DNA of 52,547 nt from a virus. The notes under the pieces were generated by a model that had not been told where the DNA came from, searched no databases, and saw nothing but the letters and a program-made list of their open reading frames with translations. The stretch is from positions 1-52,547 of IMG/VR virus record IMGVR_UViG_3300017605_000310; one strand, given 5' to 3'. Of the stretch, positions 1 through 52,547 are shown in pieces (within the stretch, counting starts at the first letter, position 1; each line of letters opens with the position of its first letter). The position numbers and the translations under genes are program-made.

Positions 1-9
1 ACGAGAGGG
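1..9. other. Left cohesive end (cos) copy, ACGAGAGGG
   Basis: The first nine bases recur exactly at 52503-52511, immediately before a sequencing adapter. A short identical terminal sequence at both ends, with adapter joined directly to one of them, is what filled-in 5' single-stranded cos overhangs would give. The terminase genes begin at the other end, as in cos phages. The overhang type is inferred. Confidence 0.65.
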
Positions 10-823
10 GCCTGAGTGGTTTGGGCAGGCGTCCTCTGGAAGGACTGACTATGCTAGGGGGTCTGCCTATTAACCATAACTGGCCCAGTGACTTAGCACC
101 CTTATCGCCATTGCATTTACGACAAGCGCACTGCACATTCTCCCAAGTATGGTCGCCTCTGTCTCCAATCGTAATGATGTGGTCTAACTCTGGTGCCCTT
201 GGAGAGGTCGTACCACGGAGCTTCTGTGGAGTGCGAATACCGCACAATCGACAGCGCCAGCCATCACGCCGGAACACCGCTATGGGATCGACGCTATAGT
301 CAACGCGGGCACCCTTACGCCTTGCTCTCTGCTGATGCGTCTTACCGCTACACCTGTCACCATACTTCTCTAAGCATGATTGCGAACAAAACCGTCGCCT
401 TTTATTTCCATATTCCGGCGTGAATGCCGATCCACAGTACCCACATGAGCGCGCTACCATAGCCTTGCGAGCCGCATTATGCTTCCTAGTTTTTTGTGCA
501 GCTAACACCCGCCTACATGCATCGGAACAATAGCGAGCATGTAGAGATCCGGGACATAACGAGCCACAGACTAAACAAGGCGCTCGTTTCGCCTCTCTCT
601 GTCTGGTACGAATTGTTTGAACTCGTCTGGTTTTAAACGCCCCGCTGCATTTCTTTGAACAAAACCGCCTCGCATCTTTAGAGCTATGTTTTCTCCTGAA
701 AGAAACCACGCAACCTTCACAGATGCTATCTGGCAGGCGCACAGAAGCCCTATAGCAAGTTAAACACCGCTGAGTGTTTCTTGCTCTTTGCTGTCCACAC
801 GCGCAAATAAGCAGAGCCGTCAT
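1..823 (-). CDS. Zinc-finger HNH endonuclease, 3' end interrupted by the cos site
   Basis: A reading frame opens at an ATG whose ATGA overlaps the stop of the upstream HNH gene and stays open to position 1. Joining the window ends at the shared 9 bp continues it for nine codons to TAA at 52474-52476, giving about 283 residues. The first two thirds carry three modules of a CxxC pair followed about 20 residues later by F/Y-CSxxC (FCSKKC, YCSDAC, FCSQSC), which should bind zinc. The C-terminal third is a clear HNH domain: RCRLCG, PELDHI, WENVQCACRKCN. HNH proteins next to TerS are known to assist terminase at cos in HK97-type phages, and the gene ends 4 nt before terS, so that role is likely. 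It is unusual that the gene is cut by cos and intact only in circular or concatemeric DNA. Confidence 0.85.
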   Translation of the reverse strand, partial: MTALLICACGQQRARNTQRCLTCYRASVRLPDSICEGCVVSFRRKHSSKDARRFCSKKCSGAFKTRRVQTIRTRQREAKRAPCLVCGSLCPGSLHARYCSDACRRVLAAQKTRKHNAARKAMVARSCGYCGSAFTPEYGNKRRRFCSQSCLEKYGDRCSGKTHQQRARRKGARVDYSVDPIAVFRRDGWRCRLCGIRTPQKLRGTTSPRAPELDHIITIGDRGDHTWENVQCACRKCNGDKGAKSLGQLWLIGRPPSIVSPSRGRLPKPLRPLS

Positions 824-1152
824 TCACCCCTCTGTGTTTTTCGCGAATGGCACTCTCGGCACATGCCGGCTAAATTCGTAATGTCCCAGAACAAGGCATA
901 TTCGCCTCGGTGGGGTACGATGTGGTCCACGGTGGTACTGGGCGCTCTCTGGCACTCCACACATACAGGCTGCTGCCCTAGCACGATAGCCCTGAGTGTC
1001 TTCCATGCCTCGGTGCTGTACCGCTTCCGTGTCTCGGCGTTGTACCGAGAGCGCTCCTGTACCCGTGCGTGCTCAGCACAACGCCCCTTGTACACCCCCT
1101 CATGGGGGCAGGTGGGAGCACCGATACAGGGGGTCTTAGCAGCGTAGGGCAT
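820..1152 (-). CDS. HNH endonuclease, terminase-associated type
   Basis: A 110-residue protein with an N-terminal Cys cluster (CIGAPTCPHEG, then a RCAEH motif) and an HNH fold: CVECQ, VDHIVPH, FWDITNLAGMCRECHSRKT. This is the compact HNH family commonly found before terS in HK97-like phages, where it helps terminase cut or package DNA. The ATG at 1152 is chosen over an in-frame TTG 24 nt upstream because it overlaps the stop of the preceding membrane gene (TAATG). Its own stop overlaps the next HNH start (ATGA), so two HNH genes are translationally coupled. Confidence 0.9.
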   Translation of the reverse strand: MPYAAKTPCIGAPTCPHEGVYKGRCAEHARVQERSRYNAETRKRYSTEAWKTLRAIVLGQQPVCVECQRAPSTTVDHIVPHRGEYALFWDITNLAGMCRECHSRKTQRGE

Positions 1153-1280
1153 TAGAAAATCAACGTTGCTATCCAACAGGCCAGCCCCAAGGCAGTAAGG
1201 TTGAGCCTAGGGTGAGAGACATTCAGCCCTGCTAAAATGAACAGGACAAAGGCAAATACGAGAAGCACGGTGTGCAGCAT
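1152..1280 (-). CDS. Small single-span membrane protein (copy 2)
   Basis: A 42-residue protein beginning MLHTVLLVFAFVLFILAGL, almost wholly hydrophobic with two possible short spans. A purine-rich site (GAAAGAAGAAA) precedes the ATG, and the stop overlaps the downstream HNH start. It closely resembles the 46-residue protein encoded just upstream, so the pair is a tandem duplication. Function is unknown; holin-like or inner-membrane roles are possible. Confidence 0.6.
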   Translation of the reverse strand: MLHTVLLVFAFVLFILAGLNVSHPRLNLTALGLACWIATLIF

Positions 1281-1296
1281 GGCTGTTTCTTCTTTC

Positions 1297-1437
1297 CTAA
1301 AACCGTAGTTCCGACAGCATGTAACAGGACAGCCCCGCATACGCAAAGCTGGCCGCAAAGGGCAAATCGCGACGCGCCATGAGGCTCCCCACCACAAACA
1401 GCACGAATGCGAAAACGAGCAAGATTTGATGAATCAT
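1297..1437 (-). CDS. Small membrane protein (copy 1)
   Basis: A 46-residue protein, MIHQILLVFAFVLFVVGSL, then a basic MARRD turn and a second hydrophobic stretch. The first 15 residues align with the next gene's product (LLVFAFVLF identical). It lies 16 nt before that gene. No function can be assigned beyond membrane location. Confidence 0.55.
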   Translation of the reverse strand: MIHQILLVFAFVLFVVGSLMARRDLPFAASFAYAGLSCYMLSELRF

Positions 1438-1451
1438 AAAGACTTCTGTTC

Positions 1452-1464
1452 GCTTTGGTCGTAC
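1452..1464. repeat. 13-bp repeat upstream of the membrane-protein pair
   Basis: The minus-strand sequence GTACGACCAAAGC occurs here, 15 nt before the ATG at 1437, and again at 2060-2072 before the ATG at 2051. Both lie in short gaps between genes of the accessory block, which suggests a shared control or translation element. Confidence 0.5.
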
Positions 1465-1494
1465 GGGACGAAAGTCATTCGTGACGCCGTACGC

Positions 1495-1695
1495 CTATAG
1501 CTTTTTCACCGTACTGTCGAACGCCTGCACCGTGAGCTCCCGAATACTCACCGCATCCGCGCCTGGTCGTACCCAGACAGACACTGGAGACTGTCGAACT
1601 TCCACTAACCCATACGGAATGGTCAGATCCTCCCCGACCATGACACCGTGGGCGGCTGCACGCTGATGAGCAAAGTCGCCAAGGGTGATGTCCAT
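1495..1695 (-). CDS. Hypothetical protein, 66 aa
   Basis: The start ATG shares a base with the stop of the 118-residue gene (TAATG), implying translational coupling. The sequence (MDITLGDFAHQRAAAHGVMV...) is soluble and mixed alpha/beta with no motif I recognise. Its position beside virion-like genes hints at a structural or assembly role, which is inference. Confidence 0.6.
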   Translation of the reverse strand: MDITLGDFAHQRAAAHGVMVGEDLTIPYGLVEVRQSPVSVWVRPGADAVSIRELTVQAFDSTVKKL

Positions 1696-2051
1696 TACCG
1701 GCTCTGTATCAGCACCTTAAACGACGCATCCTTGACCTGGCTGGGGCTTTCATTTGTGGTGATGCGATTCGTTACCGTGTATTTCGCCCCTAACGTCCCG
1801 GCCAGTAAGCGTAACTGCGTGCCTCGGTTGTCCACTGTTACCGTGCGCTCGAATTGCGCCGTGGCCTGAGCCGCTGTGAGTAAGGCCTCGTTATCCTTCG
1901 TCAAGACCGCATCAGGGCCGACAATAAAGAAGCTCTGCGAGGCTATCTGCACCCCGGCCCGCAGATGTTCCACATCCCAGTCGATAGCAAACAGTTCTGA
2001 GGAATTGGGGTCTTTGACTATCAAGCCGCCTGCGCGAATCGTTCTCGTCAT
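1695..2051 (-). CDS. Virion-like hypothetical protein, 118 aa
   Basis: Starts MTRTIRAGGLIVKDPNSSEL and is rich in alternating beta-type residues (FERTVTVDNRGTQLRLLAG, KYTVTNRITTNES). The composition resembles small fibre or capsid-accessory proteins, but no named family is evident. It is preceded by the GTACGACCAAAGC repeat and coupled to the next gene. Confidence 0.6.
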   Translation of the reverse strand: MTRTIRAGGLIVKDPNSSELFAIDWDVEHLRAGVQIASQSFFIVGPDAVLTKDNEALLTAAQATAQFERTVTVDNRGTQLRLLAGTLGAKYTVTNRITTNESPSQVKDASFKVLIQSR

Positions 2052-2059
2052 GATTCTCT

Positions 2060-2072
2060 GCTTTGGTCGTAC
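2060..2072. repeat. Second copy of the 13-bp repeat
   Basis: GTACGACCAAAGC on the minus strand, identical to 1452-1464, ending 8 nt before the ATG at 2051. Confidence 0.5.
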
Positions 2073-2088
2073 AGTTCGTGCGTACTAA

Positions 2089-2484
2089 TCAGGCTCGTCG
2101 CCTCGTCGCAATGTCTGCGATAATTTGTTTCACCTCAGCCCGCCATGTCTCGACGCGAGATTGCCACTCACGAATAATCTCGGCACGTTGCGCATCGTCG
2201 CTGTATGAGAAATCAAATTCGACGAGACCATCCGGTATGTTTTCAATAAAATCTTCGACCCCAATGGTGCTCAACCGAACCTTGTGTCCTTTCGTCGTGA
2301 CACGCATGCCTTTGATATGCCAGTAGGGTTTCGCTGCTTCGTCCACAACGTGTAACTGAGCAACCCCGTCCCAGTACGCAGCCATACACTCGACGGTGTA
2401 GACCTCTTTGTTGTCCACAACTACAGGAACATCCCCGGAGGGGTCTTGGCGCTGAAGTTCGGCTATTAGTTCTCGCGTCGTCAT
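2089..2484 (-). CDS. Hypothetical protein, 131 aa
   Basis: The ATG at 2484 overlaps the stop of the 722-residue gene (ATGA) and is preferred to an earlier in-frame start inside that gene. The N-terminus (MTTRELIAELQRQDPSGDVPVVVDN) is the short alpha-beta module often seen in small phage proteins: a helix that 'elects' a DP-G-D turn before a VVV strand. The C-terminal half is helical and charged (EIIREWQSRVETWRAEVKQI). Function is unknown. Confidence 0.7.
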   Translation of the reverse strand: MTTRELIAELQRQDPSGDVPVVVDNKEVYTVECMAAYWDGVAQLHVVDEAAKPYWHIKGMRVTTKGHKVRLSTIGVEDFIENIPDGLVEFDFSYSDDAQRAEIIREWQSRVETWRAEVKQIIADIATRRRA

Positions 2485-4649
2485 ACATCCACATCCGGGG
2501 GGAACTTCGGCACAACGATGATCGTCGGCCCGGCTTGCACCGATCCTGTGGGAGATTTCTCCACTACAATCGTGTCCGCCCACGCCCCAACCACAATCAC
2601 ATCAGGCCAGCCTGGGACTTGAATAATCCAACTCGGCAAGCCAATCGCCGCCAAGATCTCCGCATAGGGCGGGAGCACCATCGAGGACGGTGCGCCAACA
2701 GGGACAGCTTTGCCCGGAGGCGCTTGCGGCAACCACGGCAGATCCGACCGGCCTGCGGGATACGGCTGAATGGGCGAGACGAGCCGTGAACGGACCAGAA
2801 TCAGCGGTTGATTGGCGTCGGACGGTAGACGGAACCAGCCGGTATCGACCTGCACACGAATCGGCTGAGCCAGTGACGAGAGGCTTGTAACAGGTGGTAG
2901 CACCAGCGACGGAATCGGCGCCCAACGAATCAGCGTGCCCGTCGTGACCGGATACGCCAACTGCGACGGCTGCGCTTGAATCAACCGAACCAGCGTCGGC
3001 TGTTGCGGCCACCAGAGCGCGGACGTCGGCTGTAAGGGAACGGCCAACTGCGACAGAATCAGCAGCGGTCGCACTTGTCCCGCGGGCACTTGCGGCACCC
3101 ATGGCATCGTCACCACACCCGCGGCAGGCGTGGTGGGATTCAAGGCCAGCGAGGACTGGTAGAGGTACAGCGGTCGAACGAGCGGCCCACCCGTCAACAG
3201 CCACGGCAGATTCGATCCACCCGCCGTGAACGGGAGCATCGGCTTCGCATAGACCGGCTCATACCGGGCGACGGGCAAATAGACGACTTGGCCCGGTGGC
3301 ACCAGCCACGGCATCGTCACCAGTTGGGCGGCTGGGGTTGTGGGATTCAGCGCGAGCGAAGACTGATAGAGATAGGACGGCCGAATCAGTGGAGCGCCAG
3401 TGAGCAACCACGGCAAATCTGACCGGCCCGCCGTAAAGGGCAGAATCGGCTTCGCGTAGGTAGCCTCGTACCGGGACACCGGCAGGAAGACCAGACTGCC
3501 TGACGGCATGAGCCAAGGAATAGTGACCGCTTGTGCAACGGGCGTAGTCGGATTCAGCGCAACAAGCGAGCGGATCGGAACAACCGGCTGAATCAGCGGA
3601 CTGCCCGTGAGCAGCCACGGCAGAGTCGAGCTCTGATTGATGGGTTCCGCAATGACAGAGGGCTGCGCTTGCGGCAGACGAGCGGCATCGACCGAATCCG
3701 TGGCCACCCATCCACCAGGACCACCCGCCACGGGCAACGCAAGGCTCGAGACAATCAGGAACGTTGGGCGTGCGGCTTCGATGGAATCCGAACACCAACC
3801 GGGTAATCCCGCAACGGGAGGTGCGGCCAGCGTTGAAGTAATCGGTGGAACAAGCTGAATCGAATCCGGCGTGCGAGAGAACCACCAGTTGATCCCGGCC
3901 GGTGCTTGCACCGTCAGCGGAGCCGCCACCACAGACGGACTGGCTACGATCTGTCTATTCAGATCCGGAAGGCGTGGCCACCAACCCAGTCCACTGCCCA
4001 CCGCCATCGGGCCAGCAATCGACGCATTGTGAATCGCCGGCCGCGGGATGAGTTGTCCGCCCGTGTCGTCGGCCGTCGCGCCATCGGCAACAATCGCCCC
4101 GGTGATGGGCGCAACAATCTGGGAGATAACCGGTAGCGGGAGGAATATCGGATCAGGCTGACGCGGGAAAATCCAATTCACCCCAGCCGGAGCAGGAACG
4201 GTCAGCGGCTTGGCGTAGAGATTCTCAAGGCTGGGAACTGGACGAACAAGATCCGGGACACGCGGAATCCACCAGCGGAGACCGGGGGCCACCGGCAGCG
4301 CAATATTCTTCTCACCCGCAGTGTCTACACGGCGGACCAGATCGGGAAGGCGCGGAATCCACTGCACGCCCGTCCCAGTCGTTACGGGATAGACAGTCTG
4401 GGATTGGACAACGCGAACGGGCTGGACTAACGCGGGTGTCTGCGTGGCCCACGCGGGCTGATTCGGAACCGGGGCCGCTTGGACGACCGGGACAAATGCG
4501 AGGACGCACGCCGCCGCAACGACGGCGGAGGCCGCGCGGACAGGTTGGCAGCCCCACGCCGACACATTCGGCGTCGGAGCCACCACCACATCGACCATGC
4601 CCCGCTTGATAATCGGGGGGAATGGATCGCTACGTCCCAGTCGAGCCAT
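2481..4649 (-). CDS. 722-aa proline/tryptophan repeat protein
   Basis: A long protein made of W-P-x-x-P and P-V/L-x-x-x-S-x-L-A-x-P motifs, for example PRLPDLVRRV, PRVPDLVRPV and PWLLTGAPLIRP. In the middle a 69-residue unit repeats nearly three times (ALNPTTP...TMPWL...YEPVYAKPML). The N-terminal 60 residues include an Ala/Val-rich hydrophobic stretch ending VVQAAPVP that could be a signal or membrane segment. I do not recognise a family. It sits among virion-like genes, and repeat number variation would suit a fibre or surface protein; that is inference. Confidence 0.8.
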   Translation of the reverse strand: MARLGRSDPFPPIIKRGMVDVVVAPTPNVSAWGCQPVRAASAVVAAACVLAFVPVVQAAPVPNQPAWATQTPALVQPVRVVQSQTVYPVTTGTGVQWIPRLPDLVRRVDTAGEKNIALPVAPGLRWWIPRVPDLVRPVPSLENLYAKPLTVPAPAGVNWIFPRQPDPIFLPLPVISQIVAPITGAIVADGATADDTGGQLIPRPAIHNASIAGPMAVGSGLGWWPRLPDLNRQIVASPSVVAAPLTVQAPAGINWWFSRTPDSIQLVPPITSTLAAPPVAGLPGWCSDSIEAARPTFLIVSSLALPVAGGPGGWVATDSVDAARLPQAQPSVIAEPINQSSTLPWLLTGSPLIQPVVPIRSLVALNPTTPVAQAVTIPWLMPSGSLVFLPVSRYEATYAKPILPFTAGRSDLPWLLTGAPLIRPSYLYQSSLALNPTTPAAQLVTMPWLVPPGQVVYLPVARYEPVYAKPMLPFTAGGSNLPWLLTGGPLVRPLYLYQSSLALNPTTPAAGVVTMPWVPQVPAGQVRPLLILSQLAVPLQPTSALWWPQQPTLVRLIQAQPSQLAYPVTTGTLIRWAPIPSLVLPPVTSLSSLAQPIRVQVDTGWFRLPSDANQPLILVRSRLVSPIQPYPAGRSDLPWLPQAPPGKAVPVGAPSSMVLPPYAEILAAIGLPSWIIQVPGWPDVIVVGAWADTIVVEKSPTGSVQAGPTIIVVPKFPPDVDV
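3130..3680. repeat. 207-bp in-frame tandem repeats
   Basis: Landmark sequences starting ggattca recur at about 3137, 3344 and 3551, spaced 207 bp (69 codons) apart, within the 722-residue gene. Copies are diverged but clearly related, with shorter related motifs on both sides. Confidence 0.75.
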
Positions 4650-4654
4650 CTACC

Positions 4655-5188
4655 TCACACCTCGAATACAATCCAGACCGTCATGTTCACCGTCGTGCCG
4701 AACGTCACCCTGACTCGAAAATAGTTCTGGGGTGTCACACTGAACTCTCGACCGAGCGGCCACTGATAGGCGTACTGATTCGTCGGCGCGATCAAGGCCG
4801 AGTCCGCCGCGCGATACCCCGCCACCGTGCCTTCAGTCACCGCCGCCGTCGCAAACCCGGAAGTCGTGGTGCTGAGATTAAGTGGGGCACCCGTCGATCC
4901 CGCCGTCTGCGCCGTGCTGTTGTAATTGCCGTAGGCCATGACATCAGCGGCGGCATAGGCCGTACTCATCGTCGCCGCGGCGGTGTTCTCGAACAGTTCC
5001 ACCTGGCCAGGAAGCGCCGCCGCAAACGCGTCGAAGGAGCAGCCCCAGGCTACGACCATGCCTTGCACACCCGACGCAACCCTGAGTTGCACCATCGTGC
5101 GAATGGCGGTCCCGGTGGGTTGCTTGACGGGTGCCGCGGTCGTGGGCGCCGCACAATTCAACACGATGTAGCTCGCTGATGCCGCCAT
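4655..5188 (-). CDS. Virion-like hypothetical protein, 177 aa
   Basis: Ala/Thr/Ser-rich beta-type protein (MAASASYIVLNCAAPTTAA...) ending in a hydrophobic strand pattern (YFRVRVTFGTTVNMTVWIVF). Composition resembles phage decoration or fibre proteins, and a related small protein (7866-8321) lies further along the same block. The start overlaps the stop of the upstream gene by one base. No enzymatic motif is present. Confidence 0.7.
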   Translation of the reverse strand: MAASASYIVLNCAAPTTAAPVKQPTGTAIRTMVQLRVASGVQGMVVAWGCSFDAFAAALPGQVELFENTAAATMSTAYAAADVMAYGNYNSTAQTAGSTGAPLNLSTTTSGFATAAVTEGTVAGYRAADSALIAPTNQYAYQWPLGREFSVTPQNYFRVRVTFGTTVNMTVWIVFEV

Positions 5189-5418
5189 TAGCGCCTCTTT
5201 CCATTACCGGACAGCCAGTCCTTCGGATCGGCTTCAATTGTGTCGCGTGGAATCGTAATCATGGGCGATTGCGCCTCTTGCACCATTCGCAGCGTGGCGA
5301 GTAAATCACCGGGCGACAACCGGAGAATCAAGGCTTGCACCCACTGAACCAGCGTGGCTGTCACCCGTTCACCGGAGATGGTGGTAATCGTGATGAACGG
5401 ATTACTCGGATCCTGCAT
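5188..5418 (-). CDS. Hypothetical protein, 76 aa
   Basis: The ATG at 5418 shares a base with the TGA of the LamG-like gene (TGATG), which fixes the start at MQDPSNPFITITT. It has a strand-rich N-terminus and a helix (LLATLRMVQEAQ), ending in basic GNGKRR. Unknown function; probably part of the same virion-associated set. Confidence 0.65.
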   Translation of the reverse strand: MQDPSNPFITITTISGERVTATLVQWVQALILRLSPGDLLATLRMVQEAQSPMITIPRDTIEADPKDWLSGNGKRR

Positions 5419-6662
5419 CAGTACGTCCCCGCCCGATTGACCGCTTGCCGAATATTGAGCACGCGATTGGGAATCGACGCAACCACGGCCGGCACATACT
5501 CCACGACCGCCCACATATGCGACACGAACACATCAGGCGTGGCATCTGGAGCCCTCACGCCGATCTGCGCGGTATCCAGCAACGCACGGGTCCATGCCCC
5601 GCCTGCTTGCGGATCGGTATAACTCGTCAACTGGTAATTCGATGGCACGGTGTCATCATTGGTGAACCACGACGCACTCGCCTGCGAGATCGTCCCACTC
5701 TCCACGATGGTACCGGCCGACTGCGATTTCAGCCCAATCACCCAACTGCAGGCGGTCGAGGAGAGGCCCGTGACACGAATCCCGACCTGCACTAAGGTGA
5801 TCGTGTCCGTCGCCCCGATGCCCGGCACGCTGCCATCTTCCAGCGCAAAGTACGGCACGCGATTCGTGCTGCCGGTGCTGGCGACGATCAAGACGACGTA
5901 ACTGGTCGCATCATCCGGCGTCGGTTTCTCATCGACTTGCAGCGCGGCGCCTTGTCCGGCGGTGGGGCCGGTATCCCAATCCGTCGCTTGGATTCCACGA
6001 TTCGTCGTATCCCCATCCCCATTGACAAAGAGATGCACGATTTTTCCGTCACCGGGATAGGAGTTCTGCTTCGTCCCGGCCGTGTCATTGATGGCGAGAT
6101 CATCAAAGTCCGCCTGGAGCGTCATATTCGTCCACGTCGCCTGATTTCCCACAAGCAAGTCGTTGTAGCCGGTAGTCCCGACGACGCCAGTGCGTGTCCC
6201 GGTCTGTACACCATCCACCAACAGCGTCCAGGTCGTCGATCCCACCGTCGTGCTGTTGATTCGCAGTTCCAAGCGATACCATTGCCCAATCGTCAAGGTG
6301 GTCAACGATCCATATAACGTCAGATCACCGCCATAGAGACCCACTTCACCGGCCGATGTGAGGCCAATAAGCGCCGACGAAGCTGCCGCATTCAGCGAAC
6401 TTGGAAAACAAATCGCCGTCACTGGAGGCGTGCCGGAGAGAATCGTGAGCGTGTTGAGTCGAAAATACAGCCGGTAGTAAATATCTTCTGCGGTACGCAC
6501 AGATCGATACGGCCAATCCAGTGAACCCGCGGCGTCCGTCGTGCGGAATCCATACGTCCCGCTGCGCGCCGCCGCCGTCGCGATCGTCACCCCCCCGGTG
6601 AGCGTGAACACCTCTTTCGTCGCGCCGTTCAACTCCGCGCCGCAGGACATGAGTCTCGCCAT
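5418..6662 (-). CDS. LamG/concanavalin-like virion protein, 414 aa
   Basis: The N-terminal 200 residues read as a jelly-roll laminin-G-like domain: SGTYGFRTTDAAG, YYRLYFRLNTL, IGQWYRLELRINSTTVGSTTWTLLVDG (quoted as the pattern W-Y-R-L-E-L-R then LLVDGV), and MTLQADFDDLAI. Such domains bind sugars or proteins in phage tail and adhesin proteins. The C-terminal half is a second beta region ending VFVSHMWAVVEYVP, typical of structural proteins. It lies 2 nt after the previous gene. A role in host-surface binding is plausible but inferred. Confidence 0.75.
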   Translation of the reverse strand: MARLMSCGAELNGATKEVFTLTGGVTIATAAARSGTYGFRTTDAAGSLDWPYRSVRTAEDIYYRLYFRLNTLTILSGTPPVTAICFPSSLNAAASSALIGLTSAGEVGLYGGDLTLYGSLTTLTIGQWYRLELRINSTTVGSTTWTLLVDGVQTGTRTGVVGTTGYNDLLVGNQATWTNMTLQADFDDLAINDTAGTKQNSYPGDGKIVHLFVNGDGDTTNRGIQATDWDTGPTAGQGAALQVDEKPTPDDATSYVVLIVASTGSTNRVPYFALEDGSVPGIGATDTITLVQVGIRVTGLSSTACSWVIGLKSQSAGTIVESGTISQASASWFTNDDTVPSNYQLTSYTDPQAGGAWTRALLDTAQIGVRAPDATPDVFVSHMWAVVEYVPAVVASIPNRVLNIRQAVNRAGTY

Positions 6663-6664
6663 AC

Positions 6665-7084
6665 TCAGAACGGCACAAACGCGTCGAGCAATTGCTGCGT
6701 CGTCAAGGTCAACGGAATCGTATCCCCCGGCTTCGCCGCGACAAACTCCACCGCCCCATTCTCCTGAGCAAAGACTTTCAGCTTCGGCAGCATCACCGCG
6801 TGGGTATAGGGTCCACCCGGCCCATTGAAGGACACCTGCCGATAGCCCGCATTCTGCCGCGTCAATTCGATCCGCACGTTGTTCACCACGATTTCATCCG
6901 CCACCCCGATCCACACGGTCACTCCGATCTCCGTGCCTTTCAGCACGTAGCGATTGAAGATCGTCGGATCGCTCGGTTCCGGATCACGCCCTTCCAGATA
7001 GAAATCGATCGCATCGGAGATCGTCTTCAGTTGCTGCTTCGTGCTTGTCCCATCCACGGTGAGGAGAAAGGCATAGGTGATCAT
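6665..7084 (-). CDS. Tandem paralogue B, 139 aa
   Basis: Shares MIxYAFLLTVDGTS at the N-terminus, GRDPEPSDPTIFNRYVLK, VWIGVADE and RIELTRQNAxYRQVSF with the gene upstream, so the two arose by duplication. The start overlaps the upstream stop (ATGA). Family unknown; the neat beta/alpha alternation and genomic position suggest a small virion or assembly protein. Confidence 0.75.
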   Translation of the reverse strand: MITYAFLLTVDGTSTKQQLKTISDAIDFYLEGRDPEPSDPTIFNRYVLKGTEIGVTVWIGVADEIVVNNVRIELTRQNAGYRQVSFNGPGGPYTHAVMLPKLKVFAQENGAVEFVAAKPGDTIPLTLTTQQLLDAFVPF

Positions 7085-7530
7085 GCGGGATACGCCTGGA
7101 ACATCGCCAGCAATTGCAACGTGGTGAGCACACCCGGCACATCTTCCGGAATCAAATGCCAGTATTTAACCGCGCCATTTTCGGCGGAGAATTGCAACAG
7201 ACGGGGCGTCATGTTCGCGTGGACCCACGGGCCACCCGTCCCGCTAAACGACACTTGCCGATACGCCGCATTCTGTCGGGTCAATTCGATTCGGACCGCG
7301 TTCGACACATCTTCATCGGCCACCCCGATCCAGACGGCGATGGTGATCTCCTGGAGCTGGCCGTTCACGTCGAGATACGTCGCATCCTTGAGCACATAGC
7401 GGTTGAAGATCGTCGGATCGGAGGGTTCCGGATCGCGCCCCACGAGGTAATAGTCCAGCCCGTTGGACACCGTGCGGACATCGTTTTTCGCACTCGTCCC
7501 ATCGACCGTGAGGAGAAAGGCGTAAATCAT
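7081..7530 (-). CDS. Tandem paralogue A, 149 aa
   Basis: Full-length paralogue of the next gene (about half the residues identical in the visible blocks), with a short insertion after NRYVLK (DATYLDVNGQLQE). The start overlaps the stop of the zinc-ribbon gene. No catalytic motif is evident. Confidence 0.75.
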   Translation of the reverse strand: MIYAFLLTVDGTSAKNDVRTVSNGLDYYLVGRDPEPSDPTIFNRYVLKDATYLDVNGQLQEITIAVWIGVADEDVSNAVRIELTRQNAAYRQVSFSGTGGPWVHANMTPRLLQFSAENGAVKYWHLIPEDVPGVLTTLQLLAMFQAYPA

Positions 7531-7856
7531 CGCATCCCCATAAACCGGAAGACCCGACCCCAGCCGAGCTTGTTGCGGATCTTGCTTTCCTGTTCGTCCA
7601 ACCAGAGTTCAAACGGCCGGCACCGCCCCGCGTGATGGCAGCGAAGACAAATCAGTGACGAGCACCGCCCACAGAAACACCCGCCTTCTTCCCGGTAGAC
7701 GCCGGGTGTCTCCGTGGGCAAGAGATAGATCGTGCTCCCTGTCCCTGGCTTGACCTTCGTGTGCGCGCCACAGTGCCCACACTGCACCGTGTCATGCTCC
7801 AGCTTGCGCGGCAGTTCAGGGTCAACAACGACGATGTAGCCGTGCGGTTTGTACAC
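7527..7856 (-). CDS. Zinc-ribbon protein, 109 aa
   Basis: Contains CGHCG, then CFCGRCSSLICLRCHHAGRC, i.e. several CxxC knuckles, with a C-terminal helix (FELWLDEQESKIRNKLG). Small zinc-ribbon proteins of this kind (starting MYxPHGYIVVV...) occur in late regions of many tailed phages. The exact role is unknown. Confidence 0.75.
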   Translation of the reverse strand: MYKPHGYIVVVDPELPRKLEHDTVQCGHCGAHTKVKPGTGSTIYLLPTETPGVYREEGGCFCGRCSSLICLRCHHAGRCRPFELWLDEQESKIRNKLGWGRVFRFMGMR

Positions 7857-7865
7857 GACGCCGAC

Positions 7866-8321
7866 TTACTCCTCGTGCTGCAGGTTCCCGGCATATGTCG
7901 CCGTATTCGCCGCGGACAAGCCCAGCCCGATCCCGTTGGAGGCTGTGGCTGGTGACACAAACTCCTTGCCGGGATTCGCGTTGAACTGCCACGACGCTCT
8001 GCCGTTCAGCGGTTCGCGGTAGAGTTCCGCGCCCGCCGCGAACGACGCCGCGTCTGCCGTGATGAGATGCTTCGATGTGCAGAACGCCACCGCATCACCG
8101 GGGTCCAGCGGAGCCGGGGTCACCGCCGTGCCGGTGGCTGTGCCGGTCACGCGGTGGATCGTGTACTGATGCACGCCGTCATTGGAGGCCGCCGTGCAGC
8201 CGATACCGAAGCTGAACACCTTGGAGCGCCGAATGCCTGTCGCCGCCGCTGCGATGAGTTCCACCACTTCCAGCACGTTGTCTGCGCCCGTCTTGTTGAA
8301 TGCCGTTCCGTAATTCGCCAT
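7866..8321 (-). CDS. Virion-like hypothetical protein, 151 aa
   Basis: Starts MANYGTAFNKTGADNVLEVVEL and is small, Ala/Gly/Thr-rich with beta-type strands (VFSFGIGCTAASNDGVHQY). It ends FVSPATASNGIGLGLSAAN. The pattern fits a small capsid- or tail-surface protein, similar in style to the 177-residue protein at 4655-5188. No specific family is recognised. Confidence 0.65.
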   Translation of the reverse strand: MANYGTAFNKTGADNVLEVVELIAAAATGIRRSKVFSFGIGCTAASNDGVHQYTIHRVTGTATGTAVTPAPLDPGDAVAFCTSKHLITADAASFAAGAELYREPLNGRASWQFNANPGKEFVSPATASNGIGLGLSAANTATYAGNLQHEE

Positions 8322-8372
8322 CGTCCATCCTCACTGTTCTTGTGCGGAACGCGCCGCACCGCACTCCACCGT

Positions 8373-9056
8373 CTACGCTGCCGCTTTCATCGGGGGGACA
8401 AATCCCGAGTTGAAGTTCGTCGCGCCCCGCTCCCCTTGCACGTTCGTGTGACGTGGCAACCACGGTAACTTCGGGTTACCCGATCCCGCGAAATCCCCAG
8501 CCGCCCACGACTCCCACGCCCCGGTCGTGCCTTCAATCCCGACACCCACATTGGTGCCACCAACAATCACCCCATCAATGGCGGGATCGGTGAAGCTGAG
8601 CACGTTGGTGCCGCCGTTCCGGTTCGCCGTGATCGTCGTGCCGATGACCGAAAACCGAATCAGGTCGCCCACCATATAGGGAGAAATCACGTCCTGCAGG
8701 AGCGTGAAAGCTCCACCGATCACCTTCTGCACGGAGAAATGGGTGCCCTCTCCACCCCCCGGTGTGAGCTGCCCGAAATAGAAGGTGTCCGTCGCATTCA
8801 TCCGAAACAGCAAGGCCAATCCCCCAGTACCTCCAGGCGGGGCCACCCCGATCACGCCCTCGACGTACTGATCCACCGCACTGGTCCAGCCCGCGCCAGT
8901 CCATCGATCCCCATTGTCCCCAGCCGCCGTGCCCTTCGCCTGATTGCTCACGATTTGGAGCGCCGTAAAACCAGTCGCGGCGACGGTGGACCAATTCGCT
9001 CCGAGCGTGCCGGCATCGGCGCGATTGAACGTGTCGCTGATCCGCTCGACTGGCAT
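8373..9056 (-). CDS. LamG/concanavalin-like protein, 227 aa
   Basis: A single jelly-roll domain: ISDTFNRADAGTLGANWS, DQYVEGVIGVAPPGG, GLALLFRMNATDTFYFGQL, LLQDVISPYMVGDLIRFSV and a final VGVGIEGTTGAWESWAAGDF. The F-N-R-A-D-...-G-x-x-W start is typical of phage and bacterial LamG-like proteins. The C-terminus (LPWLPRHTNVQGERGATNF) resembles the PW-L-P motifs of the 722-residue protein. Probably virion-associated glycan or surface binding. Confidence 0.75.
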   Translation of the reverse strand: MPVERISDTFNRADAGTLGANWSTVAATGFTALQIVSNQAKGTAAGDNGDRWTGAGWTSAVDQYVEGVIGVAPPGGTGGLALLFRMNATDTFYFGQLTPGGGEGTHFSVQKVIGGAFTLLQDVISPYMVGDLIRFSVIGTTITANRNGGTNVLSFTDPAIDGVIVGGTNVGVGIEGTTGAWESWAAGDFAGSGNPKLPWLPRHTNVQGERGATNFNSGFVPPMKAAA

Positions 9057-9063
9057 TAGGCAT

Positions 9064-9552
9064 TCACCGCCGAATAATCACGTTGACCGGCGATGGCGGC
9101 GGACCATACTCCAGTAGGTCAACGGCGGAAAAAGGGACGGATACCACTGCGCTTTCTTGCTCCTGTGCCGTAGGATTGCCGCTCTGATCCAGCACAAAGT
9201 TGAACGCCGACAGCCGTACGGTATGGCTGCCCCTCGTCACCCCGTTCACTGTCCGGTAGGTATAGGGCATCTTCCCGGCATTCGGGGTGCCCGTGCCACA
9301 CACCGGACTCGAGGTCACGCTGATTTTCGTTTTGGTCGTCGCATCCACCTGGAAATAGAACCCGTCAATCCGCGGTGGCACCAACGTTGGATCTGTGGAA
9401 CTCGCCGGAACCAAGGCATCCATCAACCACGTCACCGTATAGGGCGCGCCACTCGTCACCACAAAGGGCTGCACGCCGGTCATACAGGGATCGGTCTGAG
9501 CCGAGACGATCGACGCTTGAAGCACGAACAGAAGCGCCACGACATATTTCAT
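9064..9552 (-). CDS. Secreted protein with Sec signal peptide, 162 aa
   Basis: Residues 1-19 form a textbook Sec signal peptide (MKYVVALLFVLQASIVSA, cleavage near AQ-T). The mature part has two cysteines (C23, C84 approximately) and Ig/fibronectin-like strands (YTVTWLMDAL, GSHTVRLSAFNFVLDQSG, ESAVVSVPFSAVDLLE). A cleaved signal is unusual for a virion protein and suggests export by the infected or lysogenic cell, for example surface modification or superinfection immunity. That is inference. Confidence 0.75.
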   Translation of the reverse strand: MKYVVALLFVLQASIVSAQTDPCMTGVQPFVVTSGAPYTVTWLMDALVPASSTDPTLVPPRIDGFYFQVDATTKTKISVTSSPVCGTGTPNAGKMPYTYRTVNGVTRGSHTVRLSAFNFVLDQSGNPTAQEQESAVVSVPFSAVDLLEYGPPPSPVNVIIRR

Positions 9553-9804
9553 TCAGGACTCCTGTGCTAACCACGCCCACGTCTCACGCGTGAGGACCGA
9601 GATGATCGTCCCGCGCGTCACATGGAAGCGTGGCGCTAACATCCGCGCCTGTTGATACCGTGGCAGCGTCGGTCGTGCGGCGGACCACTGGCGAATGGCC
9701 TGGACTTCCACCGCAGCCAACTTGTGACCCGCCAGCGGGCAGCGGGTATGCCACAACCCGGAAATCGGCAAGACCCGATGCTGACGAATGGGCCGCATGA
9801 TCAT
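9553..9804 (-). CDS. Small helix-turn-helix protein, 83 aa
   Basis: The start at 9804 overlaps the stop of the 474-residue gene (ATGATCATG); a second ATG lies two codons on. The C-terminal half has a helix-turn-helix of the type often attached to HNH or AP2 proteins in phages: LAAVEVQAIRQW, then QARMLAPRFHVTRGTIISVL. Likely DNA-binding; target unknown. Confidence 0.65.
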   Translation of the reverse strand: MIMRPIRQHRVLPISGLWHTRCPLAGHKLAAVEVQAIRQWSAARPTLPRYQQARMLAPRFHVTRGTIISVLTRETWAWLAQES

Positions 9805-11225
9805 GCGTAACTCAGCACCACGACAATGGCCGTGTCCGGTTCTACCGGATCGCCATTGGGCCGCTTTACATAGATCCGCTTGGTCATCGGATCGTGTGTC
9901 AGCCCTTGCGACATGTACGGATGGCCCGTGCCAATGTCCTCGCCGGCATCGAGTAACAGGGGCGTGATGTCCCACAGCGCATGCGGGACGACCTGCCAGC
10001 TTTGCTTCGTGCCGTTCGCCACTTGCTCGAGCTGGTGGAGGTCGGTCACATACAGCCCTGAGCGATACGGTGGGGCATGGTTCCCTTGGCCGGGATTCGC
10101 GATGTCACTGGGATCAACGCCGTAGTGCCACGGGGATTGCCCGAAGGTATAGAGCTGCAACAGGGAGTCGTAGCCTTCGGGGATACAGCAGCCGTGCCCG
10201 AAGAACACCCCACCGGACCAATAGGGCTGATCCGTCCACGGCATCGACGGCACACCGGGAATCAATCCCGGTTGGCCTTCGTAGTAGGCGAGCCGTTTAC
10301 CATCCTCGAATGGATAGAACTGCAGCAACCTGTAATTCAGCTCGGCTGGAACTGCGTAAAAGTCCGCAACACCCCACGAACAAGCTGACGGCCCTTGTGA
10401 GCACCGGGAGATAATCGACACGCCTGTCATACCGGACAACATCGTGCCGCGCAGCTTCGTCTGCCAAGCCAGCGGAATGCGCCCCAGCGCCCCGCCAGCA
10501 ATCGCTGAGACTTGGGCTGGCCCTAACCCGCCTTCGACCTTCCCTGTGTCACTCAGGTCAACGGGACGCCGGAAGATGAACTTCTGGAGCGCGTTCGTGG
10601 AGTCGTAGTTGATGTACCACGTCGCATAGAGTTTGCCGTCCGGCCCGACTTCGATGTCGCCCAAGGTAATCGGCACATGCCAGGCGTTCGTGCCATCCCG
10701 CGGCGTGTCGCGGTCAATCACGCCTTCATCAAACGCGGCAAAGGGCTGGAGGAAGCTGGCGACTGGCGCTGAACTACGCGTCAAGCCCAGAGTGGGTATG
10801 TCGATTTCCGCGACCGTTGGCCCGCCGATGTTGGTGTCGGTGTCTTGTCCTGTCACGAACAGCGAACCTTTGCCACCGTTCCCGGCTGGGTTGAACGCAA
10901 TCCCTGGCGTGAACCCGCCCCGCGCAAAGGTGGACACACCGACTCGGGCCGTGGGTAAGCGAATGAACCCGACGCGCTTGAGCTGCGACTTCTGCAACTG
11001 CCCCGCGGTTGGCACCGGCGGCAAGGGCACAGGCGGCGGATCAGGTGGCAATGGAACTGGAACTGGCGTGAGCAGAATCGCCACGGCTGCAGCAAACGTC
11101 TGCACGTCGGCCAGATTGTCCGTGAAGGCCTGCTTGATTTTCTTCGTGGCAGGCCACTGCAGCGCGGTCTTGGTCCGCGACGCGATGCGATCGACGAGCG
11201 TCTGGAGCTCGCTGGGTAGACTCAT
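9801..11225 (-). CDS. Large beta-rich protein, possible receptor-binding or propeller protein, 474 aa
   Basis: A helical N-terminus (residues 1-55), a Pro-rich linker (LLTPVPVPLPPDPPPVPLPP) and a long beta-type domain with repeated blade-like patterns: GGKGSLFVTGQDTDTNIGGP, GDIEVGPDGKLYATWYI, GLYVTDLHQLEQVANG, HDPMTKRIYVKRPNGD. These resemble beta-propeller strands. No catalytic motif is visible. The linker-plus-propeller layout fits a tip or surface protein. It is the first gene after a 129-bp non-coding gap, so it may open a transcription unit. Confidence 0.7.
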   Translation of the reverse strand: MSLPSELQTLVDRIASRTKTALQWPATKKIKQAFTDNLADVQTFAAAVAILLTPVPVPLPPDPPPVPLPPVPTAGQLQKSQLKRVGFIRLPTARVGVSTFARGGFTPGIAFNPAGNGGKGSLFVTGQDTDTNIGGPTVAEIDIPTLGLTRSSAPVASFLQPFAAFDEGVIDRDTPRDGTNAWHVPITLGDIEVGPDGKLYATWYINYDSTNALQKFIFRRPVDLSDTGKVEGGLGPAQVSAIAGGALGRIPLAWQTKLRGTMLSGMTGVSIISRCSQGPSACSWGVADFYAVPAELNYRLLQFYPFEDGKRLAYYEGQPGLIPGVPSMPWTDQPYWSGGVFFGHGCCIPEGYDSLLQLYTFGQSPWHYGVDPSDIANPGQGNHAPPYRSGLYVTDLHQLEQVANGTKQSWQVVPHALWDITPLLLDAGEDIGTGHPYMSQGLTHDPMTKRIYVKRPNGDPVEPDTAIVVVLSYA

Positions 11226-11354
11226 CGCGTCATAAAGCGCACCGGTGGAGTAGTAGGGCTGGGAAACCTACACCGCTACAGCGTGTAGCTTAGAGGCTAG
11301 TTAGTGGGAAGGCTAGCGCACCTTTGTATATATGCGCTTTGTGTAGTTTGTGCG
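11226..11354. promoter_or_regulatory. Non-coding gap with inverted repeat, possible promoter for the accessory block
   Basis: A 129-bp gap separates the early operon from the accessory block. It holds a perfect inverted repeat GCTACA-gcg-TGTAGC at 11275-11289 and an AT-rich CATATATAC on the minus strand at about 11327-11335. No consensus -35 is seen, so a promoter or operator is only possible. Confidence 0.35.
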
Positions 11355-11570
11355 CTATGTGGTGGCACGTGGAACACTGGCGTGTTGCGAATCGATTTGC
11401 GATTGCCGAATCCGCTTACGACGATAGGGGCCTATCTCCTCATAGACGATGTGACCCTTCGCCATCCAGCGCCGTAAGGTTTCAATAGAAACACCGAGAC
11501 GCTTCGCCGCGACAGTCGGTCGCAGGAGCGGATCACTCGGAGGCAACGACGAGGCTTCAGGCTGTGGCAT
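11355..11570 (-). CDS. MerR/excisionase-type HTH protein, 71 aa
   Basis: Residues 17-55 form a winged-helix DNA-binding motif: LLRPTVAAKRLGVSIETLRRW, MAKGHIVYEEIGPYRRKRIRQSQID. This is the helix_17/excisionase family. It is the last gene of the early operon and could act as excisionase or regulator of the block beyond it. No effector domain. Confidence 0.8.
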   Translation of the reverse strand: MPQPEASSLPPSDPLLRPTVAAKRLGVSIETLRRWMAKGHIVYEEIGPYRRKRIRQSQIDSQHASVPRATT

Positions 11571-11606
11571 GACCTTGTCCTGTAGTCCCTAGCAAACCCA
11601 AAGTCT

Positions 11607-11999
11607 TCAGCTCTTGATCTTCTCGTCTGGTCGCGCTGGGGAGGCGGACGCCAGCACCGCTCGAATGTCTCGCACCAACGGTTCAAGGTACAGCGTCACG
11701 ATTCTGGCTTTCCCCTGCTCGATCAACGATTGCGCTTCATGCTCAAATACCTGTTCCAGCCGTGCGGTGAGGGCGGCGAGGGCTGATTCGGCGGCGTCGG
11801 CACGCTGTTCACTAGCCAGTAAAATCTCGTTCATCGCGCCAATCTCGAACCGCGCGCGCGGCTCAGCGGCGTCTCGCTCGACTTCGACGTGCGCGAGGCG
11901 GTCCAGCAGCCAATGAGCATCATCAGCATTGATGAGCGACAGAGTATTCGCTCGCTGTCGGATCGCGGCGATCCGCTCAGGGACGGGAGACGCGGACAT
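11607..11999 (-). CDS. Helical hypothetical protein, 130 aa
   Basis: Predominantly helical with heptad-like runs (AAIRQRANTLSLINADDAHWLLDRLAHVEVERDAAEPRA in pattern, then ESALAALTARLEQVFEHEAQSL). The ADDAHWLLDRL element recurs in small phage early proteins. The upstream gene's ATG... stop/start junction at 11999 overlaps by one base. Function unknown. Confidence 0.7.
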   Translation of the reverse strand: MSASPVPERIAAIRQRANTLSLINADDAHWLLDRLAHVEVERDAAEPRARFEIGAMNEILLASEQRADAAESALAALTARLEQVFEHEAQSLIEQGKARIVTLYLEPLVRDIRAVLASASPARPDEKIKS

Positions 12000-12328
12000 C
12001 AGACCATGCCTTTCTCGCGCTTCAGATGCCGTGCTGACTCGGACTCCCCAGCTACCGCATCGGCGGCTTCTGGTTCCTCGACGGGCTCGTAAGTGGCGAC
12101 GAAGATGTCAGGCTTGCATGGATAGAACTCGCCTTTGACGCCGCGAATAACCCAATCGAACGGATCGACGCGCATCACGCCTTCGAGCGTCTGAATAGCC
12201 AACGTTGCCAAGTCCAAATCCATCACCGCCGCCGCCCCGATAAACTCGGCGCATTCCAGCATGGAGACATGGCCGCCCATGAACCGCAAGGCCTCAATCA
12301 CGACGGGCTTTTTTCTGAATTTCGTCAT
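11999..12328 (-). CDS. Conserved phage early protein, 109 aa
   Basis: Matches a widespread phage protein pattern: KFRKKPVVIEALRF at the start, IQTLEGVMRVDPFDWVIRGV in the middle and KGEFYPCKPDIFVATYEPV at the end of the domain. The biochemical role of this family is not known to me. A short acidic/Ala-rich tail follows. Operonic position among early genes is typical. Confidence 0.85.
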   Translation of the reverse strand: MTKFRKKPVVIEALRFMGGHVSMLECAEFIGAAAVMDLDLATLAIQTLEGVMRVDPFDWVIRGVKGEFYPCKPDIFVATYEPVEEPEAADAVAGESESARHLKREKGMV

Positions 12329-12331
12329 CGT

Positions 12332-12427
12332 TCACGAATCTCCATCCTTGCGATGCGGTACGGGAGGATCAGCGCGCATCTCCATCGTGTGTCCGCGCGC
12401 AAAATCTTTCGTCATCTCTCTCGGCAT
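12332..12427 (-). CDS. Possible 31-aa peptide
   Basis: ATG overlaps the stop of the TnpB-like gene (TAATG) and the frame ends 3 nt before the next gene (MPREMTKDFARGH...). The tight packing argues for a real gene; the length and lack of homologues known to me argue caution. This stretch is also where a TnpB guide RNA would be expected. Confidence 0.35.
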   Translation of the reverse strand: MPREMTKDFARGHTMEMRADPPVPHRKDGDS

Positions 12428-13575
12428 TAGGGCTGCTCCTCTGAGGAGACCGGCGCGGCGGGAAGGGGTAACGCGCCCGACGCGGAGATGAACTTCTCCG
12501 TATTGCTCACGGTGGAGATTCCAGACACCGCCTCGCGACGGCTCTCGTGGCGCATTCCGCGCCCGACTCTGAGCGTGTTCTGAGCGGCGTTAACGTCCCG
12601 CTCATGCGCCGCACCACAGGCGGCACACGTCCAATGTCTAACCTTCAGCCCTGCCCAGCCGGTCGGACCCGTGCGGGCCAAACACACCGAACAGGTGCGA
12701 GTGGAATTCCGAGACGCAACCTCGACGAACTCGCGACCGCCTGCACGGCTCTTGTACGCGAGCATTGACCGAAGCTGGTAATGAGAAGCGCTAGTGACTG
12801 ATTTGCCGAATCGGCGCGCAAGATTACCGTGTGTATCCTTTGACCAGGCAATCAGGCGGTTCTCTGCGACTAGACGCCGCGAGAGTTTATGGTTCCGATC
12901 CTTCCGCTGATTCGCAGTGCGTTCGTGCAGCCGCGCAACCAACCGCGTGCGTGTCCCTCGTTGCGCTTGCCCTATCCGTGCTTCGGTGGCACGAAGCTCG
13001 TCGGGATGATCGACTACCTCTCCGGCGGATGTGGTGAGCAGGCTCGAAAAGCCCGGATCGACTCCAACCTCACCGTTAGCGATCAGCGCAATCGGCGCAG
13101 GTTCGGCTTGAATAAACAGGCAGAGATACCAGCCTAACGCACGCTTCACGATGCGAGCGCATCCGATGCGTCCCGCTTGAATCTCCTGTTTGTGAAATCG
13201 AAGGCGCGGCATACCAGGGAAACCAATTCGATCGCTGACCGGCCGTTTAAGTCCGTGCGTGGTTGGAATGCTATTCAGGCGATTGCGTCGGCCTTTTAGG
13301 CGAGGGGGTCTATTCTGGCGTGAGTAACAGCGCTTCCACGCGTCATAGGCTTGATCCGCAACGCCTTGTAAGACATGCAGCGGAATACCCATACGCAAGC
13401 TGTGGCCGTTCAACAACTGCTGGAATCCGTACCGCGAATAATAGACTCCGTGCGAGGCATCAGCTTCGATCTTCTTGATCGCCCAATTCCACACACCGGT
13501 GAGCCGAAACAACCACCGATTTAGTTGCCGTTCTTGGGCAGGTCGAAGCTTCAGTTTTATCTGACACTGAATCAT
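12427..13575 (-). CDS. TnpB-like RNA-guided protein with altered RuvC-II site, 382 aa
   Basis: IS200/IS605 OrfB/TnpB architecture: N-terminal helical region, RuvC-I Asp in EVGVDPG (D173), zinc finger CSVC (295-298) and CAAC (317-320), and RuvC-III Asp in HERDVNAAQNTL (D327). The segment HKLSRRLVAENRLIAWSKDTHG aligns with the usual HKLSR...IVVEDLNVKG, but the catalytic Glu position is Ser245. The protein may therefore be nuclease-dead, like the TldR repressors, or use a rearranged Glu (E285 is a candidate). No TnpA gene is near. Start and stop overlap the neighbouring early genes (ATGA, TAATG), so it looks domesticated in the operon rather than a fresh insertion. Confidence 0.85.
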   Translation of the reverse strand: MIQCQIKLKLRPAQERQLNRWLFRLTGVWNWAIKKIEADASHGVYYSRYGFQQLLNGHSLRMGIPLHVLQGVADQAYDAWKRCYSRQNRPPRLKGRRNRLNSIPTTHGLKRPVSDRIGFPGMPRLRFHKQEIQAGRIGCARIVKRALGWYLCLFIQAEPAPIALIANGEVGVDPGFSSLLTTSAGEVVDHPDELRATEARIGQAQRGTRTRLVARLHERTANQRKDRNHKLSRRLVAENRLIAWSKDTHGNLARRFGKSVTSASHYQLRSMLAYKSRAGGREFVEVASRNSTRTCSVCLARTGPTGWAGLKVRHWTCAACGAAHERDVNAAQNTLRVGRGMRHESRREAVSGISTVSNTEKFISASGALPLPAAPVSSEEQP

Positions 13576-13760
13576 TTGTCGTCGTTTCCAACCGGCGCGG
13601 AGAGCAGCGCCTCCAACCTATCCGCGAGTAGGTGATTCATCCCGATTGGCATCGGCTCAGGTGATCGCAGATACCGCACGACAAATTGCAAAGTTTCTCG
13701 CAGGGAGGATCCGGCCTCGACGCCAGCCGCCGGTGAGGATGTGTCGCGTTCGTTCGTCAT
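13572..13760 (-). CDS. Hypothetical protein, 62 aa
   Basis: Short protein with one amphipathic helix (SLRETLQFVVRYLR) and a C-terminal DRLEALLSAPVGN. The stop overlaps the TnpB-like start (ATGA). No family is recognised. It could be an accessory to the neighbouring gene, but nothing in the sequence shows that. Confidence 0.6.
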   Translation of the reverse strand: MTNERDTSSPAAGVEAGSSLRETLQFVVRYLRSPEPMPIGMNHLLADRLEALLSAPVGNDDK

Positions 13761-13787
13761 GGTTTGCCTGGTTCTAAAGTCCGAGAG

Positions 13788-14672
13788 TCATGCGGACGGC
13801 TCTACGCCTGGAGTGACATCGAGGTACGCTTCGATGAAGGCTTGCGCGACTTGCGGGACGATGGCATTGCCGAAGCCGCACAACTGAGCCACTCGTCCGG
13901 GTATCCCATCAGCCAGCAGGGAAAGGCCGGGTTTAATGCGCCATTGAGCACGGTATTGCCGACCGCCTCGCGCAACTTCTGCCTCGATCGCGTTCCACCC
14001 CACTTGCAGAGGGCCGCTCCACCAGAATCGGTGATAGCCGTCGGCGTCGGCCATCCACGCACGATCGCCTTCGCCATGACTTGCAGCGACGTAATCGCCG
14101 TCCGGTTGCCGCCCATGCGCGCCTTCATCGCCAGATGCGCCGCCGGACTCTTGTTGTCGTCGTTCGCGACCGGCGTCGGCCACGAAGAAATGCCGCTGCC
14201 TGGCGTGCGGCGCGGAGACGCCCGCTGCACACAGATTCGCAGCCCCGAAGGAATAAGCTGCCGTCTCCATATCACGGTGAACTCTGGCGAGCCATATCCG
14301 CCCATCCGCGCTCGCAACCTGCTCTCCAAAGACGACTGGAGGCGCGCACTGCCCAATGAGACGAAACCAGATCGGCCACAGATGCCGCGCATCATCTTCG
14401 CCGTCGCCTTTTCCGGCAACGGACCACGGCTGACAGGGGCAGCTTCCTGTCCAGACTTCGCGCTCGTTAGGCCATCCGGCGAGTCGCAGGGCGTAGCTCC
14501 AGCCTCCGATCCCGGCGAAGAAATGGCACTGGACGAATCCTCGCAGGTCGGTGGGTCGAACATCGACGATTGACCGGGTATCGACTTCGCCATCAGCAAT
14601 CAGCCCCGCCTTGATTAACTCTCGCAACCATGCGGCTGTTTTCGGATCGTTCTCGTTGTAGTAGGTGCTCAC
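13788..14672 (-). CDS. DNA (cytosine-5) methyltransferase, 294 aa
   Basis: C5-MTase motifs in order: SAM-binding HFFAGIGGWSYALRLAGW (50-67), catalytic GSCPCQPWS (77-85, Cys80), VVFGEQV in place of the usual ENV (113-119), HARQRHFFVAD (about 155), and the C-terminal GFGNAIVPQVAQAFIEAYL. Transfers a methyl group from SAM to cytosine in a short target, probably to mask phage DNA from restriction. The start overlaps the upstream stop by 4 nt. It is shorter than typical bacterial enzymes because the target-recognition region is compact, as in many phage versions. Confidence 0.9.
   Translation of the reverse strand: MSTYYNENDPKTAAWLRELIKAGLIADGEVDTRSIVDVRPTDLRGFVQCHFFAGIGGWSYALRLAGWPNEREVWTGSCPCQPWSVAGKGDGEDDARHLWPIWFRLIGQCAPPVVFGEQVASADGRIWLARVHRDMETAAYSFGAANLCAAGVSAPHARQRHFFVADAGRERRQQESGGASGDEGAHGRQPDGDYVAASHGEGDRAWMADADGYHRFWWSGPLQVGWNAIEAEVARGGRQYRAQWRIKPGLSLLADGIPGRVAQLCGFGNAIVPQVAQAFIEAYLDVTPGVEPSA
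13802..14599 (-). CDS. Long overlapping frame within the C5 methylase gene, 265 aa
   Basis: A second frame on the same strand covers most of the methylase gene. Its product carries stretches I recall from many annotated phage proteins: TPCDSPDGLTSAKSG, LQSSLESRLRARMGGYGSPE, two copies of W-P-T-P, LNPAFPCWLMGYPDEWLSCA and MPSSRKSRK. It may be a genuine overprinted gene or an artefact conserved because the methylase is conserved. No independent ribosome site stands out. Confidence 0.35.
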   Translation of the reverse strand: MLMAKSIPGQSSMFDPPTCEDSSSAISSPGSEAGATPCDSPDGLTSAKSGQEAAPVSRGPLPEKATAKMMRGICGRSGFVSLGSARLQSSLESRLRARMGGYGSPEFTVIWRRQLIPSGLRICVQRASPRRTPGSGISSWPTPVANDDNKSPAAHLAMKARMGGNRTAITSLQVMAKAIVRGWPTPTAITDSGGAALCKWGGTRSRQKLREAVGNTVLNGALNPAFPCWLMGYPDEWLSCAASAMPSSRKSRKPSSKRTSMSLQA

Positions 14673-15046
14673 CGTTCTAAACGGCTCGCAATGTCTTCAA
14701 GTGTTGATGCAACCGTGTTCGGAATCTCCCAAGATGCCGACGAACCGTCACGGACGCGAGCGGCGTACGTCCGAAGAAACGCGGCGTCTCTCAATGGCCC
14801 GCTCTCAGTAGTCATGTACGTCATCAGCGATGAGCCTAGTTCTTTTTCGGCTACCTGAAGCCATTCTTCAAGGCTGCGATTCTCCAGCATCCATCCTTGT
14901 GCCTTGCACTCCCAGACAATGAAATGCAGCAGGCCGCGCGCACGTTGTAGTGGCGACAGCGCAGCCCACTCGATCGCGCCATCAGCCAACATCTGACGAA
15001 TCTCAGCAATCACTTCCGGTGTGAACTCTGGCTCGTGATGTATCAT
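14669..15046 (-). CDS. Hypothetical early protein, 125 aa
   Basis: Helical protein (FTPEVIAEIRQMLADGAIEWAALSPLQRARGLLHFIVWE...). The stop overlaps the methylase start. No family recognised; it belongs to the early operon by position and spacing. Confidence 0.65.
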   Translation of the reverse strand: MIHHEPEFTPEVIAEIRQMLADGAIEWAALSPLQRARGLLHFIVWECKAQGWMLENRSLEEWLQVAEKELGSSLMTYMTTESGPLRDAAFLRTYAARVRDGSSASWEIPNTVASTLEDIASRLER

Positions 15047-15162
15047 TCAAGAACCCCCAGAGCCGCTATGCTCTGACAGGCGGCCTTCAAGGCCGCTTTC
15101 TCTTTCCGGCGCGGTCGTTCTAACCATCTCGTTTTGCGATGCGGAGGACTGGAGGTGCCCAA
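15043..15162 (-). CDS. Possible 39-aa basic peptide (TTG start)
   Basis: A frame starting at TTG gives a basic helix (TRWLERPRRKEKAALKAACQ) and stops within the ATGA of the next gene. It fills an otherwise empty gap with the coupling pattern of this operon, but the start codon is weak. Confidence 0.3.
   Translation of the reverse strand: MGTSSPPHRKTRWLERPRRKEKAALKAACQSIAALGVLE
15080..15105 (+). terminator. Hairpin with U-run, possible antisense terminator
   Basis: Perfect stem GCGGCC-ttcaa-GGCCGC followed on the plus strand by tttctcttt. It would terminate rightward (plus-strand) transcripts, opposite to the operon. No plus-strand gene ends here. Confidence 0.35.
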
Positions 15163-15203
15163 CCGCCGCCTGATTTCCTCGGCGCGCTAAAATCTTGCTC
15201 TTC

Positions 15204-15386
15204 TCACGTCAACGGAATCACGGCCGATCTCCGCCTGGAGAGACGCTTGCGCTTCCCGGCGATCCACCCTGCACGATAGCCTGATTTCCAGTCTTCACTC
15301 CGTATGACGGCATGGTGGGCTTTGAGTCCTCCACGTCTTCCGGCTTCTCGCGCACGCGGATCGCCTTTGGGAAAGCCTTGCGCCAT
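15204..15386 (-). CDS. Small basic hypothetical protein, 60 aa
   Basis: The ATG at 15386 overlaps the stop of the replication gene (TAATG) and fixes the start at MAQGFPKGDPRAREAG. It has a glycine/arginine-rich N-terminus (GRRGGLKAHHAV) and a basic tail (GKRKRLSRRR), like small DNA-associated phage proteins. Unknown function. Confidence 0.65.
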   Translation of the reverse strand: MAQGFPKGDPRAREAGRRGGLKAHHAVIRSEDWKSGYRAGWIAGKRKRLSRRRSAVIPLT

Positions 15387-15748
15387 TACTCGTCCTTCCC
15401 GGCTTGCCGCATTTTTACGTCCTGCCGAGTCTCGAGCATACGCATGCCGTGGTTCCAATGGTTGAGGCACGTCCCGCCGTGGAGCTCCTGGCATTCCTCG
15501 GTCCAATGCCGCTTATGGATTGGCGCTGTCTCGTACTCGTCAAGCCACCGGCCGGCATTCAACCAGGTGGAAGCGTGCGCCCAATCCGCATACGACGGCT
15601 TCCCCTGAATGTACCGTCGCACCCCGTCTACCAAATCAGCGAACGTCGCTGCCTTGCGCGCCTTCATAAAGGCTTTCTGCGCGGCGAGTTTGGCTATATG
15701 TCTCGGGTAGACAGCCCAAAATGCCTCAAATTCTTCAGCGAGTGTCAT
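15386..15748 (-). CDS. DnaT-like replication protein C-terminal domain, 120 aa
   Basis: Contains the pattern FWAVYPRHIAKLAAQKAFMKARK followed by GVRRYIQGKPSYADWAHAST and TWLNAGRWLDE. These define the replisome-organiser/DnaT-like domain that recruits host helicase to phage origins. The usual N-terminal DNA-binding part is absent: upstream in-frame codons read to a TAG within about 38 codons without an ATG. It lies beside a 325-bp repeat-bearing gap that may be the origin. No helicase gene is seen, so host helicase is presumably used. Confidence 0.75.
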   Translation of the reverse strand: MTLAEEFEAFWAVYPRHIAKLAAQKAFMKARKAATFADLVDGVRRYIQGKPSYADWAHASTWLNAGRWLDEYETAPIHKRHWTEECQELHGGTCLNHWNHGMRMLETRQDVKMRQAGKDE

Positions 15749-16073
15749 GCGCTGCGCCGCCGTTTCTACAAGAGGAACACCACGGCCTTTCTTTAGGGGA
15801 TAACCACCGCACGCCAGCGAGCTTGCCGCACCCTTCTATGCGGAAGAAGTTCAAAAACTTCTCGGCGGTGCCTCACCCTTGCGGGTTATCCCTCAAATTG
15901 GGTCGCAGGCCGTATGCGTTGCCCAGACACCGCGCCTCTCTCCGGGGTCCTGGCTGATAACCGCACGCCAGTCTGCGGACGATTTCAGGGCTTCAACCTG
16001 CGGTGTCGTCAACCTTCGGGCGCCCTACAAACTACGTAGTCCCTCGCGTGGAGGCTGCTTTTACGTATCGCGC
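15749..16073. other. 325-bp gap with repeats, candidate replication origin
   Basis: No convincing gene of normal size is present. It contains two copies of GATAACC-(acc)-GCACGCCAG (15799-15817 and 15956-15971), an inverted GGTTATCCC (15884-15892) and a 10-bp palindrome actacgtagt (about 16031-16040). A TTG-started 39-residue frame covers about 15897-16016 (minus) but is unconvincing. Location beside the replication gene favours an origin or regulatory RNA. Confidence 0.45.
15795..15893 (-). ncRNA. Candidate structured element closed by a 9-bp stem
   Basis: GGGATAACC (15797-15805) pairs exactly with GGTTATCCC (15884-15892). Inside are a 7-bp hairpin AGAAGTT-caaa-AACTTCT (15845-15862) and a CCGCA/TGCGG hairpin (about 15824-15842). 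The nesting suggests an RNA or origin cruciform. The same GATAACC arm recurs at 15956, so an alternative pairing is possible. Confidence 0.4.
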
Positions 16074-16733
16074 TCAGCCTGAAGCGCCGTTATTCCCTGA
16101 CCCGTCGCTAACGTTGAACCCGTACTCGAATGTGATCTGGAGTCCGTCGTCTGTTGAAGCTGTCGGTAACGCCAGCCCAGAAGCGGCAAACTTTCGCACC
16201 ATCTGTTGCACGATCGCCGCTTTCAGATCGCCCCACGGCAAGGCCACATTGACCGTAACGTAGCCGTTGTTCTGGGCCTCCTTGCGCGGGAACCGACGCA
16301 TCCAATCAGAGCGGTTACAGTAAAACGCTTGCCGCAACAGTTCGAATGGAAGCAGGTAACATTTCTTCGCGCTCGGTATGGCGTAGGCGATAAAGTCGCA
16401 CCGCTTGTTCGCATCTAACGTCCAGCCGATCCTGTTGCGCGGGTCCGCTTCTCGATAGAAGACACTCCACTCCTCAAGTAAGACGTCGCCGTAATCCTTC
16501 GTCCGTTTCTTCTCATCGATCGTGTGTTGCTGGCCGTTCGCACGAATTACGATCCGATCGATCCCGTGCCGCTGGCCGTCGCCGTGGCGATCAACACGCA
16601 CACAGTTCGCCATGTCCGGCCAGAGGCGCTGATAGAACTCCACCCAACTCGGCTCATCGCTTAAACCTGCTGAATACTCCAACGACTCCGCGAACGAATG
16701 GACTATGCCGCTTGATTGCCCCACGCCTTCCAA
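16074..16733 (-). CDS. PD-(D/E)XK-like hypothetical protein, 219 aa
   Basis: The stretch GIDRIVIRANGQQHTIDEKKR has the spacing of a PD-(D/E)XK core (D-x(14-16)-E-K-K) with flanking charged residues (KDYGDVLLEEWS). The remaining sequence (RCDFIAYAIPSAKKCYLLPFELL) resembles the second half of restriction-endonuclease folds. It follows an adenine methylase, but whether they act together is unknown. The ATG lies 31 nt inside the upstream gene; a later TTG after GGAG is an alternative start. Confidence 0.6.
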   Translation of the reverse strand: MEGVGQSSGIVHSFAESLEYSAGLSDEPSWVEFYQRLWPDMANCVRVDRHGDGQRHGIDRIVIRANGQQHTIDEKKRTKDYGDVLLEEWSVFYREADPRNRIGWTLDANKRCDFIAYAIPSAKKCYLLPFELLRQAFYCNRSDWMRRFPRKEAQNNGYVTVNVALPWGDLKAAIVQQMVRKFAASGLALPTASTDDGLQITFEYGFNVSDGSGNNGASG

Positions 16734-17734
16734 CCCGTTCGCGGTGAACGACAGAACAATTCAATTCGCTGAAACTCCGGATACATCGCCTCAATCAATT
16801 CGTAAAACACTGGGGGCTTCGCGCTGTGCTCGCCCCGAGGCGCTGTCACAACCGAGTCAGGACGAACAGCCGGCTCAGGAACTGGCGGATTACCTTTCGT
16901 GGCAATCAGCAATAATTCGTGCCTTTGCCGCGCGTAGTAGCCCATCCCGATCTGATCCTTCACCCACACCATCGACGTGCGATAGACGAAGCCCCAGGCA
17001 TCCAGCACGCGCATGGCCTCGGCCAACTTCGGACTCGTCGCCCACAGAAACAACACGGCATCGGGAGTCGCGAGGGCTGACACAGGCAACGCGCAGATGT
17101 CGTCCAGTTCCATTGTCGGATACTGGTTCTCGATCGCCCTGTTCTCGGTTTTGATGTGCTCGTACCGCCAGGGAGGATCGGCGTAGATGACTGGAAAGGC
17201 TTCAGCCTGATTCAGTTCGGTATTTCCGCGGCTGATCTCGACAATGTTGTCGATACGCTCTTGCCGCCGCTCAGTTTGCTTTTTTGTTCGGAGAACTTCG
17301 GTGAGGTTCTGCTCACGCTGCGCGATAGCTTCACGCGTCTCTACTGGTAGCGCGGCAAGCTGTTGAGCTATAGCTGAGGTCTTCCAGGATATATCGAGGT
17401 CTGATAAATCTACCGTTGTGGAAGTTTTTTGTGGACGGCCTCTCTTACTTATCTGCCCTGCTTCTTGTGCAGCCGAAATCAATTCACCAAGTCGTGCTAG
17501 CGCCCGCATTTTGATCGCGTGCGCGAAACCGATCACTTCCTCGCCGAGCTGTTGGCGTTTTGCGAATACCTGCTGCGCTGCCGCAGCGTCCATTACCAGC
17601 TTGACTTGATCGACAGTGACCGCAACGCCGAGCGCCTTCTCAGCTTCAAGTAGTCGTTGAATAACGCGATCGCCAGCGACATGGACAGGGAGCGCAGACG
17701 CCTTCTGTAGTTTGGTAGACTTGCGAACAACCAT
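16703..17734 (-). CDS. MT-A70 family adenine methyltransferase, 343 aa
   Basis: Catalytic VIYADPPWRY (DPPW at 186-189), followed by FLWATSPKLAEAM, WVKDQIGMGYYARQRHELLLIATKG and the C-terminal IELFCRSPRTGWKAWGN, all typical of MT-A70 N6-adenine DNA methylases. The first 165 residues are helical, like the ParB/KorB-type region that phage members often carry. It probably methylates phage DNA at adenine for protection. The start overlaps a possible 24-residue frame (TGATG). Confidence 0.9.
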   Translation of the reverse strand: MVVRKSTKLQKASALPVHVAGDRVIQRLLEAEKALGVAVTVDQVKLVMDAAAAQQVFAKRQQLGEEVIGFAHAIKMRALARLGELISAAQEAGQISKRGRPQKTSTTVDLSDLDISWKTSAIAQQLAALPVETREAIAQREQNLTEVLRTKKQTERRQERIDNIVEISRGNTELNQAEAFPVIYADPPWRYEHIKTENRAIENQYPTMELDDICALPVSALATPDAVLFLWATSPKLAEAMRVLDAWGFVYRTSMVWVKDQIGMGYYARQRHELLLIATKGNPPVPEPAVRPDSVVTAPRGEHSAKPPVFYELIEAMYPEFQRIELFCRSPRTGWKAWGNQAA

Positions 17735-17808
17735 CAGCCGTGCTCCGTGAAAGCCGGTGAAGTGGCCAGGGACGGCCCAGCGTTTCCGCGCTGATCCGTC
17801 CCGCTCAT
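17734..17808 (-). CDS. Possible 24-aa peptide
   Basis: A short frame (MSGTDQRGNAGPSLA...) whose TGA shares a base with the methylase ATG. It may act only as a coupling leader. Very short, so uncertain. Confidence 0.25.
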   Translation of the reverse strand: MSGTDQRGNAGPSLATSPAFTEHG

Positions 17809-17845
17809 TCTCCGCTGTTCGCTGAGGAATTTCAAGATCTTTCGC

Positions 17846-18118
17846 CTATATTTTCGTGATCAATTTCAGCACGTCGTCAGGCGTGCGCAGCACGTAGATC
17901 GGCCCACCGCGCCACGTCTTGTGAAACTTGGATTGTCCAGGCTTCACCTTCCCCTTCAGCGTCTTGACTTCAGCCAGTTCGGTGCGTCCCTGAAATCCGA
18001 TCACCCCGTCTGGTCCGTCCGTCACATTCAGCGGCAACCACTGCCCACCGCACTGACGAATCACCTTCACCAGCTCTGGTTCATTTGCGTCACGCTTCGC
18101 GCGTCGGCGGTACGGCAT
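17846..18118 (-). CDS. VRR-NUC-like nuclease, 90 aa
   Basis: PD-(D/E)XK core of the VRR-NUC type: GPDGVIGFQGRTELAEVKTL with Asp and E-V-K, then GQSKFHKTWRGGPIYVLRTPDDVLKLI. Small phage members are Holliday-junction or structure-specific nucleases used in recombination and packaging. It sits between an HNH gene and an adenine methylase and near ERF, consistent with a recombination set. Confidence 0.75.
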   Translation of the reverse strand: MPYRRRAKRDANEPELVKVIRQCGGQWLPLNVTDGPDGVIGFQGRTELAEVKTLKGKVKPGQSKFHKTWRGGPIYVLRTPDDVLKLITKI

Positions 18119-18432
18119 TAGCGCTGCCTCGTAAACCCCAGCACGCCGTTGGCGTCATCGCCCTCAATGAACAGCCGGTAGCCATGTAGATCCGCATGAC
18201 AGATCGGGCACAGCAACAGGACGTTGCGCTCTGTCTCGTCATGTGCGCGACTGCGAAAACGCAAGTGGTGGTGATGCAGTCCTGGTCCTTTGCGATGGCA
18301 CGCGCGGCACTGGTGCTTGTCTCGCTTGGAGACGAGCCGGTATACGACACGTCTATACGCTTCTTTCAGCTTGCGAGCGTCCAGCTTCTCAGCGGCACGA
18401 CTCAGCGGCTTCGGTTGGGCAGTCGGCAGCAT
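18118..18432 (-). CDS. HNH endonuclease, 104 aa
   Basis: CRACHRKGPGLHHHHLRFRSR, ETERNVLLLCPICHADLHG: two CxxC pairs around the HNH His/Asn elements. The N-terminus (SRAAEKLDARKLKEAYRRV) is helical. Its stop overlaps the next start and its own start overlaps the upstream stop by one base. Probably a free-standing nuclease of the early operon. Confidence 0.85.
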   Translation of the reverse strand: MLPTAQPKPLSRAAEKLDARKLKEAYRRVVYRLVSKRDKHQCRACHRKGPGLHHHHLRFRSRAHDETERNVLLLCPICHADLHGYRLFIEGDDANGVLGFTRQR

Positions 18433-18635
18433 CAGCGCCAGTCTTTCCCTTCGCCGTCATACCGTGCGGCCGCGCGTTCGTAGGCTTCATCGCAGTCGTA
18501 GTCCGCGCACTGCTGATGGAGCGTCACGTCGATGTATTCAGCCGGCGACCAGTGCGTCTGCCGTGCCTCTAAGACGGTCTGTGTCACCAGATCCTCGTCA
18601 GCGATCGGCTTCCCGCAGACGGCACAGGTGTTCAT
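18432..18635 (-). CDS. Small zinc-finger protein, 67 aa
   Basis: N-terminal MNTCAVCGKPIADEDLV knuckle and a later HQQCADYDCDEAYERA, giving a probable zinc site. The rest is helical. No enzymatic motif. It overlaps both neighbours by one base. Confidence 0.6.
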   Translation of the reverse strand: MNTCAVCGKPIADEDLVTQTVLEARQTHWSPAEYIDVTLHQQCADYDCDEAYERAAARYDGEGKDWR

Positions 18636-19390
18636 TAGAACGGCACCCGCTCGCCTTCCTCGGCAAGCTGTTCGCGCTGCTGAAAGACGGGCCGGAGTTC
18701 CGTCAGGTTCTTGCCTTCGATGACGGCCTCCACTTCCCGGCCGTCATGGGCAAAACTTTCCGCCGCCTGGAACACCGACTTGCTGAACGTCGTCGCCTCA
18801 CGGCCATCGCTGAACTTGACGGCGTAGAGCGTCCACGGCCCCTTGGCGTTCTCCCCGGTCTTGGCGACCTTGGCGATCGTCACGCGCAATGCACCTGGCT
18901 GTAGGGGCTCCTGAGCACGTCGTGGAACCTGTCGCGCTTGCTGCGCTGCTGCGCTGGCTTCGGGCTGTGCCGCGTTCCCGTCGTCATCGTCGTCAGGAGC
19001 GATGCCCACCATTGACGACAACCCGTATCGCCTGCCATACGTACAGGCCGAGCCGATGCTCTGCGGACTGTCATCCTTCGCGGTCAGCGTCAGGTCTTCA
19101 CTGATCCATTCCCCGGAACTGTGCGCCAGAATCGTCGTCACCGTCACCGACGCGCCCTGGCCTTTGATCGGCTGGAGGACGCACAACTCGTACTTGCTCA
19201 ACGGCCCACGGCACGCCTCCCACACTGACGCGAGGTCGGCATACTTGCTTTTGAAGAACGGGTTGACGGCATCCTTCGTCGCCGCGCCCATTTCGCCCTG
19301 AGCTTTAGCCAGCGCCGCCGCCAGCGCACCGATAGAGCTCGAGCGATTACCAATCACCGCCACGACGGACGCTTCCTCATTCGCCAGCAT
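18635..19390 (-). CDS. erf: ERF-family single-strand annealing recombinase, 251 aa
   Basis: ERF hallmarks: IGALAAALAKAQGEMG, NPFFKSKYADLASVWEA, TCTYGRRYGLSSMVGIAPDD and an acidic DDDDD run. A Pro/Gln-rich linker leads to a C-terminal OB-like region (LRVTIAKVAKTGENAKGPWTLYAVKF), which is not in minimal ERF proteins. It anneals complementary strands during phage recombination. I prefer the ATG at 19390 (MLANEEASVV) because an upstream ATG at 19480 lies deep in the preceding zinc-protein gene. No exonuclease partner is obvious beyond the VRR-NUC and PD-(D/E)XK proteins nearby. Confidence 0.85.
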   Translation of the reverse strand: MLANEEASVVAVIGNRSSSIGALAAALAKAQGEMGAATKDAVNPFFKSKYADLASVWEACRGPLSKYELCVLQPIKGQGASVTVTTILAHSSGEWISEDLTLTAKDDSPQSIGSACTYGRRYGLSSMVGIAPDDDDDGNAAQPEASAAAQQARQVPRRAQEPLQPGALRVTIAKVAKTGENAKGPWTLYAVKFSDGREATTFSKSVFQAAESFAHDGREVEAVIEGKNLTELRPVFQQREQLAEEGERVPF

Positions 19391-19604
19391 GGGGCACGCT
19401 TTCTGGTTGAACACCTGGGTTGTAAACGACGCCTCGTCGTGCCAAGTCTTGCTGTAGCGGGGTGGTAATGGCTTCGCCATACAAGTGCGTCATGTAGGAC
19501 CGACAGAGAATGCAGCGCACCGGATTCCCAAACTGCGCTCGGAACGGGGCCGTTGCGACGGTCGCGCAACTACGGCAACGGTAGGTATGCAGTTGTGCGC
19601 TCAC
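19377..19604 (-). CDS. Small zinc-binding protein, 75 aa (GTG start)
   Basis: TYRCRSCATVATAP and NPVRCILCRSYMTHLYG give two CxxC pairs of a zinc ribbon. The GTG at 19604 overlaps the TGA of the upstream micro-gene (GTGA), which decides the start. Confidence 0.6.
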   Translation of the reverse strand: MSAQLHTYRCRSCATVATAPFRAQFGNPVRCILCRSYMTHLYGEAITTPLQQDLARRGVVYNPGVQPESVPHAGE

Positions 19605-19720
19605 AGCACCACCAGCCACGCGATCCCAGCCAGAGCCGCCAAACTCGCACACAGCAGATCCGGCCAGTACCGGGCGCACCAATAGGCCAGCGGAGAGACG
19701 GAGAGCGGTTTCAACCTCAC
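19601..19720 (-). CDS. 39-aa membrane peptide (GTG start)
   Basis: Begins VRLKPLSVSPLAYWCARYWPD and continues with a hydrophobic helix (LLCASLAALAGIAWLVVL). GTGA overlaps at both ends with neighbours support translation. Confidence 0.5.
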   Translation of the reverse strand: MRLKPLSVSPLAYWCARYWPDLLCASLAALAGIAWLVVL

Positions 19721-19845
19721 TTCTCCAGCCACGCTTTCCGCTTCTGCGCGACGAGTGGTTCTTCGCTGGCAAACGCGAGGAGCCGCCACCCGAACAGGCC
19801 GAGCAGCGCCACGCCGACGCCGACGAGCGAGGTGATCAGAATCAT
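19717..19845 (-). CDS. 42-aa membrane protein
   Basis: MILITSLVGVGVALLGLFGW forms one membrane span, followed by a basic tail (VAQKRKAWLEK). The start overlaps the stop of the 82-residue gene (ATGA). Confidence 0.6.
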   Translation of the reverse strand: MILITSLVGVGVALLGLFGWRLLAFASEEPLVAQKRKAWLEK

Positions 19846-20090
19846 CGGTGCATCCCCGTGATGAGTACGCCGAGCCACTGAATGACGCGATCCGCCCCCC
19901 ATCGCCCAATCAATTCCAGAAGCTGCAACTGCGCCGCTCCGCGCGCTTCTTCTTCCTCGGCCGCTCGCATCTCTGCTTCCGCTTGCGCCACGTCCCGGTC
20001 ATGGATGGCTTTGGCGCGGGCGACTTCTTCGTCAGAGGCCTTGTAGGGCGTATCTGGCGGTGGCACGGCAAGTCGAAGGGACTGGGCCAT
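19842..20090 (-). CDS. Helical hypothetical protein, 82 aa
   Basis: Acidic, Ala/Glu-rich coiled-coil-like helix (ARAKAIHDRDVAQAEAEMRAAEEEEARG) followed by LLELIGRWGADRVIQWLGVLI, an amphipathic or membrane-contacting segment. No known family. Confidence 0.6.
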   Translation of the reverse strand: MAQSLRLAVPPPDTPYKASDEEVARAKAIHDRDVAQAEAEMRAAEEEEARGAAQLQLLELIGRWGADRVIQWLGVLITGMHR

Positions 20091-20093
20091 GCT

Positions 20094-20192
20094 TCACCAC
20101 CCGAAGTACTGACGCAGCCGTTGCCACCGTGTCGGCTGACGGAGCCGCGTCTCGAGCTGGCGATACCAGAACGAATCAGGATGGAAGGTCAT
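20094..20192 (-). CDS. 32-aa peptide
   Basis: MTFHPDSFWYRQLETRLRQP...QYFGW, preceded by GGAG six bases before the ATG. Aromatic/basic composition. It fits exactly between two genes of the operon. Confidence 0.5.
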   Translation of the reverse strand: MTFHPDSFWYRQLETRLRQPTRWQRLRQYFGW

Positions 20193-20202
20193 GATTGACT
20201 CC

Positions 20203-20484
20203 TTACGCCAGCCAGCAGGACAGCAGCCAGTACCACGGGTCCGAAGGCGTCAGCCCCTTGCAGTAGTCGTAGTTCGGCACCGTCGCCGCATACACGACCG
20301 TGCTCAGCATCACCGCGACGGCAATCGCCACGACGAACCGCCGCGCCGCAGGGCTGCGCCAGGACATGCCGTGCCACTCGAAATAGATCGCCGCGATTGC
20401 GATCATCGTGACGGGAATCCAGACCGGGCTGTAGGCCAAATCTGTCAGCGCCGACGCCGCCTGCGGAACGTGAATCAGAATCAT
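20203..20484 (-). CDS. Membrane protein, 93 aa
   Basis: Three hydrophobic segments: ALTDLAYSPVWIPVTMIAIAAIY-type first span (about 10-35), RFVVAIAVAVMLSTVVYAA (about 49-67) and a C-terminal WYWLLSCWLA. Start overlaps the upstream stop by one base. Probably inner-membrane; function unknown. Confidence 0.65.
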   Translation of the reverse strand: MILIHVPQAASALTDLAYSPVWIPVTMIAIAAIYFEWHGMSWRSPAARRFVVAIAVAVMLSTVVYAATVPNYDYCKGLTPSDPWYWLLSCWLA

Positions 20485-20834
20485 TAGCTTGCCTTCTCTT
20501 CCTTGCTGTCGAGTAACGCCATCCGCAAGGGCTGCCGCCGCCCTGTGACCACCGTGAGCCGCACCGTGCGACGAACTTCCATCGGGAGGCCGTGCTTCTG
20601 CACCAGGAACAACGAATACCAGCGCCAGAAATTCGACGGCAGCAGCATCAAGGCTGTGTGCTTCAGGTGGCCTTCCCCCATCAACTGCCGGTCCAACAGC
20701 CGAGGGTCCATCTGCATGTGCAGCGCGGCTTTGACGATGCTGACGTCAGCGAACCGCAACGCCTTCCGAATCAGATCGGTATCGACCACCATCGCCACGA
20801 AGAACGCGCCGAGGAACCAGGTCGGATGCATCAC
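20484..20834 (-). CDS. Hypothetical early protein, 116 aa
   Basis: N-terminal hydrophobic patch (WFLGAFFVAMVV), then helices (LIRKALRFADVSIVKAALHMQMDPRLLDRQL) with an HTH-like rhythm, and a basic strand-rich end (VRRTVRLTVVTGRRQPLRM). A regulator is possible. No close family known to me. Confidence 0.6.
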   Translation of the reverse strand: MMHPTWFLGAFFVAMVVDTDLIRKALRFADVSIVKAALHMQMDPRLLDRQLMGEGHLKHTALMLLPSNFWRWYSLFLVQKHGLPMEVRRTVRLTVVTGRRQPLRMALLDSKEEKAS

Positions 20835-20900
20835 AGCGTCCCTTTTTCGGACTAGCGCGGCAGCTCGGGAATCGAGATACTCGCGTTCGTCATGAACGAC

Positions 20901-21152
20901 TCACCGACCCCAGAACCGGCCGCGCTCGAATCGCTCGATCTCACTCATGGCCCAACGCGGGTGACCCGGCCAGTTGTGGACCGGCGCAGGCGCTTGTCCA
21001 CTGACGACCCAGCGGTGCCAGGTGTGCCGGGAGATCCCGAACCGCTCGCAGATGGCCGACGTGCCGAGGAGCTTCTGTGCGCGCGGTATCGCGTGCGCGT
21101 CGCGCTCCGGTATCTGCGCGTCAGTTGCCACCGCCTGGAATCCGCGATTCAT
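20901..21152 (-). CDS. Helix-turn-helix (excisionase-like) protein, 83 aa
   Basis: Residues 27-60 read as a small DNA-binding helix-turn-helix: LLGTSAICERFGISRHTWHRWVVSG, then a wing (HPRWAMSEIERFERG). Second gene of the early operon, a usual place for a CII- or Xis-like regulator. The start overlaps the Cro-like stop. Confidence 0.75.
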   Translation of the reverse strand: MNRGFQAVATDAQIPERDAHAIPRAQKLLGTSAICERFGISRHTWHRWVVSGQAPAPVHNWPGHPRWAMSEIERFERGRFWGR

Positions 21153-21382
21153 GACGCAACCGCCTCGGGCGGCTGGACGAGATAACGATTCAGCGGATAC
21201 CCGAGCGCATGCGCGAGCCGCTTCGCCGTCTTCGGTGATCGGAAGGTGCCTTTGAAAAACCGCATGACGGTCTGCACGCTGAGTTCAGACTCCACAGCGA
21301 GATCGCTATACGTCCAGCCGCGCGACAGCCGGTCGGCGTTCATAAGCTGGACCTTCCACGGGGATTTCGTTCGCCTTGCCAT
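21149..21382 (-). CDS. Cro/XRE-type regulator, 77 aa
   Basis: SRGWTYSDLAVESELSVQTVMRFFKG matches an XRE helix-turn-helix, followed by SPKTAKRLAHALGYPLNRYL, the dimerising tail of small Cro proteins. First gene leftward from the divergent control region, so it probably opposes the repressor encoded on the other strand. Confidence 0.8.
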   Translation of the reverse strand: MARRTKSPWKVQLMNADRLSRGWTYSDLAVESELSVQTVMRFFKGTFRSPKTAKRLAHALGYPLNRYLVQPPEAVAS

Positions 21383-21392
21383 TTCGCAAGCG

Positions 21393-21422
21393 AGTCTACA
21401 ACCGCTCCTTTCGTTTTGTCAA
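21393..21422 (-). promoter_or_regulatory. Early leftward promoter (TTGACA-18-TAGACT)
   Basis: Minus strand: consensus -35 TTGACA at 21422-21417, 18-nt spacer, -10-like TAGACT at 21398-21393. Expected transcription start is only about 4 nt before the ATG at 21382, so the mRNA may be leaderless. An AAAGGAG lies inside the spacer, too far to serve the ATG. Confidence 0.6.
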
Positions 21423-21434
21423 ACAATATTTTCC

Positions 21435-22079
21435 ATGAATCTGACAGATGGCAAGCGGGCGGGTGTACGCTGGAGACGCGCACTCATACTGATGCCTGTA
21501 TCTCGTACAAAACAACCGCTGTTACGCGCGTTTGGGCACGTATTGGGAGTCTTGCATCTGAAATTTGAGCAGAGCCGACAGCGCGCGTACAGTCATGCGG
21601 CCATTGCCAGGTTTGTTCGTGAGCGCGCCCCTTCTCTCCGTCTGGCGTTTGGAGGACCGACCTTGTGGCGGTGGGAGGAAGGCCAGGTAAACAGGACCGA
21701 TCCGTTAGTGTTGGAAGAACTGGCTGGCTTGTACGGCACCGACTATGCGTCGCTTAGCGCGGTGTTACGGGCTAACCGCGCAGACCCCACGCTTTCACCA
21801 GAAGATGGTTTAAAAATTCTGGAGGGTGTCAGTGACGCATCGCACACGAAGACTCCGAGTGATCGCTCGGACGCCGCAACCGTCCTCAATGTTGAGTATG
21901 TCGCTGAAATCGCCGCGCGACTCATCGACTCAGGGGACACACTCCATCAACTGGCCGAAGAGATCCTTGGGCGACAAGTTGCAGCTCTTGGCGATCCACC
22001 GACCGGGCGCGATGCTCGTGATCGAACATCTCGCGGACAAACTCCTCGCCACAATTCCAATCCACGACGAGGTGCGTGA
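21435..22079 (+). CDS. CI-like repressor candidate with HTH, 214 aa
   Basis: First gene rightward, divergent from the Cro-like gene. Residues about 35-100 resemble an XRE domain (YSHAAIARFVRERAP, TLWRWEEGQVNRTDPLVLEELAGLYG, ASLSAVLRANR). The C-terminal part has no S24 peptidase motif, so it would not be LexA-like. The last 45 codons are low in structure (TGRDARDRTSRGQTPRHNS), while the +1 frame there gives a better helical end (KLQLLAIHRPGAMLVIEHLADKLL), so a frameshift is possible. The stop shares a base with the integrase ATG. Confidence 0.65.
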   Translation: MNLTDGKRAGVRWRRALILMPVSRTKQPLLRAFGHVLGVLHLKFEQSRQRAYSHAAIARFVRERAPSLRLAFGGPTLWRWEEGQVNRTDPLVLEELAGLYGTDYASLSAVLRANRADPTLSPEDGLKILEGVSDASHTKTPSDRSDAATVLNVEYVAEIAARLIDSGDTLHQLAEEILGRQVAALGDPPTGRDARDRTSRGQTPRHNSNPRRGA

Positions 22080-23206
22080 TGCCTCGTCGCGGGAACCGTA
22101 AACGCCTCGCACGCGGCCTCTACGAAGATCGCACCGGCCGATCCGCCGTGTGCCTCGGCAAAGAGAAACGCTTTCCCCCGTACACGCCGCTGGCGATCAT
22201 GCGAACCTGGCAGGCCGCCATCCGCCGAAAGTACCGGGGGTCCGGCCGCCCGCGCGTCTCGCGCGGCACCTTAGCCGAAGCGGTCGATCGCTGGGACGGA
22301 TTAGAACGCCATCTCGCGAGTTGGAAGGAACGCCGCGCCGAACTGCGCGCGTGGGTCCGACTCTACGGAGACGTGCAGCGGCATACAATTCATGCAGACG
22401 ATGTACGAAAAGCCATCGGTATATGGACCGTAGAAAAGGTTGCGCCCAAGACCATCCGCAATCGGCTGTGGAGCTTGAAGCGGCTCTATCGTCTTCTGGA
22501 TGGGCCGGACGCCGAGACGCCGGTGGATCATGTCGCCCCGCCGTCCGTCCCACGCCGCGTGATCACGCCGGTCGAACCGGCAGACATTCTCAAGGTCTAT
22601 CGGCGCTTGCTCGAATTTGAGCGCGGCACGCGCCCACGGCTGCGCGACGCCAAGACCCGCGCCAGGTTCATGGTACGCGCCGCCACAGGCCGACGTCCCG
22701 TGGAGATCATGCGCGCGAAGCCAGAAGACGTGGACCTGACGCGACGGATCTGGCGAGTGAGAGATGCGAAGGGCGGGTGGTCGGAAGGACTCTATCTGAA
22801 CGACGACATGCTGGCCGCGTGGACGCTCTTCGCACAATCGAATGCCTGGGGCCACTTCAACACCGGGAGCATGGCCGAAGTCCTACGAGCGGCTGGCTGG
22901 CCGGCTGGCATCCGCCCCTACAACCTCCGACACTCGATCGGGATTGGCCTGAGTGAGCTTGGGCATGATCTCGCCGACGTAGGCGGCTGGCTGGGCCACC
23001 GTGACCCCAGAACGACGCGGAGCGCCTATGTGCCAGTCCTCCACAGTCGAATGCAGCGCCTCTCTGAGAGCTTGCAGGGGCGTCTACAAGGGTGGGGTGC
23101 CAAGCGCGGTGCCATGAATGCTCCAGCGAAACGCGCTAAAGTGCTCCAAAATAAGCAGGGGCGAAAACTGGGCAAGAAAGCGAAAGGACGAAGGAATGCT
23201 CAATGA
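22079..23206 (+). CDS. int: Tyrosine recombinase (phage integrase), 375 aa
   Basis: Catalytic domain: Arg I in TGRRPVEIMR (about 204-212), beta-hairpin Lys in RDAKGGW, box II RPYNLRHSIG with Arg284 and His285 (the usual first His is Tyr281), GHRDPRTT (His307) and the nucleophile Tyr317 in RSAYVPV. The N-terminal SAM-like core-binding region spans about 60-145. It integrates and excises the prophage. An attP-like tRNA end lies 17 bp downstream. The Lys/Arg-rich C-terminal tail (about 40 residues) is longer than usual. ATG at 22079 overlaps the upstream TGA; a GTG lies one codon earlier. Confidence 0.92.
   Translation: MPRRGNRKRLARGLYEDRTGRSAVCLGKEKRFPPYTPLAIMRTWQAAIRRKYRGSGRPRVSRGTLAEAVDRWDGLERHLASWKERRAELRAWVRLYGDVQRHTIHADDVRKAIGIWTVEKVAPKTIRNRLWSLKRLYRLLDGPDAETPVDHVAPPSVPRRVITPVEPADILKVYRRLLEFERGTRPRLRDAKTRARFMVRAATGRRPVEIMRAKPEDVDLTRRIWRVRDAKGGWSEGLYLNDDMLAAWTLFAQSNAWGHFNTGSMAEVLRAAGWPAGIRPYNLRHSIGIGLSELGHDLADVGGWLGHRDPRTTRSAYVPVLHSRMQRLSESLQGRLQGWGAKRGAMNAPAKRAKVLQNKQGRKLGKKAKGRRNAQ
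23096..23114. repeat. Pair of GGTGCCA repeats, candidate integrase arm sites (left)
   Basis: GGTGCCA at 23096-23102 and 23108-23114 (the second extends to GGTGCCATGAATG), 12 bp apart, inside the 3' end of int. A matching pair lies on the other side of the attP core. Confidence 0.5.
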
Positions 23207-23222
23207 AAACGGTGGCGAAGGC

Positions 23223-23251
23223 TGGCGGAAGCGCCTGGGAGTCGAACCCAG
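23223..23251 (-). other. attP core: 3' end of a tRNA-Sec (selC)-like gene
   Basis: The minus strand reads CTGGG-TTCGACT-CCCAG (T arm), then GCGCTTCC, G and CCA. Eight acceptor bases plus a 5-bp T stem is the bacterial selenocysteine tRNA pattern (8+5 rather than 7+5); E. coli selC likewise ends CTTCCGCCA. The rest of the tRNA is absent, as expected for attP, which restores the gene end upon integration. Position just after int supports this. Confidence 0.75.
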
Positions 23252-23283
23252 AATTACACGCGCTAAGTCGTTCATTCTAAACA

Positions 23284-23303
23284 GGTGCCATGATTGGGTG
23301 CCA
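23284..23303. repeat. Pair of GGTGCCATG repeats, candidate integrase arm sites (right)
   Basis: GGTGCCATG at 23284-23292 and 23297-23305, start-to-start 13 bp, mirroring the pair at 23096-23114 across the attP core. Confidence 0.5.
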
Positions 23304-23441
23304 TGTCTAGCTGGAAACCGTACGGTTCACGCCCCGGAGACGTTGGATCAGGTAGATGCTGATTCCGACGTGCTCGAGCTGTGCTGCCTGTTCGTGTTCG
23401 TCGCGTGCGTGGTCCTGTTGAACGTTCTGAACGGCTGGTAA
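23298..23441 (+). CDS. Possible 47-aa membrane protein (GTG start)
   Basis: A GTG-started frame ends in a strong membrane span (LELCCLFVFVACVVLLNVLNGW). It lies at the head of a run of small membrane genes after attP. The start is uncertain and overlaps the arm repeats. Confidence 0.4.
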   Translation: MPCLAGNRTVHAPETLDQVDADSDVLELCCLFVFVACVVLLNVLNGW

Positions 23442-23445
23442 GTGC

Positions 23446-23619
23446 ATGCAAATACTGGACGTACCGCCCAAGTCAGAACCGCAGCCGGGGAAGCCCGAAT
23501 GGATCGTCATCACCCTATTGCTGATCGCCATTTACCTGTTAGCTATATGGTGGGGCTTTCCCGATTGGCTGCATGCGCTGTTCGCTCAGGACATTGGCTG
23601 GCCCGGTGAGAATTGCTGA
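23446..23619 (+). CDS. 57-aa membrane protein, lysogeny region
   Basis: Pro-rich cytoplasmic-looking start (MQILDVPPKSEPQPGKPEW), one span (IVITLLLIAIYLLAIWWGF), and a short end (LHALFAQDIGWPGENC). Follows the previous frame by 4 nt. Membrane proteins beside int often alter the lysogen surface or block superinfection; here that is inference. Confidence 0.55.
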   Translation: MQILDVPPKSEPQPGKPEWIVITLLLIAIYLLAIWWGFPDWLHALFAQDIGWPGENC

Positions 23620-23630
23620 AGGGGTATAGA

Positions 23631-23819
23631 ATGCCGCGCATGGCCATAGCACGCGAACAGCTCACGGACGTTCAAGAGACCGTCATCGTGATCCTTGCGG
23701 TGATCCTGTTCGTAGTTCTCCTTGTGCTCGCGGATAACCTGAGGCTAAGGATATGGAGCCCACACTCCGCCGCCAGCTCGTCGCCTCATTCCATCGCCGC
23801 GCCGATGCCGTCACGCTGA
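23631..23819 (+). CDS. 62-aa membrane protein, repeat-module copy 1
   Basis: MPRMAIAREQLTDVQ followed by a span (VIVILAVILFVVLLVLADN). Shine-Dalgarno-like GAAGGGG lies 9 nt before the ATG. The start region TAGAATGCCGCGCATG and the stop region CGCTGACGGCGACGGC are repeated at the next gene. Confidence 0.55.
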   Translation: MPRMAIAREQLTDVQETVIVILAVILFVVLLVLADNLRLRIWSPHSAASSSPHSIAAPMPSR

Positions 23820-23845
23820 CGGCGACGGCTGACTGAGGGTGTAGA

Positions 23846-23983
23846 ATGCCGCGCATGAATGAGTACTGGATCCCAATCGTGCTTCTGGGTATCGCCAGCA
23901 TTTTTCAAAGCCTGTTACTTTGGGATTTGAGAAAACGCCTAATCGGGCTTGAACAGTCCCCTGTTACTACAGACGCTCGCTGA
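23846..23983 (+). CDS. 45-aa membrane protein, repeat-module copy 2
   Basis: MPRMNEYWIPIVLLGIASIF forms a single span, then a short basic/acidic tail. It shares with the previous gene the 16-bp start sequence TAGAATGCCGCGCATG and the 16-bp stop sequence (23814-23829 and 23978-23993), so only the interior differs. Confidence 0.55.
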   Translation: MPRMNEYWIPIVLLGIASIFQSLLLWDLRKRLIGLEQSPVTTDAR

Positions 23984-24171
23984 CGGCGACGGCACACCTG
24001 GAAAGCCCTGAGCAACACGACAGGGGTGCCGTGCGTTCCCAGCCGCAGTCCTTTACCAGCCAGTCGCCGCCGTCAGACCTGTGTGACAACGGAGCGATAC
24101 CTTCCTGTGCCACACATCAGGCTGGAGGGAACCTGACATGCTCCCCGGCACCGACCCGTACCGCCCCGTCG

Positions 24172-24273
24172 TCAGCTCGTGGGCTTCGCCACTGTCTTTC
24201 CACAACAGCAGCAATAGCCAAACTCATCGACCGACTTCACCCCTTGGCAGGATTTCAGCGGACAGTCGCGCAT
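24172..24273 (-). CDS. 33-aa cysteine-rich peptide
   Basis: MRDCPLKSCQGVKSVDEFGYCCCCGKTVAK (read as C-P-L-K-S-C then Y-C-C-C-C-G), a likely small zinc site. Overlaps the end of the OB-fold-like gene by 19 bp. The 188 bp to its left (23984-24171) show no feature. Confidence 0.45.
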   Translation of the reverse strand: MRDCPLKSCQGVKSVDEFGYCCCCGKTVAKPTS

Positions 24274-24593
24274 GACGCCACCGCCTCCCAGCTTTCTGCG
24301 GGGTGAATCTCCGCGTAGCCATGCTCCCGATCCGTTCGGGTAATCCCTCGCACCACCATGCGTTGACCCTTTTTCGGTGCTGGCAATCGAATGGCCGGGA
24401 TCAGTTCCACCACCACCTTGACCGTGCCGTCTATGAGCGTGACGTGCAAATCGCCGTCCTGTTGCTTCCGCACGAAGGCCACCAGTCCGCATGTCTCGAC
24501 GTGGGTATACCTGGTGGTGGCGACACTCCTGAGCGGCACCGGATGATAGAGCCGTCCCTCCGTGACGAACAGGAGCAGCGCCAGCCACATCAC
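24255..24593 (-). CDS. Exported OB-fold-like protein, 112 aa
   Basis: Hydrophobic N-terminus MMWLALLLFVTEG (signal or anchor), then a compact beta domain: CGLVAFVRKQQDGDLHVTLID, VVVELIPAIRLPAPKKGQRM, VVRGITRTDREHGYAEIHPAESWE. The pattern D-G-D-x-H then E-I-P then E-x-H-P is that of an exported OB-fold family found in bacteria, which may bind nucleic acid or metal. The start overlaps the Tat-signal gene. Confidence 0.6.
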   Translation of the reverse strand: MMWLALLLFVTEGRLYHPVPLRSVATTRYTHVETCGLVAFVRKQQDGDLHVTLIDGTVKVVVELIPAIRLPAPKKGQRMVVRGITRTDREHGYAEIHPAESWEAVASCATVR

Positions 24594-24955
24594 GTAAATG
24601 CCGCACCTGTTTTGATTGTGATGCCTCGCACGATTTCAGTCGCCAGTTCGCGCTCCCCGGTATAGGTGCCGTACTCACCGGCCGGGATGAGACGTGTATA
24701 GGGTCTGCCCTTGTCATTCAGTAATTGAAGTTCGGCCATCCCATCGCCAGCATCATCGGCATACATGCAACGCTTTGTCACATCGTTCCCTTCGTGGAAC
24801 ACGTGAAGATGCACACCTCGTTGGCAAAGATGGTAGTGTTTCGCAACTGTGATCGCACCGTACCGCCGAGGGGAAGCCACGGCAGTACGCAATCCGATCA
24901 GCGCAAGTCCGGCGGGGATCGCTTTCAATAATCCCCGTCTAGTTATCGATTCCAT
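24590..24955 (-). CDS. Tat-signal exported protein, 121 aa
   Basis: Starts MESITRRGLLKAIPAGLALIG, a twin-arginine signal (T-R-R-G-L-L-K) with a hydrophobic core and A-V-A-S cleavage-like end. The mature part has a few cysteines/histidines (HYHLCQRGVHLHVFHEG, KRCMYADDAGDG), perhaps metal-binding. The ATG at 24955 is favoured over one at 24961 because GAGG sits at suitable distance. A folded, Tat-exported phage product is uncommon. Confidence 0.6.
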   Translation of the reverse strand: MESITRRGLLKAIPAGLALIGLRTAVASPRRYGAITVAKHYHLCQRGVHLHVFHEGNDVTKRCMYADDAGDGMAELQLLNDKGRPYTRLIPAGEYGTYTGERELATEIVRGITIKTGAAFT

Positions 24956-24965
24956 TGGCATTTCC

Positions 24966-25778
24966 TCACTCTCTCGGCCATGTCGGATCCGTGCCGAGCG
25001 CCGTTGCTTCCGCGATTTGTCGGCCGGCAATCACAATCGGCACCGGCCGCGTTTCCAAGGTCGTCACGCGCTGCGCCAACGCGGTAATCTGACTCGCTAG
25101 TTGGTCAATCGTCGGCACCGTGGGCAGTAAGGCTTGCTCCACCGCCGCGCACGCTTCGCCGGAACGCTTGAGCAGCTTGTCCAAGTCCCGGAAGTTGATC
25201 CACGCGATGCCAGACAACCCCCATGTTGTTCCCCATGAGTTCACCATCTGAAACCGCTTCGTCTCGACGCTGTACCCGCACAGCAGATAGGCGTGTCCGC
25301 CTTCCACCTGCCCGCTGACGTCCAGTACTCCCGCTGAACTCGGCGTCATCATGTCCGACAGCCAGTCCGTGCCCATGACGACGGTTCCTGTGCTGATCAG
25401 GAAGTCCCGCACGTCCGCTGCGGAACCGGCCCAGACGTAGCTCTTCAAACAGCCCGCAATGGAGAGGGCTTTGGCCCCGCCTCTCACGCTGCTTCCGCTG
25501 TAATCTTCACCGGGCCATTCGTCGTTCACCTGTGCTTCGTGGTAAATCTCGTGAGCCGTCATGCCGTCCGTGGTGAGTGTGGGTTCGCTGCTGAGGAATT
25601 GACGCCAACTGTATCCAACACATTCGGAGCTGGACCCCTGGTCTAAAACTGGTCCGGTCTTATAGAACCGAGAGACTTGCGGAATGTTCGACGGCAGCAT
25701 GGCCCTGAGCGGAAATCGTAAGTCGCGAGCATCAGGCGAATAGATGCGGCCGAATTGAACCTTCGATATATCAGTCAT
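24966..25778 (-). CDS. Papain-like (C1 family) cysteine peptidase, 270 aa
   Basis: C1 landmarks: oxyanion Gln and catalytic Cys in VLDQGSSSECVGYSW (Q47, C53), catalytic His in EGGHAYLLCGY (H162) and Asn in MVNSWGTTWG (N180). The last 60 residues form a helix and strand (IDQLASQITALAQRVTTLE) that may anchor or trimerise it. No signal peptide. It lies in the lysis/tail-end region, so it could cleave host envelope peptides, act in the virion, or target host proteins. Substrate unknown. Confidence 0.8.
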   Translation of the reverse strand: MTDISKVQFGRIYSPDARDLRFPLRAMLPSNIPQVSRFYKTGPVLDQGSSSECVGYSWRQFLSSEPTLTTDGMTAHEIYHEAQVNDEWPGEDYSGSSVRGGAKALSIAGCLKSYVWAGSAADVRDFLISTGTVVMGTDWLSDMMTPSSAGVLDVSGQVEGGHAYLLCGYSVETKRFQMVNSWGTTWGLSGIAWINFRDLDKLLKRSGEACAAVEQALLPTVPTIDQLASQITALAQRVTTLETRPVPIVIAGRQIAEATALGTDPTWPRE

Positions 25779-25782
25779 TGGC

Positions 25783-26043
25783 TCACCATTCCTTAATCAC
25801 GTTGGCCCCGTAATCGACCGGCCCGCTCCACGACTTCCCAATGAAGGCCTGAACAGCCCAACCGTGCGGCATCTTTGCCACGACCACCGCATTGGCCCCG
25901 TGCGTGTTGACCACGCCAATCATCGCGCCTCGGGCTTCCGGTGACAGCTTGCCAATCGCCTCATGCACCGCCGCCATCACGGAGGGAAATATCTCCGCGG
26001 GTGGTTCGGTAAAGCTGACGCCCAGCGGAATAGGCTTAGGCAT
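25783..26043 (-). CDS. Hypothetical protein beside the C1 peptidase, 86 aa
   Basis: ATG at 26043 (MPKPIPLGVSFTEPP) is chosen because the upstream gene ends there. It has a helix (VMAAVHEAIGKLSPEARGAM) then strands (ANAVVVAKMPHGWAVQAFIGKSW). No family known to me; proximity to the peptidase suggests a linked role, perhaps an inhibitor or partner, but this is speculative. Confidence 0.55.
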   Translation of the reverse strand: MPKPIPLGVSFTEPPAEIFPSVMAAVHEAIGKLSPEARGAMIGVVNTHGANAVVVAKMPHGWAVQAFIGKSWSGPVDYGANVIKEW

Positions 26044-26242
26044 TTTTCTCTCTGGCTTGTCGCGCATGTTCTTCCGCCATCATGTCGATAATGTCATCGG
26101 CTGTTCTGATCGGCACCCACCGGCCCTGTTTGCGAAATGATTGGCCGCATCTCGGACAGGTGAAGCGTGCGCCCTGTGGGGCGACGGCAAAGCCTTCACG
26201 GAAGCCTTTGATCGCAAAGCTCAGGGTGCAGCACTGCTTCAT
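26036..26242 (-). CDS. Zinc-ribbon protein, 68 aa
   Basis: MKQCCTLSFAIKGF..., FTCPRCGQSFRKQGRWVPI gives a one-knuckle zinc ribbon with a helical tail (DDIIDMMAEEHARQAREKNA). The ATG is preceded by GGAGTTTAGC, also found before the next upstream frame. Confidence 0.6.
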   Translation of the reverse strand: MKQCCTLSFAIKGFREGFAVAPQGARFTCPRCGQSFRKQGRWVPIRTADDIIDMMAEEHARQAREKNA

Positions 26243-26370
26243 GCTAAACTCCGCATGGCGGCAGATGCAGCCTTCGCAAACTGCAGGACAGTCCGATGCC
26301 GGTCCCGGAGTTGAACCAGGTCGGAACATGGGTTACGGCCCATGAAATAGGGGCCTCTGCTGCCGTTCAT
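26239..26370 (-). CDS. Possible 43-aa protein
   Basis: Starts MNGSRGPYFMGRNP after the sequence GAGTTTAGC, the same initiation sequence as the next gene, and overlaps it (ATGA). Coding is plausible but weak. The 144 bp to its right (26371-26514) hold only short hairpins. Confidence 0.35.
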   Translation of the reverse strand: MNGSRGPYFMGRNPCSDLVQLRDRHRTVLQFAKAASAAMRSLA

Positions 26371-26514
26371 GCTAAACTCAGGCTCGGCAGATGCGGCGTG
26401 GATGCTGACACGCCCACCGCACAGTGGAGTCGTGGCACAAGGGTGTGCTGTGCGTCCCCCTTGATTGCCCTTGAAAGCCGGGTTAGAACCGGCCATCTGC
26501 CATCTGCCATTTCC

Positions 26515-26916
26515 TCATTGCGCCGTCCCTAACCCGCCATAGATCCGCCCGCCAAACTGCGCCACGCACCAGTACAGAAACTTCGCCTTCCAGTGCGACA
26601 CACCGGACGCGATCATGGCTTCATAGAACAGGTGATCGGCCACTGGCTTGATCAGGTGCATCGGCTCTCCCGCCCTTGTGACGAGCGTTCCACGATACCC
26701 CCCGTCATGGAGGACCGCGGCCCACTTCCATTGCCCGTCCTTCGGAAACAGGTTCCAGAACAATTGCGGCACGGAGGCGTAATCCGTGATCGATCCCGCT
26801 GGGGCAATCACTTCCCCGTTGAGATACTCGCTATAGAACACGAGGTCTTGGGCCAGCACCTTCTGGCCGTTGTCCAACTCGCGCACGATCAACTGACTGC
26901 GGAACTCGGGGGTCAT
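26515..26916 (-). CDS. DUF1353-family protein, 133 aa
   Basis: Pattern of this phage family: VIAPAGSITDYASVPQLFWNLFPK, WKWAAVLHDGGYR and DHLFYEAMIASGVSHWKAKFLYW. The family is common in lysis-adjacent regions of tailed phages; its His/Asp/Tyr arrangement suggests a hydrolase-like fold, but function is not established. Confidence 0.85.
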   Translation of the reverse strand: MTPEFRSQLIVRELDNGQKVLAQDLVFYSEYLNGEVIAPAGSITDYASVPQLFWNLFPKDGQWKWAAVLHDGGYRGTLVTRAGEPMHLIKPVADHLFYEAMIASGVSHWKAKFLYWCVAQFGGRIYGGLGTAQ

Positions 26917-27248
26917 GCCGCCTTCGGAGGATCCGGCGGGGGAAACTTCGCTACCTGATCTTTCGGCAACGACACCGAGGGCGTATTGACCAGCGGGTCT
27001 TTGACCAGTTCATGTACTTGGTTTTCTGTGACCCCGGCTGGCATCGCCATCGCCGTCACCAGCTTGGAACGCATCCCCCAGTGCTGCCAGAGACTCCACC
27101 CGACTGATACCAGCGCGAGCGCCAGCGCTCCGACGTACTTCTCAGCGTCCGACGAACTCCAGATGCCGTGCGCCACGAGCCATCCGGCCGCGACATTCAG
27201 TCCCGCCCGCACGATGCTGCCGGCCGCTTCCACCAAAATCGGGTTCAT
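26913..27248 (-). CDS. Holin-like membrane protein, 111 aa
   Basis: Two membrane segments (AGSIVRAGLNVAAGWLVAHG, about 9-28, and YVGALALALVSVGWSLWQHW, about 38-57) and a soluble tail. Size, topology and location within 3 kb of the lysozyme fit a class II holin. Other candidates exist nearby (30173-30313). Confidence 0.55.
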   Translation of the reverse strand: MNPILVEAAGSIVRAGLNVAAGWLVAHGIWSSSDAEKYVGALALALVSVGWSLWQHWGMRSKLVTAMAMPAGVTENQVHELVKDPLVNTPSVSLPKDQVAKFPPPDPPKAA

Positions 27249-27278
27249 GAGTTCTCCTGTGCTATATTCCCACCCAAG

Positions 27279-27482
27279 ATGAGCGCTGATGATTCATGGG
27301 AAGATTACGAAAGCGGCCCCTTCTGCCGTCACTGGTCCGACCCGTCTGATTGCGACAAGCTGTGCGCCACATGCGGACATCGTTGTCCTCGGCATGGGTT
27401 CGGCGATGGTGCCGCCCAATCATGCGATGAATGTTCGTGCGAGCAATGGGTTGATGGCCCAGAAGTCACCCTGACGCAGTAG
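27279..27482 (+). CDS. Cysteine-rich 67-aa protein on the opposite strand
   Basis: MSADDSWEDYESGPFCRHW, then CDKLCATCGHRCPRHG and CDECSCEQWV: nine cysteines and two histidines, likely two zinc sites. It is on the plus strand amid minus-strand late genes, with a -10-like TATATT about 10 nt before the ATG. This is the typical layout of an independently expressed 'moron'. Function unknown. Confidence 0.6.
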   Translation: MSADDSWEDYESGPFCRHWSDPSDCDKLCATCGHRCPRHGFGDGAAQSCDECSCEQWVDGPEVTLTQ

Positions 27483-27489
27483 CCACTCC

Positions 27490-28839
27490 TCATTCAGGCA
27501 CCACTTCCAGATCAATCGTGTGAGCATGTGCGAACGCACGAGAGGTGCTGCCTTTGACGCGCAGCTTGGGCAACGTCACGACTGGCGCGGGCTTGTTGGT
27601 CAGTTCGGTAATGCGATCGTCGAGATACTGCAATTGCAGATGGGTGGCCCCAGCCAAGGCTTCCAGCCGCTCTGTGATGGCCGCAATCTGTGCGGGGATT
27701 GGATCTGTCGGCGGCGGGTTGTCAGGCGGCGGCGGTGTCACCTGTGAGACGGGATACCACCGCGCATCGATATTCGCGTAGAGCGGATCGCCCTGTTCAG
27801 CAGACGTGCTCCAGTTCACCGCGCCAGTGCTGCCGGTGATGAGATCGAATGCGTGGATCTTCCCGTCTGTCTCCACCGTTGGCACCTGCGAACCAAGCCA
27901 ATAAGCAAGCGTGTCTTTCGACAAGGGCTGGCCACTCCCAGCTCGCGACTTGCGGCCCCAGCGTCCTGAGCCGTCCTTTTGATTCAGGAATACCGCAAAG
28001 CCAGCGGTGAACCGATGCTTCTCGGCTTCGCCGTTGATGGGTTGCGAGCCGTTCCACTGCTGATGAAATGTGCGAAGTTCAGCGGCTCGATTGGGCACAG
28101 ACATATGCGGCTCCGGTGGTGGTGGAGGCGGTGGTGGAGGCGGATCAATCGGATCGGTCGGCAGCGGCAGCGCGTCCACCTCGTGCCGCAACAGCCAGTA
28201 CAGGACGCTTTGGCCTTCAAGGAACTTCACCATCCCCACTGCGAGCGCATCGCCGTCACGCTCGAAATTGACGAACTGGCAGTTACCGCCTTCGCGAATG
28301 AATCGGCCATCCTCGCGATAGCCGAGCATGCGCTTGTTGACAAGCACTCCGCTGTCATGCCCCTGTCCAACCGTCACATCGCCGCGCACGGTGAACTCAG
28401 CCGGATCGAATCCGATCGTGGCATCGCCGGTCACCGGCATGTTGGACTCATTGACGTAGCGGATGCCTTGCGAGCCTATGTGGAAGTCGTGCGTTGTCGT
28501 GATACCGCTGTTCAACTGCACCCGTGCGTACTTCTCTCCAGAGATGGCAATGAACACTGAGTCATCCCCAAACGCGCACGGCCTCACCCCGTGTGTCGGC
28601 CCGAGAGTGCGCCAACCGTTCGGCGTGAACAGCCAGCACGTTCCAGGCCCGTTATCGTTCTCCTGTCCTGCGATATAGATGAACCCGCTGAACTTCCGCG
28701 CCACCATTGCCAGCAAGCCATTACCTGGACGCTCCACGCGTGAGCCGTTCACCTCGATCCGGTCGCTGTATTCCACGATGCGCGAGCCATCGGGCAACGC
28801 GATGGAATACAATCCACCGGGGAACGTGGCGCGGGTCAT
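27490..28839 (-). CDS. Virion/fibre-like protein with Pro linkers, 449 aa
   Basis: The first 220 residues have repeated short strands (GLYSIALPDGSRIVEYSD, GLLAMVARKFSGFIYIAGQE, DSVFIAISGEKYARVQLNSG) resembling propeller blades. A linker of ten consecutive prolines separates a second domain (FHQQWNGSQPINGEAEKHRF, AYWLGSQVPTVETDGKIHAF) and, after PPPPDNPPP, a C-terminal helix and strand. The layout resembles the 474-residue protein at 9801-11225. Likely tail-tip or receptor-binding. Confidence 0.65.
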   Translation of the reverse strand: MTRATFPGGLYSIALPDGSRIVEYSDRIEVNGSRVERPGNGLLAMVARKFSGFIYIAGQENDNGPGTCWLFTPNGWRTLGPTHGVRPCAFGDDSVFIAISGEKYARVQLNSGITTTHDFHIGSQGIRYVNESNMPVTGDATIGFDPAEFTVRGDVTVGQGHDSGVLVNKRMLGYREDGRFIREGGNCQFVNFERDGDALAVGMVKFLEGQSVLYWLLRHEVDALPLPTDPIDPPPPPPPPPPEPHMSVPNRAAELRTFHQQWNGSQPINGEAEKHRFTAGFAVFLNQKDGSGRWGRKSRAGSGQPLSKDTLAYWLGSQVPTVETDGKIHAFDLITGSTGAVNWSTSAEQGDPLYANIDARWYPVSQVTPPPPDNPPPTDPIPAQIAAITERLEALAGATHLQLQYLDDRITELTNKPAPVVTLPKLRVKGSTSRAFAHAHTIDLEVVPE

Positions 28840-28853
28840 GGTAGACTCCGAAA

Positions 28854-29039
28854 ATGGCTTTCACATACATCGGCCCCTACGCTGCCGGTCTCGACTTGTC
28901 GTACTGCGACGATGTCTGTACGGTGGTGACGTTTACGGAGTCTCCAATCCGCAGGCGTGGCGAAACGACGCGCCCAATCTTCGGCGTGCTCTGGGATGTG
29001 GCAGAGGACGACATCGTGTGGTACGTGCTTCCTCATTAG
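28854..29039 (+). CDS. 61-aa protein on the opposite strand
   Basis: MAFTYIGPYAAGLDLSYCDD...IFGVLWDVAEDDIVWYVLPH has balanced, protein-like composition, whereas the overlapping minus frame looks random. It starts 15 nt beyond the divergent 449-residue gene. A second possible moron. Confidence 0.5.
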   Translation: MAFTYIGPYAAGLDLSYCDDVCTVVTFTESPIRRRGETTRPIFGVLWDVAEDDIVWYVLPH

Positions 29040-29140
29040 CGGAACGGCCCACCCTCCCAGATCATCCCGCTCAACAAACACAACCAACTCAGCACAATCA
29101 CCGCCAGAACCTTGAGCTCCAGCCGCGCCCGCGCGGTCAC
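29036..29140 (-). CDS. 34-aa membrane peptide (GTG start)
   Basis: One span (LKVLAVIVLSWLCLLSGMIW). GTGA overlap with the upstream stop supports it. A small spanin- or holin-accessory role is possible from its place in the lysis cluster. Confidence 0.5.
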   Translation of the reverse strand: MTARARLELKVLAVIVLSWLCLLSGMIWEGGPFR

Positions 29141-29355
29141 GACCGCCTCGCGAGATGCACCCGCGATGGCTGACGCTCTTTGTCCATGTCCAGACCTTCC
29201 GGCCACAGCCAGCCGCCCGGCATCTTCCCGCTACACATCACGATCAGTTCCGTCCCATCGGCTTCGACAAAGATCGTCTCCCGCCAGTTGTCCACCGGCA
29301 GAATGTGAATCTTGGGTTTCGGGCCACGCTTGACGCGTTGAATCTGGGAACTCAC
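29137..29355 (-). CDS. Hypothetical protein, 72 aa (GTG start)
   Basis: The GTG at 29355 overlaps the lysozyme stop (GTGA). Basic N-terminus (IQRVKRGPKPKIHILP) then strands (ETIFVEADGTELIVMCSG). Unknown. Confidence 0.55.
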   Translation of the reverse strand: MSSQIQRVKRGPKPKIHILPVDNWRETIFVEADGTELIVMCSGKMPGGWLWPEGLDMDKERQPSRVHLARRS

Positions 29356-29795
29356 GGCCACTCTCCAGTCAGTAATTGCTCCGCCACCCGTTCCGCTCGC
29401 TGCCCTGTCTGCAGGTGATATTTCGAGCGGAGCACACCCTGCTTGACCGCCGCCCAATCGCCGCGCTTCGCCGCGTCCATCGTGTTGTGAAACCCTGCGA
29501 CTCCTTCAATGCCCATGTTAAAAACCATATTGGCCAAGGCTGCTTGTCGTGCCGGTGCAATCCCGGCCACCCACGGAAACCGCGTCACCAGTTGAATCAG
29601 CGCATCGGTAATGTCCCAGTCCAGCAAGTCCATCGCGAACCGCGCTGGAATCGATCCGCCCTTGCGCTGGTCAATGAGATGCCCGCACCCGATCGTCCAC
29701 CAGCCTTCGGAGTCCTGATAGGCGTGGAGAATGACTCCCTCATCCTTCACGAGTCGTTGGCGTAGCCGTTCTCGATCGGGTTCGGGTAACATCAC
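29352..29795 (-). CDS. T4-type lysozyme (GH24 endolysin), 147 aa
   Basis: Catalytic triad of the family: Glu19 in VKDEGVILHAYQD, Asp28 and Thr34 in SEGWWTIGCGHLI. The second lobe is conserved (QAALANMVFNMGIEGVAGFHNT, WLATG-like ending LLTGEWP). It hydrolyses the glycan of peptidoglycan to release phage. No signal peptide, so a holin is needed; several candidate membrane proteins are adjacent. Confidence 0.92.
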   Translation of the reverse strand: MMLPEPDRERLRQRLVKDEGVILHAYQDSEGWWTIGCGHLIDQRKGGSIPARFAMDLLDWDITDALIQLVTRFPWVAGIAPARQAALANMVFNMGIEGVAGFHNTMDAAKRGDWAAVKQGVLRSKYHLQTGQRAERVAEQLLTGEWP

Positions 29796-30136
29796 CGCAT
29801 CCGCTTGAGCAACGTCTCGATCCGCTCCAACTGCTTCGTGTTCTCCTTACCCTCCACGCGCACCATTGCAATCTCGTACATGAGTTCACTCCGCATCACC
29901 GCAATCGACTGCGCGGATTCCGCCCGCTGCACCGCCAGCCCTTGCGTGTTCGCGTTCACCTGTTCGCGGAGCTTGCTCGATTCGTTGTAGCTCGTAGTCG
30001 CCAGCCAGCCGACGATCGCAAAGAGCACCATCGACAGCGCATTCATCACGGTTGGACGCCAGTCCCGCCCTTCGTCACTCGTGCGGCGGTCCACACGGCT
30101 GCGTCGTTCCTCGTGATCACTGAGATACGGGGTCAT
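29792..30136 (-). CDS. Membrane protein with coiled coil, 114 aa (spanin/holin-like)
   Basis: Start at 30136 (MTPYLSDHEERRSR), a charged N-terminus, one span (VMNALSMVLFAIVGWLA, about 31-48) and a long helical coiled coil (REQVNANTQGLAVQRAESAQ... IETLLKRMR). The topology is that of an i-spanin or of small lysis proteins encoded just before lysozyme. Stop overlaps the lysozyme start. Confidence 0.6.
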   Translation of the reverse strand: MTPYLSDHEERRSRVDRRTSDEGRDWRPTVMNALSMVLFAIVGWLATTSYNESSKLREQVNANTQGLAVQRAESAQSIAVMRSELMYEIAMVRVEGKENTKQLERIETLLKRMR

Positions 30137-30172
30137 GGTTCCTTTACGCCCACTCAGGGGAAACCGCATAAC

Positions 30173-30313
30173 TTAGCTGTGTCGTTCCTCCGACCCGTGC
30201 ATCGTCGTGAACAAAATCCCAAAGAGAAACAAAGACAGCACTTTCGCAATAACGCCAGCCGCGAGCGCCAGCAACGCCGCCGCGACCCAGAACCAGCGAG
30301 TATGTCGAACCAT
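30173..30313 (-). CDS. 46-aa membrane protein (holin candidate)
   Basis: MVRHTRWFWVAAALLALAAG and VIAKVLSLFLFGILFTT form one or two spans, followed by a charged end (HGSEERHS). It begins 4 nt after the upstream stop. Small, basic-start membrane proteins here are good holin or antiholin candidates. Confidence 0.55.
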   Translation of the reverse strand: MVRHTRWFWVAAALLALAAGVIAKVLSLFLFGILFTTMHGSEERHS

Positions 30314-30316
30314 CGT

Positions 30317-30847
30317 TTACCTCGGCACCGCGGCAGGCGGCGACGTTGGCAACTGCGTCCCGGCTGGCGCAGGGGTATAGATCGCAGGTTGCGTGCGCGA
30401 CACATAGAGCACGACTGTGACCACCACCGTCCCGATACTTAGCAAGGTGAAGATAAGCCCGACTGCCGCCACAAGAATTTGCCAACTACTGTTCATCCCC
30501 GCGCCTCGGCCACGATCCACCGCGATGTAATCGGCCAACGGCTTAATCACCGCGTCCAGCTTTTCCGCAACGGATTGCAGATCGTGTTTGGTCGCATAGA
30601 GCCCGCGCTCACTGTTAATCTGTTCGCGCAGTTCGTTCGCTTTCTCATCCTTGTACGCTTGAATCTGACGGGCCAGATCGAGCGCGTCACGATCCGCCAC
30701 CTCCTTGACTTTCAGCGCCTTTTCTTCAGCCGCCTTGACTTCGGAGTACCGGCGATCCCGTTCAGAGTGGAGTCGGTCCTCCATGCGGCGCAGTGCCTCG
30801 GTATAGGCCGCGAATGTCTCGACGGTCCAATCAGTGTTCGTCGTCAT
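30317..30847 (-). CDS. Coiled-coil membrane protein, 176 aa
   Basis: Long charged helix (YTEALRRMEDRLHSERDRRY... KLDAVIKPLADYIA), a glycine turn (GRGRGAGMNSS), one span (ILVAAVGLIFTLLSIGTVVV) and a Pro-rich tail. This layout is frequent in phage genes between tail and lysis genes; the role is unknown, perhaps lysis timing. Confidence 0.65.
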   Translation of the reverse strand: MTTNTDWTVETFAAYTEALRRMEDRLHSERDRRYSEVKAAEEKALKVKEVADRDALDLARQIQAYKDEKANELREQINSERGLYATKHDLQSVAEKLDAVIKPLADYIAVDRGRGAGMNSSWQILVAAVGLIFTLLSIGTVVVTVVLYVSRTQPAIYTPAPAGTQLPTSPPAAVPR

Positions 30848-32805
30848 GGCGCGACCGGCGCGGTGGAGCCACCGCTGCCGCTCCAGTTCTTATAGACTTC
30901 CTGCCACGTCGGTCGAAGCGTCGTCCCTTGGACGGCCGTCACGTACTTCCGGAGAATCCCGTCCGCATCATCGTGTGAGCGAATGTCGGTAATCAGATAC
31001 GACGCATTGACGTTGCGCGTGGTGACGTTGATCGTCTGTGTCTGCCCCGGCTTGAGTCCTGTCCCGCGTGTCTCATACCGCACCACGGTCAACCGCTCGA
31101 GACTGTCGGCCAAGGCTGCATCAGCCATCGCTTGCGCCACTACCTTGTCGTAAATGTCTGGGACTTCAATCAGCTTGTCTAGAATCCCGTAGGTGGCTTG
31201 CCCGCCTGTGTCATTGGCTTCCACCGTGATCGGGAACTGCACGACGTACTTGACGTTGATCGCGTTGCCGTTCGCGGGAGCGCCAGCCGCTCGGGTGATC
31301 TGATTGGTCCCGGCATTAAACGTCCAGGTGGCCCCTACGCCCAGCGTTTCGTTCACCGCGTTGTTGGTGACGTAGCCGTAAAAGGCGGTATACGGATCGG
31401 CTCGCACGTCCGGCGTATAGGTCAGCGTGAACGACGTCAAGACACCGTTGCCGGTGAAGTTGTCCGACTTCTCGACAATCGAATTGCTCCCGGCTCGGAG
31501 GATGATGTGGTTCGCGTAACTCGTGCGGGCATTCTGTTCCACCTGGATGTCGTTCAGGGCCATCCGGTTTGCGCTGGTCACATCGAAGGGAGCCGCCACG
31601 GTGCCGGGGTTATACATCGACAACTTCTTGTCGTAGTCAATCGCCCAGACGTAGCCGGTGAGCACCGCGAGGTCGTTCAGGATTTCGGTGATCTGTTTGT
31701 AGTCGTAGGTCAGCGCGGAGAGCGACGGCCCGTTGACTTGGGCTGTATCGAGCGTGACCCCGAAGGTGGTGAGGAATGTCACCAGCGTCGTCAGCATCGA
31801 CTTCAGCGTGCCCGCCGCCAGTGTCGTCTGGATGTAGCGGCGATCCGCCAGCGAGTTGAAGTCGTTGACGTTCACACGGATGAACAGGTTGCTCAGCCCC
31901 ACATCACCAGATCCGCGCTCCGTGGTTTTATCAATCGTCCCGCCGAAGATACGTGTCCCGTTCAGTGTCACGACCACTTCGGAATCGACCGTGGGCCGAT
32001 ACGAGCCGGTGGATACCACATCACAGGTCAACGTGTTGCGCGCATTGGCGACTTCGTAAATGTCCAGCGTCCCGCGCTTGATGGGGGCGAGCGTTCCCGC
32101 AAACGTCGTGACCGGGACGCCCGATGGTCCCGCTGGCGTCCCGGTGGACTTGAAGGTCGCAATACACGCCACCCATTCGCCGGTGGTCGCACACGTCCAA
32201 CTGCACGATTGCGTCCCGGTGGAGGTGACGATTCGGTCATCGCCCTCCCCAGGCATATAAGCAAAGCTGAGTTCTTCGCATTCCTCCACAAACACCGGAG
32301 ACACCACGCCGACGGTAATGGAGGCTTGCCCTGCCAGGATCGCCATGACGCCCGCCACGACTTCCGTGGCCTGTGTCGTTGCGGCTGTTGTTCCAGTTGA
32401 TGGTGTGGTGCTGCTGCCGGAGTTCGTAGCGGTCTTATCCAGCAAGAGGGTGCCGGACATGCCGGAGTATTCAACCGCCGCCGCGACAATGTAACTGCCG
32501 CCACCGTGGGGATCCGGCCACACCGTGACCGTGAACGTCCCTGAGGGTGTGCCGATGTTCTCGGCGTAGTAGACCGCGCACCGTCCGCCGTTGGCACCCT
32601 TAGCAGACTTGACGGCGAGTTGGTAGACGTTGCCCTGGTTATCCGTGACCCCGTTCCACGGCCAGTCCGCATTGTTGTTGCCGTTCCAGGTGATGCAGTG
32701 AACGACGATTAGATTCCCGGCTGTCGGGAGTGAGCCGAAGGAGCAGGTAACAAACGTGGTGGCTTGAACGTGGGATTTACCTGTCGCTTGGACACGAGTC
32801 GCCAT
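30844..32805 (-). CDS. Tail hub/tip protein, 653 aa
   Basis: N-terminal third is an adhesin-like beta domain (LPTAGNLIVVHCITWNGNNN, GTFTVTVWPDPHGGGSYIVA). From about residue 245 it reads as a siphophage hub: LDIYEVANARNTLTCDVV, VVVTLNGTRIFGGTIDK, NDFNSLADRRYIQTTL, LAVLTGYVWAIDYDKKLSMY and LKPGQTQTINVTTRNVNASY. It lies just downstream of the tape measure, as hubs do. A shortened paralogue sits between them. Confidence 0.75.
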   Translation of the reverse strand: MATRVQATGKSHVQATTFVTCSFGSLPTAGNLIVVHCITWNGNNNADWPWNGVTDNQGNVYQLAVKSAKGANGGRCAVYYAENIGTPSGTFTVTVWPDPHGGGSYIVAAAVEYSGMSGTLLLDKTATNSGSSTTPSTGTTAATTQATEVVAGVMAILAGQASITVGVVSPVFVEECEELSFAYMPGEGDDRIVTSTGTQSCSWTCATTGEWVACIATFKSTGTPAGPSGVPVTTFAGTLAPIKRGTLDIYEVANARNTLTCDVVSTGSYRPTVDSEVVVTLNGTRIFGGTIDKTTERGSGDVGLSNLFIRVNVNDFNSLADRRYIQTTLAAGTLKSMLTTLVTFLTTFGVTLDTAQVNGPSLSALTYDYKQITEILNDLAVLTGYVWAIDYDKKLSMYNPGTVAAPFDVTSANRMALNDIQVEQNARTSYANHIILRAGSNSIVEKSDNFTGNGVLTSFTLTYTPDVRADPYTAFYGYVTNNAVNETLGVGATWTFNAGTNQITRAAGAPANGNAINVKYVVQFPITVEANDTGGQATYGILDKLIEVPDIYDKVVAQAMADAALADSLERLTVVRYETRGTGLKPGQTQTINVTTRNVNASYLITDIRSHDDADGILRKYVTAVQGTTLRPTWQEVYKNWSGSGGSTAPVAP

Positions 32806-33074
32806 CAGCGCGGCTCCGGATCTTTGTCAATCGTGCCGCCGAAGATCCGCGTCTTGTCTGCAACGACTTCGGTTTCTTCTTTAAGTACAGCCCTGTAGGT
32901 ATAACTGTTGCCTTTATTGTCACTCACCGTGACAGGCCAGTCGCCGGTGCTATCTCCATTCCATGTGACACATCTCACAACGATTAGATTGCCGGTAGAC
33001 GGAAGGTCGCTCCAATCAACGCCGGGATTGCGGCCCCTCAACCAAGCGATGATTCTTTTCAGAAGCTTCGCCAT
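32805..33074 (-). CDS. Internally deleted paralogue of the tail hub, 89 aa
   Basis: Residues 25-60 (LPSTGNLIVVRCVTWNGDST, DWPVTVSDNKGNSYTYRAV) match residues 27-65 of the neighbouring hub, and residues 75-85 (TRIFGGTIDKDPE) match hub residues near 290. The 220 residues in between are missing. N-terminal 20 residues are unique and basic. Start and stop overlap both neighbours, so the reading frame is maintained; it may be a decaying duplicate or a small tip protein. Confidence 0.7.
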   Translation of the reverse strand: MAKLLKRIIAWLRGRNPGVDWSDLPSTGNLIVVRCVTWNGDSTGDWPVTVSDNKGNSYTYRAVLKEETEVVADKTRIFGGTIDKDPEPR

Positions 33075-36000
33075 CAGGCCAACCCATACCGCTTGACCAC
33101 ATCAGGAATCTGTGGAACGACGACTTCCGCAATCTGCCGCCCGTCGAGATTGACCACGATTGTTTGTGTGGTGCTTCCGCCGCCAGACGGGAACGGCAGG
33201 AGTGATCCCGGCCCAGCCTTGCCTTCTGCCTCGGTCATCACGCGTTCTTTGCCGTGCAACGTGACGCGCCGGCCCGCGCCGAAGTCGAGATACTTCCCGT
33301 GCGTGCCGCCCGCAAAGCCAGGCCCTTCCCCGTTGCTGCCGCCACCGCTCCCGCCACCTTGATTGTCTGGGAGGTCTGAGGGGTCGTACTGCGGCTTCAC
33401 CGTTGGCCTGACCACCTTGCGGCCAATGGCGTCCAGTGTTCCTCCGACACCCTTGGCCAGCGTCTCGATGAGTTCGTCCAGCTTGCCAATCAATCGATCG
33501 ACACTCGCGCTGAGTGGTTCCGCAAACTTAATCCCGGACAAATCTTCGAGCTTCTTGCCGTTCTCGTCGGTCAGCTTCCCGGCATCGACCATATCCTGCA
33601 GGAACGGCTTGAGGGCCAGCGGCAACTCGATGCCGTACTTCTTCGCGTTCTCGATCAGCTTCTGAACCTTCGGCGCCGCCTGATCAAAGACCACACCCAT
33701 GTCCGCGCCGGCATCTTGCACCGTCTGGAAGTCCAGCGCCATCTGGTTGGCTTCCTCGGTGAACTTGATGCCTTGCACCTTCGGGCCGAGTTCATCAAGT
33801 TTGATGCCGAGCCGTTCCGCCGCCGCGCTCACAGCCTCAAAGGACGGCACCCCTTTCTCCGGCAACCCGAGCATCAGGTTGGCGTTCTCTTGCGTGAGTT
33901 GGCCCGTGCGGATCAGGTTCTCAATGACCGGCTTGAGCGCGGCGGGAATCTTGACCCCAGCGACTTGCGCGTTGCGGATCATCTGGTTCAGCGCGGTGGG
34001 ATCATTCGCCAGCGCCAACGCCCTTTTGATTTCCGCTTCGACCGCCTGCGCGCCGGACTTGTCGCCTTTCTTCGTTTGCTGAGTCAGCTTGATCCAGAGC
34101 CGTTCCCCTTCAGCCCCGAGCACCAACAGCTTCGCCCTGAGCTCGTCAAAGCCTGATCCTTCGGCCGCGGTGTTGAAGGACTCCGCAAAGGCTTTGACTT
34201 CACGTCGGCCCGCGCTCATCGCGTGGACCATCCCGATAACCGCCCCTGCTACAGCGCCGATCGCCATGCCGTAGGGTCCGAACGCGGCCCCTGCTTGAGC
34301 GCCCGCCATTGCGCCGTGGAAGGCTGCGGCTTTCTTCGTGCCATCGTCGGCAGTCGCCGCCCACACGGACATGGCCCCCGACGCGATCTGTGTCCCTGAG
34401 GCAACACCCGAGGCCCACTTCTGCGAGTTCGTGGCGCTGCTGCTGAACATGGCGCTGGCAATCCCCGCACTCCCGTTGAAGGCTTTATTGGCATCGTTCG
34501 CAGCCTTCAGGTTCTGGACAATCCCCTGCGCGCCTGAGAAGATTTGCCCTGTCCGTCCGCCCATCTGGGCCAGCACCCCGAAGGCGTCAGACACATCACG
34601 AAGCCCACCCGCGTACGCCTCAAACCGTTCCTTCGCCCGCCCTGCCGCCAGCGCCAGCTTTTCTGTCTCAGCCGCTTCTTCCTTGGTTTGGATGATCATC
34701 TTGTCCAACCCTGGAATCTCGGTTGGAAAGTCGATCAGGCTGCTACGCGGAATCAGCGGAATATCAGGCTGGCCATTCAGATTGGTCGGCAGCATCCCCG
34801 GCTTCTTGCCAGCCAACGTGCCAGAGAGCGGATCAATCTTCAGCAGGGACAACTGCTCCATCTCCATGCGGAGGTGGTGCGTTTCGTCGTAAATCTTGCG
34901 CAGCTCAAGCGGGACCACTCGGCCCGCCGATTGGTACACTTTGATCGCCGCGCCGACGACATCGTTGAGCTTGTTCTGTTCGTCGCGTGTCATCATCGCG
35001 ACGGTTTTACCCGCACGGAGATTCTTATTGACCGCTTCCAGCGCATCACTGGCGGCTTTGATTGCCGTCGTGCCTGAGTACGCATCTGCCAGCGTCTGGA
35101 TCGCCTTGGCGTGCGCGAGCGCGGCATCAGCCGCCGCTTTCTGGGCATCGGTCAGTGGGACATAGGCCGCCACTGCCAACTTTGCGGAATCCACGATCAC
35201 GCTGGTCGGAATCGGGTTCAGCGACCACGCATCCCGCACCGCTTGGGGGAACTTGATCGCGTCCACGGCAGCTTTTGCGGCCTTGTCGGCCTTGAGAATC
35301 CCCGCGGAGTACTGATCCAACCAGTCCACGATCGCGGCGGCATCTTGCCCGAGCGTGATGTTGACCAATGAGGCCAGCCCGGACGGGCCACCACCTTTGC
35401 CAGCCGACTGCAGATGCTGGACTTCTTCGGTGATCCGCTTCAGCGCTAACTCAAAGCTGGGATTGAGCACGATGCCCGCTCCCACCGCTTCCTGAAAATT
35501 GTTCCACTCGTTTTTGAGTTGCTTGATCTTCCCGGCATAGGTTTCAATCTCTGCTTGCGCCTGCCCGCCGAACTTCTGATTGATGGCCGCGAGAATCCCT
35601 TCCATCCCCTGCCCAGCAACATATGCATCGCCGAGGATGGCTTTCAGTCGGCCGAGTTCATCACCTCCGCCAGAAAAGGCCTTAGCTACCAACAGCGTGG
35701 CAGACCGCAAGTCAATGCCGAGTCCAGATGCGAGATCCGTGGATGCCTTCAGCGCCGCATTCATCTTGGACGGCATGACGTTGCCGACCTGAACCAGCAA
35801 CGCCTGCATCTCGTTCACAAGATCGTCGCTATACGCCGTCGTCTTTTGGAATTGCGTGGCGAGATCGTCGTACTGTTTGATGACCGTAGGCGTGGCAAAT
35901 CCTTGCGCCGTCAACGCAGCGGTGAGTTTCCTCTGTGCCGCTTCCGCCTCGGCGTAGGCATCCACCGATGAGCCGATGAACGCCGTCAAGGCGTGGTAGG

Positions 36001-36451
36001 CCGTTGAGACACCACTGATGACCGCTTGCGCGCTGATGAATCCCAACGCGGTGGCTTTGACTTGTGTGGTGAGGTCCGACCAGATGCCAGGCTTCGCGGC
36101 TTTCGCCATCGCATCTTCAGCGTTCTTCGCCGCCGTCGCGATTTTCTGGATCCCGTCCGGTACGTCTTTCCCAATGGCTTTGAGCTTGGCGATGGCGTCA
36201 TCCGCCTGCGAACCCAATCGCTGGAGTTCACCCGCTGTCAGCTTGGACACACCCCCAATGCGTTCGACGGCTTCCGCTGCCAACGTCGCATCCTGGACGA
36301 GCTTGCGCCCGCTCAGGCTATCGACCATCTTGTTCAGCGAGGTCGTGACCTTGCCTGCCCCGGTTTCCATCCCTTTGAGCTGAACTTCGGCATCCTTCAC
36401 CGCTTTGGAGAAGTCCGAAAAGTCAGCCAGGAATTTGGCGGTCACAGCCAT
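33074..36451 (-). CDS. Tape measure protein, 1125 aa
   Basis: By far the longest gene after the capsid region, mostly helical with a hydrophobic, Gly/Ala-rich segment near 720-770 (GAQAGAAFGPYGMAIGAVAG, AVIGMVHAMS). The N-terminus (AKFLADFSDFSKAVKDAEVQ, LKGMETGAGKVTTSLNKMVD) is typical of siphophage tape measures. At roughly 0.15 nm per residue it would set a tail near 170 nm. It follows gpG/gpGT with a one-base overlap. Confidence 0.9.
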   Translation of the reverse strand: MAVTAKFLADFSDFSKAVKDAEVQLKGMETGAGKVTTSLNKMVDSLSGRKLVQDATLAAEAVERIGGVSKLTAGELQRLGSQADDAIAKLKAIGKDVPDGIQKIATAAKNAEDAMAKAAKPGIWSDLTTQVKATALGFISAQAVISGVSTAYHALTAFIGSSVDAYAEAEAAQRKLTAALTAQGFATPTVIKQYDDLATQFQKTTAYSDDLVNEMQALLVQVGNVMPSKMNAALKASTDLASGLGIDLRSATLLVAKAFSGGGDELGRLKAILGDAYVAGQGMEGILAAINQKFGGQAQAEIETYAGKIKQLKNEWNNFQEAVGAGIVLNPSFELALKRITEEVQHLQSAGKGGGPSGLASLVNITLGQDAAAIVDWLDQYSAGILKADKAAKAAVDAIKFPQAVRDAWSLNPIPTSVIVDSAKLAVAAYVPLTDAQKAAADAALAHAKAIQTLADAYSGTTAIKAASDALEAVNKNLRAGKTVAMMTRDEQNKLNDVVGAAIKVYQSAGRVVPLELRKIYDETHHLRMEMEQLSLLKIDPLSGTLAGKKPGMLPTNLNGQPDIPLIPRSSLIDFPTEIPGLDKMIIQTKEEAAETEKLALAAGRAKERFEAYAGGLRDVSDAFGVLAQMGGRTGQIFSGAQGIVQNLKAANDANKAFNGSAGIASAMFSSSATNSQKWASGVASGTQIASGAMSVWAATADDGTKKAAAFHGAMAGAQAGAAFGPYGMAIGAVAGAVIGMVHAMSAGRREVKAFAESFNTAAEGSGFDELRAKLLVLGAEGERLWIKLTQQTKKGDKSGAQAVEAEIKRALALANDPTALNQMIRNAQVAGVKIPAALKPVIENLIRTGQLTQENANLMLGLPEKGVPSFEAVSAAAERLGIKLDELGPKVQGIKFTEEANQMALDFQTVQDAGADMGVVFDQAAPKVQKLIENAKKYGIELPLALKPFLQDMVDAGKLTDENGKKLEDLSGIKFAEPLSASVDRLIGKLDELIETLAKGVGGTLDAIGRKVVRPTVKPQYDPSDLPDNQGGGSGGGSNGEGPGFAGGTHGKYLDFGAGRRVTLHGKERVMTEAEGKAGPGSLLPFPSGGGSTTQTIVVNLDGRQIAEVVVPQIPDVVKRYGLA

Positions 36452-36965
36452 CAGTGGTGCTCGAGTTCCTTCGCTTCTTTGGCGAGTTCGTCGATCAGGA
36501 TGTCGTAGACATCTCGGTCAAGCTCGGCAACCCACTCATATCGCCAGTGGAAGACACGAGCGATGGCGAGATCGGAGACGATCCGTTCGCGCCAGCCCGG
36601 GCGTTTTTTTCCGCTACCCGCAGTTTCTCCATCGCATCGCGATGCTGATCGATGGCGTCCAGCACTTCGATGAAATCTTCCGGATCAATCGCGTTCAGCG
36701 CGGCTTCGCGATCCTCTTTCGACTGATCCCGAATGACGAGCGGTTTATCGTTGTGATCGGTAAATGACCAGTCCAGTAAGGTGTGGAGGATCCGGCTCAT
36801 CCCCACCTTCACCTGGTCAAGTCGATCGACCGTCGCGCCTTCGCGCATCATGTCGCGGAAAATAGCGCGTTCGTCGCCGGCCGTCGGGTGCATCTTGACG
36901 AGCAACCAATCGCCCTGCGAGATGTGCAGCGTTTTTGTTTCGGGCTGTCGAGTACGACGAGACAT
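36451..36965 (-). CDS. Tail assembly chaperone gpGT (by -1 frameshift)
   Basis: At A-AAA-AAC (36609-36603, minus) the ribosome can slip back one base; the new frame continues (RPGWRERIVSDLAIARVFHW, RYEWVAELDRDVYDILIDEL, AKEAKELEHH) and stops at 36451-36453, sharing a base with the tape measure ATG. The slip heptamer has the canonical X-XXY-YYZ form in the right phase, as in lambda gpGT. The extension is acidic/helical like other T domains. Confidence 0.85.
36495..36965 (-). CDS. Tail assembly chaperone gpG, 156 aa
   Basis: Unshifted product. The first 120 residues are helical and acidic (GDWLLVKMHPTAGDERAIFR, DRLDQVKVGMSRILHTLLDW, DPEDFIEVLDAIDQHRDAME); after the slip site only a Ser/Gly-rich tail follows (NGSSPISPSLVSSTGDMSG). 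Placed between major tail protein and tape measure, as in lambda-type phages. Confidence 0.85.
   Translation of the reverse strand: MSRRTRQPETKTLHISQGDWLLVKMHPTAGDERAIFRDMMREGATVDRLDQVKVGMSRILHTLLDWSFTDHNDKPLVIRDQSKEDREAALNAIDPEDFIEVLDAIDQHRDAMEKLRVAEKNARAGANGSSPISPSLVSSTGDMSGLPSLTEMSTTS
36603..36609 (-). promoter_or_regulatory. Programmed -1 frameshift slippery site A AAA AAC
   Basis: Zero-frame codons are GAA AAA AAC; slippage of both tRNAs gives AAA AAA then CGC. Conserved siphophage mechanism controlling the gpG:gpGT ratio. Confidence 0.85.
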
Positions 36966-37238
36966 TTAACTCTCCTGTGGACCGAGGCTGGCGCGCAGCT
37001 CTCCGTCCATGTTCTCCAGCGACAGAATCGGCCATCGCCACGTTCCATGTGGACGGATGGCGACAAACTCCAGCGGCTGCTGGGAAAGCCTGAAGGAGTC
37101 ACGATTGAGAATCTGAGCGGTGAGCGCACTCGCCCCACCGGGCACAATGTCCACCGTCCACGCCCCGAGGTCAGCGGCTTTGTGATAGCTCCAGCGCACT
37201 TCGCCCGCCTGCCCTCGGAACGTGACATGGTTCGGCAT
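36966..37238 (-). CDS. Hypothetical tail-region protein, 90 aa
   Basis: Lies between major tail protein and gpG. Beta-type residues (HVTFRGQAGEVRWSYHKAAD, GAWTVDIVPGGAS) suggest a small fold. No named family recognised. Its stop abuts the gpG start region. Confidence 0.6.
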   Translation of the reverse strand: MPNHVTFRGQAGEVRWSYHKAADLGAWTVDIVPGGASALTAQILNRDSFRLSQQPLEFVAIRPHGTWRWPILSLENMDGELRASLGPQES

Positions 37239-37250
37239 GAGTCCTCAGCC

Positions 37251-37649
37251 TTAGAAGGTGGACGCCCACGCGCCATTCGCGGCAAAGCTGCCCGAGATCT
37301 GCACCGCGCCCGAGACGCTGGTATCGATCGAGACATCCAGCCACGCCGGCCCCGAGTGAAACTTCGACGGCGCATTCGCCGCGGGATACAGATAGATCTT
37401 GCAGCCGTCCGTGGAGGTCGCCGCAGTGAAGGGCTTCGATTCCGTGTCATCCCAGAAGCCCGCAAACGTGCCCTGGATGTCCGGCAGTCCCTGCACGTAC
37501 GTCTTGTTGGTGTCGCCGAACGCGGTGACTTCGATCTTGTCGGTGTTCTTGTTCAGCGTCCACGCGTTGAGCTTGATCACGTTCGTGGCGGTGCCACTGC
37601 CCGTGGTCGAGAGGTAGATGACTCCGGCTCTTCCTGGATAGACAGCCAT
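37251..37649 (-). CDS. Major tail protein, 132 aa
   Basis: Pattern of phage tail-tube subunits: AGVIYLSTTGSGTATNVIKL, NAWTLNKNTDKIEVTAFGDT, NKTYVQGLPDIQGTFAGFWD and a final DTSVSGAVQISGSFAANG. The V-E-V-T-A-F-G-D block is characteristic. It would form the helical tube around the tape measure. Small for the family but complete. Confidence 0.88.
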   Translation of the reverse strand: MAVYPGRAGVIYLSTTGSGTATNVIKLNAWTLNKNTDKIEVTAFGDTNKTYVQGLPDIQGTFAGFWDDTESKPFTAATSTDGCKIYLYPAANAPSKFHSGPAWLDVSIDTSVSGAVQISGSFAANGAWASTF

Positions 37650-37659
37650 GTGTTGACTC

Positions 37660-38748
37660 CTACGCCGCCACTCGGGCGAGCGTCTGAAGATCCCCGATCA
37701 CCGTGGCTGCCCTCTGCACCCACGATGACTCGGCCACACAGGCCGGTAGTTGCTGCGCTACACGCGCCCGTCCGTCTGGGTCGTTCAACCACACACGGAT
37801 GAGCGCCGCCGCCTCGGTCGGCGTCTGGAAGGTCGGGACCAGATCCCCGAACACTTCCGGGACTTCCGCCCGGTACTCTGAGAGATGAAACGAGCCGCAT
37901 GCTGCCAATTCATAGGCACGCGGGCTCAACGATTCGGCATGGGTGATCCGTTCCACCCGTTTGCCCCAACCCTTGGATCGGCGATAGAGATTCAGGCCCA
38001 CCGTCGCGCGGCGATAGAGCGCAGCGGCCATCTCGTTCGTGACCTGATCCCCCTTGACACAGGCCATCACTTGCTTGTTCAGGCCCAACTTCTTCCAGGT
38101 GCCATAGAGCCCGAGGTCGATCCCGGTCCAGTCGATGCTGTTGAACCACGTCACGCGCTCAGCAAAGCCCGACCCGACAAACACCACGTCGTGCGCGGGC
38201 AGCTCCCCAACCGCCAGTGCGGAGACGTAGTGCTTGCCGGGATGCCACGCATGCGCGAGATACCCCGCATGCGGATTAACCGACCGGAAGGCGGGTACCA
38301 TGGTGCGTTCATTCGTCCAGCACCCATCGACCATCGCGGCGATCCGCATTTCCTGCTCATGGTCATAGGGGGATTCGGTAAACAGCACCGTCACCCGCAA
38401 CCCTGCCCGCTTCATCATGATCACGACGTCTGGATGGAGCAGGGACGCAGACACAACAAGCACCACGTCTACTTGCTTGCGGAGCGCCATCTCCAGCGCC
38501 CCGACACCCGCGTGATACATCACGTCAGCGACGTTGGGCTTGACCAGATCCGGCTGCTCTTTCTTCTTGGTTCTCCAGAGCCAATACAACGCACGTTGCG
38601 AGGCTTCGATCCGGGTATCGAGTCGATACGATTCGACCACGACGCCGTGATGCCGGAGCCCATAGAGCAGCCCGTCGAACACATCGGCGGTACTCCATGA
38701 CGCCCCTGGATGGCACAGCAACACGCGCAACGGTCGCGTCTCAGGCAC
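37660..38748 (-). CDS. CgeB-like glycosyltransferase, 362 aa
   Basis: Starts at GTG 38748, five bases after a strong GGAGG; an earlier ATG lacks such a site. N-terminal Rossmann half (RPLRVLLCHPGASWSTADVF, DVVLVVSASLLHPDVV, LRVTVLFTESPYDHEQE) and a GT-B C-terminal half with SLSPRAYELAACGSFHLSEY and EVFGDLVPTFQTPTEAAALI, matching the CgeB/Glyco_trans_1_2 family. It transfers a sugar from an activated donor, probably inside the cell. Last gene of the sugar/radical-SAM cluster, 11 bp before the major tail protein. Confidence 0.85.
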   Translation of the reverse strand: MPETRPLRVLLCHPGASWSTADVFDGLLYGLRHHGVVVESYRLDTRIEASQRALYWLWRTKKKEQPDLVKPNVADVMYHAGVGALEMALRKQVDVVLVVSASLLHPDVVIMMKRAGLRVTVLFTESPYDHEQEMRIAAMVDGCWTNERTMVPAFRSVNPHAGYLAHAWHPGKHYVSALAVGELPAHDVVFVGSGFAERVTWFNSIDWTGIDLGLYGTWKKLGLNKQVMACVKGDQVTNEMAAALYRRATVGLNLYRRSKGWGKRVERITHAESLSPRAYELAACGSFHLSEYRAEVPEVFGDLVPTFQTPTEAAALIRVWLNDPDGRARVAQQLPACVAESSWVQRAATVIGDLQTLARVAA

Positions 38749-38935
38749 GGATGCCTCCTGAGAGCGGCCATGAACGCGCTGGCCCTGTGTCTCTGGGCGA
38801 GTCCTTCCACTCAGCGAGGTCAATGACCAGTCTCGCCAGTGCCGGTGTGGCGTTCTCGTTGATGTACATGTTCCGTGTCACGCGTAATAATTCCTCGGCT
38901 TCCTGTTCGCTCAGTCCTCGTGGTGGTCCCGTCAT
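38741..38935 (-). CDS. Small helical protein, 64 aa
   Basis: MTGPPRGLSEQEAEELLRVT and PALARLVIDLAEWKD; helical. Start overlaps the GT2 stop (ATGA) and its own stop overlaps the CgeB-like start. Possibly a cofactor of the cluster; no family known. Confidence 0.6.
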   Translation of the reverse strand: MTGPPRGLSEQEAEELLRVTRNMYINENATPALARLVIDLAEWKDSPRDTGPARSWPLSGGIRA

Positions 38936-39501
38936 GCGCGTGCCATTGCCGCTTGCTGTTCAGCCCAGACGCTGTTGTGGCCTAACAAAACCGTCACTTC
39001 CGGCCGCCACACGATGTCATCGCGTCGCCAGTGCATCGTTTCGAGAAACCCGAAGTCGCCGCCGTCATATGATCCCCATGTGCCAAACTTCGCCGGCTCA
39101 TTCGGGATCAGCATCATGGCGGTGCCGACATTCCCAAACGTCAGGGCGGGCTCGCGCCAGAGCGTCACGCCGTTCGGATAGCGCATCCGAAATAGGATGG
39201 GACGATGCGGCGTCGTACACATCACCTCTTCCATCAGCGCTCTGGCATCCGGCGCATATGTGTCGTCGTCGTCAATGTGCGCGAGGTACTGCCCCTGTGC
39301 CATTGGCGAGGCGACGTTGCGTTCGGTATGCCCCCAGTCATGCCCGGCCGGACAATAGATGTGACGCACTGGCTTTGACGGCTGAAGATCCAGGCGTTCA
39401 CTGACCAGCAAGATCTCGTCTCCAGGCCAGAGCTCGATAGAGTCCAATGTGGCCTGCAGTGACGGCCGTCCGATCGTCGGCACGATGAAGCTGATCGTCA
39501 T
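38932..39501 (-). CDS. GT2-family glycosyltransferase, 189 aa
   Basis: GT-A fold: MTISFIVPTIGRPSLQATLD at the N-terminus, and the DXD-type metal site AHIDDDDTYAPDA near residue 85. Later TWGSYDGGDFGFLETMHWRR resembles the acceptor/His-rich end of GT2 enzymes. ATG at 39501 overlaps the upstream stop. It would add a sugar to an as yet unknown acceptor. Short for GT2 but with all core parts. Confidence 0.85.
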   Translation of the reverse strand: MTISFIVPTIGRPSLQATLDSIELWPGDEILLVSERLDLQPSKPVRHIYCPAGHDWGHTERNVASPMAQGQYLAHIDDDDTYAPDARALMEEVMCTTPHRPILFRMRYPNGVTLWREPALTFGNVGTAMMLIPNEPAKFGTWGSYDGGDFGFLETMHWRRDDIVWRPEVTVLLGHNSVWAEQQAAMARA

Positions 39502-40220
39502 GACGCCCAGCTCCCCGGCATCGTCTCGATACGCAACGGACACAGCGCATGGAGACGCTCCACGGCATCCTTGACCGCTTGCGCATGCGTACACGTCCAG
39601 TACGTGGGGTCTTTGCCGAGGATGTCCTTATCGGATTCCTCAAAGACCTGATCGGGTTGGAATCCTGCCCAGTCATGGTCGATCTGCACCGCGGGCAACA
39701 TCACGCACCGCCCGAAGATCGCCATGACGTCCCGGAGATACATGTCCCCCCAGAAGATGCGTGGATCCCATAGAAAGCCGAGGCGTTCCGTGACCTTTCG
39801 CGAGACGATCGAGAACGGGTAATGCGTTTCGTTGTGCGTCGAGACGCCGAAATCAAAGACGCCATCGGGATACTGGTTAGCAGCCGAGAGGATCAGCGAT
39901 GGCCAGCCCACTGTCTGGAACACCATGTCGTCGTTGCCGCACATCAAGACGTCGCCGGTAGACGCTGCCAGTAACTCGTTGAAGAACCGCGGCATGCTCT
40001 GATAACCCTGATGTCGTGGCCCGACCACCAGGTGAATGCTGCCGTTCCGCAGATGTTGCGATGAGAGATAGTCTTGCGTCTCCAGATCGTCGTCATCCAC
40101 CCGAAAGACCAGCTCGGTATCACTGCTGCCGCAAATCGTGCGCGCGTAGGACGCCAATAACGTCTCAAGTCTGCCCACTCGGTGCCGCGTCGGAATCAGG
40201 ACGGATATTTTGGTAAACAT
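39498..40220 (-). CDS. GT2-like glycosyltransferase, 240 aa
   Basis: MFTKISVLIPTRHRVGRLET, then ELVFRVDDDDLETQDYL and MCGNDDMVFQTVGW (DDD/NDD metal-site candidates), and a C-terminal HDWAGFQPDQVFEESD. GT-A fold. The ATG at 40220 shares a base with the radical SAM stop. Substrate unknown. Confidence 0.8.
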   Translation of the reverse strand: MFTKISVLIPTRHRVGRLETLLASYARTICGSSDTELVFRVDDDDLETQDYLSSQHLRNGSIHLVVGPRHQGYQSMPRFFNELLAASTGDVLMCGNDDMVFQTVGWPSLILSAANQYPDGVFDFGVSTHNETHYPFSIVSRKVTERLGFLWDPRIFWGDMYLRDVMAIFGRCVMLPAVQIDHDWAGFQPDQVFEESDKDILGKDPTYWTCTHAQAVKDAVERLHALCPLRIETMPGSWAS

Positions 40221-41818
40221 CAGTGCCCTGCGTACGTCAGCGTGCTGGCGGCGGCTGCGGTCAGTGTGCCTGCGGCTGCCGCGGCTTCTTGCTGTCGGCG
40301 AATCCGCACATCTTCTTGCCACTCCGCTTTCGCCCACCCATGCTCCACGAGAAACCGAAACATCTCGTTTTTGATCACAAACATGTCTTCCACGGTGGAG
40401 CCATGCGGCCTGACGAGGATTTCGTCTCGATCAGAAAACCCGACAATCCATTGGTTGTCGTAGTTGTAATCAACGATGTCGATGCCGGATTGCTGCGGGT
40501 GCGTCCACCAGCGCGAGCCCGGATAGGGAATCCCGACTGCTAGATTGCACGAGTCGAGATAGGGCTTGACACTCAATAGCCAGTCCTGTGTTTCGCGCAT
40601 CGTCTCGAGCGTTTCGCCGGACATGCCAATGACCAGAAAGGCGATGGTGTAGAATCCGTGTTCTTTCGCTCGCTTCACTGCGTCGGTGTTCTGCTGAACC
40701 TTCGTGCCCTTCTGATTCGCATCCAGCACACGTTGTGATCCCGACTCAATCCCGAAGCACGTCACCTTGCAGTTCATCAGTTTCAGGGATTCGGCAACGT
40801 GATCGTCCATCGTGTTCACGCGCGTGTGGATACGAGATGCGAAACTCCCATAGCCGAACTCGGCATGAACGGCCTCGGCGAGCTCGCGCAACTTCGTGCG
40901 ATGCAGGGTGTAGGTATCGTCCTGGAACTTGAACATGTGGACGCCCTTGTCCATCACCTGTCTCATTTCCATGATGATGTTCTGGGGCGAGCGATACCGC
41001 GGCTTCTGGCCAATCCACGGGGTGGAGCAGTACGTGCATTTATAGGGGCAGCCACGCGTCCCGATCAGGCTCATCACCGGAAACGTGCCGGGACGTTGCG
41101 AACTCTCGATATAGGGCCGCTTCATCACGGCCACGCCATCGTTGTAAATGTGATCGTCCGGCAGCAGATCCCACGCGGGGAATGGAATGGCATCCAGATC
41201 CATCGCGTCAGACTTGTCGCCGTAGTAGAACGGTTGGAGTTGGCCTTGATGCCAGTCGCTCAGCATCTGGAGCGTCGCGCGCTCCCCTTCCATCACGATC
41301 ACGGTATCGAACAGAGGGGCCGAGCCATCCTGTGCGCGATAGTCACGCCGTTCAGCCAGTACGCCTTTGACGTGGTACTGCGCCTGCCGACCGGCGTCTT
41401 TGGTTTCCTTCGGTTCGTAGGACGGATGCGGGCCACCAGCCACGATCAAGGCGTCAGGATTGCGATCCTTGATATAGGCGGCGAGTTCCAGCGCTTCCCC
41501 GAATTGCGGGGTACAGAACCCGAACATATGCACGTCGGCATCCATCACCTCTTCAGGAAGATGGATGTTCCCCTCGTAGCGCTTGTCCAACATCGACGTG
41601 ACAACGACGTCGTGACCTGCCTCACGAAGCAGTCCCGCGATGTAGAGCACTCCGAGGGGAATGTTGGTCTTGCTATCAGCGAGCCACGGGCTGGACGGGA
41701 GGATGCAGTGGATCTTCTTCCGCGGCACCGTCAGAATCGGCAGACCAGACGTCGGCACGTCACCACACAGGCTCTGATCGCTCATCTGATAGCCGGAGGA
41801 CGCCATCGTAAGTCGCAT
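40220..41818 (-). CDS. Cobalamin-binding-type radical SAM enzyme, 532 aa
   Basis: Residues 35-190 form a B12-binding-like Rossmann domain (KKIHCILPSSPWLADSKTNI, PLGVLYIAGLLREAGHDVVV, PDALIVAGGPHPSYEPKE). The radical SAM cluster is GTRGCPYKCTYCSTPW (C257, C261, C264), followed by FKFQDDTYTL, CFGIESGSQRVLDANQKGT and AFLVIGMSGETLETMRETQD, as in class B methylase-like enzymes (BchE family). It binds a 4Fe-4S cluster and cleaves SAM; B12 relatives methylate carbon or phosphorus or rearrange rings. Embedded between glycosyltransferases with start/stop overlaps, so a sugar or glycan is a likely substrate (inference). Start at 41818 follows TGATG coupling. Confidence 0.88.
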   Translation of the reverse strand: MRLTMASSGYQMSDQSLCGDVPTSGLPILTVPRKKIHCILPSSPWLADSKTNIPLGVLYIAGLLREAGHDVVVTSMLDKRYEGNIHLPEEVMDADVHMFGFCTPQFGEALELAAYIKDRNPDALIVAGGPHPSYEPKETKDAGRQAQYHVKGVLAERRDYRAQDGSAPLFDTVIVMEGERATLQMLSDWHQGQLQPFYYGDKSDAMDLDAIPFPAWDLLPDDHIYNDGVAVMKRPYIESSQRPGTFPVMSLIGTRGCPYKCTYCSTPWIGQKPRYRSPQNIIMEMRQVMDKGVHMFKFQDDTYTLHRTKLRELAEAVHAEFGYGSFASRIHTRVNTMDDHVAESLKLMNCKVTCFGIESGSQRVLDANQKGTKVQQNTDAVKRAKEHGFYTIAFLVIGMSGETLETMRETQDWLLSVKPYLDSCNLAVGIPYPGSRWWTHPQQSGIDIVDYNYDNQWIVGFSDRDEILVRPHGSTVEDMFVIKNEMFRFLVEHGWAKAEWQEDVRIRRQQEAAAAAGTLTAAAASTLTYAGH

Positions 41819-42582
41819 CAATACACCTGCGCCCCGTGATAGCGAGCCCACATCTGTTTCAGGTCAATGCCTTTGCTCCGCAACTGCTGATGGGCGAGAT
41901 CCAGATCGCGCACAGCCGTGTGTTGGGGGTGATAGAACAACGCTTCAGGAATCCGGACACACTCCGTGCCTGTTGCGTGCAACTTGTGCTGGAAGTGCGT
42001 CTGGGCATGGCCCCATGCGGTGAGTTCTTCGTCCAGAGCCCCGACGCGATCGAACGCTGAGCGACGCGCCATCCAGACCCCGGCGTCGATACAGGTGTAA
42101 TCGGACTCGGTGCCAACAAAGCACTCCCGCAAGAGTTGTGGCCCCAAGCAGCGCCACGCCACGCGTTCACAGGCGGCGATGTCATCGACCAGGTGATAGA
42201 CATGCCCGGTAATGAACCCGTCCCAGTCGTCAGGTCGAGCCTCAGCGACTGTTGCGAACTTTTTCGCCGTGCTGAAGTCCAGCAAATAATCCGCACGGCA
42301 GAACAGCACCCACGGGGTGACGGCTTCACGCACGGCGACGTTCGTGGACCATGAGTGCGTCTTGGTCGGATCGCCATGCTTAAACGAGAGCAACTGCACC
42401 GGCACGGGAAACGACAGGTCGTCAATAACTGAACGTATGGCGTCAGACGGGTCGGCCGTATCGTTATCCACCACCACGATCGACTCCACGCGAGACAGAT
42501 CCTGCTGACGGACGGAGAACAGCGCGGCGGCGAGATTCGCCAGCGAGAGGCTCTTGAAATAGGTGAAGCAAATCGTGATCAC
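41818..42582 (-). CDS. GT2-like glycosyltransferase, 254 aa
   Basis: MITICFTYFKSLSLANLAAA, SIVVVDNDTADPSDAIRSVI, VTPWVLFCRADYLLDFS (R-A-D in the DXD position) and CIDAGVWMARRSAFDRVGAL, then GALDEELTAWGHAQTHFQHK typical of GT-A acceptor regions. First gene of the cluster, joined to the gp10-like head gene upstream by an ATGA overlap, which ties the cluster to late transcription. Confidence 0.8.
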   Translation of the reverse strand: MITICFTYFKSLSLANLAAALFSVRQQDLSRVESIVVVDNDTADPSDAIRSVIDDLSFPVPVQLLSFKHGDPTKTHSWSTNVAVREAVTPWVLFCRADYLLDFSTAKKFATVAEARPDDWDGFITGHVYHLVDDIAACERVAWRCLGPQLLRECFVGTESDYTCIDAGVWMARRSAFDRVGALDEELTAWGHAQTHFQHKLHATGTECVRIPEALFYHPQHTAVRDLDLAHQQLRSKGIDLKQMWARYHGAQVY

Positions 42583-43001
42583 GTATGCACCACAAACCCA
42601 GCCCGACGCACGAGGTCAATGAGCGCTGACACCATCGCGCGACGGCGGCGAATAATGATCGGGATCATGCGCTCGCCCTCCGGTGCGACTGGCATCGAGC
42701 CTCGGCTCGCACCATTCCTCGTCCGTCGGGCTTTCGTTCCATACTCAAAGAGGGAGGCATGCTTCGCGCGACTACGTACAATCGCCGACGCTCCATAACG
42801 CGTTCGCCCTCGCGTGCTCGTGACACCACGACGCAGATTGCCAGTCGGTCCTTCCGGATAGGCCCGCTGGATCTGGGTCTTGGCCTCTTCGGCTTGCGCT
42901 TCTACGATCACGCCGGCTTCATTCACTAGATCCTCTGGGAGTTGCCGCAAGGCGCGACGGAACTCATCAATCCCGACCATCACCAGCTTGTTCTGGCTCA
43001 C
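42579..43001 (-). CDS. HK97 gp10-like head-tail protein, 140 aa
   Basis: VMVGIDEFRRALRQLPEDLV, YPEGPTGNLRRGVTSTRGRT, HASLFEYGTKARRTRNGASR, matching the HK97 gp10 family (tail terminator/completion region). Located after the head-closure gene, as expected. Start overlaps by one base. Confidence 0.85.
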   Translation of the reverse strand: MSQNKLVMVGIDEFRRALRQLPEDLVNEAGVIVEAQAEEAKTQIQRAYPEGPTGNLRRGVTSTRGRTRYGASAIVRSRAKHASLFEYGTKARRTRNGASRGSMPVAPEGERMIPIIIRRRRAMVSALIDLVRRAGFVVHT

Positions 43002-43324
43002 TACGGGATCACTTCTTCGCAGAAACAGACCAGTTCTTGGTTCCCGTCTGATACGTTCTGCACGCCCTTGACAAACAGTTCCCGATTGCGGCCTGCCACT
43101 GGATCGGCGTAGACAATTCGCGTATCCACCGTGACTTGCGGGTGATGCCGCATCCGTACGCGCGAGGCAATCACGCGCGTCCCATCCCCAATCGCGGATT
43201 CCATGGGCTCAATCGAGATCCACCAGTTCGATGGCGAGAGCGGTTCGTAGAACCCATCGCTATCCGGCGTCGTTTGTGGCGCGCGAGAGAGCGAGACATA
43301 GCGGTTGTGGCGTCCCGGCCGCAC
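43001..43324 (-). CDS. Head closure / head-tail adaptor protein, 107 aa
   Basis: GRHNRYVSLSRAPQTTPDSD GFYEPLSPSNWW in the first half and IVYADPVAGRNRELFVKGVQ NVSDGNQELVCFC at the end: pattern of SPP1 gp16-like head closure proteins (split here for length). It plugs the portal after packaging. Confidence 0.85.
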   Translation of the reverse strand: MRPGRHNRYVSLSRAPQTTPDSDGFYEPLSPSNWWISIEPMESAIGDGTRVIASRVRMRHHPQVTVDTRIVYADPVAGRNRELFVKGVQNVSDGNQELVCFCEEVIP

Positions 43325-43933
43325 TCAGTACCCCCACTGCGGAGCCGACCAGGAAATCCGATCCGACCAGCACCGTTCCGCGGCTTGCTGCGCTTGCTGG
43401 GCACCCATCTCCATACCGTCCCGATCAAGATCGAGATAGGTGACGTATTGCCGCACCCCTTGCCGGATACGTTCTGGAATCACATCCGGTGTCAGCCAGC
43501 CCACGACGTAGGTGATTTCAATCGCCCCGTTCCGGCGAATCGACTGCAGCGACGGCCACACCTGATCCGGCTTGAGCACGACGGTGCCAGGACGTGATAC
43601 CGTATCGAGGTCATAGACACTCGTGGCCAAGGTCTGTTGGACCCCAGCGTCGTCGTAGTACTTGACCGACGTAATCGACTGAAGCGGTGAGGCCATCGGG
43701 AGCGGAATGATGTTGGCCCAGCCGTCCAAGACGAGCTTCCACGTCTGCGTCAACAGCCCACGCCCCATATAGGCTTCCGCCGCTTCTCGAGCGCTCGCGA
43801 TGTAGGCGCGGACTACGCTATTGCTGTTGTCATCCAGGATCCGTGCGTGATCCTTCGCCTCTTCCAGCGAGATCGGCTCTTCCGCTGGCCCCGTTACGAG
43901 CGACCACGCGCAGCCGATGTCACAGGCGTTCAC
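43325..43933 (-). CDS. HK97 gp6-like connector, 202 aa
   Basis: EEPISLEEAKDHARILDDNS, YIASAREAAEAYMGRGLLTQ TWKLVLD, the conserved opening of gp6/gp15 head-tail connectors. C-terminus RIRQGVRQYVTYLDLDRDGM. It stacks on the portal. Adjacent to head closure without a gap. Confidence 0.88.
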   Translation of the reverse strand: MNACDIGCAWSLVTGPAEEPISLEEAKDHARILDDNSNSVVRAYIASAREAAEAYMGRGLLTQTWKLVLDGWANIIPLPMASPLQSITSVKYYDDAGVQQTLATSVYDLDTVSRPGTVVLKPDQVWPSLQSIRRNGAIEITYVVGWLTPDVIPERIRQGVRQYVTYLDLDRDGMEMGAQQAQQAAERCWSDRISWSAPQWGY

Positions 43934-44144
43934 GACGTCGGCCTTTCATAGGGCTGGGTTCGGGCTGTTCGGCATCCGGCTCAATCGCCCGTTCACTGTC
44001 ATCGCTCGGCAACACGACGGCCTGTACACCATCCAGGAGTTCGAGTAATTCCGGCGATGGCTCAGCGACGTCAATGACCTGTCCCGCCTGAAACGGCACA
44101 TCCGGATTCGCCGATGGGCAGGTTTGGAGAAAACGGATTCTCAT
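43920..44144 (-). CDS. Hypothetical protein, 74 aa
   Basis: MRIRFLQTCPSANPDVPFQA GQVIDVAEPSPELLELLDGV. Resembles short beta modules near capsid genes. Start overlaps the upstream stop (ATGA). Its last 14 bp overlap the connector start. Confidence 0.65.
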   Translation of the reverse strand: MRIRFLQTCPSANPDVPFQAGQVIDVAEPSPELLELLDGVQAVVLPSDDSERAIEPDAEQPEPSPMKGRRRERL

Positions 44145-44377
44145 CGGCGCTTCCGAGCTTTGACAGCCTTCGCGACCGGCGTCGCCGCACGCTTTCTGAT
44201 ATGCTTGGCGGCAATCACCACCGCATCGCGTTCGACTTGCACATCCCCGCGCCCGAACCACTCTCCGCCAGCCGCTTCCACCGCCGTCCGTAAGGTCTGC
44301 ACCGCGTTGGCGATGGCGTCGGTTTGCGCGTTTGATCCACTGGCCTGCACCCGCACGTACACGTGAACTGATGCCAT
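44141..44377 (-). CDS. Hypothetical protein, 78 aa
   Basis: MASVHVYVRVQASGSNAQTD AIANAVQTLRTAVEAAGGEW, then basic tail KHIRKRAATPVAKAVKARKRR. Alpha-beta domain with a DNA- or RNA-compatible basic end. Unknown. Confidence 0.65.
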   Translation of the reverse strand: MASVHVYVRVQASGSNAQTDAIANAVQTLRTAVEAAGGEWFGRGDVQVERDAVVIAAKHIRKRAATPVAKAVKARKRR

Positions 44378-44385
44378 GAGGCCTC

Positions 44386-44790
44386 CTACGCTGTGCCCTC
44401 CGCGGGCGCAATCAACTGTTTCGCCACACTGGTAGGTTGCGTCACTGGCAACCGCCGCCCGCGATATTGAATGACCGCCAACCCATCAATCGTGGTGGAC
44501 GTGCCTCGTGTAATGCGGCACTTGATGAACTGTTTCCCGGCGCGATTTAAATCCAGGATGTGCGTGTTCTTTACGGCGTCGTTGACAAGGCTCCCGGCCA
44601 GATCCGCGTAGGATCCGCCAGTGGCCACGTCCTGTCGCAATCGAATGTTGTTGTTCGCGGCCGGCGTGCCAAACCGCACGACGAAGCAGATGCCGTCAAA
44701 ATTGGCGATGTCATAGGCGGCCGAATCGATCGTGCTCGTGCCTGCCGCCGTGGGAGCCTCGAACGTGACCTTGCAGTCGTCAAGAAACAT
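44386..44790 (-). CDS. Capsid decoration-like protein, 134 aa
   Basis: MFLDDCKVTFEAPTAAGTST IDSAAYDIANFDGICFVVRF and DLNRAGKQFIKCRITRGTST; small beta-barrel pattern common to genes just after major capsid in phage genomes, often head-stabilising. Function assigned by position and pattern only. Confidence 0.7.
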   Translation of the reverse strand: MFLDDCKVTFEAPTAAGTSTIDSAAYDIANFDGICFVVRFGTPAANNNIRLRQDVATGGSYADLAGSLVNDAVKNTHILDLNRAGKQFIKCRITRGTSTTIDGLAVIQYRGRRLPVTQPTSVAKQLIAPAEGTA

Positions 44791-44853
44791 GGCAGTTCGC
44801 TCCTCTGGAGAAACAGAGGGAGCGGAGGACCATCCCCCGCCCCCTCATGCGAA

Positions 44854-46239
44854 CTACGCTTGCGTGAGATACACCACCGGGTGCGTGCCGGCGTCGAGCA
44901 GATCTCCGTCATGCCGTGACAGCGCGAGGAACGCGACTTGTCCCAGCAAGGCGAACAGTTCATCCAGCCGAAGGACCGTGACGTCCTTCACATCGCGGAT
45001 GATGTATTTGTTCAGTTGCCCGAATAGCAGCGACTTGGAGCCGCTCGCAATCGTCGCGAGCGACTGATTGATCGTGTAGGGATAGCCGAGAATCGTGTCC
45101 GGCTGTCCTGACGTCAATCCCGGCATCCAGAGCGGTGCGCCGCTGGTGTCACCGGAGTACTGCAACACCTTCATCTTCTTGATGATCTTCAGCGCGGTGT
45201 CATGCAGCATGAACCCACCGTTGACCCGATAGGCCGGATCCACCGCATGCACGACGTCCACGAGGTTGTCGTAGGTGATCGTCTGCGTGGCGGCTGTGGT
45301 GATGCCGGAGGTGGTTGCAGCCGTCACGATCCCGTTGGGCTGTGAGCCCGTGCCGGTCGTGAAGTGATCGTTAGTGATCCGCGCGATGCGCGTGCCGAGC
45401 GCTTCGCCCAGGAAGGCGTTCGCGTTGATCGAGGTATCCTGCAGGAACTCGATCGAGGCCAGGATGTACTTGGAGCTGTACTTCCAGGCGTCCAGCACGA
45501 GCTGTCCGAAGGTCATTTCGAGCTCGGTGGAGGTCGTGTTCTCACCAATGATCACGCCCTTGTTCGCGGTGTCGTTCGTCGTCGGGATGGGCAATGGTCC
45601 GCCCGTAGACGTCCGAATGACCGTGGACGTCGAGCGCATACCGCCGTAAGCCAGCAAGGCCACTTCCAGCGACTTCATGGCTTCGTCAGCCACGGTATAG
45701 CCGCCTGTGGTCGTGGTGGACTGCAACCCCGTCAGAGCCGCGCGCTCTTCGGTGAGTTTGGCGCTCCAGGATCGGATGTCTTCCTCGCTCGCCTTGCGGC
45801 CGTTCGCATCCGGGAACGTCGGCGTCATGGCAGGTCCGAGTCGGAAGATCAGCTTCTTGGAATCGACGTTGATGCCGCATCGGCGGGCCAGATCGCGCTG
45901 TTCGGAGGTCGGCTCTGATTCGGGCTGGCCCGCGCACATCCACGCGCGCAAGGCTTCGCCGCGGTCGTGGTCGGTGATCTTGCCGGTGAAGGTCTGCCGC
46001 TGGCCCTGATTCGGCTGGTGCTGTTCGGTGCGACGTCCCTGCGAGGCACTGAGCGCGGCCTGCCGCTGTTCCTTGTCGAGAAACGCGGAGATCTTGTCGA
46101 TCTCTGCGTGGAGATCATCGAAGCGCTTGTTTTCCTCGGTGGTGAGGTCGAAACGATCTTCGGACTTGGCCTTGTTGAGAATGTCGTCGGCGTCTTTGGC
46201 GAGCTGGCCTTTCTTGTCGAGCAGTTCTTTTTGATCCAT
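44854..46239 (-). CDS. HK97-fold major capsid protein, 461 aa
   Basis: The first 110 residues (MDQKELLDKKGQLAKDADDI...) are the helical delta/scaffold domain cut off by the protease. The shell domain follows: ERAALTGLQSTTTTGGYTVA, GENTTSTELEMTFGQLVLDA, KYILASIEFLQDTSINANAF and LGTRIARITNDHFTTGTGSQ PNG. ATG at 46239 is chosen because GAGGAAC lies six bases before it; an in-frame ATG 13 codons earlier would run through the hairpin. Most abundant virion protein. Confidence 0.93.
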   Translation of the reverse strand: MDQKELLDKKGQLAKDADDILNKAKSEDRFDLTTEENKRFDDLHAEIDKISAFLDKEQRQAALSASQGRRTEQHQPNQGQRQTFTGKITDHDRGEALRAWMCAGQPESEPTSEQRDLARRCGINVDSKKLIFRLGPAMTPTFPDANGRKASEEDIRSWSAKLTEERAALTGLQSTTTTGGYTVADEAMKSLEVALLAYGGMRSTSTVIRTSTGGPLPIPTTNDTANKGVIIGENTTSTELEMTFGQLVLDAWKYSSKYILASIEFLQDTSINANAFLGEALGTRIARITNDHFTTGTGSQPNGIVTAATTSGITTAATQTITYDNLVDVVHAVDPAYRVNGGFMLHDTALKIIKKMKVLQYSGDTSGAPLWMPGLTSGQPDTILGYPYTINQSLATIASGSKSLLFGQLNKYIIRDVKDVTVLRLDELFALLGQVAFLALSRHDGDLLDAGTHPVVYLTQA

Positions 46240-46245
46240 GTGCCT

Positions 46246-46266
46246 GTTCCTCGTCGTGCGAGGAAC
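46246..46266 (-). promoter_or_regulatory. Hairpin over the major capsid ribosome-binding site
   Basis: GTTCCTCG-cacga-CGAGGAAC, perfect 8-bp stem on the minus strand. Its 3' arm contains the GAGGAAC Shine-Dalgarno six bases before the capsid ATG. The 175 bp to its right (46267-46441) show no gene. Confidence 0.6.
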
Positions 46267-46441
46267 GGCGGATGACACATGGCATCGGGTGCGCGTTACC
46301 CACGCACGTACTCAAACGATGATTCGAGTTCGTGTGGTGGATAACTTCCCGATCGCCGCCGGGGAGGTATCTGGATGTCGCCGCTGGTCTGTCTCGATCG
46401 CCGCCGAGACGCGAACAGGGCTCGCTGTGTAGGTCTAGGGT

Positions 46442-46639
46442 CTATTCTGAGCGGTTTCCACGCGTTCGAGGATTTTGGGCTACGGAAAGGCGTTCTCGGG
46501 CGACATCGGACAGATCGCGGCGGCTTCGCAAGGCTTCACGGCAGAGATCGTCGTGCAAAGCCGCCGTGAGCCGAATATGCAGCGGCGGGCCGTCGAACTC
46601 CCGCGGGCGTCCGCGCTTGACTGTCGTATCGTCTGCCAT
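46442..46639 (-). CDS. Ribbon-helix-helix-like small protein, 65 aa
   Basis: KRGRPREFDGPPLHIRLTAA LHDDLCREALRSRRDLSDVA: a basic start, a strand and two helices in the Arc/CopG style. Located between protease and capsid genes, where a regulator is unexpected. Possibly a late regulator; inference. Confidence 0.55.
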   Translation of the reverse strand: MADDTTVKRGRPREFDGPPLHIRLTAALHDDLCREALRSRRDLSDVARERLSVAQNPRTRGNRSE

Positions 46640-46640
46640 G

Positions 46641-46820
46641 CTAGTGATGCGGCCCGAGTTTCCGGATCAATTCGATCGCTTCTTTGTCCACGTCGGCCGC
46701 GGTGACGCGCACCATCTCTCCGGCTGGACTCTTGGCGTAGATCTGGCCCTTCAGTGGTCCACGGTCAATGCGATAGAGCGGCCAGTCCCAGCCGATTTTC
46801 TTCTGCTCCGGTGTGCCCAT
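46641..46820 (-). CDS. Hypothetical protein, 59 aa
   Basis: MGTPEQKKIGWDWPLYRIDR then a strand-rich stretch (QIYAKSPAGEMVRVTAADVD) and helix. Starts 1 nt after the upstream micro-gene. Unknown. Confidence 0.55.
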   Translation of the reverse strand: MGTPEQKKIGWDWPLYRIDRGPLKGQIYAKSPAGEMVRVTAADVDKEAIELIRKLGPHH

Positions 46821-46821
46821 T

Positions 46822-46920
46822 TCAAATCACCACGCATTCCAGTAGGGGATCATCCCCGATAAAGGTTTCCCCGCCCCAGCCATCTAGACGCCGGTTCGCG
46901 CGGCCTTTGTTCTTTGCCAT
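46822..46920 (-). CDS. 32-aa peptide overlapping the protease end
   Basis: MAKNKGRANRRLDGWGGETF then IGDDPLLECVVI. Overlaps the last 37 bp of the protease gene and ends 1 nt before the next start. Basic head, acidic tail. Confidence 0.45.
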   Translation of the reverse strand: MAKNKGRANRRLDGWGGETFIGDDPLLECVVI

Positions 46921-47486
46921 CGCATCAACCAGTCCACGCGGTTGCCTCGATGCGCCTGTTGAAACGCCTGCAAGGCCCGCTGCGCGACTTGTACGTCCGT
47001 CTGCTTATACGCTGGGAACGTGACGATGGACACTTCCGAGATCCGCATATCGAGAATTGTGCGTATCGGCACGTTGTAGGACTGGGCCTCTTTTGTGTCG
47101 TACTCCCACGAGTCCTCAATCGTTCGGAACGCGAAGGACATCCCGCTCACATCCCCGCGCGACACCGCCCGCATGATGTCTTTGGCGTAGCTGATTTCCT
47201 CGTCCGGCTCAATGACGGTGCTGAGCCCTTTGGAATCTTTGCGCAGCGCCAGCGTCCCTGAACGTGTGCGACCAATCACCTTGCCGCTGTCATGATCCAC
47301 CAAGGCCCGAACATCAAGCCCTTCACTCAGCGTCCGATCGACCGCTTCTGGGGCAATGTATTCGCGGAAGCCGCCCAGGTCTTCGGAGATGGCATTGAAG
47401 CGAATCGCGTAACCTCGGATCTTCTTGCCGTTGTCAGAAGGCTCAGCGCGGCAGTCCACAAAGGCGCGACGTTCCAGGTTATCCAT
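46884..47486 (-). CDS. HK97-type prohead protease (S78), 200 aa
   Basis: Catalytic His in ALVDHDSGKVIGRT (H65) and Ser in GDVSGMSFAF (S117), followed by SEVSIVTFPAYKQTDVQVA. Cleaves the capsid delta domain during head maturation. No separate scaffold gene is seen, as usual for HK97. Start overlaps the portal stop by 8 bp. Confidence 0.92.
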   Translation of the reverse strand: MDNLERRAFVDCRAEPSDNGKKIRGYAIRFNAISEDLGGFREYIAPEAVDRTLSEGLDVRALVDHDSGKVIGRTRSGTLALRKDSKGLSTVIEPDEEISYAKDIMRAVSRGDVSGMSFAFRTIEDSWEYDTKEAQSYNVPIRTILDMRISEVSIVTFPAYKQTDVQVAQRALQAFQQAHRGNRVDWLMRWQRTKAARTGV

Positions 47487-50025
47487 AATTCATCCCTTCG
47501 CGCACCAGCGCATCCGCCATCGTTTCGGCCCGTTCATGTTCCCACCGGCTCAACGTCCGCTCCAGATTCGCCGCCAGTTCGTCCGGATCATCCACCTCAG
47601 CTACGATCCGCAGTGCTGTCTCTGATGTCTCGATGTGCTCAGACACCAGCCGTTCCAATAGTTCTCCTGGTGCGCCCCCTGCCATCGCCGTCCACGGTCC
47701 CACGAGAGGCTGAAAGGCTGCTCGACAGACTTCGGTGTGCAGCGGATAGAACTGCGTCAGCCAGCTTCGCAGCTTCTCTGGGGTGGCCTGATGCTTCCGT
47801 GCGCGGTCGCTTTCCTTCTGCAGCAACCGCTCAGCGGCATCCACGAACAGGCTGCGCATCGCCGCCAGCATGACGTCTTTTTGTGTCCGTGCGCGCTCTA
47901 GCTCGGTCGCAATATCAGCACGAGCACGAGCGAGATCCGTCTTAAGTGTTTCGATGTCCGCCAATGCTGTCGCCGCCGTCTGATCTAACTGTTCCGCACG
48001 AAGCAATGCGGCGGCCTTCGCAGTCTCAGCCTGTCCAGCCTGAATAAGCGCGGCGTCACGTTGCGCTTCGAGCTCGGCTACCTTTGTGAGCGCTGCGTCT
48101 CGGGCCTCTTCAGCAACACTGGTAATCGTGCGCGCCGCATCCCGATCTTGTTCGACCGTCCAAGTGAACTGTTTCGCCGTCTCAAGATCAGCCTCCACGC
48201 GCCCGCGCCACTCTATATCCGCCGCTTTCACCGCGTCTCGCTCGGCTTCGGCGGCAGTCGCCCTCTCGGTAGCCGCGTCTCGATCCTGTTCGATCTGAGT
48301 CGCGAGCGTGCGTGCCTCATCCCGTTCGGCTTCCGCTTGCAAACGGGCTGTTCGTTCCAGCACAAGCTGTTCCGCTTCAACGGCCAGCGCGCGGTCGGCT
48401 GCTGCGCGAGCTTCCTCAGATGCTGCAAGTTGCCGAATCTTTTCATCTCGCTCCGCTGTAATAGTGTCGCGCTCGGCCTTTAGGCTTGTACTTTCTGCCT
48501 TGGCAGCCTTGCGCATCTCAAACTCTGTCTGCAACTTTTGCTCAGACTCGGCCTGCAACGCCCGCGCGACAATCAATTCCTGTTCATGGACCTGCTGTGC
48601 AGAGGCTGCATCGGCCATCACCTTGTCGCGGGCACCCTCGGCCAACTGCGTCGCGTGACGTGACAACTCCAGCGCATCTTGCAGCGCCTTGATTTCTCCG
48701 GTCGCTGCCGCCGTATTCGGGCTAGTATTCGCTGGTGCTGGCGGCGGGGCCGTCTTGGACTTGATCTGCGCGTCGAACCATTCATCCACCCGATCCAGGG
48801 GAATCAGGTTCATCGCCACAAACGGCCGGTCCCCGCCTTCGACCGGATTTCGATTCTCCTGTGCGCGACCTTCGTTCGGGGTCAACATCGCAATCGAAAA
48901 CTGCTTCGACTGCAGTTCGCTTCGACTGACGGAATCCCCGCGCAACCGCCCTTCCCGCACATGCTCAATCACCTGAATCGATCGCTCCAATGGCGCGACC
49001 AATTTCATGTTGAGTTCTTGTTCCCAATCGACGTAGTGCGGTTCCAGGGTGTCCGTCTGATATTCGATCGACTGCTGTTCGATGTTGTTGTTCGTGCTCC
49101 GCTTCAGGTGCTTCAGTTTGTGCGGTTGCACGTTGAACCAGCGGCACACTTCCTCGATCTGAAACTCCCGCGTCTCGAGGAACTGGGCATCGTTCGGCGG
49201 CACGCCCAGTTGGGTATAGACCGCCCCTTCGTACAACGTCAGAAAGCGGTGCGCGCGATCGACGCCCTGATGCCGCTTCTCGATTTCATCCCGGTTCTCT
49301 TTCCGGACTTGCGGGTTCGTGCCCAGTCCAGCCGGATAGCTGATGATGCCGCCGAAGGTTGAGCCGTTCCCAAAGAACGTCGAGCCCATCCGCTCTGCGG
49401 CGATACTCAACCCGAAGGATTCCCGTGCCTTCGCCACCGTGGACACGCCGCAGATCCCATCCTCACTGAATCCCCGCAAGTGGATCATGTCGCTCGAGGC
49501 AAACTCGATCGGGTTCCCATTGGGGTTGAAGACGCGATACCGCAAGAGCCCACGTTCAATATAAGGCTGCACGGTATACGGCAAGAGCGGCCACAACGCG
49601 ATCGGCCGGCCGACCACATCGCGCTCGATTTCGGCATAACCATTACCCCAGACCAGCTTGTGCGCCTGCAAGGTCCGCCGAAACACGGCAGAGCCCATCT
49701 GCGGATTCGGCTGGGCATGAATCAGCCGGTAGAGGGGATGATCATCAAACGGCGTCTTCCCACCATTCCGATCGCGACGAAAGAGCTTCAGTGGCACGTC
49801 GGCCACATCAGCCGAGATCAGATTCACCGCCGACCACACCGCCGAATAGTTCAGCGCGGTCGTTTCGTTGACCGCAATCCCGGAACTTCCAGGCGAGCCG
49901 CCAAACATGCGCGCCAGTTCTTTGTCTTTGGTATTCCACGGGCCGAGCCAGATCGAGCGCATCTGTTCGGCGAAGCGTTCCCGTAAGGTGCCACGCCGCT
50001 GGCGGATGATCTCCAGGTGAGACAT
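47479..50025 (-). CDS. Portal protein with long C-terminal coiled coil, 848 aa
   Basis: Residues 1-420 are a standard HK97-type portal: ALNYSAVWSAVNLISADVAD, PLYRLIHAQPNPQMGSAVFR, VWGNGYAEIERDVVGRPIAL, EEVCRWFNVQPHKLKHLKRS TNNNIEQQ and LTPNEGRAQENRNPVEGGD. After a Pro/Ala linker comes about 310 residues of heptad-rich coiled coil (AERDTITAERDEKIRQLAAS and similar E-R-D-x-A repeats), then a helical end domain (KLRSWLTQFYPLHTEVCRAA). Usual portals are 400-450 residues, so the extension doubles it. ATG at 50025 shares a base with the TerL stop. Confidence 0.92.
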   Translation of the reverse strand: MSHLEIIRQRRGTLRERFAEQMRSIWLGPWNTKDKELARMFGGSPGSSGIAVNETTALNYSAVWSAVNLISADVADVPLKLFRRDRNGGKTPFDDHPLYRLIHAQPNPQMGSAVFRRTLQAHKLVWGNGYAEIERDVVGRPIALWPLLPYTVQPYIERGLLRYRVFNPNGNPIEFASSDMIHLRGFSEDGICGVSTVAKARESFGLSIAAERMGSTFFGNGSTFGGIISYPAGLGTNPQVRKENRDEIEKRHQGVDRAHRFLTLYEGAVYTQLGVPPNDAQFLETREFQIEEVCRWFNVQPHKLKHLKRSTNNNIEQQSIEYQTDTLEPHYVDWEQELNMKLVAPLERSIQVIEHVREGRLRGDSVSRSELQSKQFSIAMLTPNEGRAQENRNPVEGGDRPFVAMNLIPLDRVDEWFDAQIKSKTAPPPAPANTSPNTAAATGEIKALQDALELSRHATQLAEGARDKVMADAASAQQVHEQELIVARALQAESEQKLQTEFEMRKAAKAESTSLKAERDTITAERDEKIRQLAASEEARAAADRALAVEAEQLVLERTARLQAEAERDEARTLATQIEQDRDAATERATAAEAERDAVKAADIEWRGRVEADLETAKQFTWTVEQDRDAARTITSVAEEARDAALTKVAELEAQRDAALIQAGQAETAKAAALLRAEQLDQTAATALADIETLKTDLARARADIATELERARTQKDVMLAAMRSLFVDAAERLLQKESDRARKHQATPEKLRSWLTQFYPLHTEVCRAAFQPLVGPWTAMAGGAPGELLERLVSEHIETSETALRIVAEVDDPDELAANLERTLSRWEHERAETMADALVREGMNYG

Positions 50026-51704
50026 TAGACCCACTCCGCAAGCACAGACGGCTCTCGCACCGGCTGTCGAATGATGCGATCCAGCAGCATGTCAATGGCG
50101 ACTTGCCCGTCAATCTTGTCCCCGGCTTTTTCTTTATCCGGCCGCACTTCGCCTTTGATTGACCCCAACCGCAAGACGTAGTTGGACGCCATCCACGCGA
50201 GGATCGGATCGTTGCCGTGGCACAGCTTCCCGGTGGCAATCAAGTCAAGCTTTTTCCGGATCGCCTCGTTCAACTGGAACCCTTGTGGCGTGTCCCACAT
50301 CGTGATCCCGGCGCCGATGAGATGCTGGGCCATCTGTTCGGCAAACCGTTTGTCATACGCGACTTCGCGGATCCCGTCGTGATGGCAATCTTCACGCACG
50401 GTGTTCTCAACCAAGTCGTAATCCGTCGTGGGGCCTTGCGTAACAATGAGAATGCCGGCCCGCTGCCATTCGACGTACGGCCGCATCGGATACTTCTCGA
50501 GCGCCGCTTGCGGGATCCAGAACCGCGCCTTCACCGCAATCCGCCCGTCCTCGAGATCCCAGCCGCGGATCCACGCCGAAAAGTCATCCGACTGCCCGAG
50601 GTCGAGCGCCCCAAAACACCGCTTTCCTAATAGTTCAGACTCGGCCGGCATCGGCCCGCACGCCAGCCACTTCACCATGTCGATCGCACGAGTCTGCTGA
50701 TTCGTCCACACACAGAAATTGAGCCGCAACACGGTGTTGGTTTCAGCCGGGATGTTCTTCGCCGCCGACACCTGGTCCTGGAGATATTCGCGATGGATCG
50801 ACGTGCCGAGGTTCGGATTCACTTTCGGCCAACAGGTTGGATCTTCCAGCGGATCATCGCCTTCATCCAGGGTGCAGACATAGGCAAACCACCGCTCATC
50901 TTCCGTTGTCTTCCACTGTTCGACAATCCGCTTGGAATGCTCGTGGTGCTGGTAGCAGACAGACGTCCGGTCGAACCCGCTATTGGTGATTTCCACCATC
51001 AAGGCGTCCTGGTTCCCTTTAGTCCCGGCGCGCATCTTATTGATCGTGTCCGCGTCAATATGTTCGTGGACTTCATCAATGAGGCCCATGTGCGGGCGAG
51101 TCCCCGACTTCCCGCCCTGCTCTCGGGAGAACGGCCGGAAGAACCCCAGCCCGTACGTCATGTTGTGGACGTTCTTGATCCCCCACTTCTGGATCCGCTT
51201 GGCGAGCTCTGGGGATGATTCCACCATGCGAACCGCGTCGCGATACATGATCATCGCCTGGTCGCGATCCCGGCCGGCTGCATAGATCTCCGGCGCTTTC
51301 TGGCCGTCCATCATCAGGCCGTAGAGTCCAATGGCGGCACAGAGCGGCGTCTTCCCATTGCCCTTCCCTATTTCAATGTAGGCGTTCCGGAAGCGCCGGT
51401 GACCGGACGCCCAACGCCAGCCAAACAACGACCCCACAATGAACACCTGCCACGGCTGCAACTGGAACAGTTTGGGATCGCCGTTCTCGTCGGACGTGTC
51501 CGGCAATCGCACCCACTTTTCAATGAAACCGATCGCATGGTCCGCGGCCCGCTCATCGAACGCAAAGCCTTTCGCTGTCGCCTGCTTCAGATCGCGCTCG
51601 TGACGTTCACAGGCCAGGCGCACCAGTGGCCCGACAACGATCGTGCCTTTCAGCACATCGCGGGCGTATTGATGCGTCCGGTGGAGCGGCTTACGAGTCG
51701 GCAT
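50025..51704 (-). CDS. terL: Terminase large subunit, 559 aa
   Basis: ATPase Walker A-like EIGKGNGKTPLCAAIGL (about 111-127), Walker B MGLIDEVHEH, and nuclease-domain Asp in CFGALDLGQSDDFSAWI with later YDKRFAEQMAQHLIGAGITM. This is the HK97/P27-associated TerL family. It packages DNA and cuts cos together with TerS and the HNH proteins. ATG at 51704 (MPTRKPLHRTHQYA) is preferred; an earlier ATG lies in the zinc gene. Confidence 0.93.
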   Translation of the reverse strand: MPTRKPLHRTHQYARDVLKGTIVVGPLVRLACERHERDLKQATAKGFAFDERAADHAIGFIEKWVRLPDTSDENGDPKLFQLQPWQVFIVGSLFGWRWASGHRRFRNAYIEIGKGNGKTPLCAAIGLYGLMMDGQKAPEIYAAGRDRDQAMIMYRDAVRMVESSPELAKRIQKWGIKNVHNMTYGLGFFRPFSREQGGKSGTRPHMGLIDEVHEHIDADTINKMRAGTKGNQDALMVEITNSGFDRTSVCYQHHEHSKRIVEQWKTTEDERWFAYVCTLDEGDDPLEDPTCWPKVNPNLGTSIHREYLQDQVSAAKNIPAETNTVLRLNFCVWTNQQTRAIDMVKWLACGPMPAESELLGKRCFGALDLGQSDDFSAWIRGWDLEDGRIAVKARFWIPQAALEKYPMRPYVEWQRAGILIVTQGPTTDYDLVENTVREDCHHDGIREVAYDKRFAEQMAQHLIGAGITMWDTPQGFQLNEAIRKKLDLIATGKLCHGNDPILAWMASNYVLRLGSIKGEVRPDKEKAGDKIDGQVAIDMLLDRIIRQPVREPSVLAEWV

Positions 51705-51894
51705 TCGTGAGGTCGCCACAGAAATGTAAAAACAAACGAACTGGAAACCAGCGGCCACACAACGCGCACACCTGCCACGTATCATGCGGCTCCAACCCGA
51801 TGGCGTCTATTTCGGCCCGCGGTACATCCCGCAACGAAATTTTGCCCATCACGTACTTGTCCCAGTTCGGCCCCGGGTGAGGATTTAGTGTCAT
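51691..51894 (-). CDS. Small zinc protein between TerS and TerL, 67 aa
   Basis: MTLNPHPGPNWDKYVMGKIS, then WQVCALCGRWFPVRLFLHFC GDL: one CxxC and further Cys/His. Start overlaps TerS stop (ATGA), stop overlaps the TerL start by 14 bp. Could assist terminase; unproven. Confidence 0.6.
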   Translation of the reverse strand: MTLNPHPGPNWDKYVMGKISLRDVPRAEIDAIGLEPHDTWQVCALCGRWFPVRLFLHFCGDLTNADS

Positions 51895-52469
51895 TTCACC
51901 ATTGCCAACGACGCCCGCTGCTGTTGATGTGCCGCGAACTCATCCTTTTCCTCACCCTTCGCCGGCAACTTGATCCGCCCCCGACTGGCAGGCGTCAACC
52001 CGAACTCCACCAGATACTGGCGAATCGCCATTCGGCCAGACCGCAGCTGATCCGTGGACTTGGAGACGAGCTTTCGGAGCGTCACGATCTCCTGAAAGAG
52101 CTCCACCAACATCGTCGGGTGATCCTTCCGCAGCGCCGGCACGTTCTCCTTGAGGATGCGCAGCGAGTCTCGAGACTCCTGCTGATCGACCGCCACCGCC
52201 TCCGTTTCCGCATAGAGCTTGCTGTACTGGTAGACCGCGAACAAGTCCACCTGATGCAACATCCCCATATCCTCAAACGCCCACATCATCCGATCCCACT
52301 CGGCTTGAGCCATACTGTCGAGTTCTGTCGGTGGCTCAGGCCGTCCTGCTGTTGGTTCCGGGTTCTTGAGGTCAGCATGACGGCCTTTGCGAAAGGTTCC
52401 CTGAAGCTCATGTTGAGCTCGGCTCTTCGCCGCTGTCCGCCGCCCTCCTGACGTTGCTGTGCCTGGCAT
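51891..52469 (-). CDS. terS: Terminase small subunit (P27 family), 192 aa
   Basis: Basic N-terminus, then PEPPTELDSMAQAEWDRMMW, VDLFAVYQYSKLYAETEAVA, and MAIRQYLVEFGLTPASRGRI KLP, the hallmarks of P27-like TerS. It recognises cos DNA. It starts 4 nt after the cos-spanning HNH gene ends. A weak AAGGGA precedes the ATG. Confidence 0.9.
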   Translation of the reverse strand: MPGTATSGGRRTAAKSRAQHELQGTFRKGRHADLKNPEPTAGRPEPPTELDSMAQAEWDRMMWAFEDMGMLHQVDLFAVYQYSKLYAETEAVAVDQQESRDSLRILKENVPALRKDHPTMLVELFQEIVTLRKLVSKSTDQLRSGRMAIRQYLVEFGLTPASRGRIKLPAKGEEKDEFAAHQQQRASLAMVK

Positions 52470-52473
52470 TCCC

Positions 52474-52511
52474 TTAACCTATTGATTCGAGTGGCTTATC
52501 GCACGAGAGGG
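52474..52511 (-). CDS. 3' end of the cos-spanning HNH gene
   Basis: Continuation of the gene that runs off position 1: after the shared 9 bp the frame reads C-D-K-P-L-E-S-I-G and TAA at 52474-52476. The full product is about 283 residues when the 9 bp are counted once. Confidence 0.75.
52503..52511. other. Right cohesive end (cos) copy
   Basis: ACGAGAGGG, identical to positions 1-9 and directly followed by adapter sequence. A 9-base cos is within the usual 7-13 base range. Confidence 0.65.
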
Positions 52512-52547
52512 AGATCGGAAGAGCGTCGTGTAGGGAAAGAGTGTGTC
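52512..52547 (+). other. Illumina adapter read-through (not phage DNA)
   Basis: Begins AGATCGGAAGAGCGTCGTGT and continues as the TruSeq universal adapter complement to about 52544. The first A can be the A-tail added in library preparation. These bases should be trimmed. Confidence 0.95.

Follow-up and report, generated by a model that had tools for sequence, protein, structure and literature searches.

The window, by which we mean the whole stretch of DNA analyzed here, corresponds to a 52,547-base virus record of IMG/VR in which genes for three GT2-like glycosyltransferases, a CgeB-like glycosyltransferase and a B12-binding-type radical SAM enzyme (rSAM) lie between neck and tail tube genes. 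We propose, with a probability of about 0.6, that these genes form a mobile virion-glycosylation cassette within the late head-tail operon, and that rSAM edits one of the sugars. The parts of this reading differ in strength: the substrate is likely a glycan, the acceptor of that glycan is probably a virion protein, and the odds that rSAM carries out a methylation rather than another radical reaction are about even. Gene content, coupling of the operon, conservation, recurrence and modular exchange can each be read at the level of sequence, and form the basis of the argument below.

A coupled gene cassette between the neck gene and the tail tube gene

The genes lie on the minus strand in the order gp10-like gene, GT2a, rSAM, GT2b, GT2c, a 64-residue open reading frame (ORF), CgeB-like glycosyltransferase (CgeB) and major tail protein. 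The upstream end of the cassette is marked by the gp10-like neck/tail-completion gene (42579..43001; PF04883, 31.2 bits; phrog_5, 2e-11), and beyond the opposite end is the major tail (tube) protein gene (37251..37649; phrog_10528, 7.6e-10), whose ATG falls about 10 nucleotides past the end of CgeB. Between them, GT2a (41818..42582) encodes a GT-A glycosyltransferase with a Glyco_transf_7C-like C-terminus (PF00535, 24.2 bits, cut-off 23.3), and the rSAM gene (40220..41818) encodes a protein with the motif CPYKCTYC that matches PF02310 and PF04055 above their cut-offs. GT2b (39498..40220) is recognized as a glycosyltransferase by phrog_14945 (E=1.4e-15) and, marginally below the cut-off, by PF00535 (22.4 bits), while GT2c (38932..39501) exceeds the PF00535 cut-off at 24.6 bits. 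CgeB (37660..38748), a GT-B glycosyltransferase matching PF13524 at 61.4 bits, has a GTG start at 38748 preceded by CAGGAGG; this start, and the ATG of rSAM at 41818, are the probable ones and give proteins shorter than the longest ORFs.

Successive genes are joined by short overlaps, namely GTGA between the gp10-like gene and GT2a (42579-42582), TGATG between GT2a and rSAM (41816-41820) and again between rSAM and GT2b (at 40220), ATGA between GT2b and GT2c (39498-39501) and between GT2c and the 64-residue ORF (38932-38935), and 8 nucleotides between that ORF and CgeB. The ORF itself (38741..38935) has no assigned function and is marked by these overlaps only; as a singleton without homologues in any library or locus searched, it may not be a real gene. 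A preliminary description of this DNA had listed the same ORFs, assigned them to three GT2-like enzymes, a cobalamin-type radical SAM protein and a CgeB-like glycosyltransferase, and linked them by ATGA and TGATG overlaps, with one more to the head gene; the coordinates agree with the sequence, Pfam and PHROG matches confirm the assignments, and the overlaps can be read in the sequence, the one at the head gene being the GTGA.

Genes for the terminase, portal, prohead protease, capsid, adaptor and tail proteins share the strand of the cassette, and a tyrosine integrase is encoded on the plus strand. A search of the cassette region found no minus-strand promoter-like sites, none standing above chance, and terminator-like sites in about the number expected by chance. 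No nucleotide-sugar synthesis genes were recognized in the cassette.

Recurrence and movement among phage structural genes

Proteins 60-91% identical to rSAM are encoded in about 30 IMG/VR contigs and in one phage contig of a metagenome-assembled genome (MAG), and a repeat scan with the rSAM alignment returned mostly the same contigs. Recurrence in about 30 contigs shows that the arrangement is not a product of chance. The preliminary description had proposed looking for co-occurrence of rSAM and glycosyltransferases in phage genomes, and this was found throughout: in each of the 30 IMG/VR loci, rSAM is accompanied by one or more of the three GT2 families, mostly among structural genes. Nearly every locus with sufficient flanking sequence carries GT2a, GT2b and GT2c together, locus L022 having GT2a only. 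A class I methyltransferase gene of about 245 residues, absent from the window, adjoins rSAM in most loci, and additional GT2 and GT4-like genes enlarge the cassette.

Gene clustering and PHROG labels indicate at least four sites for the cassette within the structural genes, as we read these partial contigs: between head-closure-type and neck genes (type a; L012, L032), between portal/collagen-like and adaptor genes (type b; L005), between gp10 and the CgeB-tail tube pair (type c; the window), and between terminase and capsid genes (type d; L013). The exception is L022, in which the methyltransferase, a glycosyltransferase and rSAM lie near DNA polymerase A, away from recognized structural genes. 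The capsid proteins of cassette-bearing phages fall into no common cluster, and the rSAM tree requires at least six changes of context, with the window, three type-a loci and one type-b locus forming a clade at 100/100 support. The varied positions, the unclustered capsid proteins and the mixing of contexts in the tree together indicate that the cassette moved as a module between phages. Its glycosyltransferases are encoded with structural genes, as is characteristic of phage virion-glycosylation loci.

This placement also bears on a very different reading, in which the cassette would serve DNA hypermodification, a base being altered and then glycosylated. Glycosylated phage DNA is known, as are radical SAM enzymes that take part in DNA hypermodification, and this lends the idea precedent, but we regard it as very improbable since the cassette accompanies virion rather than replication genes in all informative loci except L022. 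In addition, no thymidylate synthase was found in 20 records (many of them fragments; controls matched), and a search of 33 records for TET/JBP gave no match, a weak point given that no control matched either.

A predicted B12-type radical SAM enzyme

rSAM combines a radical SAM core (PF04055, 79.7 bits, 3.6e-22) with a B12-binding domain (PF02310, 48.9 bits, cut-off 32.1). The three cysteines of its CxxxCxxC 4Fe-4S motif are invariant in an alignment of 21 sequences with a mean column identity of 83%. The presence of this motif in the core and of a B12-binding domain at the N-terminus would place the protein in class B, and it is predicted to be a B12-type radical SAM enzyme that binds cobalamin. 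It reached the cut-off of no characterized NCBIfam equivalog, the best being HpnJ (110.8 bits versus 577.6), could be assigned to none of the B12-radical SAM equivalogs or subfamilies (HpnJ, BchE, PhpK and others), and scored 71 bits versus a cut-off of 500 for the AprD4-type equivalog NF033070.

The AF2 model is of moderate quality (pTM 0.74). Its best structural match by Foldseek is AprD4 (7e-17), with further matches to MiaB, TsrM and MgmA; those to TsrM, TokK and OxsB support the B12-binding domain. AprD4 and MgmA also rank first by sequence profile, where the AprD4 match spans only the radical SAM core and leaves the N-terminal domain outside. To our knowledge, AprD4, the closest fold, is not B12-dependent. 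It is a radical diol dehydratase that deoxygenates a sugar-containing substrate with the help of a partner reductase, AprD3, and GenK and GenD1 are class B radical SAM C-methylases that act on sugars (PMC5461906). The methylated or rearranged glycan originally suggested is thus retained in part: methylation becomes one option, the best structural match being a radical dehydratase.

When two conserved end motifs of rSAM, YQMS and YAGH, were sought in other proteins, the only hits were rSAM fragments or a fusion-like ORF call. Relative to the window, pN/pS is 0.10-0.39 for rSAM (0.10-0.29 without the divergent L026), as against 0.29-0.59 for GT2a, 0.36-0.48 for GT2b and 0.33-0.53 for GT2c, compared at similar, mostly saturated pS. 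Slower evolution of rSAM than of its glycosyltransferases is consistent with a reaction that stays the same while the glycan changes, among other possible causes. Recent transfer, considered as the source of the high rSAM identity, was dropped because synonymous sites are near saturation.

Glycosyltransferases and their probable target

The motifs RADY and WGHAQT of GT2a are conserved in 13 homologues, and its nearest PDB entries by profile are TarF and chondroitin synthase. D-x-DD and GNDD of GT2b, and DDDD of GT2c, are each invariant in 11 homologues. The AF2 model of CgeB is good (pLDDT 88) and has a GT-B fold nearest to BshA, MshA and PimA-type enzymes in Foldseek; its profile matched no PDB sequence, and the GT-B assignment came from the fold search. 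Among 50,697 GenBank phage records, CgeB had no homologue at 1e-5.

Hydropathy of the cassette proteins peaks at 0.6-1.9 over 19 residues, without a clear membrane segment, and the CgeB peak of 1.87 at residue 92 lies on a strand in the GT-B fold of the model. By this measure the cassette glycosyltransferases are soluble, cytoplasmic enzymes. Pfam identified neither a flippase nor a polyprenyl glycosyltransferase among the cassette proteins, which in this respect do not resemble a gtr-type O-antigen conversion locus. The virion and the host surface had both been put forward as targets; the lack of a clear membrane segment and of flippase or polyprenyl enzymes favors the virion.

If the host surface were the target, the phage would use the cassette, while infecting or as a lysogen, to alter LPS or capsule glycans and so to block superinfection or change adsorption. 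We consider this unlikely, despite the tyrosine integrase of this phage and the case of pelagiphages, where glycosyltransferases beside tail fibers have been so interpreted (PMC7029224) and radical SAM cassettes occur in the same region. In the cassette there is no membrane-bound glycosyltransferase, flippase, polymerase, acetyltransferase or clear membrane segment; it is embedded in the head-tail operon through coupled starts and has no promoter of its own above chance; and among 20 parent records, of which many are fragments, an integrase was seen in only 2.

For glycosylation of the virion, a serine/threonine-rich N-terminal STTGSG segment, common among tail tube homologues, is a candidate acceptor site. 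Since the phages that carry the cassette differ in their capsid and tail proteins, one acceptor family cannot account for every case.

A variable slot and a second enzyme family

In 37 loci the capsid protein is 53-76% identical to that of the window, and the usual order in the covered relatives is gp10, a variable slot, CgeB and tail tube. CgeB is immediately upstream of the tail tube gene in 17 of the 21 loci with the window's tail-protein family; it is also adjacent to the tail gene in L007, L009 and L027, where its long ORF overlaps that gene, and L004, of the same tail-protein family, is without CgeB. The slot is occupied by GT2 genes, TylF-like O-methyltransferases (L078, L083), other class I methyltransferases (L064, L091) or SPASM-type radical SAM enzymes (L057, L081), and L063 resembles the window with a different GT2 replacing GT2a-rSAM. 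Exchange of this slot between relatives implies that the outer part of the glycan would vary.

The linkage of CgeB and tail tube genes could, as a separate matter, reflect plain shared descent.

A second family of phage B12-type radical SAM enzymes, 28-29% identical to rSAM, occurs in at least 90 virus stretches, and in L075 and L077 its gene immediately precedes the capsid gene. Among 88 neighboring proteins from about 30 of its loci, the commonest Pfam families are glycosyltransferases, methyltransferases, GDP-mannose dehydratase, epimerases and UDP-glucose dehydrogenase, a neighborhood that favors a glycan as the substrate.

The slot and the second family help in weighing whether rSAM might instead act on a virion protein and modify an amino-acid side chain there, the glycosyltransferases acting separately or on the modified residue. 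This is suggested by MgmA, a protein glutamine C-methylase that acts on methyl-coenzyme M reductase and is one of the best matches both by structure and by profile. It is nonetheless quite unlikely, as rSAM is fixed with glycosyltransferases and not with one virion protein family, the enzymes that take its place in the slot are of sugar type, e.g. the TylF-like methyltransferases, and the second family is found among nucleotide-sugar genes.

Homologues in cells and isolate phages

A non-exhaustive scan of genome contigs with two patterns gave one close rSAM match (83%), in a Sulfuricaulis MAG, on a contig with type-a phage gene order; the remaining matches were at most 30% identical, and 60 genomes related to this MAG yielded two more, of 28 and 32%. 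A common host cassette, the circumstance in which the initial idea was to be abandoned, was not encountered in these searches, cellular homologues being at most about 32% identical. Cargo acquired from a host was accordingly rejected as a source, since the sole close match in these searches is itself a phage contig.

In GenBank phages the rSAM search returned a single match, 25% identical, to gp36 of Streptomyces phage SF3, and a search for near-identical DNA gave nothing beyond a 34-base match. Judged by these records, the combination of glycosyltransferases with a B12-type radical SAM enzyme has not been seen among sequenced phage isolates.

Proposed function

Under the virion-glycan model, soluble glycosyltransferases would use host nucleotide sugars to assemble an oligosaccharide on a virion protein in the cytoplasm. 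The leading candidate acceptor in the window's phage would be the tail tube protein, encoded beside CgeB. rSAM would then act on an unactivated carbon in one sugar of this glycan, with C-methylation the most likely edit and deoxygenation or epimerization the alternatives, and swapping of the slot upstream of the CgeB-tail tube pair between related phages would vary the outer glycan. Two elements of the preliminary description enter this model well supported, late co-expression with virion genes and a glycan that is built and then edited; the operon structure, the recurrence inside structural operons, the constant CgeB-tail tube pair and the interchangeable sugar-tailoring enzymes together speak for them. 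A more specific version is tentative and falls somewhat short of even odds: from an exchangeable locus, a B12-dependent radical SAM enzyme would provide tail or head proteins with a sugar that is either C-branched, e.g. C-methylated, or deoxygenated, and at least two phage families of B12-type enzymes would serve this role.

Several observations count against the model, namely the placement of L022, the missing class I methyltransferase in the window, AprD4 as the closest fold, B12 binding that is predicted, and the lack of recognized nucleotide-sugar synthesis genes.

Comparison with known systems

Virion glycosylation has been reported in mycobacteriophages (Che8 and relatives; Freeman et al. 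2023, as cited in PMC11256854 and PMC13313380). As in the model proposed here, phage-encoded glycosyltransferases, sometimes with a methyltransferase, are thought or have been shown to decorate virion proteins; the descriptions in PMC11256854 and PMC13313380, however, include no B12-type radical SAM enzyme, and in Maravista the glycosyltransferases are near the 3' end of the genome rather than between neck and tail tube genes. Pelagiphages share with the cassette a variable region containing glycosyltransferase and radical SAM genes, but these are large myophages in which the cluster belongs to the tail-fiber region and is interpreted as modifying host LPS (PMC7029224).

Among radical SAM enzymes, GenK and GenD1 are likewise B12-type proteins that work alongside sugar-handling enzymes and act on a sugar carbon, although they belong to actinomycete antibiotic pathways and are likened to rSAM by description, the phage enzyme being below all NCBIfam equivalog cut-offs. 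AprD4 (PDB 6fd2) matches the radical SAM core best, both in structure and by profile, and has a sugar substrate, but it is 18-19% identical and works with AprD3, for which no candidate was recognized in the cassette. SF3 gp36 is phage-encoded and annotated as a B12-binding radical SAM protein, so the idea of phages having no known enzyme of this type is not strictly correct; the setting differs, as the 25% identity of gp36 extends over 46% of the query and its neighbors are a thymidylate kinase and a NUDIX hydrolase, with no glycosyltransferases.

Phage virion glycosylation is known from few isolates, and the literature consulted here describes no radical sugar chemistry in it. A cassette that is conserved, mobile and unseen in isolates save for one distant match suggests that phage surface chemistry has a layer that has gone unexamined. 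If the model is correct, viruses would diversify their own coats through radical chemistry, the exchangeable slot would constitute a natural experiment in phage surface variation, and phages would become a source of unusual glycan-editing enzymes.

The radical SAM enzyme and its tails

Strong conservation of the window's B12-type radical SAM enzyme (40220-41818, minus strand) extends beyond the catalytic core into both tails, namely the first about 27 residues (YQMS...TSGLP) and the last about 10 (YAGH), both of which have low confidence in the predicted model. In one other virus contig (L003:9112-10701), a single stop breaks the reading frame of the radical SAM gene, and may be real or an assembly error.

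Other elements of the phage genome

The window phage may be temperate, since it encodes a tyrosine integrase (22076-23206, plus strand). Its minus strand also carries a TnpB/Cas12f-like protein with Cas12f1-like TNB and OrfB_IS605 domains (12427-13575), an MT-A70 adenine methyltransferase (16703-17734), a papain-family protease domain (24966-25778) and, directly past the capsid gene, a strong, 14-pair terminator-like hairpin (44816-44846).

Variation in and around the cassette

The variable slot upstream of the CgeB-like glycosyltransferase and tail tube genes holds a B12-type enzyme in the window, whereas SPASM-type radical SAM proteins take this position in two other loci (L057:14694-15824 and L081:10297-11361). 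Where the cassette lies between portal/collagen-like and adaptor genes, as in L005 and similar loci, it is adjoined (in L005 at 6238-7763) by a collagen-like protein, a further possible acceptor, and by an MptE-like protein with the PHROG label alpha-2,3-sialyltransferase. Separately, a 61-aa ORF inside another cassette (L001:4757-4942) has an end resembling the C-terminus of a tape measure protein (VVNIDGRKLAEI...VRRHGLA).

A second family of B12-type radical SAM enzymes, with 28-29% identity to the window's enzyme, is present in at least 90 virus stretches, some on contigs of more than 200 kb. Its genes, found at L075:5510-6937, at L077:2345-3733 and in loci L092-L169, often adjoin nucleotide-sugar and glycosyltransferase genes, and in two relatives (L075 and L077) the capsid gene lies immediately downstream.
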